From contig CAMYJA010000011.1 in assembly GCA_947258705.1 (NCBI GenBank), forward strand, positions 1 to 47,516: 47,516 bases of DNA. The letters are read 5' to 3'. The position numbers and the translations under genes were made by a program. Below are positions 1 to 47,516 of the stretch, one piece after another. Each line of letters begins with the position of its first letter. The stretch's first letter is position 1. This DNA comes from an uncultured Hyphomicrobiaceae bacterium (GTDB lineage Bacteria > Pseudomonadota > Alphaproteobacteria > Rhizobiales > CAMYJA01). Under the pieces are notes generated by a model that made no database searches, had not been told where the DNA came from, and saw only the letters and a list, made by a program, of their open reading frames with translations.

Positions 1-98
1 ATGAATTTCAGCGTCACATATCCGAGCCAGCGCTTTGGAAAGGGCAGATCGTCATGCCATGATTGTTTTTCCGTCGGTTCGGTCGGTTTCTCGCTCAT
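1..98 (-). CDS. Unknown protein, N-terminal fragment
   Basis: Only the first 32 codons are inside the window; the gene runs off the left edge. The ATG at 98-96 overlaps the cysS stop codon (ATGA), which suggests translational coupling and one transcript with cysS. The visible peptide starts [20 protein letters not shown] and continues with [12 protein letters not shown] short charged, Pro-rich head leads into what could be the start of a membrane segment. I do not recognise the family. The overlap with cysS is the main evidence that it is real. Confidence 0.55.
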
Positions 99-1456
99 CT
101 CTTGATCTCCCAAATTGTCTCCATCATACCGGTCTCGGGGTTTTTACCGTCTTTGAGTTGTATTCCCATCTCAACCAGCTCATCACGAATCCGATCAGCT
201 TCCGCCCAGTTGTTTTCTGCCCGGGCCGCGAGACGGGCATGGATGAGCGCATCAATTTTCACAGTCGTTTCAGCGTCCGAAATATCCTGTCCGTTCAGCT
301 TGGCAAGATCGACAGAGAAGCCCATAAAACTAAGAGAACCAGCTATAGATTTAAAATCATTCTCTTTTTTCAATTTGCTTAAAATCGCCCTCACCCATGG
401 CGTGTTTAAATCATCGCTGAGGGCTTCAACTACTTCCCAGTGCGGGGCCGGCTCCTCGCGGAATTCTTGAGCGATCGTATAGAAATCCCTTAATACCTTG
501 TGGGCCTCTTCCAAACCCTTCACCGTCCAGTCGATCGGCTGCCTATAATGTGTTTTGAGCATATTGAAGCGCAACACTTCGCCCGGCCAGTCCTTAAGCA
601 ACTCATTCACCGTTATAAAATTCCCCAAGCTCTTGGACATCTTCTCGCCCTCGACCTGGAGAAAGCCGTTGTGCATCCACACATTGGCCATCGCTTTCGT
701 GCCGTGGGCGCAGCGCGACTGAGCGATTTCGTTCTCATGATGCGGAAAGACGAGATCGACTCCGCCGCCGTGAATATCGAACACCTCGCCCAGATGTTTG
801 TCCGCCATGGCCGAGCATTCGATATGCCAGCCGGGCCGCCCACGCGTGGGAATTTTACATGGAGAATCCCACGCGGGCTCGCCCTCGCCTGAAGGCTTCC
901 ATAGGACGAAATCCATCGCATCGCGCTTATAGGCCGCCACCTCGACCCGCGCGCCCGCCTCCATCTCCTCGACCGTGCGGTTCGAGAGCAGCCCGTAATC
1001 ATCCATGGAGGATACCGAAAAGAGCACGTGATCCTCGGCCACATAAGCGTGACCGCGCTCGACCAGATCCTCGATCATGGCCTTCATCTCGCCGATATGT
1101 TCCGTCGCCCTTGGCTCGACGCTCGGTTCGAGAACGCCGAGCGCCTTGATGTCCGCATGAAACTGCTTGATGGTGCGGTCCGTCACCGCATTGATACTGA
1201 CGCCCTCCTCGGCGGCGCGGGCGTTAATCTTGTCGTCCACATCCGTGATATTGCGCACATAGGTGACATGATCGGCGCCATAAATCTGCCTGAGCAGCCG
1301 GAAGAGCACGTCGAACACGATGATCGGCCGCGCATTGCCGATATGGGCAAAATCGTAAACCGTCGGCCCGCACACATACATGCGCACGTTTTCGGGATCG
1401 ATCGGCGCGAACTCTTCCTTTTTGCGCGTCAGCGTATTGTAAAGCTTCAAGGTCAT
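95..1456 (-). CDS. cysS: Cysteinyl-tRNA synthetase
   Basis: Class I aminoacyl-tRNA synthetase that charges tRNA-Cys in the cytoplasm, about 453 aa, normal for the family. Seen: the HIGH-type motif FAHIGN near residue 36, the zinc-ligand region with C29 in YVCGPTVYD and a Cys in WHIECS near 214, HHENE near 239, and the KMSKS signature EKMSKSLGN near 272. The start chosen is the Met of MTLKLYN, where family members begin; an ATG three codons upstream (1465) is possible. The stop overlaps the next minus-strand gene by ATGA. The upstream region (1457-1900) is non-coding and holds a 12-bp repeat. Confidence 0.97.
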
Positions 1457-1952
1457 GGCCACCATTTCACTCGCCGGGACAGGCGAGCGTTTCGGTCTCA
1501 ATCGTGGTGATGAAAATGAAGTACCGGCCGCGCGCCAACATCCTGTGTCAGGCGATAATAATTACACTCGGACAATTAATGCCGCATTGATTGCGGCAGA
1601 ATTTGCCGGGAAATATGCACGCGATACGTTCCATGGCCGCGAATGTGGTCAGTTTGCGCCTGATCGTCAAGCACTTTCGGCCCCGGGCGCACGGTGGCCC
1701 AGGTCAGAGGAGTGGCCGGAAGAGTGTCCGGAGAAGTGGCCGGAAGAGTGGCCGGAGGTGCACCCGGCCGGTGCGCCAGGCTCTGGGGAGATCGGAGACT
1801 TTGCCCATATGCCGCCGGCCGCGAATAGGCGCATATTTTAATATTGATTCGATAATTCGCGCCGAACCGGTGAAAATATCCGCAAAACTGAACCTTTTAC
1901 CGCCCTATTTGGTGCGTAGTCCCGTCATAGTATAAACTACGACAGAGTTTCG
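1457..1952. other. Non-coding stretch between cysS and the DUF2865 gene
   Basis: About 500 bases with no convincing gene. It should contain the divergent promoters of cysS and the DUF2865 gene. It holds a 6-bp hairpin GCCGCA/TGCGGC (1581-1597, loop TTGAT, no T-tract) and a four-unit 12-bp tandem repeat (1711-1758). An open frame on the plus strand (1455-1841) has a Glu/Trp/Pro-rich repeat produced by that repeat and no family resemblance, so it is not called. Confidence 0.6.
1711..1758. repeat. 12-bp tandem repeat, four units
   Basis: Four adjacent 12-base units: AGTGGCCGGAAG, AGTGTCCGGAGA, AGTGGCCGGAAG, AGTGGCCGGAGG. Units 1 and 3 are identical; units 2 and 4 differ by three bases and one base. 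It lies between divergent genes. No function is known; replication slippage is the simplest origin. Confidence 0.85.
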
Positions 1953-1988
1953 ATCACCTTCGCCGTCCTGGCGTTCGCCTGCCTGTCC

Positions 1989-3134
1989 TTGATGTCTGGC
2001 GACAGCCTGAGCCAGTCTCCCCAATATCCGGATTATAACCGGGACTATTCGCCCCCCCAGCCCGGCAGCCGGCCGCCGCAGAACCTCGACCCGCGCCGGG
2101 CGGAACGCGACTACATCGTTCCCGAAAACGATCCATATCTCGCCCCGCAGGCCCGGATGAATCCGCGCCAGAGATATTGCCGTCAGCTTGAGCAGAGGCT
2201 CGCGAAGGACTGGATCGAAAAGAACCGCGGCACCGAAGAGCTGCCGCGCATCGAGGCGGAAATGCGCAAGGCGCGGCAGAGCTACCGGAGATTGGAGCTC
2301 AGGGCGGAACGCTCCAATTGCTATGAGTATTTTCTCTTCTCGAAGACGGTCCGGCGCACGCGGCGCTGCTTCGCCATACATAAAAAGATCCAGGCCGCCC
2401 AGCGAAAACTGTCGTCTCTCGAGGGGCAGCATCAAAGGATCTCCCGTTCCCGGCAGGGCGGCACCTATCAGCGCAACGAGTTGATTTCTGCCCTTGCCCG
2501 CAACGGCTGCGGGCAGCAATATCGTCGCGAGGCCCGCAAAAACAGCTGGGGAATTTTTGATTTTCTGCAGCAGGACAATACGCGCGTCGATCCGCGCGGC
2601 CGTCTGGAACGCCACCACCTGCCTTTCGCAACCTACCGCACCATGTGCGTGCGCCTCTGCGACGGCTATTACTTCCCGGTCAGTTTTTCCGCCATGTCGA
2701 GCAAATTTCCCCAGGATGCCGATGCATGCCAGACGAAATGCGCCGCCCCCGCCAAGCTCTTCGTCCATGAAAACCCGGGCGGCAGCGTCGAAACCATGAC
2801 CTCGACCGATGGCCTGGCCTATAGCGAATTACCCAATGCCTGGCGCTACCGGAAGGAATTTATCAAGGGCTGCTCGTGCAAGATGGCGGACTACAATCCG
2901 GCCGCCATCGCCAGCTATGAAAACGATACCGCTGCCGGCAAGAAACAGCCCGACAGCGGATTGGGCGCTCCGAATATCGGCAATAATGCCCGTCCGCAAT
3001 CCCCTGGGACCGAACCGGCCCCGGCTCCGAAAAAGCCGGCGGCGAAACCCGGCGGACAGGCGAAAAAGGGAACCGCGCCCTCAGGCGCCAAGCCGAAATT
3101 GGCGCAACGCGCCGGGACCGGCGAGAAAAAATAG
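1989..3134 (+). CDS. DUF2865 family protein, probably secreted
   Basis: The region around residues 200-305 has the DUF2865 features known from Hyphomicrobiales: CVRLCDGYYFPVSF, then spaced cysteines (DADACQTKC), VHENPGGSVE and LPNAWRYRKEF. The function of this family is not known. The N-terminal half is rich in Arg/Glu/Gln with coiled-coil character. The tail (from about 320) is Pro/Ala/Lys-rich and of low complexity. The first canonical start is TTG 1989 (ATG at 1992), but the frame is open upstream to a TAG at 1917 and encodes a signal-peptide-like stretch ITFAVLAFACLSL just before it, so the real 5' end is doubtful. The gene converges on gltX with a 2-base gap. Confidence 0.8.
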   Translation: MMSGDSLSQSPQYPDYNRDYSPPQPGSRPPQNLDPRRAERDYIVPENDPYLAPQARMNPRQRYCRQLEQRLAKDWIEKNRGTEELPRIEAEMRKARQSYRRLELRAERSNCYEYFLFSKTVRRTRRCFAIHKKIQAAQRKLSSLEGQHQRISRSRQGGTYQRNELISALARNGCGQQYRREARKNSWGIFDFLQQDNTRVDPRGRLERHHLPFATYRTMCVRLCDGYYFPVSFSAMSSKFPQDADACQTKCAAPAKLFVHENPGGSVETMTSTDGLAYSELPNAWRYRKEFIKGCSCKMADYNPAAIASYENDTAAGKKQPDSGLGAPNIGNNARPQSPGTEPAPAPKKPAAKPGGQAKKGTAPSGAKPKLAQRAGTGEKK

Positions 3135-3136
3135 CC

Positions 3137-4516
3137 TCAGGCCTTTTCCCCCGACAGACGCGCATGGGCTTTCTCGCGGCCGATCAGCGGCAATAACAGC
3201 TTGAGCTCCGGCCCGAACTCCATCCCCGTCAGGGCCAGCCGCAGCGGACGAAAAAGCGCCTTGCCCTTGGCTCCCGTCTCTTTTTTAACGGCCGCCGTCC
3301 AGACGCCCCAGCTCATCTCGTCATAAGGCTCGTCCGGCAGGAGTTCCGCCGCGCGCGCAATGAACTCACCGTCCTCGATCACCGGCTCGATCGCGCCCCA
3401 GACGATGCCGTTCCACATGTCCACATCGCCAAAGCGCTCGATATTCCCACGCACCGCCAGCCAGAACGCTTCCACCTCCGGTTTGCTGCGGCCCTCAAGC
3501 CGGGCATCCAGACGCGCCTCGACCTCCGCATAGACCGTCTCATGCAGAAGCTTGCCGTTAAGCGCGCGAAGCTCCTGCGGATCGAAACGCGCCGGTGAGC
3601 GTGAAAGTTTCGAAAACGAGAACTGATCCTCGATGTCGATAAGACTGTGGAACGGCCGCACCGGATCGGACGTGCCGATGGTCGCCGCATGACTTACCAC
3701 CGCAAGGGACTCCAGCCCGTCTTCGCGAAAAGAGCTGATGGAAAGATCGCCCAACCGTTTTGAAAGCGCCTGTCCGTCCGCGCCGATCAGTAAATTATGA
3801 TGCCCGAATTTCGGGATATCGCCGCCAAGCGCTTCGAAAAGTTGTATCTGCGCCGCCGTATTGGCCACATGATCCTCGCCGCGAATGACGTCCGAGATGG
3901 CGAAATCGATATCGTCCACCACGCTCGGCAGCGTATAGAGATAGCTTCCGTCAGCGCGAACGAGTATGGGATCCGACAGGGAGCCGAGGTCCACCTGCTG
4001 CGTGCCCCTGACGAGATCGTCCCAGCCGATTTTAGTCTCGACGATATTGTCCGGTTCGCCATCGAAATTATGCATGAGAAAGCGCCAGTGCGGTTTGCGC
4101 CCCTCCGCCTCATGCGCCGCTCGTTCCTTGTCGTCTTCCCTGAGCCCGCTGCGGTCGTAAATCGGCGGAAGCCCGCGCGCCAGCTTGCGTTTGCGCCGTC
4201 GGTCGAGCTCCTCCATCGTCTCGTAACAGGGGTAGAGCCGCCCGTCCGCTTTCAGTTTCGCCACCATCGCGTCATAGCGGTCGAACCGGTCCGACTGCCT
4301 GGCTTCAAGATCCCAGTCAAGTCCGAGCCAGCGCAGGTCTTCGCGGATCCCGTCGGCAAATTCCTCCGTCGAACGCGCCTGATCCGTATCGTCAAGCCTG
4401 AGCATGAACTTTCCGCCCGACTTGTGCGCAAAGAGCCAGTTAATCAGAGCCGTCCGAATATTGCCCACATGCAACCGCCCCGTGGGGCTCGGCGCAAACC
4501 GCACAATAGTGTCCAA
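3137..4516 (-). CDS. gltX: Glutamyl-tRNA synthetase
   Basis: Class I synthetase that attaches glutamate to tRNA-Glu, and in many alphaproteobacteria also to tRNA-Gln for later amidation by GatCAB. 459 aa, full length. Seen: HIGH-type motif in [12 protein letters not shown] (residues 8-19), LRLDDTD near 39, and a KMSKS equivalent ALSKRLGD near 250. The SKRL form is typical of the second GluRS type found in alphaproteobacteria. Whether it discriminates between the two tRNAs cannot be read from sequence alone. The start lies 5 bases after the nadE stop, so the two genes are probably co-transcribed. Confidence 0.95.
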
Positions 4517-4521
4517 AATAC

Positions 4522-6189
4522 CTATTCCCGAAATTTGTTTGTGATCGGATAACGACGGTCGCGGCCAAAATTCTTGAGAGAAATCTTAACCCCGGGTGCG
4601 GCCTGACGGCGCTTGTACTCGGCCAGATAGAGAAGATGCTGCACATGGTTGACCAGTTCTCGGTCATGCCCCCTCTCGACAATATCGTCAAGAGGTGTTT
4701 CATGCTCGACCAGGCATTCGAGAATGTCGTCAAGGACATCGTAAGGCGGCAAACTGTCCTGATCGCTTTGGTTTTCCCTGAGCTCCGCCGACGGCGCCTT
4801 TGTGATGATGTTCTCCGGGATGACCACCCCCTCCGGGCCGCGCGCCCCCTCCGGCCTGTTCCCGTTGCGGTACTCCGCCAGCGCATAGACCTGCGTCTTG
4901 TAAATATCCTTGATCGGATTAAAGCCGCCATTCATGTCGCCGTAAAGGGTTGCATAGCCGACCGACACTTCGGATTTGTTCCCCGTCGTCACCAGCATGT
5001 CGCCAAACTTGTTCGACACAGCCATCAATACGACCCCGCGTGTTCGCGATTGAATATTCTCTTCCGTGATATCGGCCTTCCGCCCGGCAAAGAGGTCCTT
5101 CAGCGTGTCTGCAAAACCCTCGACCGGCTGTTCGATTTCGCATATGTCATAGCGCACCCCGAGCGCCCACGCGCAGGCTGCGGCATCTTCGAGGCTTTCC
5201 TCACTTGTATAGCGGTATGGCAGCATCAGGCAGTGAACCTGCTCCGCCCCGAGCGCATCGACGGCGATGGCCGCGGTGAGCGCCGAATCGATCCCTCCCG
5301 AGAGCCCGAGCACGACGCCGGGAAAACCGTTCTTGTGCACATAATCCTTGAGGCCCAGAACCAGGGCCGCATAAATATCGGCATTTATATTGTCCTCATG
5401 CCGTGCAACGGGCCCCTCGAACCGCCAGTGATCCTGGTCCCTGATGAGGCTGCAAATCCCGATATCCTCACGAAAGCGGGGAGCTTGATAGGCAGTTGCG
5501 TGATCCCGGTTGTGTGCGAATGAACCGCCATCGAAGACGAGCTCGTCCTGCCCGCCGATCTGATTGACATAAAGAAGCGGCAGCCCGGATTCCGAAATCC
5601 GCTCCGTCACCGCGTTCATGCGCTCTTCGGCCTTTTTCCTGGTGAAAGGCGAGCCATTGGGCACGATCAGGCATTCGGCGCCGGTTTCCACCAGACATTC
5701 GATCACGTCCTCGACCCAGATGTCCTCGCAGATGGGAACGCCGATCCGGACGCCGCGAAAGCTGATCGGTCCCGGCATCGGGCCTTCGTCGAATATCCTC
5801 TGCTCGTCGAAAACACCGTAATTCGGCAGCTTGACCTTGTGGCGAAGGGCCGAAATTTCGCCCCCCTCGAGCAAGGCCGTGCTGTTGTAGAGCTTGCCCC
5901 CTTCAGCCCACAAGGTCCCCATCAATATGGCCGTGCCGCCATCGCCGGTTTTTTGCGCGAGTTCCCTGACCGCTTCCATCGTGGCTGTCTGGAAGGCCGG
6001 TTTCAGAACCAGGTCCTCGGGCGGATATCCGGTAATAAAAAGCTCCGGGAACACAAGAAGATCGGCCTTTAGCGCGCGCGCGCTTTCAAGCGCCTCTTCC
6101 GCCTTCGCCAGATTGCCCGAAAGATCGCCGACAACGGGATTGAGCTGCGCGACGGCGATCGAAAGCCTGTCTGTTTGTTTGTCATTCAT
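4522..6189 (-). CDS. nadE: Glutamine-dependent NAD+ synthase
   Basis: Last step of NAD synthesis: deamido-NAD + ATP + glutamine to NAD. About 555 aa in two domains. The N-terminal nitrilase/glutaminase domain carries the Glu-Lys-Cys triad context: [28 protein letters not shown] and VPICEDIW. The C-terminal ATP-pyrophosphatase domain has the P-loop [15 protein letters not shown]. The start is the Met of [15 protein letters not shown]; the longer open frame upstream lacks resemblance to the family. It forms a two-gene unit with gltX and is divergent from the methyltransferase at 6387. Confidence 0.95.
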
Positions 6190-6386
6190 CAGCCGATCGC
6201 ATAGACCGCAAGCGTGCGGAATGCAAGGTTGAGATGTCCCGGACGAAATGAATTCCACCCGTTTCAAGCGCACCGGGCGGCGGTAAATTCTCCCGCGTCG
6301 CATATGTCATGTATTGTTGGGCCAAATGATTTGCCCAACTTCAAGACCGGGGATATAGTCCCGCGACCTCAAATAAATGAAATTGC

Positions 6387-7208
6387 ATGATGACCGATCT
6401 TGAAGATGTCGAGAGCCATTTCGCATTTGGCGAGAACTGGGCGGCCTATGCGGAAAGCATTGGCGAGGAGGAGATCGGCGAAGCCGAACGGGGGCTCCTG
6501 AAGCTTCTTGACCGGGATGAAATAGAAGGCCGCAGCTTCGCCGATATCGGCTGCGGGTCCGGCCTCCATGCGCTCGCCGCCCTCAGGCTCGGTGCGCGCA
6601 GCATCAATGCCTTCGATATCGACAAAAACTCCGTCGCCACGGCCCGCGCGCTCCTCACCCGCCACGCCGCCGGCGCTTCCTGGTCGGTCACCGAGAAAAG
6701 CGTTTTCGAGCTCGATCCGGCGGAACACGGCCCTTACGACATCGTCTATTCCTGGGGCGTCCTCCACCATACCGGCAATCTCGACAAGGCTTTGAGAAAT
6801 GCCACCGCCCTCGTCGGCAACAACGGACTGTTCGTGATCGCCCTTTACCGCCGGACAACCCTTGATCCTTTCTGGATAGCCGAAAAGAAATGGTATATGC
6901 GCGCCTCGCCAAACGCGCAGAAGCGGGCGCAGACCGCCTATCGTGCAGCGCTTCGCCTGGGCATGGCCATGAGTGGCCGCAATTTTTCCGAATATGTCGA
7001 GAACTACCGCTCAAGGCGCGGCATGGATCTCGACCACGACATCCATGACTGGCTCGGCGGATACCCTTACGAGGCGATCCTCGAACCGGAAGTCGACGAT
7101 TTTCTCACGCGCATGGACTTCGAAAAATCCCGCAGCATCGCCCGGCCGAAAACCTTTGGACTTCTGGGATCGGGCTGCGACGAATACGTCTATCGAAAAA
7201 ATTCCTGA
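6387..7208 (+). CDS. Class I SAM-dependent methyltransferase
   Basis: 273 aa Rossmann-fold methyltransferase. Motif I is FADIGCGSGLHALAALRLGA (about residues 50-70), followed by an acidic motif II (AFDID near 75) and YSWGVLHHTGNLDKAL near 120. The C-terminal part (FWIAEKKWYMRASP, NYRSRRGMDLDHD) resembles the small-molecule/lipid-type methyltransferases often seen in sugar and natural product loci, but the substrate cannot be assigned. Two adjacent ATG codons (6387, 6390) are possible starts, with no clear Shine-Dalgarno. It is a single gene between divergent nadE and convergent DAHP synthase. Confidence 0.85.
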   Translation: MMTDLEDVESHFAFGENWAAYAESIGEEEIGEAERGLLKLLDRDEIEGRSFADIGCGSGLHALAALRLGARSINAFDIDKNSVATARALLTRHAAGASWSVTEKSVFELDPAEHGPYDIVYSWGVLHHTGNLDKALRNATALVGNNGLFVIALYRRTTLDPFWIAEKKWYMRASPNAQKRAQTAYRAALRLGMAMSGRNFSEYVENYRSRRGMDLDHDIHDWLGGYPYEAILEPEVDDFLTRMDFEKSRSIARPKTFGLLGSGCDEYVYRKNS

Positions 7209-7228
7209 GCCTTTCGGCCGAACGGCCG

Positions 7229-8614
7229 CTATGCCGAGATCGGCACGGCGTCCATACCTTTTCCGTTGCGCGAGCGCTTGAGGCGCTCCGCGATCATAAA
7301 GGCCAGCTCAAGCGCCTGATCCGCATTGAGACGCGGGTCGCAATGGGTGTGATAACGGTCGGAAAGGTCCGTTTCGCTGATCGGCCGCGCGCCGCCGATG
7401 CATTCCGTCACGTTCTGGCCGGTCATCTCCACATGCACGCCGCCGGCATAGGTGCCCTCGGCTTCATGCACATCGAAGAAAGCTTCGACCTCGCGCAGCA
7501 CCCGGTCGAAGGGACGTGTCTTGAAGCCCGTCGCGGCCTTGACCGTATTGCCGTGCATCGGATCGCACGACCATACGACCGTGCGCCCTTCGCGTTCCAC
7601 GGCGCGGATATGCTTCGGCAGATGCTCCTCGATCTGATCCGCCCCATAGCGCGTAATCAGCGTCATTCGGCCCGGCTCGTCTTCGGGATTGAGCACATCG
7701 AGCAGGCGGATGAGTTCGTCTTCATCGAGCGATGGACCGCATTTGACGCCGATCGGATTGCGGATACCCCGGCAGAACTCGATATGCCCGTGATCGAGCT
7801 GCCGCGTGCGGTCGCCGACCCAGAGAAAATGCCCCGAGGTCGCATACCATTCGCCACTGGTGGAATCGATCCGCGTCAGCGCTTCCTCATAGCCCAAAAG
7901 CAGCGTTTCATGGCTCGTGTAAAACCGCGTCGATCTCAACTGCCCCGTATTCTCGGACGTGATGCCGCAGGACCGCATGAAATTCAAGGCGCCTGAAATC
8001 TGATCGGCCAGCTCCTGATAGCGTTCGCTGATCGGACTGTCCTTGAGAAAACCGAGCGTCCATTGATGCACATGCTCGAGATTGGCGTATCCGCCCTGGG
8101 CAAAGGCGCGCAACAGGTTGAGCGTGGCCGCCGACTGCCTGTAGGCATTGATCTGGCGCCGCGGATCGGGCATCCGCTCTTCTTCGGTAAACCCAATGGC
8201 GTTGACGATGTCGCCGCGATAGCTCGGCAGCTCGACATCGCCCTGCCGCTCGTTCGGGTCCGAGCGCGGCTTGGCGAACTGCCCCGCGATCCGGCCGAGT
8301 TTAACCACCGGACAGCCTCCGGCGAATGTCAGCACGACCGCCATTTGCAAAAACACGCGGAAGAAGTCGCGAATATTGTCCGCGCCATGTTCGGCGAAAC
8401 TCTCCGCGCAGTCGCCGCCATGAAGCAGGAAACTCCGCCCCTTGGCAACATCGGCCAATTGCCTCTTCAAGGCCCGCGCTTCGCCCGCAAAGACCAGCGG
8501 CGGAAATGTCCCAAGCTGCTCTTCAACCGCGCTCAGGGCCGCCTTGTCCTTATAGTCTGGCATTTGCAGAACCGGCTTCGAACGCCAGCTCTGAGGTGAC
8601 CATTTCGCACCCAT
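7229..8614 (-). CDS. 3-deoxy-7-phosphoheptulonate (DAHP) synthase, class II
   Basis: First step of the shikimate pathway: phosphoenolpyruvate + erythrose 4-phosphate to DAHP. 461 aa, the length of the plant-like class II family, unrelated in sequence to E. coli AroF/G/H. Seen: WSPQSWR at the N-terminus, [15 protein letters not shown] near 75, [12 protein letters not shown] near 105, KCGPS near 290, [10 protein letters not shown] near 360 and CIGGARPI near 415. The metal-binding Cys is expected in GGDCAES. Upstream lies a 419-base non-coding stretch. The gene converges on the methyltransferase. Confidence 0.95.
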
Positions 8615-9033
8615 GTTCTCTAAACTCCTGCAATCGCAAAAACCTTATGGCCTCTGCGATCTTCTTATAGCTGTTTCTTGTTCCCGGCTATATAGGCGAA
8701 CCGGGGCGTCATGACCAGCCTAGAGCGCAATGCCGCTGGAATGAACCGGTTTGCGTGGTGGTTCCGGCCTTCCGGGCCGTCGCTGAAAGTCCGGCCGTTC
8801 GCCATTAGGCCGATACGCTGTGACCCTGTCGCGCCGTGATGCTGTTGTGCAGTGACCCTTTTGCGCTGTGAAGAGCCTGCGCAACCCCTTGAGATCGTAC
8901 CTGACCGCGCCCCGTAAGTTGACGTTAACGTAAATTGCTTTACTATACCGTTATTCAGACATCATAAAGCGGACATTGCCACAATCCGGTACGATAAAAT
9001 CACCCTTGGCATTGTACCACGAGGCGCGATGAA
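8615..9033. other. Non-coding stretch between DAHP synthase and hydrolase genes
   Basis: 419 bases with no supported gene, between divergent genes, so it should carry both promoters. A GGCC/GGCC hairpin (CGGCCTTCCGGGCCG) lies near 8770. The only clear operator-like site is a 10-bp palindrome at 8922-8931, listed separately. Confidence 0.5.
8919..8934. promoter_or_regulatory. Palindromic operator-like site ACGTTAACGT
   Basis: TTGACGTTAACGTAAA contains a perfect 10-bp palindrome 103 bases before the hydrolase ATG. From memory, ACGTnnACGT cores of this kind resemble sites of MerR-family LiuR-type regulators of branched-chain amino acid or fatty acid catabolism in proteobacteria. No such regulator gene is in the window, so this is inference. 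Confidence 0.35.
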
Positions 9034-9933
9034 ATGGCTCAATACACTGCGATCGACGATCCGGTCAATGTAACGCCGCAAAGCATAGCCGCCCTTGACG
9101 GGTTTTTTCTCGCGGCGACAGAATATGCGCCCCCTGGCACGCGGCATCTCGACCGCCCACTCATTCTCATCAGCGCAGCCGCTGCCGTCCCCCAGTCATA
9201 TTACACAAAATTCGCGACCTGGCTTTCCGAGAGCGGATATCAAGCCATAACCTATGACTATCGCGGCATCGGCCGTTCCCGGCCCCATTCCCTCAGAAGT
9301 TTCGAGGCGCGCATGCGTGACTGGGGCGAGTTGGATCTGGCGGGTGTTCTTGACTGGGCGGAAAAAACCTGGCCCGGCCGGCCGATCTACAATATCGGCC
9401 ACAGCATCGGCGGCTTCGCGCCCGGCCTCGCCCACAACAATCATTTGATAGCAAAGCAGGTAAACATCGCCACCCTCAGCGGCCATTGGCGCTTCATGAA
9501 AGACCGGGAGAGATACAAGGTGGCGTTTTTCATGTTCACCCTCATGCCGCTGATCACCAGGGTCTGGGGATATTTTCCCGGCTGGGTTATGGGCAACGCG
9601 GAGGACATGCCCCGCGGGGTCATGCTCGAATGGGCACGCTGGTGCCGCTCCGGAAATTTTCTCTTCGACGATCCGTCCCTGTCGTCGAAAAAATACTTCG
9701 AGCAATTCGAGGCACCCCTGCGCGCCTATCAGTTTTCCGACGATGTCTGGGGCACGAAACGCGCGGTCGGGCATATTACCGAGCGCTATGTCCGGGCCAA
9801 AAACCGCCATATCAGATCCATTTCACCGGCGGATATCGGCACCGTCAATATCGGCCATATGGGATTTTTCCGCGAACGTTTTCGCGACACGCTCTGGCCC
9901 GACGCGGCCGAATGGCTTTTTCAGGAGCTGTAG
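9034..9933 (+). CDS. Alpha/beta-fold hydrolase (COG4757-like)
   Basis: 299 aa. Seen: ITYDYRGIGRSRP near 72, the nucleophile elbow GHSIGG near 128 (Ser nucleophile) and a late His in NIGHMGFFRERF near 272, consistent with a Ser-Asp-His triad. The layout matches the uncharacterised predicted alpha/beta hydrolases of COG4757. The substrate is unknown; an ester or a lipid is possible. The start ATG follows a weak AGGCG. The next gene, a carboxylate-amine ligase, starts 44 bases downstream on the same strand. A palindromic site lies upstream. Confidence 0.85.
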   Translation: MAQYTAIDDPVNVTPQSIAALDGFFLAATEYAPPGTRHLDRPLILISAAAAVPQSYYTKFATWLSESGYQAITYDYRGIGRSRPHSLRSFEARMRDWGELDLAGVLDWAEKTWPGRPIYNIGHSIGGFAPGLAHNNHLIAKQVNIATLSGHWRFMKDRERYKVAFFMFTLMPLITRVWGYFPGWVMGNAEDMPRGVMLEWARWCRSGNFLFDDPSLSSKKYFEQFEAPLRAYQFSDDVWGTKRAVGHITERYVRAKNRHIRSISPADIGTVNIGHMGFFRERFRDTLWPDAAEWLFQEL

Positions 9934-9977
9934 AAAGCCCCCTACCCCTCGCACCTAATCTGTGCCAAGTTCCGCGC

Positions 9978-11129
9978 ATGAGCAATAAAGAACCCAGCTT
10001 CACACTTGGCATAGAGGAGGAATATCTTCTCGTCGATCAGACCACGCGCGCCCTCGTGAAGGAGCCGCCCGATGGCCTCGTCCAGGAATGCGACGATGCC
10101 ATCGATCCCGACAGAACGGGTCAGGTAAGCCCGGAGTTTCTCCGTTCCCAGATTGAAATCGGCACCAAGGTTTGCAGCGACATCAAGGAGGCCCGGAGCG
10201 AACTGAAAATGCTCAGGCGCGGCGTCGCCGACGTATCGGACCGCCACGGCCTTGCGCCCATCGCCGCCTCCATACATCCCTTCGCCCACTGGTCCGAACT
10301 CTCCCATACCGACAAGGATCGTTATAACGAGCTGGCCCAGGATCTTCAGGTTGTCGGCCGCCGCCTGATGATTTGCGGCATGCATGTCCATGTCGGCATC
10401 GAAGACATCGACCAGCGCATCGACATATTCAACCAGGCCCGCTATTTCCTGCCCCATCTGCTGGCGCTCTCCACATCCTCTCCCTTCTGGCAGGGCGAGA
10501 ATACCGGTCTCAAATCCTATCGCCTGTCCGTTTTCCAGGAAATGCCCCGTACCGGATTTCCCGCAAGGTTCGAAAGCTGGAGCGAATATGAGCGCACGGT
10601 CAATGTCCTGATCCACGCCGGCATTATCGAAGATGCGTCGAAAGTCTGGTGGGATCTGCGCCCCTCCGCCCGTTTTCCGACCCTGGAAATGCGCATTTGC
10701 GATGTCTGCCCCCTGCTCGAAGACACCCTGGCGATCGCGGCCCTCTATCAATGCATCTGCCGTATGCTCTATCGCTTGCGGCGGGCCAATCAGCGCTGGC
10801 GCAGCTATCCCGTTTTTTTACTGGCGGAAAATCGCTGGCGCGCTCAGCGCCACGGCATCGAACAGGGCCTGATCGATTTCGGTCGCGGTGAAATAGTCCC
10901 CTTCGAAGACCTTATGCACGAGGTTATCGAACTGGTCGACGAGGATGCCCGCGCCCTGGGCTGCGAAAAAGAAGTCCGGCATATCCTCAACATCGTCGAG
11001 CGCGGCACCAGCGCCGACCGTCAGCTTGCGCGCTTCCACGCCCTTTTGGAAACCGGAACCGGCACCGACGATTGCCTGAAAGAAATTGTCGACAGTCTCA
11101 TCGAGGAATTTCGCGTCGGCACCGAATGA
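9978..11129 (+). CDS. Carboxylate-amine ligase, YbdK/GCS2 family
   Basis: ATP-dependent ligase of the glutamate-cysteine ligase 2 superfamily, 383 aa. The family start is seen at SFTLGIEEEYLLVD (residues 7-20), where the acidic cluster GIEEEY is an ATP/metal-site motif. Further family features are CGMHVHVGIED near 132 and WWDLRPSARFPTLEMRICD near 222. YbdK of E. coli has weak glutamate-cysteine ligase activity; the real substrate is unclear. The open frame extends 164 codons upstream inside the hydrolase gene, but the family resemblance begins at the ATG chosen here. Confidence 0.9.
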   Translation: MSNKEPSFTLGIEEEYLLVDQTTRALVKEPPDGLVQECDDAIDPDRTGQVSPEFLRSQIEIGTKVCSDIKEARSELKMLRRGVADVSDRHGLAPIAASIHPFAHWSELSHTDKDRYNELAQDLQVVGRRLMICGMHVHVGIEDIDQRIDIFNQARYFLPHLLALSTSSPFWQGENTGLKSYRLSVFQEMPRTGFPARFESWSEYERTVNVLIHAGIIEDASKVWWDLRPSARFPTLEMRICDVCPLLEDTLAIAALYQCICRMLYRLRRANQRWRSYPVFLLAENRWRAQRHGIEQGLIDFGRGEIVPFEDLMHEVIELVDEDARALGCEKEVRHILNIVERGTSADRQLARFHALLETGTGTDDCLKEIVDSLIEEFRVGTE

Positions 11130-11171
11130 ACCCCGCCACGCCTCGAATACCCGCTGCTCTCACAAGCTCCA

Positions 11172-11762
11172 TCACCCCTCGAAAGGCGGCATGGTCGCGT
11201 GCCCTTCCGCCGAGACGCCCTTGCCGCTGAACACCATTCTGACCGACATCAGAAGTATCTTCACATCGAGCGTCAGGCTTTGATTGTCCACATACCAGAC
11301 GTCATATTCGAACTTCTCCTCCCAGCTGAGCGCATTGCGCCCCTTCACCTGGGCCCATCCGGTAATCCCGGGCAGCACGTCGTGCCGCCGTGCCTGCTCC
11401 GGCGAATAGAGCTCCAGATAGGACATCAGCAGCGGCCGTGGCCCGACAAAGGACATGTCGCCTTTGAGAATATTCCAGAGCTCGGGCATTTCATCCAGGC
11501 TGGACGCGCGCAGCGCGCGTCCGAACGGCGTCAACCGGTCCGCATCGGGCAGCAATTCGCCCCTTTCGTCACGACCGTCCCCCATGGTCCGGAATTTGAT
11601 CATTTCAAAAGGCTCGCCCAGCAATCCGGGACGGGTCTGGCGGAAAAAAATGGGGCGCCCGAGTTTCAACCGCACCAGAGCCGCCACCACCAGGAACAGC
11701 GGCAGCAACAAAGGCAGGCTTAGAAACAGCAGAACCAGATCGAAAAGTCTTTTGCCAGACAT
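11172..11762 (-). CDS. Bacterial sugar transferase (PglC/WcaJ-type phosphoglycosyltransferase)
   Basis: Transfers a sugar phosphate from a UDP-sugar to undecaprenyl phosphate to start exopolysaccharide or glycan synthesis at the inner membrane. About 196 aa, the short catalytic-core form. Seen: an N-terminal hydrophobic segment LVLLFLSLPLLLPLFLVVAA (residues 9-28), then PIFFRQTRPG, MIKFRTM, the catalytic region SLDEMPELWNILKGDMSFVGPRP near 105-127, and GITGWAQVKGRN. The start MSGKRLFDL fits the family; an upstream in-frame extension overlaps the SDR gene. It lies 34 bases after the SDR stop, so they may share a transcript, but no other glycan genes are adjacent. Confidence 0.92.
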   Translation of the reverse strand: MSGKRLFDLVLLFLSLPLLLPLFLVVAALVRLKLGRPIFFRQTRPGLLGEPFEMIKFRTMGDGRDERGELLPDADRLTPFGRALRASSLDEMPELWNILKGDMSFVGPRPLLMSYLELYSPEQARRHDVLPGITGWAQVKGRNALSWEEKFEYDVWYVDNQSLTLDVKILLMSVRMVFSGKGVSAEGHATMPPFEG

Positions 11763-11796
11763 CAAAACCGCTCCCGGGCCGGTACGCGACGGCGCG

Positions 11797-12588
11797 TCAT
11801 AGACCGACCGCCATGCCGCCATCGACCGAAAGTCCAGCACCCGTTATGAACGCCGCGTCATCCGAGACCAGAAAGAGCGCCGCCTTGGCCACGTCTTCGG
11901 GCGTGCCGAAACGTTTGAGCGGTGTCTGGTCGAGCAGCGCTTTTGCGATGGCGGGATTCTTGATGTACCGGCTTGTCAGCGCCGTGTCGATAAAGCCCGG
12001 ACAAAGATAGTTCACGCGGATGCCGAAGGCGGCGAATTCCACCGCCATGGCGCGCGAAAGCGCCGAAACCGCGCCCTTGGTCGCCGAATAGGCCGCCAGT
12101 TGCCGTAAGTGCCGCGTGGCCGTGATCGAAGAAAGATTGAGAACACAGGCTAAGCCTGAGGCTAAGCCTGAGGCTGAGCCTGAGGCCGAGCCCGAGGCTT
12201 TCAGCAGTGGAAAGGCAAGGCGCGAAAGCGCCACCACGCTGTCGAGATTGGTCGCACGGACCTTCTCCCATCCCTCGTCGGTAAGATGGCGGAAATCCTC
12301 CCGCACATTCAGTCCTGCATTATTGACGAGAATGTCGAGCCGGCCATGCGCCGCTTCGACCGCCTCCAATACCCGCTCGATTTCGGCTTTGTCCGTCACG
12401 TCGAGCCGGTCGCCATGGACCTTGAAACCGCTCGCTTCGAGCGCCTCTGCGGCCTCGATCGCGGCGCTCTCGTCCACATCGTTGAGATAGACCTCGGCGC
12501 CCTCCTGCGCGAAGCACCGGGCGATCTCAAAACCGATCCCCCTGGCCGCGCCCGTCACCAGCGCAATTTTTCCCTCAAGCCGCGACAT
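11797..12588 (-). CDS. SDR family oxidoreductase with a repeat insertion
   Basis: Classical short-chain dehydrogenase/reductase using NAD(P)H, 263 aa. Seen: TGAARGIG cofactor motif at residues 12-19, NNAG near 88, the catalytic Ser region VLNLSSITATR, YSATKGA (Tyr/Lys) and a C-terminal DGGMAVGL. The start ATG has a GGGAG eight bases upstream. Odd: between FPLLKA and CVLNLSS, where relatives have a very short loop, it carries about 16 residues of SG(S/L)A repeats encoded by four 12-bp units (12148-12195). The substrate is unknown. It is followed 34 bases later by the sugar transferase. Confidence 0.92.
   Translation of the reverse strand: MSRLEGKIALVTGAARGIGFEIARCFAQEGAEVYLNDVDESAAIEAAEALEASGFKVHGDRLDVTDKAEIERVLEAVEAAHGRLDILVNNAGLNVREDFRHLTDEGWEKVRATNLDSVVALSRLAFPLLKASGSASGSASGLASGLACVLNLSSITATRHLRQLAAYSATKGAVSALSRAMAVEFAAFGIRVNYLCPGFIDTALTSRYIKNPAIAKALLDQTPLKRFGTPEDVAKAALFLVSDDAAFITGAGLSVDGGMAVGL
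12148..12195. repeat. 12-bp tandem repeat, four units, inside the SDR gene
   Basis: Units read on the plus strand: GGCTAAGCCTGA, GGCTAAGCCTGA, GGCTGAGCCTGA, GGCCGAGCCCGA. The first two are identical and the others diverge stepwise. The array keeps the reading frame and encodes four Ser-Gly-Leu/Ser-Ala tetrapeptides. Each early unit together with its neighbour can fold as AGGC-TAA-GCCT. Confidence 0.9.
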
Positions 12589-12633
12589 CGCATCACTCCC
12601 GCATTCCGTATTTGCATGAGACCTCATAGCAAA

Positions 12634-12670
12634 GAAAAACGCTGGCACGAAGAAAATCGAAACCAGCGTT
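12634..12670 (-). terminator. Rho-independent terminator of the 12.7 kb barrel gene
   Basis: On the minus strand AACGCTGG, a 17-base loop and CCAGCGTT form an 8-bp stem, followed by TTTTTCTTT. It lies 36 bases after the outer-membrane protein stop and before the SDR start. Confidence 0.7.
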
Positions 12671-12706
12671 CGTCTGTCTGACTTTTTTTACCGTCGAAGC
12701 CTTGGG

Positions 12707-13393
12707 CTAGTTTCCTGCCCCGATGCCGAGCGGTATGACGGCGCCGATGCGCAGGATATTGACCGATGTATCCTGAACATACAGCTCCGGCCCCGCCCAA
12801 AAGCGCCATTTGCCGAATTCGCCGTAAAGATATTCGCCACGTATAATCACCGGCCCAATGCCGAAATTGAAACCCGTATCGATGTCGGCGCCAAGACCGA
12901 CGACCCAGCCTGTGAGCGTAGTCGAATCCCTGGCAAGCGCAACGGGCCCCATCATGACTTCACCGACATAAGATGCATCCATCCACGCCAGCCCCCCGGT
13001 GACGTAACCCATGACGCCGGGCATCAACTCCATGCCGGCGCGGGCACGTAATGTGGCGAGCCAGTCCGCACTGTAACGATGCCCATCGTAATTGTCGGAA
13101 AAATCCGCCAGTGTCAGGTCCGCGATGACACCGACAATGAAATTCAGAACACGAAGATCGTACCCCACCAGGACCGTCGCGCCGAATTCGTTGAACTCGA
13201 CCTGGCCCACTTCATAATCCGGCGGCATGACGGTGGTATCGAACTCGCGGACATCCATGTCCACCCAGTTATGGGATAATAGAATTCCGATGTTCAAACC
13301 GGTTGGTGTTTGCGCTTTTGTCGGCGGCGCACCCAGAACGACAACGCTGAACAAGATAACGCTCAGGATACGGCCAATAAAAAATCGTCTCAT
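12707..13393 (-). CDS. Outer-membrane beta-barrel protein
   Basis: 228 aa. A signal peptide is clear: RR at the start, a hydrophobic core and a cut near PTKAQ (about residue 28). The rest is alternating beta-type sequence with glycine turns (FNEFGATVLVGYDL, YVTGGLAWMDASY, GWVVGLGADIDTG, PVIIRGEYLYGEFG), as in the Omp31/opacity-like porin families of alphaproteobacteria. The pattern GAxxxxGWVVGLG is typical. It should sit in the outer membrane; the function is not defined. A terminator follows. Confidence 0.8.
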   Translation of the reverse strand: MRRFFIGRILSVILFSVVVLGAPPTKAQTPTGLNIGILLSHNWVDMDVREFDTTVMPPDYEVGQVEFNEFGATVLVGYDLRVLNFIVGVIADLTLADFSDNYDGHRYSADWLATLRARAGMELMPGVMGYVTGGLAWMDASYVGEVMMGPVALARDSTTLTGWVVGLGADIDTGFNFGIGPVIIRGEYLYGEFGKWRFWAGPELYVQDTSVNILRIGAVIPLGIGAGN

Positions 13394-13585
13394 TGCCCTG
13401 CACTCCTGTATATTTTCCTGCCGGTGCGAAAAAAAGCTGGGAATTCCGCCCCTTGGCTAAACCATTGCCTAGCATGATTCAGCACCCTCTGAGGTGCCTG
13501 AATAGAGCTCATGCGCAAAACCTCGGGCATGTGTCATTCGCGCCACTGCAACCATTGCTAGAAACACAGGATGATGCAACCCGGC

Positions 13586-14971
13586 CTATTCCGCCGCCTC
13601 TGCCTTGGACGGCGTCCATTTCTCGCGCATGGTCACCAGTTCCTCCGCAGCACTCGGATGCAGCGCCATGGTCGCATCGAAATCGTCTTTTTTCGCACCC
13701 ATCCTGATGGCGATCGCCGCCATTTGCACCATTTCAGCGGCATCCGTCCCCATGACATGGCATCCCAGAACACGTCCGGAAGCGCCGTCGACGACAAGCT
13801 TCATGATCATCAACTCATCGCGCCCCGACAGCGTATGTTTCATCGGCCTGAACCGGCTTTTGTAAATATCGACCGATTTGTGCTTTTCCCTGGCATCCGT
13901 CTCCGTCATACCGACCGTGCCGATTTCCGGCGTCGAAAAAACCGCCGTTGGGATGTTGTCGTGATCGACCTCGACCGGATTGTCGTTGAAAAGCGCTTCC
14001 GCCACCGCAGCGCCTTCGCGGATCGCAACCGGTGTGAGCTGGAAGCGGTCCGTCACATCGCCCACCGCATAAATATGCTCGACCGACGAGCGGAACATGT
14101 CATCGACGACGACATGCCCGTTCCAGCCGCATTCTATCCCGAGTTTGGAGAGCCCCAGCCCCTCCACATTCGGGCGCCGGCCGGTGGCGTACATCACCGC
14201 ATTGCTGTTGATCGAGCCGCCATCGGCAAAGGCCAGGGTGACGCCGTCGGCCGTTTTTTCGATGCCCGACACATCCGTGCTCAGACGCACGTCGATATCG
14301 TTTTTCAGCATTTCCTCGTGCAGCCCGTCACGCATATCGTCATCGAAACCGCGTAAAATCTGCGGCCCCCGGTAGATCAGCGAGACATCGACGCCAAGCC
14401 CCTGGAATATGCAGGCGAACTCCACGGCGATATAACCGCCACCGACGATCGCTATTTTCTTGGGCAATGTCTCGAGATGAAACGCCTCATTCGAGGTGAT
14501 CGCATGTTCGATGCCGGGAATGTCCGGTTTAAAGGGCGTGCTCCCCGTCGCGATCAGAATATTGCGTGCGCTGACCATGCGGTCTTCGGCAACGAGCTGA
14601 ATTTCGTGCGGGCCGGTCAACTCCGCCCGGGAGGCAAAACTCGTTACGCCGGCGCCCGCCAGATTGCGGTCGTAGATTGCGCTCAGCCGCGCGATTTCAT
14701 CATCCTTGTTCGCCACCAGCTTTTGCCAGTCGAATTCGGCCCGCCCCATGCTCCAGCCAAATCCCGCCGCATCCTCGAACGCATGTTCAAAACGGCTGGC
14801 ATAGGCGAACAGCTTTTTCGGCACGCAGCCGCGAATGACGCAGGTGCCGCCGACGCGGTATTCTTCCGCGATCCCGACGCGGGCGCCGTAATTGGCGCTC
14901 ATGCGCGCGCAGCGGACGCCGCCGGAACCGGCGCCTATGACGAACAGATCGTAATCGAAGCTCTCGCTCAT
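13586..14971 (-). CDS. gor: Glutathione-disulfide reductase
   Basis: NADPH-dependent FAD enzyme that reduces oxidised glutathione in the cytoplasm. 461 aa. Seen: FAD-binding [13 protein letters not shown] at 11-23, the redox disulfide [13 protein letters not shown] at about 41-53, [10 protein letters not shown]-type NADPH fold ([13 protein letters not shown] near 173), YAVGDVTDR near 300 and the C-terminal active-site His region [13 protein letters not shown]. It overlaps rpiA by ATGA (its start lies in the rpiA stop). The pairing with rpiA may link pentose phosphate flux and NADPH use, but that is inference. Confidence 0.95.
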
Positions 14972-15687
14972 ATGTCAGCGTCCTCGGGCGCCTCGATCAC
15001 CGAAACGCCTTCAGGCGACGCGATGATCGCTATATCCGCAATGCCGAGAAACAGTCCCGTCTCGACGACACCGGGAATGAACTGCAACGCTTCCGCCAGC
15101 ATTTCCGGTTCGGGTATGCGGTGAAAGGCGCAATCGAGAATAAGATTGCCGCCATCGGTTCGGAACGGCGTTCCGTCCGGCTTTACCCTTAATATGACCT
15201 TGCCGTTGCATCCCGTCTCGTTGGCAATCAGTTCGATCATGGCCTGTGTTGTCTTGAGGCCGAACTCGACCACCTCGACAGGCAGGGGAAATCCGCCGAG
15301 CGTCGCCGATTTTTTCGAAAAGTCAGCGATGACAATCATGCTCTCGGACGCCGTCGCAACGATTTTCTCGCGCAACAACGCCCCGCCGCCGCCCTTGATA
15401 AGCCGGAGCTCGTTGTCGATTTCGTCCGCGCCATCGACAGTGAGGTCTAAAAAAGGCTCCGCGTCGAGCGTCGTCAGCGGAATGCCCAGGCTCTCGGCCT
15501 GTATCCGGGTCGCCTCCGAGGTCGGCACGCAAAGAACGTCAAGCCCCTCTTTCACACGGGCACCCAAAAGAGCGACAAACTTTTCCGCCGTCGATCCGGT
15601 TCCCAGCCCCAGTTTCTGGCCCGGTTTTACATAATCCATCGCCCGCTCTGCCGCGAGTTCCTTAAGCTGTTCAATTTCCAATTTCAT
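14968..15687 (-). CDS. rpiA: Ribose-5-phosphate isomerase A
   Basis: Interconverts ribose 5-phosphate and ribulose 5-phosphate. 239 aa, normal length. Seen: [14 protein letters not shown] near 26, [16 protein letters not shown] near 57, [26 protein letters not shown] near 85-110 with the catalytic Asp/Lys/Glu region. The ATG at 15687 is preferred; a GTG directly before it is also in frame. The stop overlaps the gor start, so the two genes form one unit. Confidence 0.95.
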
Positions 15688-15774
15688 CACCCGTGAAAAT
15701 TATTGGCCTCAACACACGTTCAATCCATCCTTTAGTGGCTTTATCGTAGACTGTCCATGCAAGGGATCGAATTG

Positions 15775-17223
15775 CTAACCGTCGAGCCCGCCCATGAGTA
15801 TATATTTCATCTCGATATATTCCTCGATGCCGTGATGCGATCCTTCACGGCCCAGGCCGGATTCCTTGATCCCGCCGAATGGCGCGTTCGGTGTCGAAAT
15901 GATCCCTTCGTTGACGCCCACAATGCCGGTCTCGAGCGCCTCCGCCACGCGCCACACCCGGCCCAGATCCCGCGCGTAAAAATAGGCCGCCAGTCCCGAT
16001 TCGGTGTCGTTGGCCATGTCGATGACCTCCGCCTCGTCCTCGAATTTTATCAGGGGCGCGACCGGACCGAAGGTCTCGTCGTTCCACAACAGCATTTCAG
16101 GTCCCGCGCCTGTGAGGACCGTCGGCTGATAAAACCGCCCGCCCCGTTCATGTCGCTCGCCCCCGGCAAGCACGCGCGCACCTTTCTCGACCGCGTCGCG
16201 CACATGCGTCTCAACCTTCTCGACAGCCGCATCGTTGATCAGTGGGCCCATCGCCACCCCCTCCTCGATACCCGGTCCCACCGGCATGGTGGCCACCCGT
16301 TCGACCAGCATTTCGCTGAACCGGTCGAACACGCCGCTTTGCACGAAGATCCTGTTGGCGCATACGCAGGTCTGCCCGGTATTGCGGAACTTCGATGCCA
16401 TCAGACCGTCGAGCGCCGCATCCAGATCGGCGTCGTCGAAGACGATAAACGGCGCATTTCCGCCAAGCTCGAGCGCCATCCGCTTGACCGTGTCCGCCGA
16501 CTGGCGGGCCAGCAGTTTTCCGACCTGCGTCGATCCGGTGAAGCTGATCATCCGGACGCTCGGATTTCCCGTCAACTCGCCGCCAATGGGCGCGGCATCG
16601 CCCGTAACCACATTGAACACCCCTTTGGGAATGCCGGCCCGGTCCGCAAGCTCCGCCAGCGCCAGGGCCGAAAGCGGCGTCACTCCCGCCGGCTTCAGCA
16701 CCATCGTGCAGCCCGCGGCCAGTGCCGGTCCCGCCTTGCGTGTAATCATCGCGTTGGGAAAATTCCATGGCGTGATCGCGCCGACGACGCCGATGGGCTG
16801 TTTAATGACGACAATCCGCGCGTCCGCCTTGTGCGTCGGTATGGTTTCACCGAGGATCTTCCCCGCCTGCTCCGCCGCAAGCCGCGTAAATCCCGCGCCG
16901 TAGAGCACCTCGCCCCTGGCCTCGTCAAGCGGCTTGCCCTGCTCGAGCGTCATCAATCGCGCCAGTTCGTCGACATGCTCCGTCTGCAACGCATACCAGC
17001 GATGCAACAGGGCCGCCCGTTCGCTGGCGAGAAGTGCGCGCCATCCCTTGAGCGCCGTCTCCGCGGCCGCAATCGCCGCCCGCGTCTCATCGGCGCCGAG
17101 ATTGGGCACTTCGCCGACCTGCTCGCCCGTCGCCGGATCGACGACCGCCCTGGACGGCGTGCCGACCCATGTCCCGTCGATATAGCATTGATCTTTTTGC
17201 AGATCAGGAACCTTCTGATCCAT
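15775..17223 (-). CDS. gabD: NAD(P)-dependent succinate-semialdehyde dehydrogenase
   Basis: Aldehyde dehydrogenase superfamily, 482 aa, oxidising succinate semialdehyde to succinate, for example in GABA breakdown. Seen: ITPWNFPNAMI near 152, FTGSTQVGKLLA near 230, the general-base Glu in MALELGGNAPF near 253, the catalytic Cys in NTGQTCVCANR near 286, and NDETFGPVAPL near 382. The ending EYIEMKYILMGGLDG is typical of GabD. No GABA transaminase is nearby. Closely related glutarate-semialdehyde dehydrogenases cannot be excluded. Confidence 0.88.
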   Translation of the reverse strand: MDQKVPDLQKDQCYIDGTWVGTPSRAVVDPATGEQVGEVPNLGADETRAAIAAAETALKGWRALLASERAALLHRWYALQTEHVDELARLMTLEQGKPLDEARGEVLYGAGFTRLAAEQAGKILGETIPTHKADARIVVIKQPIGVVGAITPWNFPNAMITRKAGPALAAGCTMVLKPAGVTPLSALALAELADRAGIPKGVFNVVTGDAAPIGGELTGNPSVRMISFTGSTQVGKLLARQSADTVKRMALELGGNAPFIVFDDADLDAALDGLMASKFRNTGQTCVCANRIFVQSGVFDRFSEMLVERVATMPVGPGIEEGVAMGPLINDAAVEKVETHVRDAVEKGARVLAGGERHERGGRFYQPTVLTGAGPEMLLWNDETFGPVAPLIKFEDEAEVIDMANDTESGLAAYFYARDLGRVWRVAEALETGIVGVNEGIISTPNAPFGGIKESGLGREGSHHGIEEYIEMKYILMGGLDG

Positions 17224-17398
17224 GACTTGATCCTCCTCGGCCTGCTTCGGAAAACCTTGCGGTTGCCTGTTTTTGATATCTTCACCCCGGACATTGCTTT
17301 AAAACCCCAGGTTGAAGGTCCATAATCAATGTTCATATTCCATTGTTCATTATCCCATACATAGCCGTCCCGGCCGGAAGCCGCCAGAGGTAAGAAGA

Positions 17399-18094
17399 TT
17401 GAAACAACCAACACTTGTATTTGACCTGGATGGCACGCTCGTGGATACGGCGCCCGATCTGGCCGGTGCCACCAATCACGCCCTCGCCGAGCAGGGCCTG
17501 TCCGCCGTCGATCCCGAAAGCGTGCGCAAGAATGTCAGCTTCGGCGCCAGCGCCATCATCGCCCATGCTCTCGATCTGTCGGACCATGACGCCGATGAAA
17601 CACTGCAAGAGACGATGCTGCGCGATTTTCTCGCCTTTTACGGCGATAACATCGCCAATGAAAGCCGTCCCTATCCCGGCGTCGTCGACATGCTGGAAAA
17701 ATTTCAAAAAAGCGGCGCCCGCCTGGCCGTCTGCACGAACAAGCGCGAAAACCTGTCGCGCCGTCTCCTGAAAGCCCTGGCGCTGGACGGCTATTTCCAT
17801 GCCGTTACCGGCCGCGACACCCTGCCCGTGCACAAGCCCGATCCCGCCCATCTGCTCGGCACCGTCATTATCGCCAAGGGCAATCTCGACCGCACCGTCA
17901 TGATCGGCGACAGCAAGACCGATCTCGACACGGCCCGGGCGGCGGGCATGCCCTTTATCGGCGTCAGTTTCGGCTATTCCGACATACCCATGGCGGTCAT
18001 GAAACCCGACGCCTTGATCGATCATTTCGGCGAATTTGAAAGCGCTTTGAAAACAATAGCGGATCAGCGGAAACAGACCGGCGCGGAATATTAG
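17399..18094 (+). CDS. gph: Phosphoglycolate phosphatase
   Basis: HAD-superfamily phosphatase removing 2-phosphoglycolate, 231 aa. Seen: motif I VFDLDGTLVDTAPDL (residues 6-20), motif II CTNKRENLSRR near 112, the conserved KPDP near 149 and motif III GDSKTD near 170. The start is a TTG preceded by GAGGTAAGAAGA, giving LKQPTLVFDLDG; the upstream in-frame ATG (17312) would add 29 residues unlike the family. It converges on proC. Confidence 0.88.
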   Translation: MKQPTLVFDLDGTLVDTAPDLAGATNHALAEQGLSAVDPESVRKNVSFGASAIIAHALDLSDHDADETLQETMLRDFLAFYGDNIANESRPYPGVVDMLEKFQKSGARLAVCTNKRENLSRRLLKALALDGYFHAVTGRDTLPVHKPDPAHLLGTVIIAKGNLDRTVMIGDSKTDLDTARAAGMPFIGVSFGYSDIPMAVMKPDALIDHFGEFESALKTIADQRKQTGAEY

Positions 18095-18135
18095 AGGGCA
18101 GAATATTCAAGGGCCGTATAATAGCGGATCGCGCT

Positions 18136-18960
18136 CTATTCCGAGAGCTGTTTCGACCGTGCCGCCGCCGCCGCGACCGCTTTGACGAGAAGATCGGCCA
18201 GGCCCGGATCGCCCATCAGCACCTCCAGCGCCGCCGCCGTCGTGCCGCCCGGAGAAGTGACGTTTTCCCTGAGCCTGTCTGCACCGAGATCAGAGAGATG
18301 CAACATCTCGCCCGCCCCCGAAACCGTCGCCCGCGCCAAACGTTCGGCAAGCGCCTTGTCCAGCCCCGCCTCTACGCCTGCCTTGGCGAGACATTCGGCG
18401 AGGTGGAAAACATAGGCCGGACCGCTGCCCGAAACCGCCGTAACCGCGTCGAGTTGCCCTTCGTCGTCGATCCAGGCCACATCGCCCACGGCGCCCAGGA
18501 CCTGGGCGCAAAAAGCCCTTTGCGCCTCCGACACATGACTGCCCGCGACGGCAACCGTCATGCCGCGCCCGATCGAGGCAGGGGTGTTCGGCATCGACCG
18601 TACAATCGCGGCATTCGCAGCGAAAAATTTTGCCATGCTGGCGATCGGCCGCCCCGCCGCGATCGAAAGCAGCACGGTGTCCGCGCCCATCATTGGCGCC
18701 AGCCCGGGCAGCACCTCATCCATCATCTGCGGTTTGACCGCGATGACGGCCATGGAAGGCGCCCCGCGGTCCCCTTCGATCCGGGCGGTGATATGAACGC
18801 CGAATTTTTCGAATAATGCCCGTGCGTCGTCCGATGCATGGGGGTCTTGCACTTCGAGAAGCCCCGGATCGAGCCCCTCCTCGAGCCAGCCCGACGCCAT
18901 CGCACTCCCCATTTTACCGGCGCCGATCAACCATATCGGCGCGGCGGGGGCGAGTGTCAT
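18136..18960 (-). CDS. proC: Pyrroline-5-carboxylate reductase
   Basis: Last step of proline synthesis, NAD(P)H-dependent. 274 aa. Seen: Rossmann motif WLIGAGKMGSAMASGW near 10-25, VIAVKPQMMDEVLP near 75, VRSMPNTPASIGRGM near 117, and the C-terminal signature SGSGPAYVFHLAE near 170 with TSPGGTTAAALEVL near 233. The start overlaps the stop of the upstream YbjN-type gene by ATGA, which fixes it at 18960. Confidence 0.95.
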   Translation of the reverse strand: MTLAPAAPIWLIGAGKMGSAMASGWLEEGLDPGLLEVQDPHASDDARALFEKFGVHITARIEGDRGAPSMAVIAVKPQMMDEVLPGLAPMMGADTVLLSIAAGRPIASMAKFFAANAAIVRSMPNTPASIGRGMTVAVAGSHVSEAQRAFCAQVLGAVGDVAWIDDEGQLDAVTAVSGSGPAYVFHLAECLAKAGVEAGLDKALAERLARATVSGAGEMLHLSDLGADRLRENVTSPGGTTAAALEVLMGDPGLADLLVKAVAAAAARSKQLSE

Positions 18961-19454
18961 GCCCGGCCTTCGGTCTCGAACATTGTCCCCGTGAGCGCCT
19001 CGCGGGCATCCCGTCCCGCCCACACGACATATTGAAACGCCTGATAATAGCGCTCGCAGGCGTCAAGAGCGGCGCCGATCAGGGCCTCGCACTGACCCGG
19101 CGTCGCCACCGTTCCGTTCAGCATCAGCGCGTGCCGGAACATCAGGATTCCGTCCTGGGTCCAGAGATCGAAATGCCCCATCCAGAGCTGTTCGTTGATC
19201 TGCGCGATCAGCTTGTACACTTCCGGCAGGCGCGCCTCCGGCACCTTGAGGTCGAAGGCGCACGCCATGTGCAGCGCCTCGATATCCGAGCGCCAGTTCA
19301 GCGAAATATGATAATCCGACCAGCTGCCGGCGACATTCATCGTCAGCTCGTCTTCAGCGCTGCGCTCAAAGGCCCAGTCGTGATTGTTCGAAACCTGTTC
19401 GATCAGGTCCACCGGATTGCTCATGTAATCCGTTTTAAGTTCAGCCACGCCCAT
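18957..19454 (-). CDS. YbjN domain-containing protein
   Basis: 165 aa cytoplasmic protein of the YbjN family (structurally like type III secretion chaperones; biochemical role not settled). Seen: NPVDLIEQVSNNHDWAFER near 12, MNVAGSWSDYHISLNWR near 40, AFDLKVPEARLPEVYKLIAQIN near 66, LWTQDGILMFRHAL near 96. In alphaproteobacteria this gene commonly sits directly before proC, as here, with an ATGA overlap. A link to proline metabolism is only suggested by that synteny. Confidence 0.88.
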   Translation of the reverse strand: MGVAELKTDYMSNPVDLIEQVSNNHDWAFERSAEDELTMNVAGSWSDYHISLNWRSDIEALHMACAFDLKVPEARLPEVYKLIAQINEQLWMGHFDLWTQDGILMFRHALMLNGTVATPGQCEALIGAALDACERYYQAFQYVVWAGRDAREALTGTMFETEGRA

Positions 19455-19839
19455 GGAAATTCCTTTGTTCTGTTCTTTGCAATTTGGCTTCGGACGGCTC
19501 CTTTAAGGATCCCGGCCGGCCCGCATACGCATTTGCTGCAATCCCTACGCCTGCTCAACTTTCTGCAATCAACCATACGAGCTAATCCAAGGCGCAGATG
19601 AGTCGCAACCGTCAGCTTGCATTGTCCACGTCAAAAGTGACACGAACGCGTCACAGGGCCGATACATGCCCATTAAGTGTCAAATGAAGGCTTTATTTGG
19701 GTACAACATGTGGAGAACCCCCGATTAACGGTGGGCGAAGGGTGAATAACCCCACCCGGCTCTTGATTTCGCAAAGAAAGCGGTTGGCGGATGGAGATTC
19801 GCCCGCAACTTGTTCACATCGCTCCTTTACCTGGAACGT
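19455..19839. other. Non-coding stretch, 385 bases
   Basis: Lies between the YbjN-family start and the end of the small Cys protein gene (both minus strand). It should carry the ybjN-proC promoter. It includes short TCA/TGA-rich inverted elements (GTCAAAAGTGAC near 19630) but no clear gene, terminator or known RNA. Confidence 0.5.
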
Positions 19840-20091
19840 TCAGGCCAGGCCGCCCATGAAACCTTCGGTCTCGGCATCGGCGGAAAGAGCGATCCGCACC
19901 GCGCCATGACAGCCGCGCTGCGTGCAGCTCAAGGCCGCTTCAACCTCGTTCAGATAGGCGAATTTCAATTCGTCATGCTCCAGCAGCGCCGCCGCCGCCT
20001 CATACCTGCTGTAACCGCATTCCCGGCAGGTGACTTCGAGCGCTTGAGCGCCGTCGAGATCGAGAAGTTGCAGATTGGTTTTCCAGCTCAC
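19840..20091 (-). CDS. Small four-cysteine protein coupled to a Y-family polymerase
   Basis: 83 aa starting at GTG 20091, which overlaps the polymerase stop as GTGA, so it is almost certainly translationally coupled. It has two cysteine pairs: CRECGY near residue 24 and CTQRGC near 59, separated by an Ala/Glu-rich helix-like stretch. This suggests a zinc-ribbon-like fold. The end ETEGFMGGLA is compact. I recall similar short proteins beside polymerase genes in other alphaproteobacteria but know of no function. A DNA- or partner-binding role in translesion synthesis is inference. Confidence 0.75.
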   Translation of the reverse strand: MSWKTNLQLLDLDGAQALEVTCRECGYSRYEAAAALLEHDELKFAYLNEVEAALSCTQRGCHGAVRIALSADAETEGFMGGLA

Positions 20092-21335
20092 CAGAAATCC
20101 TCCGCTCTGGGAATGCGCGTGTAGGAGATCTTGCCGCCGGCATAGCCGCCGGGCGGAGGCACCCATGGTCCGAGAGAGATTATTGTCTTGCCGTATTTGG
20201 CGTTCAGGCGGTCGCTGATGGCCGTCAGCGTTTCCCACTTCTTGCGCGCCGCATTGTCGTTTAGAAAGAGATCGAGCTGGCGCGCGCTTGCCGGCGACAG
20301 ATCGAGCAATGTCACCCCCATGCGGATGATCCGGCTTCGGGGCGGCAGTTCCTGCCGCGCCTTCTCCCAAAGACGTTCAAGCCCCGTCAGGCAGGCCTGA
20401 TCGTCATGTATGACGGGCAGGGGCATGTCGCCATGCCACCGGCTGTTTCGCATGCTCAGCCACAGCCACAAGCGGCTGGCGTAAAAGCCGGACCGCCGCA
20501 GCCGCCGCGCCGCCTTGACGAGCAAAAGGCGCGAATAGGTCCGCGCGTGATCGACCGACCGGTAATCGGGTGGCAGAACGCGGCCATGCCCGAACATCCT
20601 CCGCTGTCCCGGTTGCGCCTGGACATCATAGCCGTGCAGGGCATACCAGAGCCGTTCGCCGGTCACATTGCCCCACAGCTTGCGCAACTGCCCCGGCTGC
20701 GTATCGAGCAGGGCGCGCATGTCGGCAATGCCCGCCCGGAGAAGCCGCTTTTTCATGCGCTTGCCGATGCCGGGAACATCGTCGAAAGGCAGCGCCAGCA
20801 ACGGTCCCGGCATGACCCGCGGATGCCAGACGGTAACGCCGTCCGGCTTGTCCATTTTGCAGGCGATCTTGGCCAGTTGCCGGTTGGCGGCAAAACCGAT
20901 GGAACAGGTTATATAGGACCCGATATTGCGACGCAGCCGCTCCTTGATGAGGCCTGCCAGGTTGTACGGGCACGCGCGGTCGGAAGCTTCAAGCCTGCAG
21001 GTCAACTCGTCGATGGATTTGATCGCGTCGACAGGAATGACGGAAGCGATTTCGCTCAACAGCGCGTTATGCGCGCGCCGGTAGAGGTCGGGGCTTTGCG
21101 GCACCAGAACCAGATCGGGACAGATCTGCTTGGCCTCCAGGACGGGCATGACATTTTTGACGCCCAGCCGCTTGGCCTCCTTCGAGCAGGCAATGACGCA
21201 GGTATGCACTGTCGAGTCGAAGGGCACGACACCCACCGGCCTGCCGCGCAAGGCAGGCTTGGCCTGTTGCTCGACCGAGGCGAAAAAGCCGTCGAAATCG
21301 AGATAGAGCCGCTCTATGGCCTCCGGTTTGCGCAC
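20088..21335 (-). CDS. Y-family DNA polymerase (DinB/ImuB-like)
   Basis: Translesion polymerase of the UmuC/DinB superfamily, about 415 aa. Seen: the catalytic YLDFDGFFASVEQQ near residue 10, GVKNVMPVLEAKQICPDL near 57, SIDEL near 105 (second acidic site), SIGFAANRQLAKIACKMDKPDG near 142 and the HhH region VPGIGKRMKKRLLRAG near 184. The start chosen is GTG 21335, with GAGGAAAGACAG before it. An upstream ATG (21377) would lie inside the SOS box. No imuA or dnaE2 is present, so this is not an imu cassette. The acidic residues look intact, so it is probably active. Confidence 0.85.
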   Translation of the reverse strand: MRKPEAIERLYLDFDGFFASVEQQAKPALRGRPVGVVPFDSTVHTCVIACSKEAKRLGVKNVMPVLEAKQICPDLVLVPQSPDLYRRAHNALLSEIASVIPVDAIKSIDELTCRLEASDRACPYNLAGLIKERLRRNIGSYITCSIGFAANRQLAKIACKMDKPDGVTVWHPRVMPGPLLALPFDDVPGIGKRMKKRLLRAGIADMRALLDTQPGQLRKLWGNVTGERLWYALHGYDVQAQPGQRRMFGHGRVLPPDYRSVDHARTYSRLLLVKAARRLRRSGFYASRLWLWLSMRNSRWHGDMPLPVIHDDQACLTGLERLWEKARQELPPRSRIIRMGVTLLDLSPASARQLDLFLNDNAARKKWETLTAISDRLNAKYGKTIISLGPWVPPPGGYAGGKISYTRIPRAEDFW

Positions 21336-21371
21336 CTGTCTTTCCTCATAATGAAGCGTTCTGAAAAAAGA

Positions 21372-21386
21372 GAACATTACAAGAAC
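21372..21386 (-). promoter_or_regulatory. LexA (SOS) box GAAC-N7-GAAC
   Basis: GAACATTACAAGAAC is an exact match to the direct-repeat LexA box known in alphaproteobacteria (GTTC-N7-GTTC read on the gene strand). It ends 37 bases before the polymerase GTG, a good place to cover the promoter. This implies DNA damage induction of the polymerase and the coupled small protein. Confidence 0.8.
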
Positions 21387-21559
21387 ATTTAGAGCGTGGC
21401 AAGAGCGGCTGGAGAAGGAGATGACAAGAGCTGGGGACAACCGCTGCGGGCGTCAATTGACTTCTCCAGGCGAAATTATAGGAGTAGTCTGATGCGCTGT
21501 CGGCTTTGCCGCCGGAAAATTTTCCATCTCGTATAAATGCCGGGCACAGGTTTTGCCAC

Positions 21560-21859
21560 ATGAACGCAAGCTGGATAACATGGTTATGCGCAGGGTTGTT
21601 TTTGTTGTTCGGCCTGCCATTGTTTGCCGTGGACGACATAGTCTGGCGTCATGCGCTTGGTGGCCTTGCAAGCATGTCGCTTGGCGCCTTTGTCCTGTCC
21701 ATGGCGGCCGACGCTTGGCGTAATGGCGTGCTTAAGCTGCAACATGCGCTCATCAGCCGTGCGGATCAGCCGCGCCTTTTCGCCTGCGCCGTCGTTGCAT
21801 TGGCGCTACTGGGCGTTGCAGTTGTTTTAATCGGAATTTGGCTGGCATTGTTGAAATAG
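21560..21859 (+). CDS. Small membrane protein, two or three segments
   Basis: 99 aa of unknown family. Hydrophobic segments are visible near residues 5-22 (WLCAGLFLLFGLPLF), 31-47 (LGGLASMSLGAFVLSM) and 75-98 (ACAVVALALLGVAVVLIGIWL). It is the first gene of a tight three-gene set: the next gene starts 8 bases after its stop. No strong Shine-Dalgarno was found at the chosen ATG. Confidence 0.6.
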   Translation: MNASWITWLCAGLFLLFGLPLFAVDDIVWRHALGGLASMSLGAFVLSMAADAWRNGVLKLQHALISRADQPRLFACAVVALALLGVAVVLIGIWLALLK

Positions 21860-21867
21860 GCCGGGTT

Positions 21868-22350
21868 ATGTCGCTGGACGCCTCCACCATCCATTCGCTC
21901 ATCGCCGGGATCGATCGGGCATTTGCCCGTATGGAGCCGCCGGGCGATGACAAACTCCTGCATCCCGACTGTATGGACGATGTCGACGTGCTGGAATTTT
22001 ATGGGCCGGTGAGGCGCGAGGACATGACCGATGCAATTATTGTCAACAGCTATGCCGCGCCGACCGCCTTCAGTCCCGAAGCCTTTCGATATTATCTGCC
22101 GGTCTATCTGAAATGGGTGCTGCACAAACCGGACAGCCCCGAAATTGTCGGCGAAAGCATATTGCTGGCGCTTGATCCCGGAACGGACAGGGAAATACTG
22201 CATGAATTCCGCAAATCGAAATTTGCGCTTTTCGACAAGGCCCAGACCGCATGTGTGCAGAATTTTTTGCAGGCCCTCTCGGAACACCCATATCTGGGCG
22301 AATTCGCCACCCATGCCCTGGTCAATTACTGGCTGGATGAAGAGGAGTAA
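21868..22350 (+). CDS. DUF6714-like protein
   Basis: 160 aa. The pattern LEFYGPVRREDMTDAIIVNS, then FSPEAFRYYLPVYLKWVLHKP, then ESILLALDP and a C-terminal helix (CVQNFLQALSEHP) is what I know from the DUF6714 family, which has no established function. Members are often found next to toxin or immunity-type genes, but no toxin is visible here. The start ATG at 21868 is within the end of the upstream reading-frame context; the stop is 3 bases before the next ATG. Confidence 0.65.
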   Translation: MSLDASTIHSLIAGIDRAFARMEPPGDDKLLHPDCMDDVDVLEFYGPVRREDMTDAIIVNSYAAPTAFSPEAFRYYLPVYLKWVLHKPDSPEIVGESILLALDPGTDREILHEFRKSKFALFDKAQTACVQNFLQALSEHPYLGEFATHALVNYWLDEEE

Positions 22351-22353
22351 ACC

Positions 22354-22815
22354 ATGACGCGCGATGTCTCACGCCTCGAAGCGGACGATCTCACATTTCA
22401 TGATGACTGCATCTATGGCCTGCGGCTGGTTTCGCCCGAGCCCGATCTGGATGACTGGGACAGCGAACTGATACTCGACATCGACCACATATTGGGTGGG
22501 GTTAAACTGGACGGCGGGCGGTTTCGGTTTCTGCTGGTGCAGGCCAATCTGTGCTTCGAAAACGTCTCCGATCTGCGCGTATCCTTTTCATTTCCCGAAT
22601 TCAATATCATCCCGCTGCCCATTGACCGGATCGAACGCAGCGATGAGCCGGTTGTAACACGCGGAGACAATTATCATGAGTTTTTGTGGACCATTCATTT
22701 GAACGATCGCGCCGGCGGTTCGCTGACATTTCGTTCGATAGGCTATCGCCTGGAACAAGTGGGCGAGCCGGCGGAATTCGACGAGCAGACGATCCCGAAG
22801 CAACTCCGTGTCTGA
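22354..22815 (+). CDS. Uncharacterised acidic protein (immunity-protein-like)
   Basis: 153 aa, acidic, no signal peptide or membrane segment. Seen: FHDDCIYGLRLV near 14, a central acidic strand ELILDIDHILGG near 38, FRFLLVQANLCFENVSDLRVSF near 57-78 and a C-terminal beta-rich ending GSLTFRSIGYRLEQ. The layout is like small beta-rich proteins found in many bacteria, some beside polymorphic toxin genes. The function is unknown. It is the third gene of the cassette that starts at 21560, and a bidirectional terminator follows at 22919. Confidence 0.65.
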   Translation: MTRDVSRLEADDLTFHDDCIYGLRLVSPEPDLDDWDSELILDIDHILGGVKLDGGRFRFLLVQANLCFENVSDLRVSFSFPEFNIIPLPIDRIERSDEPVVTRGDNYHEFLWTIHLNDRAGGSLTFRSIGYRLEQVGEPAEFDEQTIPKQLRV

Positions 22816-22918
22816 GCCATACCGGCCGCGAAGAGAAAACAGGACATTGAGAAAACCGCCAACCGGCACCGCCCGGTCTCATGCGCCGCTTCTTTGATCC
22901 GGCGCTGTTTCTCTGGAC

Positions 22919-22953
22919 AAAAAAAACCCCGGACCAGGCCGGGGTTTTCTTTG
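22919..22953. terminator. Bidirectional rho-independent terminator
   Basis: AAAACCCCGG (22923-22932) pairs with CCGGGGTTTT (22939-22948) around a six-base loop. Eight A residues precede it and a T-rich run follows, so it can work for both the plus-strand cassette ending at 22815 and the minus-strand barrel gene ending at 23010. Confidence 0.85.
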
Positions 22954-23009
22954 TTATTCTTCCTCCGAAGCGGTCAATCGGAAGTCCGCCGAAGCGGAAA
23001 GTCCGGCTA

Positions 23010-23678
23010 TTAGGGCCATGTCGGATGCACATTGATGCCGATGCGGATGACATCGAAATCACCGTCACCCTCGAACGGCTCCGTGCCAATTCCCCTTCCA
23101 AAGGGAATGTCGCCGAGATCAACATGAAGATATTCGAGCTTGAGGGACAATTGCGACCACGCCCCCTCGATCCCGAGACCGGCCGCCCAGCCGCTGGCCG
23201 ATCCGCTGCCCTGTTGCGCGGAATTGAGTATGCCGCCTTCGACATCCCCATATGCATATCCGCCGGTCGCGAAAATCAGCATGTTGCCGGAAGTGAATCC
23301 GAGACGCGCGCGAACGGTTCCGAAATATTCGATATCTGCGTTGCAGGCGCCCGAGTTACAAGACCAAAACGGCCCCGCCGTACCCTGGCTTGTGACCCCA
23401 TCCGGACCTGAGGAGATATCTGCTTCGATACCCAGCAGGAATCCCGAGCCGGCCGACAGGTTGATTCCGATGGTAGCGCCGCCGACGATATCGTCGACAT
23501 CGACATCAGGTCCAAGGCCGCTCGGGGAAAAGAGCGTATAATCGCCATACGCGCCACCCATCGTTATGCCAAGATAAGGACCGTCCCAATTGTTCGCGTT
23601 TCCGGGCGATGAGGCCCCGAATGTTAAAATACCCGCAACTGCGAGTCCCGCTGCTACTCTTAATCCAACTCGAAACAT
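23010..23678 (-). CDS. Outer-membrane beta-barrel protein (Omp31-like)
   Basis: 222 aa with a signal peptide (hydrophobic AAGLAVAGILTFGA, cut near GNANN). The mature start NWDGPYLGITMGGAYG is the usual Omp31/RopB-type opening of alphaproteobacterial surface porins. Further barrel-type strands: GFLLGIEADIS, YFGTVRARLGF, LIFATGGYAYGD, GWAAGLGIEGAW, LSLKLEYLHVDLG. One Cys pair (SCNSGAC) may form a disulfide. The ATG at 23678 has AAGGA eight bases before it. Single gene, ended by the terminator at 22919. Confidence 0.85.
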   Translation of the reverse strand: MFRVGLRVAAGLAVAGILTFGASSPGNANNWDGPYLGITMGGAYGDYTLFSPSGLGPDVDVDDIVGGATIGINLSAGSGFLLGIEADISSGPDGVTSQGTAGPFWSCNSGACNADIEYFGTVRARLGFTSGNMLIFATGGYAYGDVEGGILNSAQQGSGSASGWAAGLGIEGAWSQLSLKLEYLHVDLGDIPFGRGIGTEPFEGDGDFDVIRIGINVHPTWP

Positions 23679-23681
23679 CAC

Positions 23682-24040
23682 TACATTCCTTTGACTTTAC
23701 TCATGTTAAAAACTCGTACTCCGTTTGCCGGCAACGCCTCGCCGCAGGTGTTTCCGGCCGAAATACAAACACATCTTCAATCGAGATTTTCGCCAAAGCC
23801 TTCCCCCCGCGTCTTTCATTCTGACGAACAAGGCACAGCCAATGGATAGTCACCTCACCTTCTGTTTTAAAGCATTTCGGCAATCGCCTTGACCGTATTT
23901 TCGAGTTATCAAATGTTCTTCACAGGCAAATTGCGCTTACGACAGGTGATTTCCGCTCACTGTGTTGTCCAGGACACGGTTCCGGCGATTGCGCGCCGGA
24001 TCGCGCCATGCCGCAGCTGCCGGATTCCAGGGCGGATTGC
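23682..24040. other. Non-coding stretch, 359 bases
   Basis: Lies between the Omp31-like start and the end of the TVP38-like gene, both on the minus strand. It should hold the barrel gene promoter. A hairpin CCGGCG/CGCCGG (23982-23999, loop ATTGCG) lies 42 bases after the TVP38-like stop but has no T-tract. Nothing else was recognised. Confidence 0.5.
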
Positions 24041-24718
24041 CTAACTTCCCATAAGAAATACGGCGAGCGGGATCGGCAGAACCGCCAGACACACCACGGC
24101 CAGAAAGAAGGGAAACCTGAACAGACCGCTGATCCCGGCCAGGAGCGCAATGCCGCCGCCGCCGCCGATGACGGCGTTGCCCGGCAGGTTCAGAGCGACG
24201 GCGATCGCGATATAACGATACTTCAAAAGCATCGGCACGATCCGGCTCGGGGCGAGCGCAGTCAGGGTTTCGAGACGTTCCGGGGCGCTCAGGACCTCAA
24301 GGCGGCGCACAAGCGCGTCGGCGCGTTGCTGGCCGAGCGACCTGAAAAGCGCCGCGATAACGCGCAGCGGTACCAGCCGTCCAATCAGATAGGCGATCAC
24401 CAGGGCCACAATCGTGGCGCAATAGATATAGATGGCAACCTTGTGCCCGAACGCCGCCAGCAATGCCAGGCTGATTTCTATGCCGGGCACGAACGGTACC
24501 GCCATCAACGCCGTATAAAGGACGATGGCCGCCATAACTATATGGCGGGCGTAGCCACCGGTTTCGGCGCCGGGATCCATGCCGATATATTCGATCAGCC
24601 ATCTGCCGCCCCAGTGACCGCCGGCCAGCAGCACGCCGTATACCGCCAGCAGCAGAACGATGCGTGGCCATCGGCGCTTGCCCTTCTGGGCATTCTCCTG
24701 GGTCCGGTTGGGCGTCAT
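24041..24718 (-). CDS. TVP38/TMEM64-like membrane protein
   Basis: 225 aa inner-membrane protein. Hydrophobic stretches near 20-38, 62-80, 84-100, 105-128 and two C-terminal ones. The pieces VPFVPGIEISLALLAAFG and LNLPGNAVIGGGGGIALLAG fit the VTT (SNARE-associated, DedA-related) domain, with a proline/glycine re-entrant feel. These proteins are thought to move or flip lipids; that is family knowledge and not certain here. An ATG 7 codons upstream (24739) is also possible; neither start has a good ribosome site. Confidence 0.7.
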   Translation of the reverse strand: MTPNRTQENAQKGKRRWPRIVLLLAVYGVLLAGGHWGGRWLIEYIGMDPGAETGGYARHIVMAAIVLYTALMAVPFVPGIEISLALLAAFGHKVAIYIYCATIVALVIAYLIGRLVPLRVIAALFRSLGQQRADALVRRLEVLSAPERLETLTALAPSRIVPMLLKYRYIAIAVALNLPGNAVIGGGGGIALLAGISGLFRFPFFLAVVCLAVLPIPLAVFLMGS

Positions 24719-24887
24719 GACGGCTCGATCATACAGCATAGTCCCCTGTTCTGTAGGCTTTGATTGCGCCGGACCGGTCTAGACTGCCCAAGGGCGGACC
24801 GGTGCGCGCCGGTATGGCGTGTCCCTGCATTATCGGTTGCGGTTCTTGCGCCTGACGGGCGGCGCCCACCCTCGCCCCTAAAGCTTT

Positions 24888-25274
24888 TCAGCCCTTCAGC
24901 GGTACCGGTTTGCGCTTGGCGTTCACCGCGACGAATGTGAACGTGCCCTCCGTCACCTTCACTTCCTCGCCGACGCGATTGCGTATCGCCCACGCCTCGA
25001 GCTGTACCGTGATCGACGTCCGCCCGGTGCGGACGATGTGCGCATGGATAGACAGAACATCGCCGACAAAGACCGGCTCGATGAAACTCATCGCATCGAT
25101 TGCCACGGTCACCACGCGGCACTTGGCGCTCTGCCCGGCACAGATCGCGCCGGCTTTGTCCATTTCGGCCACCACCCATCCGCCAAAGATATCGCCGGCC
25201 GGATTGGTGTCCGCGGGCATCGCCAGCGTCCGGGTCGTCAGTTCGCCCGAAGGGCAGGAAGGTTTCGCCATCAT
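24888..25274 (-). CDS. Acyl-CoA thioesterase, YciA-type hotdog fold
   Basis: 128 aa hotdog-fold thioesterase that hydrolyses acyl-CoA to the acid and CoA. Seen: the family pattern ADTNPAGDIFGGWVVAEMDKAG (Asn/Asp of the active site region) near residue 21, then FIEPVFVGDVLSIHAHIVRTGRTSI near 64. The length is normal. The start ATG overlaps the ubiK stop as ATGA, showing coupling. Probable partner metabolism is fatty acid or branched acyl-CoA turnover, but the substrate cannot be read. Confidence 0.88.
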   Translation of the reverse strand: MMAKPSCPSGELTTRTLAMPADTNPAGDIFGGWVVAEMDKAGAICAGQSAKCRVVTVAIDAMSFIEPVFVGDVLSIHAHIVRTGRTSITVQLEAWAIRNRVGEEVKVTEGTFTFVAVNAKRKPVPLKG

Positions 25275-25525
25275 CTCTTCTCAAGCGCCGCTTCAAGTTC
25301 TTTGACACGCGCTTCAAGCCGCTCGTTTTCCTCGCGCGCCTTGCTCGCCATCGCCTTCACCGCTTCGAATTCCTCGCGCTGAACCATATCCATTTCCCTG
25401 AGCACCCGCTCGCCCTGGGAGCGCATCATCGCCTCGACCTCGGCGCGGGCTCCCTGCGCCGCCCCAGCGGCATCCGTCATCAATTTTGCAAGTTCATCGA
25501 ATAGTTTGTTTGAGCTCTGGGTCAT
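25271..25525 (-). CDS. ubiK: Ubiquinone biosynthesis accessory factor UbiK family
   Basis: 84 aa, mostly helical with a C-terminal coiled coil (KAREENERLEARVKELEAALEK). It matches the COG2960/YqiC/BMFP family; E. coli UbiK assists UbiJ in aerobic ubiquinone synthesis and binds membranes. The start is MTQSSNKLFDELAKLMTDAAG. In alphaproteobacteria the gene is typically divergent from lgt, as here. The stop overlaps the thioesterase ATG. The region between ubiK and lgt carries the hairpin repeat element. Confidence 0.85.
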   Translation of the reverse strand: MTQSSNKLFDELAKLMTDAAGAAQGARAEVEAMMRSQGERVLREMDMVQREEFEAVKAMASKAREENERLEARVKELEAALEKR

Positions 25526-25630
25526 GTCTGGCCTGTCGTTGAAACTGAGGTGCCGTGGCACCGCGCAAAAATATTTTCACCCTCTATATAGCCCAACTCA
25601 TATCCATAATAACAGCGCTCATCAGTGAAA

Positions 25631-25755
25631 CCCGCCGGAGGCCCCGCGCCTTAGGCGCGGCTATGGCCGTGAGGCAAAAGAACCCCGCCGGAGTGCCGCC
25701 GTGAAACGGCGAGCAGCACGTGAGGCAAAACAAACACCCGCGAGGCAAAACTTGA
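25631..25755. repeat. Hairpin repeat element, two tandem copies plus a remnant
   Basis: Copy 1 (25635-25679): CCGGAG, outer GCC, stem CCGCGCC-TTA-GGCGCGG, CTAT, outer GGC, CGTGAGGCAAAA. Copy 2 (25688-25730): CCGGAG, TGC, stem CGCCGT-GAA-ACGGCG, AGCA, GCA, CGTGAGGCAAAA. A remnant CGCGAGGCAAAA follows at about 25749-25750. The flanks are the same while both stems differ with base pairing kept. It sits between divergent ubiK and lgt. Related copies lie at 43.1 and 47.5 kb. Confidence 0.85.
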
Positions 25756-25814
25756 CAAGATAACGCCAACGCCGCAATGGATGCTCATCGCGCATCCCGC
25801 AACCGGAGCATGAC

Positions 25815-26642
25815 ATGAGCCTTATCGCCATTCCCTTCCCGATGATCGACCCGATCGCGTTTGAAATCGGACCCGTGAGCGTCCGCTGGTACGGGCTTGC
25901 CTATATGGCGGGGCTCCTTCTCGGCTGGTACTATATCCGCCTTCTCATCCAGAACGACCGGCTCTGGCGCGGATCGAAAGCACCCGTAACGGCCGATCAA
26001 ATCGACGACCTTCTTCTCTGGGTCACCCTCGGTGTCGTCGTCGGCGGCAGGCTGGGGTTTGTGTTCCTGTACCAGCCGGGCTATTTCCTCGCCAACCCGG
26101 CGAAAATACTCGCAGTATGGCAGGGCGGCATGTCGTTTCACGGCGCGCTTCTCGGCGTCTGCTTTGCCTGCTATCTCTTTGCCCGACGCCATCGCATTCC
26201 GTTTTTCAGCCTGTCCGATGTTCTCTGCGCCGCAGCCCCGATCGGGATTTGCCTGGGGCGCATAGCCAATTTCATCAATAGCGAGCATTTCGGCCGCCCG
26301 ACCTCGGTCTCCTGGGGCGTTATCTTCCCCAATGGCGGTCCCCTGCCCCGCCACCCGAGCCAGCTTTACGAGGCGGCCCTTGAGGGCATACTTCTGTTTA
26401 TCGTCCTGCGCTTTCTCAGTCACAACCGGCTGGCCCTGAAAAATCCGGGTCTCGTCACGGGCGCATTTTTTATCGGCTATGGCTGCGCACGCATTCTCGT
26501 CGAGTTTTTCCGCCTGCCCGAAGCCTCCCATATCTTCAATTTAGGACCGGTCACCGTCGGTCAGATCTATTCCATTCCCATGATCGTCGCCGGCGCCATC
26601 TTCTGGATCATTGCCCGGCGCCGTAAAACCGCAGCCGGCTGA
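25815..26642 (+). CDS. lgt: Prolipoprotein diacylglyceryl transferase
   Basis: Inner-membrane enzyme that adds diacylglycerol to the lipobox cysteine of prolipoproteins. 275 aa. Seen: VRWYGLAYMAGLLLGWYY near 24-41, WVTLGVVVGGRLGFVFLY near 74, WQGGMSFHGALLG near 100 (catalytic His region), GRIANFINSEHFGRPT near 144-159 and RHPSQLYEA near 175. The ATG follows CCGGAGCATGAC. The stop overlaps the next gene (TGATG). The lipoproteins at 28.9 and 40.6 kb are likely substrates. Confidence 0.97.
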   Translation: MSLIAIPFPMIDPIAFEIGPVSVRWYGLAYMAGLLLGWYYIRLLIQNDRLWRGSKAPVTADQIDDLLLWVTLGVVVGGRLGFVFLYQPGYFLANPAKILAVWQGGMSFHGALLGVCFACYLFARRHRIPFFSLSDVLCAAAPIGICLGRIANFINSEHFGRPTSVSWGVIFPNGGPLPRHPSQLYEAALEGILLFIVLRFLSHNRLALKNPGLVTGAFFIGYGCARILVEFFRLPEASHIFNLGPVTVGQIYSIPMIVAGAIFWIIARRRKTAAG

Positions 26643-27748
26643 TGCGCGGGCAGAGCGGTACAGGCCTGAAGGCGAAAGTCATCGGCCAAATCCGCAAAAG
26701 TGGCCCCATGTCCATCGCCCGCTACATGTCCATCTGCCTCCTCGATCCCGAGTTTGGCTATTACAGGACCGCGCCCGTATTCGGCCGTGATGGCGACTTC
26801 ATCACCGCGCCCGAAATTTCGCAAATCTTCGGCGAGCTCCTGGGGCTTTGGGCGGGACTGGTCTGGCAATCCATGGGGGCGCCCGAAAAGTTTAATCTGG
26901 TCGAGCTCGGTCCCGGCCGCGGCACCATGATAGCCGATGCCCTGCGCGCGCTTAAAATCGTGCCCGGTGCCGGGCACGCGGCAAGCGTCCATCTCATTGA
27001 GGTCAGTGCGCCGCTTCGCGACATCCAGCGCGCAACGCTGGCCGGTTGTGGCGCCCTTGCGGACTGGCATGACGACACATCCACCCTCCCCGCAGGCCCG
27101 ACCATCGTGCTTGCCAACGAATTCCTCGATGCCATTCCCATCCGCCAGTTCGTAAAAACCGGCAATGGCTGGTGCGAGCGGCTGATCGGCATGGACGGGG
27201 AAGAAAATCTGCAATTCGTTTTAGCGGACAAACCGGTCCCGGAACCGGTCCCGGCGGCGCTTCCCGCGGATGCAGGGGACGGCGACATCGTCGAGACCCG
27301 CGACATTCCGGCGGATCTTCTGCCCAACCCGGATGCAGGCGCTCATGCCCCCCTCGCGGCCCTCTTCATCGATTACGGACATGTCCAAACGGCTCCGGGC
27401 GACAGCTTCCAGGCCGTCAAAAACCATCAATATGCGGATCCGCTCCAGCAGCCGGGAACGGCGGACCTGACCGCCCATGTCGATTTCATGGCCTTCGCCG
27501 ACAACATGCGCGCGCGCGGCTACCGGCCCTCGCTGCCGCTGACCCAGGGCGAATTTTTAACGGCCATGGGCATCGTCGAACGTGCCCGCCGGCTGATGGA
27601 AACCGCGACCGTCACCCAGCGCAACGAGTTCGAAACGGCCCTCGCCCGCCTGATTTCGCCAGATGGCATGGGCGTGAAATTCAAGGCAATGGGTTTGCGC
27701 AGCCACGATTGCCCGCCCCTGCCGGTTTTCCAGCCCGCAACATCTTGA
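26642..27748 (+). CDS. MidA/NDUFAF7 family SAM methyltransferase
   Basis: 368 aa, DUF185 family. In mitochondria NDUFAF7 dimethylates an arginine of a complex I subunit; bacterial members are assumed to do a similar job. Seen: the family opening ARYMSICLLDPEFGYY near 27, FGRDGDFITAPEISQIFGE near 47-65, the SAM motif LVELGPGRGTMIAD near 86, VLANEFLDAIPIRQF near 155 and LFIDYGH near 240. It starts in the lgt stop codon and precedes pgeF, a common alphaproteobacterial order. Confidence 0.92.
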   Translation: MRGQSGTGLKAKVIGQIRKSGPMSIARYMSICLLDPEFGYYRTAPVFGRDGDFITAPEISQIFGELLGLWAGLVWQSMGAPEKFNLVELGPGRGTMIADALRALKIVPGAGHAASVHLIEVSAPLRDIQRATLAGCGALADWHDDTSTLPAGPTIVLANEFLDAIPIRQFVKTGNGWCERLIGMDGEENLQFVLADKPVPEPVPAALPADAGDGDIVETRDIPADLLPNPDAGAHAPLAALFIDYGHVQTAPGDSFQAVKNHQYADPLQQPGTADLTAHVDFMAFADNMRARGYRPSLPLTQGEFLTAMGIVERARRLMETATVTQRNEFETALARLISPDGMGVKFKAMGLRSHDCPPLPVFQPATS

Positions 27749-27898
27749 GCATCCGGCACCGGCCCCACAGCCGGCAGCGACACCGCCCATGACATCCGGC
27801 ACGCGCCGCATTATATAAGGAAGGAGCACAAATGGGCATGCGTGCGAAGGCGCGCTTTCCAGAGCGATATTTTTTCAATTCCACCAACAAAAAGAGAC

Positions 27899-28675
27899 AT
27901 GGCAGAATTTCTCGAAAGCGAAAACCTGAAAGGCCTGAGCGGCATAAGGCACGGATTCTTCACCCGTAATGGCGGCATTTCGAGCGGTCTCTATACCAGC
28001 CTGAACTGCGGTTATGGCTCAGGCGACGATCCCGCCAATGTCAGCGCCAACCGCAGCCGGGTAATCGGGGCGCTCGGCCTGAAAAACGGCAGCTCCGTCA
28101 TCACCCCCTACCAGACGCACAGCGCCGATGTCGCCGTAGCCGACCGGGCCTGGGAAAGAGACCGGGCTCCGCGCGCCGACGCCGTCATAACAGGAGCCAG
28201 GGGACTCGCCATCGGCATTCTCTCGGCCGATTGCGGCGCCGTGCTTTTCGCCGACGAAAAAGCCGGCCTCATCGCGGCCGCGCATGCAGGCTGGCGCGGC
28301 TCGATCGATGGCGTGCTTGAGGCAACCGTCGACCGGCTGGTTCTGGAGGGTGCGGAACGATCGCGCATCAGCGCCGCCATCGGCCCCTGCCTGCACCAGC
28401 AATCCTATGAAGTCGGCCCCGAATTCATGGAGGCATTTATTGCCCGCGACCCGGCCTACGCCGCATTTTTCGTCGAAAATTCAGATACTAAGCGTCCCCA
28501 TTTCGATTTGCCGGCCTTCATCATGAACCGTCTGCGGGGCGCCGGTCTTGAAGATATTGCCTGCACCGGGCTTTGCACCTGTGAAAACGAATCACAATTC
28601 TTCAGTTATCGCCGAAATTTTCGCCAAAACGCACCCGATTACGGTCGGCAAATCACCGCCATCGTACTGACGTAA
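27899..28675 (+). CDS. pgeF: Peptidoglycan editing factor / laccase-domain protein
   Basis: 258 aa of the YfiH/PgeF family, copper/zinc-centre proteins. E. coli PgeF removes wrongly built peptidoglycan precursors; eukaryotic FAMIN has purine enzyme activity. Seen: IRHGFFTRNGGIS near 16, the conserved His/Cys core ILSADCGAVLFADE near 103 and AAAHAGWRGS near 123, IGPCLHQQSYEVG near 158. The start is the ATG at 27899 with AAAAAGAGAC before it; a GTG frame start further upstream is less likely. Third gene of the lgt cluster. Confidence 0.92.
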   Translation: MAEFLESENLKGLSGIRHGFFTRNGGISSGLYTSLNCGYGSGDDPANVSANRSRVIGALGLKNGSSVITPYQTHSADVAVADRAWERDRAPRADAVITGARGLAIGILSADCGAVLFADEKAGLIAAAHAGWRGSIDGVLEATVDRLVLEGAERSRISAAIGPCLHQQSYEVGPEFMEAFIARDPAYAAFFVENSDTKRPHFDLPAFIMNRLRGAGLEDIACTGLCTCENESQFFSYRRNFRQNAPDYGRQITAIVLT

Positions 28676-28763
28676 TGTTTTTCCACATTTACGGGCCGCT
28701 ATTTTTGGCATTTCCGCGATTCAGCCGGGAATTTTCGGTACCCGCGACTGGACGAAGCAAAAC

Positions 28764-28780
28764 TTAACGTTTAGTAAACG
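28764..28780. promoter_or_regulatory. Palindrome resembling a CtrA-type site
   Basis: TTAACGTTTAGTAAACG contains the 13-bp palindrome CGTTTA-G-TAAACG and matches the CtrA consensus TTAA-N7-TTAAC with one mismatch (TAAAC). It lies about 145 bases before the lipoprotein start. A link to cell-cycle control is inference. Confidence 0.3.
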
Positions 28781-28922
28781 AATATCGACGGGGTACCGGC
28801 ATAAACTATATCACCTTGCTGTGATTGCGTTTTTGCATTCGTTAGAGTTTCTATTTGTGTAGCGTTCCCGAATTGCCGGACATTTTGTCAAATTTGGATA
28901 AGCACAGAGGGAGTCGTCGCCA

Positions 28923-29915
28923 GTGACGCACACAAAAACTGCTGCAGCACCTCGCCTTATGAGGATTATGAAGCTGTCAATGGCTGTCGGCCTTGCAAGC
29001 ATGATGCTGGCTGGCTGCGGAACAAGCGATATATTCGGTACCACCGGAGACATCACTTCCGAAATTCCGACAAACACGGCCGCCAAGCGTGCCGCGACCT
29101 CCAAGGTTGCATTTGCACCGGTCATCGGCGCGCCAACCGCAATATCGCAGAAACTGACCACCAGCCTGACCCAGGCGGCGGCCAGACGCAATCTGGCGAT
29201 CATTACCAATGGCACCGAAAAACCCGATTATACCATTCGCGGATATGTGGTTGCGGCCAGCCAGAATAACGGCACCAAGCTCACCCATATCTGGGACGTG
29301 GCCGACCAGAGCGGCAAGCGCACCCACCGCATCCGGGGCGAGGAAATCCTGGCCGGCAAGAATGCCAAGGATCCCTGGAAAAATTTGAACGACGCCGCAA
29401 TTTCTGGCATCGCCGATAGAACCGTTTCGAAATTCTCCACCTGGCTTGCCGCAAGAAATCCCGCTGCCGGCGTAAAACCGTCAACGGCTGCAAAAAAACC
29501 GCAACAGCCCTCATCGCCTGCCTATACCGGCAGTGTCGGCGCGAGCGCCGGTCCCATGGCCACCTATATAGCCCCCGTGGCCGGTGCGCCCGGCGACGGC
29601 AAGGCATCGCTGACCAAGGCGATTTCCCAGCAATTGAGGGCCAAGGGCATCCGTATAGCCAGCGCCTCGGCGAAGCCGCATTATCTGGTCAAGGGCGATG
29701 TTTCCGTGAGCAGCCCTTCGAACGGCAGCCAGAAAATCAAAATCGAGTGGCACGTGCTCGATCCCAATGGCAAGCGCCTCGGGGTCGTGTCTCAGAAAAA
29801 CGTCATCCCGCAGGGAACGCTTGATGGCGCCTGGGGCGGAACCGCCAAGGCAGCCGCATCCGCGGCGGCGCAGGGCATCGTCAAGCTCCTGCCGTCTCAG
29901 GCACGCATCAACTGA
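28923..29915 (+). CDS. Lipoprotein with two similar halves
   Basis: 330 aa. A lipobox MLAGC ends the signal peptide near residue 32, so it should be lipid-anchored after processing by Lgt. The start is GTG 28923, with GAGGGAG nine bases before it; ATGs at 28959 and 28968 are alternatives. The protein has two related halves: residues about 62-165 (APVIGAPTAISQKLTTSLTQ ... HIWDVADQSGKR) and 212-325 (APVAGAPGDGKASLTKAISQ ... IEWHVLDPNGKR), joined by an Ala/Pro-rich linker. The fold recalls small lipoproteins of unknown function in alphaproteobacteria. No partner gene is visible. Confidence 0.85.
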   Translation: MTHTKTAAAPRLMRIMKLSMAVGLASMMLAGCGTSDIFGTTGDITSEIPTNTAAKRAATSKVAFAPVIGAPTAISQKLTTSLTQAAARRNLAIITNGTEKPDYTIRGYVVAASQNNGTKLTHIWDVADQSGKRTHRIRGEEILAGKNAKDPWKNLNDAAISGIADRTVSKFSTWLAARNPAAGVKPSTAAKKPQQPSSPAYTGSVGASAGPMATYIAPVAGAPGDGKASLTKAISQQLRAKGIRIASASAKPHYLVKGDVSVSSPSNGSQKIKIEWHVLDPNGKRLGVVSQKNVIPQGTLDGAWGGTAKAAASAAAQGIVKLLPSQARIN

Positions 29916-29946
29916 TTGTTGAGTGTCATGCTTTAATCCAAATCCC

Positions 29947-29975
29947 GGCCCGGACCTGTTTACAAGGTTCGGGCC
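29947..29975 (+). terminator. Strong hairpin after the lipoprotein gene
   Basis: GGCCCGGACCT pairs with AGGTTCGGGCC (11 bp, one G-U) around GTTTACA, 31 bases after the stop. No T-tract follows, so it may end transcription with help or protect the mRNA 3' end. Confidence 0.45.
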
Positions 29976-30147
29976 AAATTGTATCAACGCAATTCCATCG
30001 CATGTTTGAACCGGGAGCCTGCTCATTTTCATGCCGACACGCAGAAACGTTAAAGTGTAAAACGCCGCTCGGCATCGACAATCGACACAGCAACCAGCCG
30101 ATAATCCGTGTTGCAATTTCTTTTGGACTGAATTGAAGGACGATGAG

Positions 30148-31080
30148 ATGAAGTTGATCGCTGGAAACAGCAATCCACCGCTGACCAGGGAGATAGGCGC
30201 ATATTGCGATGTCGAACTGACGAAATGCGTTGTCCGTCGTTTCGCCGACATGGAGATATTCGTCGAAATTCAGGAAAATGTGCGCGGCGAGGATGTCTTC
30301 GCCGTTCAGTCCACATCCTATCCCGCCAACGACCATTTGATGGAACTCCTGATACTGATCGACGCGTTAAAGCGCTCCTCCGCCGGCCGGATAACCGCCG
30401 TCATCCCTTATTTCGGTTACGCCCGGCAGGACCGCAAGCCCGGACCCCGCACGCCGATCTCGGCCAAGCTGGTTGCCGACATGATCACCCATGCGGGCGC
30501 CGACCGCGTCATGACCCTTGATTTGCATGCCGGACAGATCCAGGGCTTTTTCGACATTCCAACCGACAATCTCTTTGCCGCGCCCGTCATGATGCGCGAT
30601 ATCAAGCAACGCTTCGAGAAAAACAACTTGATGGTTGTATCGCCGGACGTCGGCGGCGTGGTGCGCGCCCGCGGCCTCGCCAAGCGCATCGGCGCCGAAC
30701 TCGCCATTGTCGACAAGCGCCGTGACGCGCCCGGCAAGTCCGTCGTCATGAATGTCATCGGCGATGTGAAGGACCGGCGCTGTATTCTGGTCGATGACAT
30801 CGCGGATTCCGGCGGCACGCTGTGCAATGCGGCCGAAGCCCTGATGGATCATGGCGCCATCGATGTGTCCGCCTATATCACCCATGGCGTGCTGTCGGGC
30901 GGTGCTGTATCCCGCATCAGCGCGTCCAGGATCAACACCATGTTCATCACCGATTCCATCAGGCCGACCGAAGCCGTCATCGCCGCGCCCAATATCAACA
31001 TCCTGTCCATCGCCCCCCTGATCGGCGAAGCGATCAAGCGCACGACCGCGGAAGAATCGGTCTCCAGCCTCTTTCATTAG
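30148..31080 (+). CDS. prs: Ribose-phosphate pyrophosphokinase
   Basis: Makes PRPP from ribose 5-phosphate and ATP, the entry to nucleotide, His and Trp synthesis. 310 aa. Seen: [20 protein letters not shown] near 34, [12 protein letters not shown] near 93, the metal/catalytic His-Asp region [20 protein letters not shown] near 126-145, and the PRPP loop [14 protein letters not shown] near 213. The start ATG has GAAGGA seven bases before it. rpiA, which supplies its substrate, is 15 kb away. Confidence 0.96.
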
Positions 31081-31094
31081 CCTGTTACAAATGA

Positions 31095-31123
31095 TTGCCA
31101 AATCACGGCGATGACGTTATAAC
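31095..31123 (+). promoter_or_regulatory. Sigma-70-like promoter for rplY
   Basis: TTGCCA, a 17-base spacer, then TATAAC. This gives a start near 31130 and an rplY leader of about 100 bases. It is a pattern match only. Confidence 0.5.
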
Positions 31124-31174
31124 GCCGCTCATTCATTCATTTTTTTCATCCGCGCCCGCACCCCTGGAGGAATC

Positions 31175-31219
31175 GTGGATAAAAAACAGGGCTCAAACGG
31201 GCCCTTTTTCGTCTTTTAG
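31175..31219 (+). CDS. Possible 14-codon leader peptide before rplY
   Basis: GGAGG at 31166-31170, four bases, then GTG and an open frame MDKKQGSNGPFFVF ending in TAG. The stop overlaps the rplY ribosome site AGGAG (31218-31222). The frame runs through the terminator-like hairpin at 31188-31205. Translation is not proven; the spacing is short and the peptide may be a by-product of terminator composition. Confidence 0.35.
   Translation: MDKKQGSNGPFFVF
31188..31216 (+). terminator. Intrinsic terminator hairpin in the rplY leader
   Basis: AGGGC (31188-31192) pairs with GCCCT (31201-31205) over an eight-base loop, followed by TTTTTCGTCTTTT. It lies 18 bases before the rplY start. It could end prs transcripts or attenuate rplY. 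CCCTG at 31162-31166 can pair with CAGGG at 31187-31191, which would block the hairpin. Confidence 0.65.
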
Positions 31220-31233
31220 GAGAAGCAAAGACC

Positions 31234-31908
31234 ATGGCTGACATCATCGAACTCAAGGCCGAGGCGCGCGAGCTCATAGGCAAGGGCGCCGCGAACCGCA
31301 TGCGCCGCGAAGGCAAGGTGCCGGGTGTAATTTACGGCAACAGCGAAGCGCCCGAGTCGATCGCCATCGACACCGGCGTCATCACCAAACACATGCAGAC
31401 CGGATCGTTCCTCGCGACCGTCTACATGGTTGATATCGGCGGCAAGAAGACGCGCGTTATTCCCCGCGATCTGCAGACCGACCCGGTACGCGATTTCCCC
31501 ATTCATTTCGATCTCCTGAGATTGGCGGAAGACGCAAGGATCGATGTGACCGTGCAAATCCATTACCTCAATGACGACCTCTCGCCGGGACTGAAGCGCG
31601 GCGGAATTCTTAATGTCGTCCGCCATGAAATCGAATTGAGCTGCCCGGCAGACGCCATTCCGGAATCCATCGAGGTCAGCCTCGAAGGACTGGACATCGG
31701 CGACAGCCTCCATTTCTCATCCATCACATTGCCTGAAAATGTGTCATCCACCATCAGCGATCGTGACTTCACGCTGGTCACCATCGTCGGCGCCAAGGAA
31801 GAAGAGCCCGAAGAGGTCGAGGGTGAAGAAGTTGAAGGCGAAGGCGAGGAAGCTGCTGAAGGCGAGGGTGAAGGCGAAGAGAAAGCCGAAGGCAGCGACG
31901 ACAAATAA
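31234..31908 (+). CDS. rplY: 50S ribosomal protein L25 / general stress protein Ctc
   Basis: Binds 5S rRNA in the large subunit. 224 aa, the long CTC form with an N-terminal L25 domain (ELIGKGAANRMRREGKVPGVIYG near 12-34) and a C-terminal beta domain (VRHEIELSCPADAIPESIEV near 129). The last 35 residues are almost all Glu/Gly/Ala, a strongly acidic tail (EEEPEEVEGEEVEGEGEE) of a kind common in alphaproteobacterial homologues. AGGAG lies 11 bases before the ATG. It is followed by pth, a widely conserved order. See the leader features. Confidence 0.96.
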   Translation: MADIIELKAEARELIGKGAANRMRREGKVPGVIYGNSEAPESIAIDTGVITKHMQTGSFLATVYMVDIGGKKTRVIPRDLQTDPVRDFPIHFDLLRLAEDARIDVTVQIHYLNDDLSPGLKRGGILNVVRHEIELSCPADAIPESIEVSLEGLDIGDSLHFSSITLPENVSSTISDRDFTLVTIVGAKEEEPEEVEGEEVEGEGEEAAEGEGEGEEKAEGSDDK

Positions 31909-31935
31909 CCTTGGGGCCTGAGCCCGGTTTACGCC

Positions 31936-32712
31936 ATGAAACTCCTTGTTGGATTAGGCAATCCAGGTGCCAAATACGCCCGGAACCGTCACAATGTCGG
32001 CTTCCGGGCGATTGATGCCATATGGGAACGCGCCGGCGGTGATGCCTGGCGCAACCGCTTTCACGGCGATTGCGCGGAAATCCGCCTCGGCAGCGAAAAA
32101 TGCCTTCTCCTCAAGCCCCAGACATTCATGAACGAATCCGGCCGCGCCGTTGGCGCCGCCATGCAGTTCTACAAGCTCGCCCATGAAGACGTCATCGTCT
32201 TCTATGACGAGATCGACCTCGCGCCGGGCAGGCTCCGCATCAAAACCGGCGGCGGCACGGCCGGACATAACGGTCTGCGCTCGATTTCCTCTCAGATCGG
32301 CAATGACTATGTGCGCATTCGCATCGGCGTCGGCCATCCCGGAAGCAAGGATCTCGTGGCAAATTATGTGCTCCACGATTTCGCCAAATCGGACGGCGAA
32401 TGGCTCACGCCCCTGATCGATACGCTGGCTGCATCCGTCGACAGGATCGTCGCCGGCAATTACGCCGATGTCATGAACGATGTCGCCCGCGCGGTTCGCG
32501 GCGCAATCGGCGGGGATGAGGACAATGCGGCTGATACTGATAGCGGCCCCAAAAAGAAGCCGAGATCCGCGGGCGGTAAAACACAGGCAACGGATCCGGC
32601 TGCCAGCCCAGCTGCCAGCCCAGCTGGCAGCCCGGCGGACGGCGGCGCAGGTAAAGCCAAAGGCGCCCTCGCCGACAAGCTGCGGGACTGGCTCGGCGGC
32701 AAAAATGATTGA
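31936..32712 (+). CDS. pth: Peptidyl-tRNA hydrolase with a C-terminal extension
   Basis: Frees tRNA from peptidyl-tRNA dropped by ribosomes. The first 190 or so residues are a normal Pth: [19 protein letters not shown] (His20 region catalytic) near 5-23, [13 protein letters not shown] near 63, [28 protein letters not shown] near 91-118. The protein is 258 aa, so about 60 residues longer, with a disordered Ala/Ser/Pro/Gly/Lys tail. Part of it comes from three 12-bp repeat units (32599-32634). The end ([15 protein letters not shown]) looks helical. It overlaps the ychF frame context. Confidence 0.95.
32599..32634. repeat. 12-bp tandem repeat, three units, in the pth tail
   Basis: GCTGCCAGCCCA, GCTGCCAGCCCA, GCTGGCAGCCCG. 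In frame they encode [12 protein letters not shown] in the disordered C-terminal extension. Confidence 0.9.
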
Positions 32713-32735
32713 ATTCAGGCGGGGATCTTACTTCC

Positions 32736-33833
32736 ATGGGCTTTAAATGCGGTATCGTCGGATTGCCCAATGTCGGCAAATCCACACTTTTCAACGCGCT
32801 CACGCAGACCGTGGCGGCGGAAGCGGCCAATTATCCCTTTTGCACCATCGAGCCCAATGTCGGCGAGGTCGCCGTGCCCGATCCGCGTCTCGATGCGATC
32901 GCGAAAATCGCGCAGTCGAAAGAAATCATCCCCACGCGGTTGAGCTTCGTCGATATCGCCGGTCTCGTGCGCGGCGCCTCCAAGGGCGAAGGACTGGGCA
33001 ATCAGTTCCTCGCCAATATCCGCGAGGTGGACGCCATTGCTTATGTGCTGCGCGCCTTTGTCGATGACGACGTCACCCATGTGGAGGGCCGCATCGATCC
33101 TCTGGCCGATGCCGAAACGGTCGAGACGGAACTCATGCTTGCCGATCTCGAAAGCCTGGAAAAGCGCCGCCTGACCCTCGAAAAAAAGGTCAAGGGCAAT
33201 GACAAGGAGGCCATCGCGACCATCAAGCTGGTCGACAAGGCCCTCGCACTCCTGCGCGACGGCAAACCGGCGCGTGCAGCCGAGCTTTCTCCCGAAGAAG
33301 TAAGCCCCTATCGGAACCTCCAGCTTCTCACCTCCAAGCCCGTTCTCTATGTCGCCAATGTCGACGAGGCGTCAGCCAAAAACGGCAATGAATATTCCCA
33401 TGCCATCAAGGAGCACGCCGCCGCGGAAGGCGCGGTGGCCGTCGTCATTTCGGCAAAAATCGAATCCGAGCTGGCCTCGCTCGATCATGACGAGCGCATG
33501 GAATATCTCTCCGAGCTCGGCCTCGAGGAGCCGGGGCTCAACCGCCTGATCCGCGCCGGCTACGAACTCCTCGACCTCATTACCTATTTCACCGCGGGCC
33601 CCAAGGAGGCCCGCGCCTGGACGGTCGAGGACGGCACCAATGCGCCCCAGGCCGCGGGCGTCATTCATACGGATTTCGAAAAAGGCTTTATCCGCGCCGA
33701 AACCATCGCCTATGACGATTTCGTCACCCTCGGTGGCGAGGCGGGCGCCAAGGAGGCCGGCAAGATGCGCCTTGAAGGCAAGGACTACATTGTCCGCGAC
33801 GGCGACATCATGCATTTCCGCTTCGCGACCTAG
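32736..33833 (+). CDS. ychF: Ribosome-binding ATPase/GTPase YchF (OBG family)
   Basis: 365 aa, standard length. P-loop GLPNVGKST near 9-17, G3-type [19 protein letters not shown] near 70-88, the NVDE motif YVANVDEAS near 202 (ATP-preferring family member) and the C-terminal TGS domain with [25 protein letters not shown] near 305-329. The start is the Met of [11 protein letters not shown]; a TTG nine codons upstream is in frame. It follows pth by 23 bases and probably shares its transcript. Confidence 0.96.
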
Positions 33834-33869
33834 CTATCGAACATGGCTATAAAAAATCGCTATTGGGGA

Positions 33870-34166
33870 TTACGGCGAATTGAAAAAGCGCAGATAACCT
33901 GTGTTAACCCAGCCTATCAGTTCCCCATAGGCGACCCGGCACCATTTCCCCTTGCACTCGCTGCTCTTGAGAACACAAGCGGAGCCGCTCGGGATCGCCC
34001 CGATCTTTGAATAGCCCACGCCCGGTCCGGTCCTTACGTTAAGGGAATCATGCGCGGCAACATTGACAACCTTCCAGGTGCCGCAGCAGGCGCAGGCAAG
34101 AGCCGGAGCCGGTCTAGCCAGAAAAAGTCCGGCGGCAAGGACCGACAAAACGAGATATTTCCACAT
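33870..34166 (-). CDS. Small secreted SH3-domain protein
   Basis: 98 aa. Signal peptide MWKYLVLSVLAAGLFLARPAPALA (cut after ALA), then a bacterial SH3 (SH3b) domain: NVAAHDSLNVRTGPGVGYSKIGAIPSG and WCRVAYGELIGWVNTGYL. Four Cys (CACC near 25 and C-SSECKGKWC) suggest disulfides in the periplasm. Such domains bind peptidoglycan. GGAGG lies 10 bases before the ATG. It converges on ychF with 36 bases between. Confidence 0.85.
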   Translation of the reverse strand: MWKYLVLSVLAAGLFLARPAPALACACCGTWKVVNVAAHDSLNVRTGPGVGYSKIGAIPSGSACVLKSSECKGKWCRVAYGELIGWVNTGYLRFFNSP

Positions 34167-34246
34167 ACGACATATCCTCCCTTCATTTCCTCCCGGCATG
34201 ATTACATGACCCGGCTGGCGACCGTCTGGATGCCGGGCGGTTAGCC

Positions 34247-34262
34247 GGCTGTCTAGACAGCC
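34247..34262. repeat. 16-bp perfect palindrome
   Basis: GGCTGTCTAGACAGCC lies directly after the DUF1801 gene stop (34265). It could form an 8-bp cruciform or an mRNA 3' hairpin; no T-tract follows. Confidence 0.7.
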
Positions 34263-34264
34263 GT

Positions 34265-34687
34265 CTAGGCGGTATCGTATTTCTCCTTCATCCAGTCGAC
34301 GGAGAGACGGACCAGCTCTTCAAGCACGCCCTGATCGACATCGTCGAGTTGGCTGATATACAGACAGGACTTGCCCGTCTTGTATGTTCCCAGCCGCTCC
34401 ATCAGATCTTCATATTGGGAAAATCCCGGCATGATATAGACCACCAGACTATGCTTCCGCCGCGCAAAGCCGGTGACGAACCATGCCCTCTCGCGGCCGC
34501 TCTTGTATTTGTAATGATAGGTGCCGAACCCGACCATGTTCCCGCCCCACATCACCGGCGGATGACCGCTCGCGCGTTCGAACAATGTCTTGAGCGCAAA
34601 GCAGTCGAGCCGCATTTTCTCGGGCTCGATCGTATTGAGATATTCATCGACGGACATAGCCGTCGGTTTTGTTTTTGGTTCAGCCAT
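34265..34687 (-). CDS. DUF1801 (YdhG-like) protein
   Basis: 140 aa cytoplasmic protein. It matches the DUF1801 pattern: SVDEYLNTIEPEKMRLDCFALKTLF near 12, PPVMWGGNMVGFGTYHYKYKSG near 43-64, VTGFARRKHSLVVYIMPGF near 71. The fold is small alpha/beta; the function is not known, although the family is often linked to iron homeostasis or stress in annotation. The start ATG has GGGAAGTA before it. It is not obviously in an operon with its neighbours. Confidence 0.85.
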   Translation of the reverse strand: MAEPKTKPTAMSVDEYLNTIEPEKMRLDCFALKTLFERASGHPPVMWGGNMVGFGTYHYKYKSGRERAWFVTGFARRKHSLVVYIMPGFSQYEDLMERLGTYKTGKSCLYISQLDDVDQGVLEELVRLSVDWMKEKYDTA

Positions 34688-34769
34688 TACTTCCCGGCGT
34701 GCAACTCTGTAAAAGGGGGCCGAAACCGATCATAACCGAAATGACGAAAATTAAAAAATACTGACTTAG

Positions 34770-36566
34770 TCAGCGGCGCGGATCGGCAACGTCGGCGATT
34801 TGCACCTCGATGCGCGAGCGCCCGCCCCAATTGTCGCGCCGTACATTGCCCGCCACATGCAGCGGCATGCCGCTCGAACCCAGAAGCAGATCTCCCATCG
34901 GCGTGCCCACCGCCCGAAACGCAATCGCGTCGAGCCGCTTGCCGTCCGAAGCCTCCAATACACAGCGGATATGAGCCTCACCGACGACTTTGGCAAAGCG
35001 CACCCGGTGCGCCGGAAAGGCAAAACGCGGCTGCGGATTGCTGTTGCCATAAGGCCCGGCCCGCTCGAGGAGGTCGATCAGCTCCGGCGTCACGCTCCCC
35101 GGCGTCAGTGCGCCGTCGAGCTTCAGTTCGGCCTCGGACCGCATCCGCGTGGCGCTGTCGTCGAGCTCCGCCGACATGAACCGTGTCAAATCGTCCAGCC
35201 GGTCGCGCGCAACCGTAAGACCGGCCGCCATGGCATGTCCGCCGCCCTTTATCAAAAGCCCCTCGGCCACCGCCTTCTGCACGGCCGAGCCGATGTCGAC
35301 CCCGTTGATCGAGCGCAGCGATCCCGTCCCCTGGTCATTGTCCTCCCACGCGATAACACAGCTGGGTCGGCGGAAACGGTCCGTCAGCCTCGATGCCACC
35401 AGCCCCACAACGCCCTTGTGAAATTTCTCGCCGCCGACGATCAGAATGGGAAGATCGGGATCTTCCTCGATCATCAGCTCGGCCCTGACATTCGCGTCTT
35501 CGAGCATTTCCGTTTCAAGCGCCTTGCGTTCGCCGTTGAGCCGTTCGAGAAGCTCTGAAATCCGCCGTGCCTCGATTTCGTCGTCTCCGGCGAGAAGCCT
35601 CGCGCCAAGACCGGCATCGCCGATGCGTCCGCCGGCATTGATCCGTGGGCCGATAATAAAGCCGAGATGATAGGCGGTGGGAGCGGCGTTCAGGCCGGCC
35701 ACATCCGAAAGCGTGCGCAATCCCGTATTTTTCCGGTGATGCATCACCTTCAGGCCCTTGCTGACGAAGGCCCGGTTGAGCCCCTGTAGCGGCACCACAT
35801 CGCACACGGTCCCAAGCGCCACGAGATCGAGAAGTTCAAGCAGGTCCGGTGCTGTCTTGCCGCCTTCATAAGCGCCCCGCGCCCTGAGCTCGCGCTGCGT
35901 CGCCACGAGAAGCATATAGGTGACGCCCGCCGCGCAAAGATGCCCCAGGCCGCTGACATCGTCCTGCCGGTTGGGATTGATCACCGCATGCACCCCGGGA
36001 AGGTCTTCACCGGCCAGGTGATGATCGACAATGATAACGTCGACATCGCGCTCTACCGCCACCTTGAGCGCATCATGGCTCGTCGTGCCGCAATCGACCG
36101 TGACAATCAGCTGAGCGCCCTCAACGACGAGGCTCTCAATGGCCGCCGCATTAGGGCCGTATCCCTCGAAAATCCGGTCGGGAATGTAAATCCGTGCTTC
36201 GAGCCCATGGCTGCCGATAAACCGGCTCATCAGCGCCGACGAAGTTGCGCCATCGACGTCATAATCGCCGAAGACCGCGATCGCCTCGCCCTTTTCGATC
36301 GCATCCGCAAGCCTTTTCGCGCCGCGGTCCATATCGCGCATCGTGTCAGGATCGGGCATCAGGTTTTTCAGCGTCGGATCGAGCGCATCCTCGACCGTCT
36401 CGAGCGTCGTGCCGCGCGCCGCCAGCACCCGCCCCAGCAATTCGGGCAGGCCATGCCTCTGCGCAATGGCGCTTGCGGTCTGCGCCTGCGCCGTCGTCAG
36501 TCTTTCGCGCCAGACAAAGTCCCGCGCGGACCGGCCCACACCAAGAAATGGCGGTGCTTGCGTCAT
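34770..36566 (-). CDS. recJ: Single-stranded-DNA exonuclease RecJ
   Basis: 5'-3' ssDNA exonuclease used in recombination and mismatch repair. 598 aa. DHH-family motifs: FGDYDVDGATSSALM near 98, VDCGTTSH near 155, VDHHLAGEDLPGVHAVINPNR near 180-200 and the DHHA1 end with GGGHAMAAGLTV near 440. The start is the ATG at 36566. It lies 79 bases downstream of glpX on the same strand, in the aminotransferase-hom-glpX-recJ order common in alphaproteobacteria. Confidence 0.96.
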   Translation of the reverse strand: MTQAPPFLGVGRSARDFVWRERLTTAQAQTASAIAQRHGLPELLGRVLAARGTTLETVEDALDPTLKNLMPDPDTMRDMDRGAKRLADAIEKGEAIAVFGDYDVDGATSSALMSRFIGSHGLEARIYIPDRIFEGYGPNAAAIESLVVEGAQLIVTVDCGTTSHDALKVAVERDVDVIIVDHHLAGEDLPGVHAVINPNRQDDVSGLGHLCAAGVTYMLLVATQRELRARGAYEGGKTAPDLLELLDLVALGTVCDVVPLQGLNRAFVSKGLKVMHHRKNTGLRTLSDVAGLNAAPTAYHLGFIIGPRINAGGRIGDAGLGARLLAGDDEIEARRISELLERLNGERKALETEMLEDANVRAELMIEEDPDLPILIVGGEKFHKGVVGLVASRLTDRFRRPSCVIAWEDNDQGTGSLRSINGVDIGSAVQKAVAEGLLIKGGGHAMAAGLTVARDRLDDLTRFMSAELDDSATRMRSEAELKLDGALTPGSVTPELIDLLERAGPYGNSNPQPRFAFPAHRVRFAKVVGEAHIRCVLEASDGKRLDAIAFRAVGTPMGDLLLGSSGMPLHVAGNVRRDNWGGRSRIEVQIADVADPRR

Positions 36567-36645
36567 ATCTCCGCCTCCACATCAAAAGATCGGCGATGCA
36601 GGGAGTTTAAGCGACCGTGTACCCCCCGGGGATTATTCGAGATCC

Positions 36646-37632
36646 TTATGATGAATTCTCCATCCCCTGTTTCCCCTGCATCCTCACCCAGCGGATGCTG
36701 CCATTGTTGGACCGCATGATCACCGAATGGGCGGACACCTGATCGCCTGAGATTTGCGCGCCGCCGAGCATCCAGCTCTCCGTCACCCCGGTCGCCGCGA
36801 ATATGACATCGCCATTGACGAGATCGTTGAGATCGTATTTGCGGTCCACATCCTCGATGCCCGCAATTTGCATCCGCGCCTTATGTTCCTCTTTGAGAAT
36901 TTTCAGCCGGCCCTGCATTTGTCCGCCGCGGCATTTGATCGTCGCCGCACCCAGCACGCCCTCCGCCGCGCCGCCGATGCCGAGATACATGTCGACGCCC
37001 GATCTCTCCGGATCCGTAGTCTTGAACACCCCGGCAATATCGCCGTCGCCAATCAGGTGTATTGCCGCCCCCGTATCGCGCACCTCCTCGATCAGCCTGC
37101 CGTGACGCGGACGGTCGAGTATGCAGACCGTCAGCTTTTCCACCGTGCAGCCCTTCGCTTCCGCCAGCGCGCGCAGATTGTCGCCTGGCGCCTTGTCGAG
37201 ATCGACAATGCCGTCCGGATATCCCGCGCCGATCGCAATCTTGTCCATATAGACATCCGGAACCTTGAGAATGGAATTCTCGCCCCCGAAGGCGATCGCT
37301 GTCAGGGCGCCGGGGCGTGCCTTGACGCACTGGGTTTTGCCTTCGAGCGGATCAACGGCGATATCGAATATAGGGCCGTTGCCCTGGCCGACATGCTCGC
37401 CCACAAAAAGCCTGGGCGCTTCGCCTTCGACGCCTTCGCCAATGACGATCCGGCCCGAAAAGGGCAGCCCGCTCAAAGCGCTGTGCATGGCCCGGACCGC
37501 GGCCTCGTCCGCATCCACCTCGTCGCCAAAACCCTTGTACTTCGCTGCAGTGAGCGCGGTCAGTTCGACCACGCGCAAAAGACTTGATGTCAAATGGCGC
37601 TCAAGCACGCTCGCATTGTCATTGTCGGCCAA
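36646..37632 (-). CDS. glpX: Fructose-1,6-bisphosphatase class II
   Basis: Gluconeogenic hydrolysis of fructose 1,6-bisphosphate. 328 aa, GlpX family. Seen: IVIGEGVEGEAPRLFVGEHVG near 62-82 (metal-binding Glu), DIAVDPLEGKTQCVKARPGA near 90-108, DRPRHGRLIEEVRD near 173, GIGGAAEGVLGAATIKCRGG near 218. It lies between hom and recJ in the same direction; 118 bases separate it from hom. Confidence 0.95.
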   Translation of the reverse strand: MADNDNASVLERHLTSSLLRVVELTALTAAKYKGFGDEVDADEAAVRAMHSALSGLPFSGRIVIGEGVEGEAPRLFVGEHVGQGNGPIFDIAVDPLEGKTQCVKARPGALTAIAFGGENSILKVPDVYMDKIAIGAGYPDGIVDLDKAPGDNLRALAEAKGCTVEKLTVCILDRPRHGRLIEEVRDTGAAIHLIGDGDIAGVFKTTDPERSGVDMYLGIGGAAEGVLGAATIKCRGGQMQGRLKILKEEHKARMQIAGIEDVDRKYDLNDLVNGDVIFAATGVTESWMLGGAQISGDQVSAHSVIMRSNNGSIRWVRMQGKQGMENSS

Positions 37633-37750
37633 GAATCAATCCTCCCGGATGTTTAGACTGAGCTCTGTTTATTGCCTGCCAGCCACAGGCGCGCCCGCGG
37701 ACCCGCAATGTCACTGTCAGGAATTTATGTCTATTTGGCCCGCCGCGTCA

Positions 37751-39076
37751 TCACAGTTTTTCGATGCGGATCATTTGCGGCGTCTTATCCACATGTGGAT
37801 CGCTTTCTATCGCCTTGATGGCGCTGCGCATGGCCTTTTCATAGGTCGGATGGGTGATCATCACCACCTGTCGCGCCCCTCCTGCTTCGTCGCGGGCGTC
37901 GATGCCGGGCAGCGCCGATTGCGGCCGCCTCTGCACGATGCTTTCAAGCGAAACCCCTTCATCGGCCATTATCTTGGCAACGGCTGCAAATGCGCCCGGT
38001 GCGTCCTCAAGCGATACCCGCACATAATATCCGCCTTCATGAGCCCGCATCAGGGCCCGCTTGTAAGGCTTCAACTGCGATGCCGGCCTGATAAACGGCG
38101 CCGACACCGTTCCGCGCACCACGTCAATAATGTCCGCGACGACCGACGAGGCGGTCGGCCCTTCGCCTGCACCCGGGCCCACAAGCATGACGTCGCCGAC
38201 AAAATCCCCCTCGACCGTGACGCAATTGGTAACGCCGCCCACCTCGGCAATCGCCGAATGAAGCGGTACCATCGCCGGATGCACCCTCTGTTCGATACCG
38301 CTATCCGTTTTCATCGCGACACCGAGTAATTTAATGCGGAATCCGAGCTCCGCGGCGGATTCGAGATCGGCAAGTTCGATATTTTCGATACCCTCGATAT
38401 AAACGTCGTCGAACGACACTTCCGTGCCAAAAGCCAGGCTTGCCAGAAGCGCCACCTTGTGCGCCGCATCGATGCCGCCGATATCGAAAGAGGGGTCGGC
38501 TTCCGCATAGCCTGCCGACTGCGCTTCCTTGAGCACATCGTCGAATGTCCGCCCCTCCTCCTCCATCTTGGTCAGAATGTAATTGCAGGTGCCGTTGAGA
38601 ATGCCGTAAACGCGTTTGATCTCGTTCCCGGCGAAGCTTTCGCGCATTGCCTTGATGACCGGAATGCCGCCCGCCACCGCCGCCTCGAAACCCAGCCCCA
38701 CCGCCTTTTCTTCCGCCAGCTTGGCAAGCTCCGTTCCATGACGGGCCAGGAGCGCCTTGTTCGCCGTCACGACATGTTTGCCGGCCGCGAGCGCCTGACG
38801 CACCGCATCGAGCGTCACGCCGTCCTCGCCGCCGATCAATTCGACAAAGACATCGATCTCCGGGTCCTGCGCCAGCTCAATCGGATCGTCGAACCAGCGG
38901 AAACCGCTGATGTCGATGCCGCGGTCGCGCGAACGGTCGCGCGCGCAAACCGCCACGACCTCGACCGGACCGCCCGCTGCCGAGCGAATCCTCGATTGAT
39001 GCTTTTCGATTATTTTTATGAGACCCGTCCCGACCGTCCCCAGTCCGGCCACGCCAAGTCGTACCGCATTCCCCAT
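37751..39076 (-). CDS. hom: Homoserine dehydrogenase
   Basis: Reduces aspartate semialdehyde to homoserine for Thr, Met and Ile synthesis. 441 aa. Seen: NAD(P)-binding GVAGLGTVGTGLIK near 8, TANKALLARHG near 104, the catalytic region GILNGTCNYILTKMEEEG near 177 and DIGGIDAAHKVALLASLAFG near 218. A C-terminal ACT domain (YYVRVSLEDAPGAFAAVAKI near 350) suggests threonine feedback. It lies 50 bases after the aminotransferase stop, same strand. Confidence 0.96.
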   Translation of the reverse strand: MGNAVRLGVAGLGTVGTGLIKIIEKHQSRIRSAAGGPVEVVAVCARDRSRDRGIDISGFRWFDDPIELAQDPEIDVFVELIGGEDGVTLDAVRQALAAGKHVVTANKALLARHGTELAKLAEEKAVGLGFEAAVAGGIPVIKAMRESFAGNEIKRVYGILNGTCNYILTKMEEEGRTFDDVLKEAQSAGYAEADPSFDIGGIDAAHKVALLASLAFGTEVSFDDVYIEGIENIELADLESAAELGFRIKLLGVAMKTDSGIEQRVHPAMVPLHSAIAEVGGVTNCVTVEGDFVGDVMLVGPGAGEGPTASSVVADIIDVVRGTVSAPFIRPASQLKPYKRALMRAHEGGYYVRVSLEDAPGAFAAVAKIMADEGVSLESIVQRRPQSALPGIDARDEAGGARQVVMITHPTYEKAMRSAIKAIESDPHVDKTPQMIRIEKL

Positions 39077-39126
39077 ACCGCACCCTGCTCTATCCGATGA
39101 TCCTCGTGAATTCTTTTAGTCTAAGT

Positions 39127-40359
39127 CTAACGCTTGCTGTTCTGCTTCATGGGGATGACGTTATGCATATTGGGGGCCTCGTTGAAAAATCTTTTGATGT
39201 TGCGCGCCGCCTGGCGAATGCGGTGTTCGTTCTCCACCAGCGCGATCCGCACATATCCCTCGCCATATTGGCCAAAACCAATACCGGGCGAAACCGCCAC
39301 ATCGGCTTTTTCGAGAAGCAGTTTGGAAAATTCGAGCGAACCCATATCAGCGAACATCTCCGGTATCGGCACCCAGGCGAACATGGTCGCCGGCGGCGAC
39401 GGAATGTCCCAACCCGCCCGTCCCATGGAATCCACCAGGCAGTCCCGGCGCGAACGGTAAATGCCCCTGATTTCGTCGACGCAATCCTGCGGACCGTTCA
39501 GCGCCGTCGCCGCGGCCACCTGAATGGGCGTGAAAGCGCCGTAATCGAGATAACTCTTGACCCGTGTCAGGGCCGCGATGAGACGCTCATTGCCGACGGC
39601 AAATCCCATGCGCCAGCCGGGCATGGCATATGTTTTCGACAATGACGAAAACTCGATGGCGATGTCCATCGCCCCCTCCACCTGCAGCAGTGACGGCGGC
39701 GGATCGCCCTCGAAATAGATTTCCGCATAAGCGACGTCGGAAATGATGTAGAGGTCGTTTTTCTTCGCATAGGCCACGACTTCCCGGTAAAAATCGAGAT
39801 CCGCCACAAGCGCCGTTGGATTGGACGGAAAATTCAGCACCAGTGCAATCGGTTTGGGCACGGAATTCACGACCTCATGATCGAGGGCCGTCATGAATTC
39901 ACTGCCGGTTCCGACGGGCAGATGGCGGATCGAGCCGCCCGATATAATGAAGCCGAATTCGTGAATGGGATATGTCGGATTGGGCACAAGAATGACATCT
40001 CCCGGCGCCGTAATCGCCTGGGCGAGATTGGCGAAACCTTCCTTCGACCCGATCGTGGCGACAACCTGGGTATCGGGATTGAGCTTTATCCCGAATCTCT
40101 TTTCGTAATAACGCGCCTGCGCCTTGCGCAATCCCGGTATGCCCTTTGAGGCCGAATACCGGTTCGTGCGCGGCTTCCGCACCGTTTCGATCAGCTTGTC
40201 GACAATATGCTGCGGCGTCGGCATATCGGGATTGCCCATACCGAAATCGATAATATCGGCGCCCTTGGCGCGGGCCGCTCCCTTGAGACGGTTCACTTCC
40301 TCGAACACATAGGGCGGCAGTCTTTTTATGCGGTGAAATTCATCTTTCACGGTCAACAC
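39127..40359 (-). CDS. Class I/II aminotransferase (AlaC / LL-DAP aminotransferase-like)
   Basis: PLP-dependent fold type I aminotransferase, about 410 aa. Seen: IIDFGMGNPDMPTPQHI near 36, NRYSASKGIPGLRKA near 66, VPNPTYPIHEF near 124, the Asn/Tyr region FPSNPTALV, and the PLP Lys in SSLSKTYAMPGWRMGFAVG near 237. In alphaproteobacteria this gene sits before hom and is annotated as alanine transaminase or LL-diaminopimelate aminotransferase; the substrate is open. There is no ATG start: GTG 40359, TTG 40356 or GTG 40350 are candidates with no clear ribosome site. Confidence 0.9.
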   Translation of the reverse strand: MLTVKDEFHRIKRLPPYVFEEVNRLKGAARAKGADIIDFGMGNPDMPTPQHIVDKLIETVRKPRTNRYSASKGIPGLRKAQARYYEKRFGIKLNPDTQVVATIGSKEGFANLAQAITAPGDVILVPNPTYPIHEFGFIISGGSIRHLPVGTGSEFMTALDHEVVNSVPKPIALVLNFPSNPTALVADLDFYREVVAYAKKNDLYIISDVAYAEIYFEGDPPPSLLQVEGAMDIAIEFSSLSKTYAMPGWRMGFAVGNERLIAALTRVKSYLDYGAFTPIQVAAATALNGPQDCVDEIRGIYRSRRDCLVDSMGRAGWDIPSPPATMFAWVPIPEMFADMGSLEFSKLLLEKADVAVSPGIGFGQYGEGYVRIALVENEHRIRQAARNIKRFFNEAPNMHNVIPMKQNSKR

Positions 40360-40511
40360 TTTTTGTTATCGGAACTGTAAATTAAAAAAACCCATAAAGG
40401 ATAGCACACCTATACACCGCATATGCCGAGCGTGACCAGTCCTGATGAGAAAATCAGGCCCGAAGACGGCATTTTTCCGATGAAAAACCCGCATTGCGTT
40501 AAAACCGGAAA

Positions 40512-40748
40512 TTATTGCTTTTTTATTGTCTCGACCGCCGCATCGCGATGTTTGGCGTTTTCGAGCGACATGTCCTCGATGGCCTTTTTCCGCTCATTGG
40601 GCGTCAACAGTTTTTCCGTCACGCGATTGATGTCGGACACGGAGGGATATGATTGTGGCAGGGCGGAACAGGCCCCGAGCCCGCCAAGCGCCATCAGGCC
40701 CAGAAGAGCGGCTGAAAACTTAACTCTATCATGACCTGAATATTTCAT
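40512..40748 (-). CDS. Small lipoprotein
   Basis: 78 aa. Signal peptide with lipobox LGAC (ALGGLGAC near residue 27), then a charged helical tail (SDINRVTEKLLTPNERKKAIEDM). Short lipoproteins of this kind are common in alphaproteobacteria; the function is unknown. It is divergent from phaC. Confidence 0.75.
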   Translation of the reverse strand: MKYSGHDRVKFSAALLGLMALGGLGACSALPQSYPSVSDINRVTEKLLTPNERKKAIEDMSLENAKHRDAAVETIKKQ

Positions 40749-40795
40749 AACCGGGCAATATGTTTCAAAGTTAGATGCGAATTATGCACAGCTGC

Positions 40796-40812
40796 TATGT
40801 CAAAATGACATA
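40796..40812. promoter_or_regulatory. 17-bp palindrome in the divergent lipoprotein/phaC region
   Basis: TATGTCAAAATGACATA has 7-bp arms around AAA. It lies 48 bases before the lipoprotein ATG and about 190 before the phaC start, a typical place for a dimeric repressor. The binder is unknown. Confidence 0.45.
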
Positions 40813-40998
40813 TGTATTGGCGATTCATACGTTTAAGATACATAACAGATTCATCTCGTTTCGTATAGTTTGCTACACTACCGGCGAAGTGAAGCGCCAG
40901 TGAACCGCGCCGACCGGCCCGGTAAATTGCGCGGAAATTGCACTCAAAATATGACGGCCGCCGCCAACCGGCCGCACCATTTCGGAAACCACATAACG

Positions 40999-42828
40999 AT
41001 GCAGAAGAAAACGTCGGACAGCCCGGATGACAAAAACGGCCAGAGCGATCAGGCCGGCTACCAGATTGACGATCCGCAGGAGCTTGCCAGAAACATCATG
41101 CTCGTGATCGAGAAGGGCACCCACGCCCTCTCCGCCATATTGGCAAAAAGCGGCAACCAGTCCGGCGCCATGAGCACCAGCAGCGAGATCGGCGAAGCCA
41201 CCGAGGTTCTGTCCGAAGTCGCCAGGCAGTGGCTCAGCGATCCCGAAGCCTTTGCCCATATACAGGGCGACCTCATACGCAACTATTCGGAACTCTGGAA
41301 TGCCTCGCTCAAACGCATGATGGGCGAGGAGGTTCCCCCCGTCGCCGCGCCCGAACCCGGCGACAACAGGTTCCGCGATGCCGAATGGTCTGAAAACCAG
41401 TTTTTCGATTTCTGGAAACAGGCTTATCTCATCACCTCCCGCTGGGCGGAAGACGCCGTTGAAAATACCGAGGGCATTGATCCGCGCACGAAGCACCGCG
41501 CCGAGTTCTACATCAAACAGCTCGCCTCGGCGCTCTCGCCGTCGAATTTCCCCGCCACCAATCCCGAGGTCCTGCGCGAAACATTCGAAACCAATGCGGC
41601 CAATCTCGTTCAGGGCATGTCCAATCTGGCAAAGGATGTCGACAGGTCGCAGGATCTTCTCAAGGTCAGCCAGACCGATATCGACGCATTCGAGGTAGGG
41701 GTCAATATCGCCACGACCGAGGGCAAGGTCGTCTTTCAGAACGAAATCATTCAGCTCATTCAATACGCGCCCTCGACCGATCGGGTCTATGAGCGCCCGC
41801 TCCTGATCGCCCCGCCCTGGATCAACAAATTCTACATTCTCGATCTCACCCCGGTGAAATCCTTCATCAAATATATCGTCGACCAGGGTTTTACCGTCTT
41901 CATGATTTCCTGGGTCAATCCCGACGAAAGCCTCGCGCATAAATCCTTTGAAGACTACATGTTCGAGGGGCTCCTGACAGCGGCCGACGCAGTCAAGGCG
42001 GAGACGGAGCAGGACACCATAAATGTGCTCGGCTATTGCGTCGGCGGCACGCTGCTCGGCGCCACCCTCGCCTGGCTGGCGGCGCGCAATGAGGAAATGT
42101 TCAAAAGCGCGACTTTCCTCACCACCCAGCTCGATTTCACCAATGCCGGCGATCTCATGGTGTTTATCGACGAGCCGCAGCTGATCGAACTCGAAGAGAT
42201 GATGGCTGAGCGCGGCTATCTCGATGGCTCGCGCATGGCCAATGTCTTCAACATGCTGCGTCCGCGCGATCTCATCTGGCCCTATATCATCAACAATTAC
42301 ATGCTCGGCAAAAAACCGTTTCCGTTCGATCTTCTGTTCTGGAACCAGGACTCGACCCGCATGCCCGCGGCCAATCACAGTTTTTATCTGCGCGAGTTTT
42401 ACCACAACAACAGACTGGCCCATGGCGAAATGACCTTGGGCGGAGAAAGTCTCCATCTCAGCGATGTCACGCTGCCGGTCTATGAGCTGGCCACGCTCGA
42501 AGACCATATCGCGCCGGCCCGCTCCGTCTATAACGGATCGAAGCTCCTGGCCGGCCCCGTGCGCTATGTTCTGTCCGGATCGGGTCATATCGCCGGCGTG
42601 GTCAATCCCCCCGACAAGCGGAAATACCAGTACTGGACCAACACCAAGGACGCGGGCAATCTCGATGACTGGATTGAGGGCGCCACCGAACATCCCGGCT
42701 CCTGGTGGCCCGACTGGATCGAATGGCTCACCTCTCATTCAGGCGAACTTGTACGCCCCCGCGAACCGGGCCGCCTGCTGGGCACCATCGAAGATGCGCC
42801 AGGCTCCTATGTGAAGGTCAAATCCTGA
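40999..42828 (+). CDS. phaC: Poly(3-hydroxyalkanoate) synthase, class I
   Basis: Polymerises 3-hydroxyacyl-CoA into PHA granules. About 609 aa. The lipase-like box with the catalytic Cys is LGYCVGGTLLGA (about residue 345); the catalytic Asp is in ATLEDHIAP and the His in SGSGHIAGV. Also seen: PPWINKFYILDLTPVKSF, VFMISWVNPDE, FWNQDSTRMPAANHSFYLREFY. The start is uncertain: ATG 40999 (MQKKTSD) is used; ATG 40951 is also in frame. No phaA, phaB, phasin or PhaR is adjacent, so it stands alone. Confidence 0.94.
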   Translation: MQKKTSDSPDDKNGQSDQAGYQIDDPQELARNIMLVIEKGTHALSAILAKSGNQSGAMSTSSEIGEATEVLSEVARQWLSDPEAFAHIQGDLIRNYSELWNASLKRMMGEEVPPVAAPEPGDNRFRDAEWSENQFFDFWKQAYLITSRWAEDAVENTEGIDPRTKHRAEFYIKQLASALSPSNFPATNPEVLRETFETNAANLVQGMSNLAKDVDRSQDLLKVSQTDIDAFEVGVNIATTEGKVVFQNEIIQLIQYAPSTDRVYERPLLIAPPWINKFYILDLTPVKSFIKYIVDQGFTVFMISWVNPDESLAHKSFEDYMFEGLLTAADAVKAETEQDTINVLGYCVGGTLLGATLAWLAARNEEMFKSATFLTTQLDFTNAGDLMVFIDEPQLIELEEMMAERGYLDGSRMANVFNMLRPRDLIWPYIINNYMLGKKPFPFDLLFWNQDSTRMPAANHSFYLREFYHNNRLAHGEMTLGGESLHLSDVTLPVYELATLEDHIAPARSVYNGSKLLAGPVRYVLSGSGHIAGVVNPPDKRKYQYWTNTKDAGNLDDWIEGATEHPGSWWPDWIEWLTSHSGELVRPREPGRLLGTIEDAPGSYVKVKS

Positions 42829-42877
42829 ACCAGCCCCCGTGCCCGGCTTTGAAGCGCCCGCCGTCAGGGTAGGCGTC

Positions 42878-42900
42878 ATGTCGAAGACGTGCAGGCAAAA
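42878..42900. repeat. Degenerate copy of the hairpin repeat
   Basis: ATGTC-GAA-GACGT (one T-G pair) followed by GCAGGCAAAA. The GAA loop and the trailing AGGCAAAA match the better copies at 25.7 kb. Confidence 0.5.
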
Positions 42901-43030
42901 GAGCCTTCCTGCTCGGCGTCACTAAATCAAACGCAATTGGCACGCGAGGCAATCTCGCCTCTCGGCTAACCGCACCATCACCGCATAAACATATCGGACC
43001 GGCCGGGTAAAAACCGCCGTAGTCAACAAT

Positions 43031-43115
43031 GGCGCTGCCACTTAGTGGCGCTCCTCGGCCCTTAGGCCCGCCTGTCGGAGTGCCGCAGCGAGGCTGCGAA
43101 TAGCACGTGAGACAA
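43031..43115. repeat. Hairpin repeat element
   Basis: Two lead hairpins, GCCAC-TTA-GTGGC (43037-43049) and GGCC-CTTA-GGCC, then the core: TCGGAG, TGC, stem CGCAGC-GAG-GCTGCG (43084-43098), AATA, GCA, CGTGAGACAA. The core frame equals the copies at 25.7 kb but the inner stem differs, with pairing kept. Confidence 0.85.
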
Positions 43116-43123
43116 GAAAAACC

Positions 43124-43417
43124 TCACCCCGCCATCTTCCGCAAGAGGCCGAACAACAGAGTGGCCAGACCGCCGCCCCCTGCACCTGACACGAGCCCGC
43201 CCAAAATGGATTCAAGGGCGCCGGATCCGACTATGGAACCGATCACCGGTCCGAGCGTCGGCCCGAAAAAATAAGTGGCGATGGCGCCGGCCACCATGCC
43301 GACGACTGAGCTTGAACCGCGGCTGACGCCGGCGTTTTTGAAAAGCCCGCCAACCAGGCCGCCGCCGCCCAGGCCGCCGGCAGCACCCGCAATCAATGGA
43401 ATAAGTTGTTCAAGCAT
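43124..43417 (-). CDS. Small glycine-rich membrane protein
   Basis: 97 aa, with many glycines and two or three hydrophobic stretches (LIPLIAGAAGGLGGGGLVGGLF, VVGMVAGAIATYFFGPTLGPVIGSIVG, GGLATLLFGLLRK). It looks like a small inner-membrane protein. GGGAGAAGACG before the ATG is a good ribosome site. The family is not recognised. Confidence 0.6.
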   Translation of the reverse strand: MLEQLIPLIAGAAGGLGGGGLVGGLFKNAGVSRGSSSVVGMVAGAIATYFFGPTLGPVIGSIVGSGALESILGGLVSGAGGGGLATLLFGLLRKMAG

Positions 43418-43588
43418 CGTCTTCTCCCTGAAAATTATTTTTGTAATGGCTATGAAACGAACTGCGCGTCTTCATGCGTATATGCTCAGCATACTACCAA
43501 TTCTCTTGTTCCTGTACAAATATCGCGTTCCGACAGGACCATTGCGCCCCAAAATTCCACAACCCTTGAATATCCCAGCCATTGCAGC

Positions 43589-44320
43589 CTACAAGAACTG
43601 CGGCTCGAACAGGTGCGAAAGCTCGGCCCCGATATGCGCGATCCTCGGATCGTCCCGGTCGATCACGCCCGCATGATCTTTGAGATCTGCCAGTTTGCCG
43701 TCTATTTTCTGAAGAATGACCGGCGAGGCCACCGGCCTCAGATCGGATTGCCCCTGATAGCCGAGCGAAAGAATCAGCCCACGGATGATATCGAGATTGG
43801 GCGGCATGTGATGCGCGGTAATCAGCCGCGCGGACCCCTGATCCTGCGTGGAAAAATGTATAAACCGCGTACCGACCGCAACCGACACCATACCGGATTG
43901 CTCAAAACCCGGATTGCGGTCGAAAAACATCAATCCCGAAGGACGGTCCGACCATTCGATATCGAAGGGATAAAAGAAGATCTTTCCCGGATTGAGGTAA
44001 CTCGGGCGGAAGAGGAAATATTCCGCTTCGTAATGATCGTAAAGGCTTCTGGGATAGCTGCCGTAAGGCGCGTCGGCCAGCTCCATCTCTGCCGGCCTGT
44101 GGTCGGAACCGCCCGCCTGGTCGATGAGATCGATCCCCAGCGCCGTTTCCACCTTGCGCAGCGTTTTGCGCGAATACTGCCCCTTTAAAAGGCGAAACAC
44201 CGTCGCTTCCCCGAGCAGCGCCCTGTCGGCGAGATTGCGCTGCGACCAGTCGCGCCGTTCCATCTCGGCGCGGATGATCTCCGCAATCGGATCCAGCGAT
44301 GTGCTGTCTATTGTGCTCAA
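43589..44320 (-). CDS. XRE-type helix-turn-helix regulator with a large unknown domain
   Basis: 243 aa. The N-terminal HTH_3-like part is RDWSQRNLADRALLGEATVFRLLKGQYSRKTLRKVETALG (about residues 23-62). The C-terminal 180 residues (YLNPGKIFFYPFDIEWSDRPSGLMFFDRNPGF and FIHFSTQDQGSARLITA) look like a ligand- or effector-type domain of unknown family. Target genes are not apparent; phaC is about 0.8 kb away but convergent. It should act in the cytoplasm as a DNA-binding protein. Confidence 0.8.
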   Translation of the reverse strand: MSTIDSTSLDPIAEIIRAEMERRDWSQRNLADRALLGEATVFRLLKGQYSRKTLRKVETALGIDLIDQAGGSDHRPAEMELADAPYGSYPRSLYDHYEAEYFLFRPSYLNPGKIFFYPFDIEWSDRPSGLMFFDRNPGFEQSGMVSVAVGTRFIHFSTQDQGSARLITAHHMPPNLDIIRGLILSLGYQGQSDLRPVASPVILQKIDGKLADLKDHAGVIDRDDPRIAHIGAELSHLFEPQFL

Positions 44321-44502
44321 ATGTTCAACCCGCTTCCCTTGCCATACCGGTTGCCCTCACGAATGCACGCCCATACCCATGCCCTCGATGAATCTGTCCC
44401 CTCGCTCCAATATGCCCGATCTGCAATATGATGAACATCAATTTTTCACCCGGAGACCGAACCTGCCCGGGCCCGCACTTCTGCCTGCGGCGGTGACGAA
44501 TG

Positions 44503-44949
44503 TCACACCCCGGCCGCCCAATCGGGTATGACCGCAAGCCGTTCGAATTCGATCTTGGGACAGCGGTTCATGACAACCTTGAGCCCGGCCTCTTCCGCGA
44601 GCTTTGCCACAGCGTCGTCGCGTACGCCGAGTTGCATCCACACTACCTTGGCGCCCGCCGCGATCGCATCCTGCGTTAACGACAGCACCGCATCGGAATT
44701 CACGAAAATATCGACCACGTCGATAGGCTCCGGAATCTCGCAAACTCTTCCCACAACCTTCTGATCAAGGAGGGTTTGTCCCGCCAGCCCCGGATTGACC
44801 GGGATCACCTCGTAACCCTTGTCCAGAAGATATTTGAACACGACATGGCTCGGCCGGCTTTCCTTGGCGCTGGCGCCGACAATTGCGAAATTCCGCGCCG
44901 CGCGCAAAATGCCGGCGATATACTGATCGGTATATTGATCATGATTCAT
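44503..44949 (-). CDS. CoA-binding protein (YccU-like)
   Basis: 148 aa Rossmann-like CoA_binding domain protein. Seen: NFAIVGASAKESRPSHVVFKYLLDKGYEVIPVNP near 20-53, DVVDIFVNSD near 78, AKVVWMQLGVRDDAVAKLAEEAGLKVVMNRCPKIE near 100-134. The NRCPKIE end is a family hallmark. The role is not established. It precedes (in transcription) nothing in the same direction for 180 bases. Confidence 0.9.
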   Translation of the reverse strand: MNHDQYTDQYIAGILRAARNFAIVGASAKESRPSHVVFKYLLDKGYEVIPVNPGLAGQTLLDQKVVGRVCEIPEPIDVVDIFVNSDAVLSLTQDAIAAGAKVVWMQLGVRDDAVAKLAEEAGLKVVMNRCPKIEFERLAVIPDWAAGV

Positions 44950-45000
44950 TTCGTTGCCCCCTGTGGCCGCGCCACGCTAATGGTTCTCCAGCCGACCCCG

Positions 45001-45252
45001 TCATTTGCGCTCCTTCATTGCCTTGCGCAGAGCAAAGCCCGCGAGCGCGCCGGCCAGGAGGAATCCCGCATGAAGCCCTGCCCCGGCGAACCGGTTCGCA
45101 TAGCCGCCCTGGAGAAGCGCGAGAAAGTCCGCTCCCATCAAGGCATATAGCGCAAGGCCCAGTAAAACGCCGATGCCGAGAGCCTTGACGGCCGCATCCA
45201 GCCAGCTCCGGCCCCACAGCCCCCCGACAATCAATCCAATCATAAGTGTCAT
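45001..45252 (-). CDS. Small membrane protein
   Basis: 83 aa with three hydrophobic stretches (LMIGLIVGGLWG, ALGIGVLLGLALYALMG, GLHAGFLLAGALAGFALRK) and a Lys/Arg tail. GGAG lies nine bases before the ATG. The family is unknown. It is 51 bases upstream of the CoA-binding gene on the same strand and may share its transcript. Confidence 0.6.
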   Translation of the reverse strand: MTLMIGLIVGGLWGRSWLDAAVKALGIGVLLGLALYALMGADFLALLQGGYANRFAGAGLHAGFLLAGALAGFALRKAMKERK

Positions 45253-45309
45253 GACCGACCGCTCCGTTTACCAATTGACCTTTTTCACATTCCCGCACCA
45301 TTGCCGGAC

Positions 45310-45373
45310 GCTCTTCCCGACAAATGTCTTTCCTGACAGACGCATTTCCCGGCAGGTGCCTTTCCCGGCAGGC
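45310..45373. repeat. 16-bp degenerate tandem repeat, four units
   Basis: GCTCTTCCCGACAAAT, GTCTTTCCTGACAGAC, GCATTTCCCGGCAGGT, GCCTTTCCCGGCAGGC. The core TTTCCCGGCAGG is shared by the last two; the first two are diverged. Confidence 0.75.
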
Positions 45374-45437
45374 GCGGCGACGCCCGGACCCTATCCCAGC
45401 CGGAACCGCGAGGCCAGTACGGCTGAATTATTTTTTG

Positions 45438-45482
45438 CACCCGCCCTGCACGGCATCACCCGCCCTGCACGGCATCACCCGC
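45438..45482. repeat. 19-bp tandem repeat, two units plus a partial
   Basis: ACCCGCCCTGCACGGCATC occurs twice without change, followed by ACCCGCC. Confidence 0.9.
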
Positions 45483-45655
45483 CATGAGCGGCGGGGCACA
45501 ATACCGCCTCGGACAAATCATGGTTTTCCTGATACACATGCGCAGCCGCCCGCAATTCGTGTGGTAAAATAATACCTATATTATAACCCATTGTATTCGA
45601 GCGCGGCCCGCTTTTTTTTGCAATCTCTCGAATGATAAATGGAGCCCGCGGTCAG

Positions 45656-46120
45656 ATGAAGACATATTCCGCAAAACAGGCCGAAATGGAAGAGAACTGG
45701 TTGCTCATCGACGCGGAAGGGCTGGTTGTCGGCCGCCTCGCCTCCTTGATCGCCAACCGGCTACGCGGCAAGCACAAACCTCTCTACACCCCCAATGTCG
45801 ATTGCGGCGATCACATCGTCGTCGTCAATGCCGAAAAGGTCGTTCTCACCGGCAAGAAGCGCGAGGACAAGACTTATTACCGTCACACCGGATATCCGGG
45901 CGGTATCAAGAGCCGCGAGGCGCATCAGGTCCTCGATGGCAAGCATCCCGAACGCGTGCTCGAAATGGCCGTGCAGCGCATGATGCCGGGCGGCCCCTTG
46001 TCGCGCCGCCAGATGAAGAAACTCAAGGTTTACGTCGGCGCCGATCATCCTCACGAGGCGCAAAAGCCGACCGAGATCGATATTGCCGCCATGAATTCGA
46101 AAAACAAACGGAGCGCATGA
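45656..46120 (+). CDS. rplM: 50S ribosomal protein L13
   Basis: 154 aa early-assembly large subunit protein. Seen: [25 protein letters not shown] near 16-40, [21 protein letters not shown] near 49-69, [13 protein letters not shown] near 75 and [31 protein letters not shown] near 109-139. The start is the ATG after GGAG; an upstream ATG frame is not used. It is followed 4 bases later by rpsI, the universal pair. Confidence 0.97.
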
Positions 46121-46124
46121 AACG

Positions 46125-46613
46125 ATGTCTGATGAAGTAAAATCGCTCGAAGACCTCGACAAGCTGAACGAAGGCGATGCCGCTGCCGTCAGCGCCGCGC
46201 CGGTATATGAGCAGAAACTCGACGCCCATGGCCGCGCCTACGCCACCGGCAAGAGAAAAGACGCCGTCGCCCGGGTCTGGATCAAACCCGGCTCGGGAAA
46301 AATTACCGTCAACAAGCGGGAATTCGAAAAATATTTCGCCCGCCCCGTTTTACAGATGATCCTCAAGCAACCGATCGAGGCGGCGGAGCGCTCGGACCAG
46401 TATGACATCATGTGCACGGTCAGCGGCGGCGGACTGTCCGGCCAGGCCGGCGCCGTCCGTCACGGCATATCCAAGGCCCTTACCCATTACGAACCTGAAT
46501 TGAGGCCGGTTCTGAAAAAAGGCGGCTTCCTCACCCGCGACGCCCGCGTCGTCGAACGGAAAAAATACGGCAGGAAGAAAGCCCGCAAGAGCTTCCAGTT
46601 CTCCAAGCGCTGA
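46125..46613 (+). CDS. rpsI: 30S ribosomal protein S9
   Basis: 162 aa. The core has [20 protein letters not shown] near 38, [13 protein letters not shown] near 60, [22 protein letters not shown] near 100, and the conserved Arg/Lys tail [23 protein letters not shown] whose C-terminal Arg contacts P-site tRNA. A roughly 35-residue acidic N-terminal extension precedes the core, as is usual in alphaproteobacteria. It is followed by a strong terminator. Confidence 0.97.
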
Positions 46614-46642
46614 TTTCGCCGCACCATGCATTCATGCCTTCG

Positions 46643-46675
46643 AGAGCCCGCCTGTCACTGGCGGGCTCTTTTTTT
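46643..46675 (+). terminator. Rho-independent terminator of rplM-rpsI
   Basis: AGAGCCCGCC and GGCGGGCTCT form a perfect 10-bp stem with loop TGTCACT, followed by seven T residues; 30 bases after the rpsI stop. Confidence 0.95.
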
Positions 46676-46768
46676 CCGCACTACATGGCTGGATGTTTCA
46701 GGGCAAACTGGATATGAGTGATCCGGCGCATTCCACCGTGAGAAGGAAACCGACCGGCAGGGAGTCTC

Positions 46769-47398
46769 ATGAACAAGTCATTGCTCATCATTGGCGCAGG
46801 CGGACACGGCCGTGTTTGCGCCGAAGCGGCGCAGGCGGCGGGCTGGACCGTTGCGGCTTTTTTCGACGAGGCCATCAAAGGTGGCCTGCCCATCAACAAC
46901 ATTCCCGTCACCACCGTCGAGCTGAAAGAACTGCACACGGAATTCCCCCCCGGGAGCCATGCTGTATTCATCGCCATCGGCAGCAATAACGACCGCCGTG
47001 GATTGTTCGAATACGCCCGCGACCTCGGTTATGAACTCCCGGTCATCATACATCCCAGCGCCCAGATTTCGCCCTCCGCGATCATCGGCGACGGCTCGGT
47101 CGCCCTTGCCAATGTCGTCGTTAACGCCAATTCCCGCATCGGCGCCTATTGCATTCTCAACACCGCCTGCACGGTCGATCATGACAATGTGCTCGACGAC
47201 GGCACGCAAATCTGTCCCGGCGCCCATCTCGCCGGCAGTGTCATTTGCGGACGGCTTGCCTTCGTCGGCACGGGCGCCAATGTCATTCCCGGCCGCAAAA
47301 TAGGCGGCGGCGCCGTCATCGGCGCGGGATCGCTCGTCGCCACCGACATCCCTCACGGTCACCGCGTCATGGGCAATCCGGCCAAACCCATCGAATAG
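46769..47398 (+). CDS. NeuD/PglD-type sugar O/N-acyltransferase
   Basis: 209 aa. The N-terminal part has the Rossmann-like NeuD opening LLIIGAGGHGRVCAEAAQAAGW (residues 5-26). The rest is a left-handed beta-helix with hexapeptide repeats (HPSAQISPSAIIGDGSVALANVVVNANSRIGAYCILNTACTVDHDNVL and VIPGRKIGGGAVIGAGSLVATDIP). Catalytic His is expected in TVDHDN. Such proteins acetylate sugars for surface glycans. No other glycan genes are next to it. Confidence 0.85.
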   Translation: MNKSLLIIGAGGHGRVCAEAAQAAGWTVAAFFDEAIKGGLPINNIPVTTVELKELHTEFPPGSHAVFIAIGSNNDRRGLFEYARDLGYELPVIIHPSAQISPSAIIGDGSVALANVVVNANSRIGAYCILNTACTVDHDNVLDDGTQICPGAHLAGSVICGRLAFVGTGANVIPGRKIGGGAVIGAGSLVATDIPHGHRVMGNPAKPIE

Positions 47399-47416
47399 CC
47401 GTGAGCGAAAACGGGA

Positions 47417-47440
47417 GCAGAAAATATAGCTGTTTTCTGC
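47417..47440 (+). terminator. Hairpin after the acyltransferase gene
   Basis: GCAGAAAA and TTTTCTGC form an 8-bp stem with an 8-base loop, 19 bases after the stop. The stem is A/T-rich and no separate T-tract follows, so it is a weak terminator call. Confidence 0.4.
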
Positions 47441-47445
47441 GACAA

Positions 47446-47516
47446 GGGACCAAGGGTCCCCGGCACATAGTGCCGCCCCCGCGGAGGCCCCGCGCCTTAG
47501 GCGCGGATATGGCCGT
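47446..47516. repeat. Hairpin repeat element, cut by the window edge
   Basis: Two lead hairpins, GGGACC-AAG-GGTCCC and CGGCAC-ATA-GTGCCG, then the core GCGGAG, GCC, CCGCGCC-TTA-GGCGCGG, ATAT, GGC, CGT. The last 34 bases differ from 25637-25670 at one position only (47507). The element continues past the edge. Confidence 0.85.

Follow-up and report, generated by a model that had tools for sequence, protein, structure and literature searches.

Among the described systems nearest to the element reported here are the GTAG REPs and BIMEs with their RAYT (TnpA-REP) enzymes. Definitions are those of PMC3733652 (GTAG and CGTC REPs) and PMC2817692 (RAYTs). Like these repeats, our element is short, intergenic and present in many copies, with a GC-rich, imperfect, bulged hairpin and a tetranucleotide at its foot; palindromy is kept while the sequence varies. 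Conversely, a GTAG REP is a single palindrome of 20-40 nt, whereas our element has four hairpins in 100-125 bp. In place of a GT[AG]G head, the foot is GGAG or GCAG in 102 of 111 matches to a model made from such copies, and GTAG in 4; a conserved GTGAG is found on the 3′ side. GTAG REPs often form alternating, inverted pairs, but in the parts of the source genome examined our element points one way along replication (48 of 49 matches), with inverted pairs in some other genomes. The source genome also gave no Y1 match. Hence, a classical RAYT-driven REP, one candidate of the original prediction, is not supported for this genome.

The CGTC REPs (Di Nocera 2013, PMC3733652) are similar in being alphaproteobacterial, in having no dedicated transposase known, and in stems and loops that vary between subsets. 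The same text defines them by CGTC, an 8-9 bp stem starting with AT and a CCA-type tail; the consensus of our element differs. CGTC-like repeats are present separately in the source genome. A further resemblance is to the ends of IS200/IS605, as described in PMC6006769, which deals with Y1 enzymes, guide sequences and the lagging strand. These ends have subterminal single-strand hairpins, pairing of guide and cleavage site through canonical and non-canonical contacts, and a lagging-strand preference. For miniature derivatives of IS200/IS605, the difference is that the source genome has no TnpA match, although some other carriers do. A fixed fork orientation, as in IS200/IS605, is found in the source genome (with the leading strand taken from skew) and not in genome G267. 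Integron attC sites were also compared, and the source genome has no integron integrase above the cut-off.

RIMEs are intergenic mosaics of ~100 bp with palindromes, found in Rhizobiales. RIMEs are named in PMC2573895; the likeness of our element to RIMEs and to the A, B and C motifs, as ~100 bp palindromic intergenic mosaics, is one of description. Queries with the element gave three weak plasmid matches, in Mesorhizobium, Phyllobacterium (Hyphomicrobiales) and Neorhizobium, and none in Sinorhizobium. Among the open-licence papers that our literature searches listed, no title or abstract opening dealt with the element or with replication-oriented hairpin repeats. Since the element is REP-like, or like a miniature IS200/IS605, but departs from both in several defining features, we class it as a repetitive extragenic palindromic element outside the named families, a placement that for RIMEs rests on descriptions. 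The element is real and present in many genomes. Its replication lock and strand-neutral covariation set it above plain GC hairpins. New here are the replication orientation, the strand-symmetric pairing exceptions and the use of hairpins as exchange modules.

Anatomy, copy number and genomic setting

The element consists of hairpins H0, H1 and H2, a compound hairpin H3 and an A-rich tail, in ~100-125 bp of intergenic DNA. In copies from many genomes the common plan is GGAG-H0-GACA-H1-H2-CCCC-H3-AAAACAAA, with CAAG for GACA in other families. Within H3 the order is P0, GGA, P1, the P2 hairpin, ~4 unpaired bases (e.g. AATA, AGCA or ATTA), P1′, GTGA and P0′, after which comes AAAACAAA. P0 occurs as GCC/GGC, CGC/GCG, CTC/GAG or GTC/GAC. 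The window analysed is 47,516 bp long and is the entire contig C11 of the source genome (2.77 Mb, 66 contigs). Two models were used for searching. R1 was made from 16 sequences. R2 was made from A4, a set of 30 gapless sequences of one core length from other genomes only, and so holds no source-genome sequence. The parts of the window copies are as follows.

25631..25682, + strand: copy 1, H3 alone, no H0-H2 seen upstream (sequence; R1 match 25630-25683)
GCC 25634-25636 / GGC 25673-25675, + strand: copy 1 P0
GGA 25637-25639 / GTGA 25669-25672, + strand: copy 1 boxes
GGCC 25640-25643 / GGCC 25665-25668, + strand: copy 1 P1
CCGCGCC 25644-25650 / GGCGCGG 25654-25660, + strand: copy 1 P2, loop TTA
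CTAT 25661-25664 and AAAA 25676-25679, + strand: copy 1 bulge and tail
25683..25734, + strand: copy 2, H3 (R2 match, E 2e-12; R1 match too)
GCC 25687-25689 / GGC 25724-25726, + strand: copy 2 P0
GTGC 25693-25696 / GCAC 25716-25719, + strand: copy 2 P1
CGCCGT 25697-25702 / ACGGCG 25706-25711, + strand: copy 2 P2, with bulge AGCA 25712-25715
25739..25750, + strand: lone tail box CGCGAGGCAAAA, P0′ and A tail without a hairpin (sequence)
43037..43049, + strand: copy 3 H1, GCCAC-TTA-GTGGC (sequence)
43057..43068, + strand: copy 3 H2, GGCC-CTTA-GGCC (sequence; comparison of source-genome H2/P2 rows)
43070..43121, + strand: copy 3, H3 (R2 match, E 3.5e-9)
GTC 43074-43076 / GAC 43111-43113, + strand: copy 3 P0, both sides different from copies 1 and 2
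GTGC 43080-43083 / GCAC 43103-43106, + strand: copy 3 P1
CGCAGC 43084-43089 / GCTGCG 43093-43098, + strand: copy 3 P2, with bulge AATA 43099-43102
47399..47411, + strand: tail box CCGTGAGCGAAAA, directly past the stop codon of ORF 46769-47398 (sequence, pattern match, ORF); probably the remnant of a decayed unit preceding copy 4
47414..47440, + strand: copy 4 GGAG box and H0, GCAGAAAATA-TAGC-TGTTTTCTGC (sequence; the module recurs elsewhere in the genome)
47446..47460, + strand: copy 4 H1, GGGAC-CAAGG-GTCCC (sequence)
47461..47475, + strand: copy 4 H2, CGGCAC-ATA-GTGCCG (sequence)
47476..47516, + strand: copy 4, H3, 3′ part missing at the contig end (R2 match cut at the 3′ side, E 0.011)
CGC 47480-47482, + strand: copy 4 P0, partner cut off
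GGCC 47486-47489 / GGCC 47511-47514, + strand: copy 4 P1
CCGCGCC 47490-47496 / GGCGCGG 47500-47506, + strand: copy 4 P2, with bulge ATAT 47507-47510

The four cores first noticed (25635, 25688, 43075 and 47481) are all in place, the last one cut by the contig end. Copy 4 runs from H0 into H3, most of which is present; H3 is all there is of copies 1 and 2. As had been claimed, 47483-47516 matches 25637-25670 with one change; a repeat search gave 93% over 40 nt. Three of the four cores are in the R2 match list and the fourth (25630-25683) is in the R1 list. R2 probably left it out through overlap removal, since it has one base in common with the next match. Elsewhere in the window, imperfect 12-bp units of the GAGGAGTGGCCG type form a short series at positions 1707-1766, in four overlapping copies.

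Among 111 distinct R1 matches the foot was GGAG in 89, GCAG in 13, GTAG in 4 and another sequence in 5; because R1 was made from GGAG and GCAG copies, these counts favour those two forms. With a copy from genus g33 as query, many matches of ~125 bp were found in G074, G191, G233 and G140, among the matches listed. All seven genomes searched matched this query somewhere, the flanking genes in the query included, and partial matches without the 3′ side exist too. Tandem units lie 95-103 bp apart at several loci (L086, L101, L102). The 5′ end consensus in g33 (58 copies) is CTANCNATAC-GAAGAAGGAG. TATCC as a fixed upstream target was unsupported, as the g33 copies have a longer 5′ consensus that we take to be the element's own. 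Some P2 stems hold GCGAAGC or tandem G.A mismatches; DNA mini-hairpins of these types are unusually stable. In the G032 copy at L100 6060-6260, the H0 loop is ~33 bases longer than in the G074 copy.

It had been proposed to search the whole genome for further copies, and many are there. Counts in the source genome are 28 for the tail box CGTGAGGCAAAA (reversed control 0), 50 for CGTRAGSSAAAA (control 4) and 19 for CCCGCCGGAGTGC. R2 gave 49 matches (E ≤ 0.05) in ~490 kb, 43 of them in a first 324 kb and the other 6 in 167 kb added to it, in regions chosen for a box or model match on either strand, apart from two C2 regions chosen for skew alone. Seven of the 50 box places, in six examined regions, have no R2 match (C1:99777, C2:89736, C2:181321, C12:50940, C32:26908, C32:42109 and C49:1528). 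Five of the seven are on the other strand, and we count all seven as lone boxes or chance.

R1 (E ≤ 0.05) matched 77 of the 297 genomes of the order, source included, and 48 of 122 genera. The listed members of g33, g12 and g15 have 7-19 R1 matches each; these and all order-wide R1 copy numbers are lower bounds, with at most 19 candidates scored per genome. Across the class, 11 of 289 genomes, again including the source, match at E ≤ 0.001. A pattern scan listed 21 stretches, several of which by eye resemble chance matches. They include a Hyphomicrobiaceae MAG (OFTM363, 6), an Alphaproteobacteria MAG (M_MaxBin.134, 4), Chelativorans, Mesorhizobium and a Desulfobacteraceae MAG (2, a shorter variant).

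The family is intergenic and dispersed, as predicted: none of 40 source-genome copies lies mostly within predicted genes. With genes called by a small codon-usage script, 17 of 42 copies in g33 are between convergent genes, against 28 of 167 in the background (p 0.0016), and 3 of 42 are between divergent genes, against 36 of 167 (p 0.044). In the source genome, 13 of 34 copies are between convergent genes, against 27 of 137 (p 0.04). A tRNA is present within 400 nt of 9 copies, always on the 3′ side, in a set of 206 that was selected by boxes alone and held chance matches. Six of the 206, in four genomes, lie on the strand opposite to the tRNA, with P0′ ending 7-10 nt away from the 3′ end of that tRNA (L077, L147, L163, L169, L239 and L250; tRNA-Val, Leu and Phe). 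Of 172 free copies, 24 have a hairpin after them, where shuffling predicts 7.9 (14 at most) and 6.5% of 2000 control windows have one. As an insertion rule, terminators or tRNA ends would thus account for a minority of copies at most.

Two neighbourhoods are recorded as side observations. In G255 (L090 3750-8644), eight R1 matches surround ORFs that by eye resemble a Ro60/TROVE-type protein and an RtcB ligase; a YrlA Y-RNA-like match (6154-6291, 69.9 bits) and an RtcR-like regulator are nearby, and the element copies form inverted pairs. At g33 loci (L100 1370-1400 and similar), a second small repeat, GGTTGC..GCAACC-TGAAGCGCC, is after or beside several copies.

Covariation and hairpin exchange

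Covariation is usually taken as a strong sign of functional RNA. The original prediction was of compensating stems between constant flanks. In A4, standard pairs make up 88.9% of cells and the covariation score is 0.415. Shuffled controls gave 0.105 ± 0.018 (0 of 500 reached 0.415) and slid partners at most 0.096. Both sides vary in 9 of 12 pairs. The pairing is thus well above chance. The first P0 pair is CG in 16 sequences, GC in 9, AU in 3, UG in 1 and other in 1; the second is GC in 12, UA in 11, CG in 6 and other in 1. In P2, columns 16/26 and 17/25 are unpaired in 12 and 16 of the 30 sequences, largely with tandem G.A types (CCGAGC..GCGAGG). As for the flanks, the boxes are kept, but the outer bases are not simply constant: they pair as P0, and both sides change. 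The two bases before CGGAG and the two after GTGAG pair and change jointly, even within the window (GCC/GGC at 25634 and 25687, GTC/GAC at 43074, CGC at 47480).

The pairing exceptions may help to tell RNA from DNA. If the displayed strand acted as RNA, G.T would be tolerated and A.C would not; for the other strand the reverse would hold. We counted exceptions at ten stem pairs, using 195 copies selected by the boxes, CC before P0 and a nearby hairpin, with P0 pairing not required. There were 1296 Watson-Crick pairs, 20 G.T, 23 A.C and 103 other mismatches. These exception counts are indicative, as 8 of the 23 A.C come from one P2 pair and the copies are related. In P0 and P1 alone there were 11 G.T and 9 A.C. 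As a yardstick, the acceptor stems of 37 distinct tRNAs from the same loci gave 19 G.T and 0 A.C among 259 pairs (Fisher 2.6e-5). Unlike in tRNA stems, G.T and A.C are thus about equal in the element, consistent with palindromes kept in a strand-neutral manner. This symmetry argues against an RNA function and for upkeep at the DNA level. Together with an orientation that is independent of neighbouring genes, it also tells against the small-RNA family that had been among the candidates. Rfam had no match on the window at the gathering threshold, nor on 25560-25800 at relaxed thresholds. At relaxed thresholds, seven array loci of other genomes gave four matches (YrlA twice, tmRNA and a Streptococcus sRNA, E 0.89), none plausible as the identity of the element.

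Hairpins recombine as modules. In the source genome, 16 H2 and 21 P2 entries ('none' being an entry) occur in 33 combinations in 41 rows, a few of which are chance matches without stems. At an orthologous site in G074 and G233 (L125 6720-6900 and L172 2440-2620), the flanks and boxes are common, but H1 (GACGCCAGGGGCGTC and GGCAACGCGAGTTGCC, respectively) and P1/P2 differ. Another site has different subtypes in G032 and G074. If whole hairpins are swapped while the boxes stay constant, both arms would change together. The earlier argument led from compensating stems to a selected structure; selection is one route to such stems. Whole-hairpin exchange or templated correction at the DNA level is a better fit to the symmetry between strands and to the shuffled modules.

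Orientation relative to replication

In the source genome, 48 of 49 R2 matches, those with E ≤ 0.011, are on the C-rich strand. The C-rich strand was defined by skew at third positions, taken as an average across genes on the two strands. All 13 contigs agree (two-sided by contig 2.4e-4), with the leading strand assigned by its excess of G instead of a mapped origin, and with copies that are not independent. Copies are on the − strand of the seven contigs with positive skew (C2, C4, C12, C15, C32, C37 and C39) and on the + strand of the six with negative skew (C11, C20, C25, C26, C34 and C44). The contrary match, outside the 48, is on C20 (L205 9585-9613, 18.5 bits, E 0.015). The sign of intergenic skew agrees on all contigs but C15 (−0.006, against +0.089 at third positions).

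Pattern counts on the C-rich strand were 37/37 for the source, 14/14 for G074, 8/10 for G032, 4/4 for G109 and 6/7 (3/3 and 3/4) for G096. Further counts were 5/5 for G059, 2/2 for G011, 2/2 for G014, 4/5 for G255, 6/10 for G267, 1/2 for G168 and 0/1 for G180, with skew too small to trust on several contigs of other genomes. Thus, the lock is not universal: G267, G168, G180 and G032 depart from it, and G255 has inverted pairs. Between tandem genes in five genomes, 16 copies run with the gene direction and 14 against (a separate count in g33 gave 13 and 9). Gene direction therefore does not explain the orientation, which in the source genome follows replication. The leading strand is normally G-rich, according to the SkewDB paper (PMC8941118). 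For copies on the C-rich strand, the lagging-strand template would then carry the complement of the displayed strand.

Other repeat families of the source genome are co-oriented: 8/9, 8/8, 7/8, 10/10, 10/12, 16/16 and 8/8, and 4/5 for the CGTC-type core. Each family was named as it reads beside the element, and some share its mosaics, so that the counts are not independent. The cause of the lock may therefore not be specific to the element. Other hairpin families are dense in the stretches read at L001, L002, L012 and L021, on other contigs, with most copies there sharing one direction relative to replication; they include CCTCATCCTGAGG...GTCTCGAAGGATG, CTCATGGTTCGAGACGG, the CGTC-REP type TTTCCCGCGAAGGCGGGAATCCA and CGGATAAGCTGATCG.

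Mobility enzymes and proposed mode of spread

PF01797 (Y1/RAYT) had 0 matches in the source genome, and the same search was positive in 5 of 14 control genomes. RVT_1 and Y2_Tnp likewise had no match there. RAYT/Y1 as a present driver in the source genome was therefore rejected. A Y2 transposase was rejected too: Y2_Tnp is absent from 7 of 8 genomes, and the single G074 match spans merely 31 of 183 positions. RVT_1 is missing from 5 of 8 carriers (G000, G032, G074, G096 and G140), with one match each in G109, G059 and G191, which speaks against a retroposon. No integron integrase scored above the cut-off in any of the 8 genomes, source included, and attC was set aside on that ground; matches below the cut-off, in all 8 genomes and all 14 controls, are presumably Xer-type recombinases. 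Comparison of loci found no empty site or target duplication, and the one promising site (G032 versus G074) holds a remnant.

In our preferred reading, the copies belong to a non-autonomous REP/MITE-like intergenic DNA element that an enzyme, of a type outside those searched or since lost, inserted in single-stranded form at replication forks. We give this a probability of about 0.47, a little under even. We infer the mode of spread as follows. A copy, folded and single-stranded, would enter a new site in the lagging-strand template, the home of the displayed strand's complement. The enzyme would recognise the conserved boxes, GGAG before H0 and CGGAG and GTGAG around H3, and P0 is perhaps equivalent to guide/cleavage-site-like pairing. 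Stems would be kept palindromic by DNA-level processes (template switching, gene conversion between copies and arm-to-arm copying) and not by RNA selection. With no match to Y1, Y2, RVT_1 or an above-cut-off integron integrase in the source genome, the enzyme would be of another type, or lost.

The strongest rival, given how PF01797 co-occurs with the element, is a lost Y1 enzyme. The element would then be a true REP family, moved in trans by a RAYT/TnpA-REP that cut at the GGAG/GTGAG boxes and has since disappeared or gone undetected. We consider this unlikely, though less so than the other rivals. PF01797 is found in 46 of 297 genomes of the order. Of the 24 genomes with 7 or more R1 matches, 9 have it, compared with 37 among the remaining 273 (p 0.005); for any R1 match, the figures are 19 of 77 with and 27 of 220 without (p 0.016). 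These p values are uncorrected for kinship and genome quality, and ordinary IS200 transposases are counted in. ORFs of RAYT-like length (224-240 aa) are present in the carriers G074, G037 and G267. The compound hairpin, with its bulge and conserved foot tetranucleotide, resembles long REPs, and GTAG is the foot in 4 of the 111 matches. Y1 enzymes use the lagging strand (PMC6006769). However, PF01797 is missing from the source genome and from the element-loaded G032, G096, G109 and G191, most feet are GGAG or GCAG, and the unit has four hairpins. A lock like that in the source genome would also arise from selection for an orientation-dependent function. The hairpins could be single-strand signals on the lagging-strand template, for priming, fork restart or segregation, with wrong-way copies lost by selection. 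The several hairpins with conserved unpaired boxes, and the GCGAAGC or tandem G.A motifs of some P2 stems, are in line with such a role. Conversely, a patchy presence (77 of 297 genomes), the unlocked copies of G267, the co-orientation of other repeat families and orthologous copies with different whole hairpins make a fork function improbable.

A structured RNA, either a small RNA or a 3′-UTR element with covariation selected in the transcript, is more improbable again. Strong covariation, an intergenic place enriched at gene 3′ ends and the six copies ending 7-10 nt from a tRNA would suit it, but the balance of 20 G.T to 23 A.C, an orientation that ignores neighbouring genes (16 with, 14 against) and the lack of any Rfam match to the element at relaxed thresholds do not. 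Least probable of all is a retroposon, in which a short RNA is reverse-transcribed into lagging-strand gaps, leaving the 3′ end A-rich and the 5′ ends truncated. Such an origin could explain the A-rich end, the strand bias and the loss of H0-H2 from some copies, such as copies 1 and 2 of the window. Against it, five carriers have no RVT_1, the wobble exceptions are symmetric and matches without the 3′ side occur too.

A bolder proposal is that a single-strand mobilisation system of unrecognised type, which dispenses with Y1, Y2, reverse-transcriptase and integron enzymes, inserts several hairpin families of unrelated sequence in alphaproteobacterial chromosomes, on the lagging-strand template. 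Whole-hairpin exchange would renew their palindromes and so produce covariation without RNA selection. This wider claim is doubtful, and well short of the single-element reading in likelihood. Comparing G.T with A.C exceptions, with tRNA stems as a yardstick, suggests a practical test for separating DNA-level palindromes from RNAs. The element itself points to replication-coupled spread of repeats, and offers many marked sites at which this can be tested.
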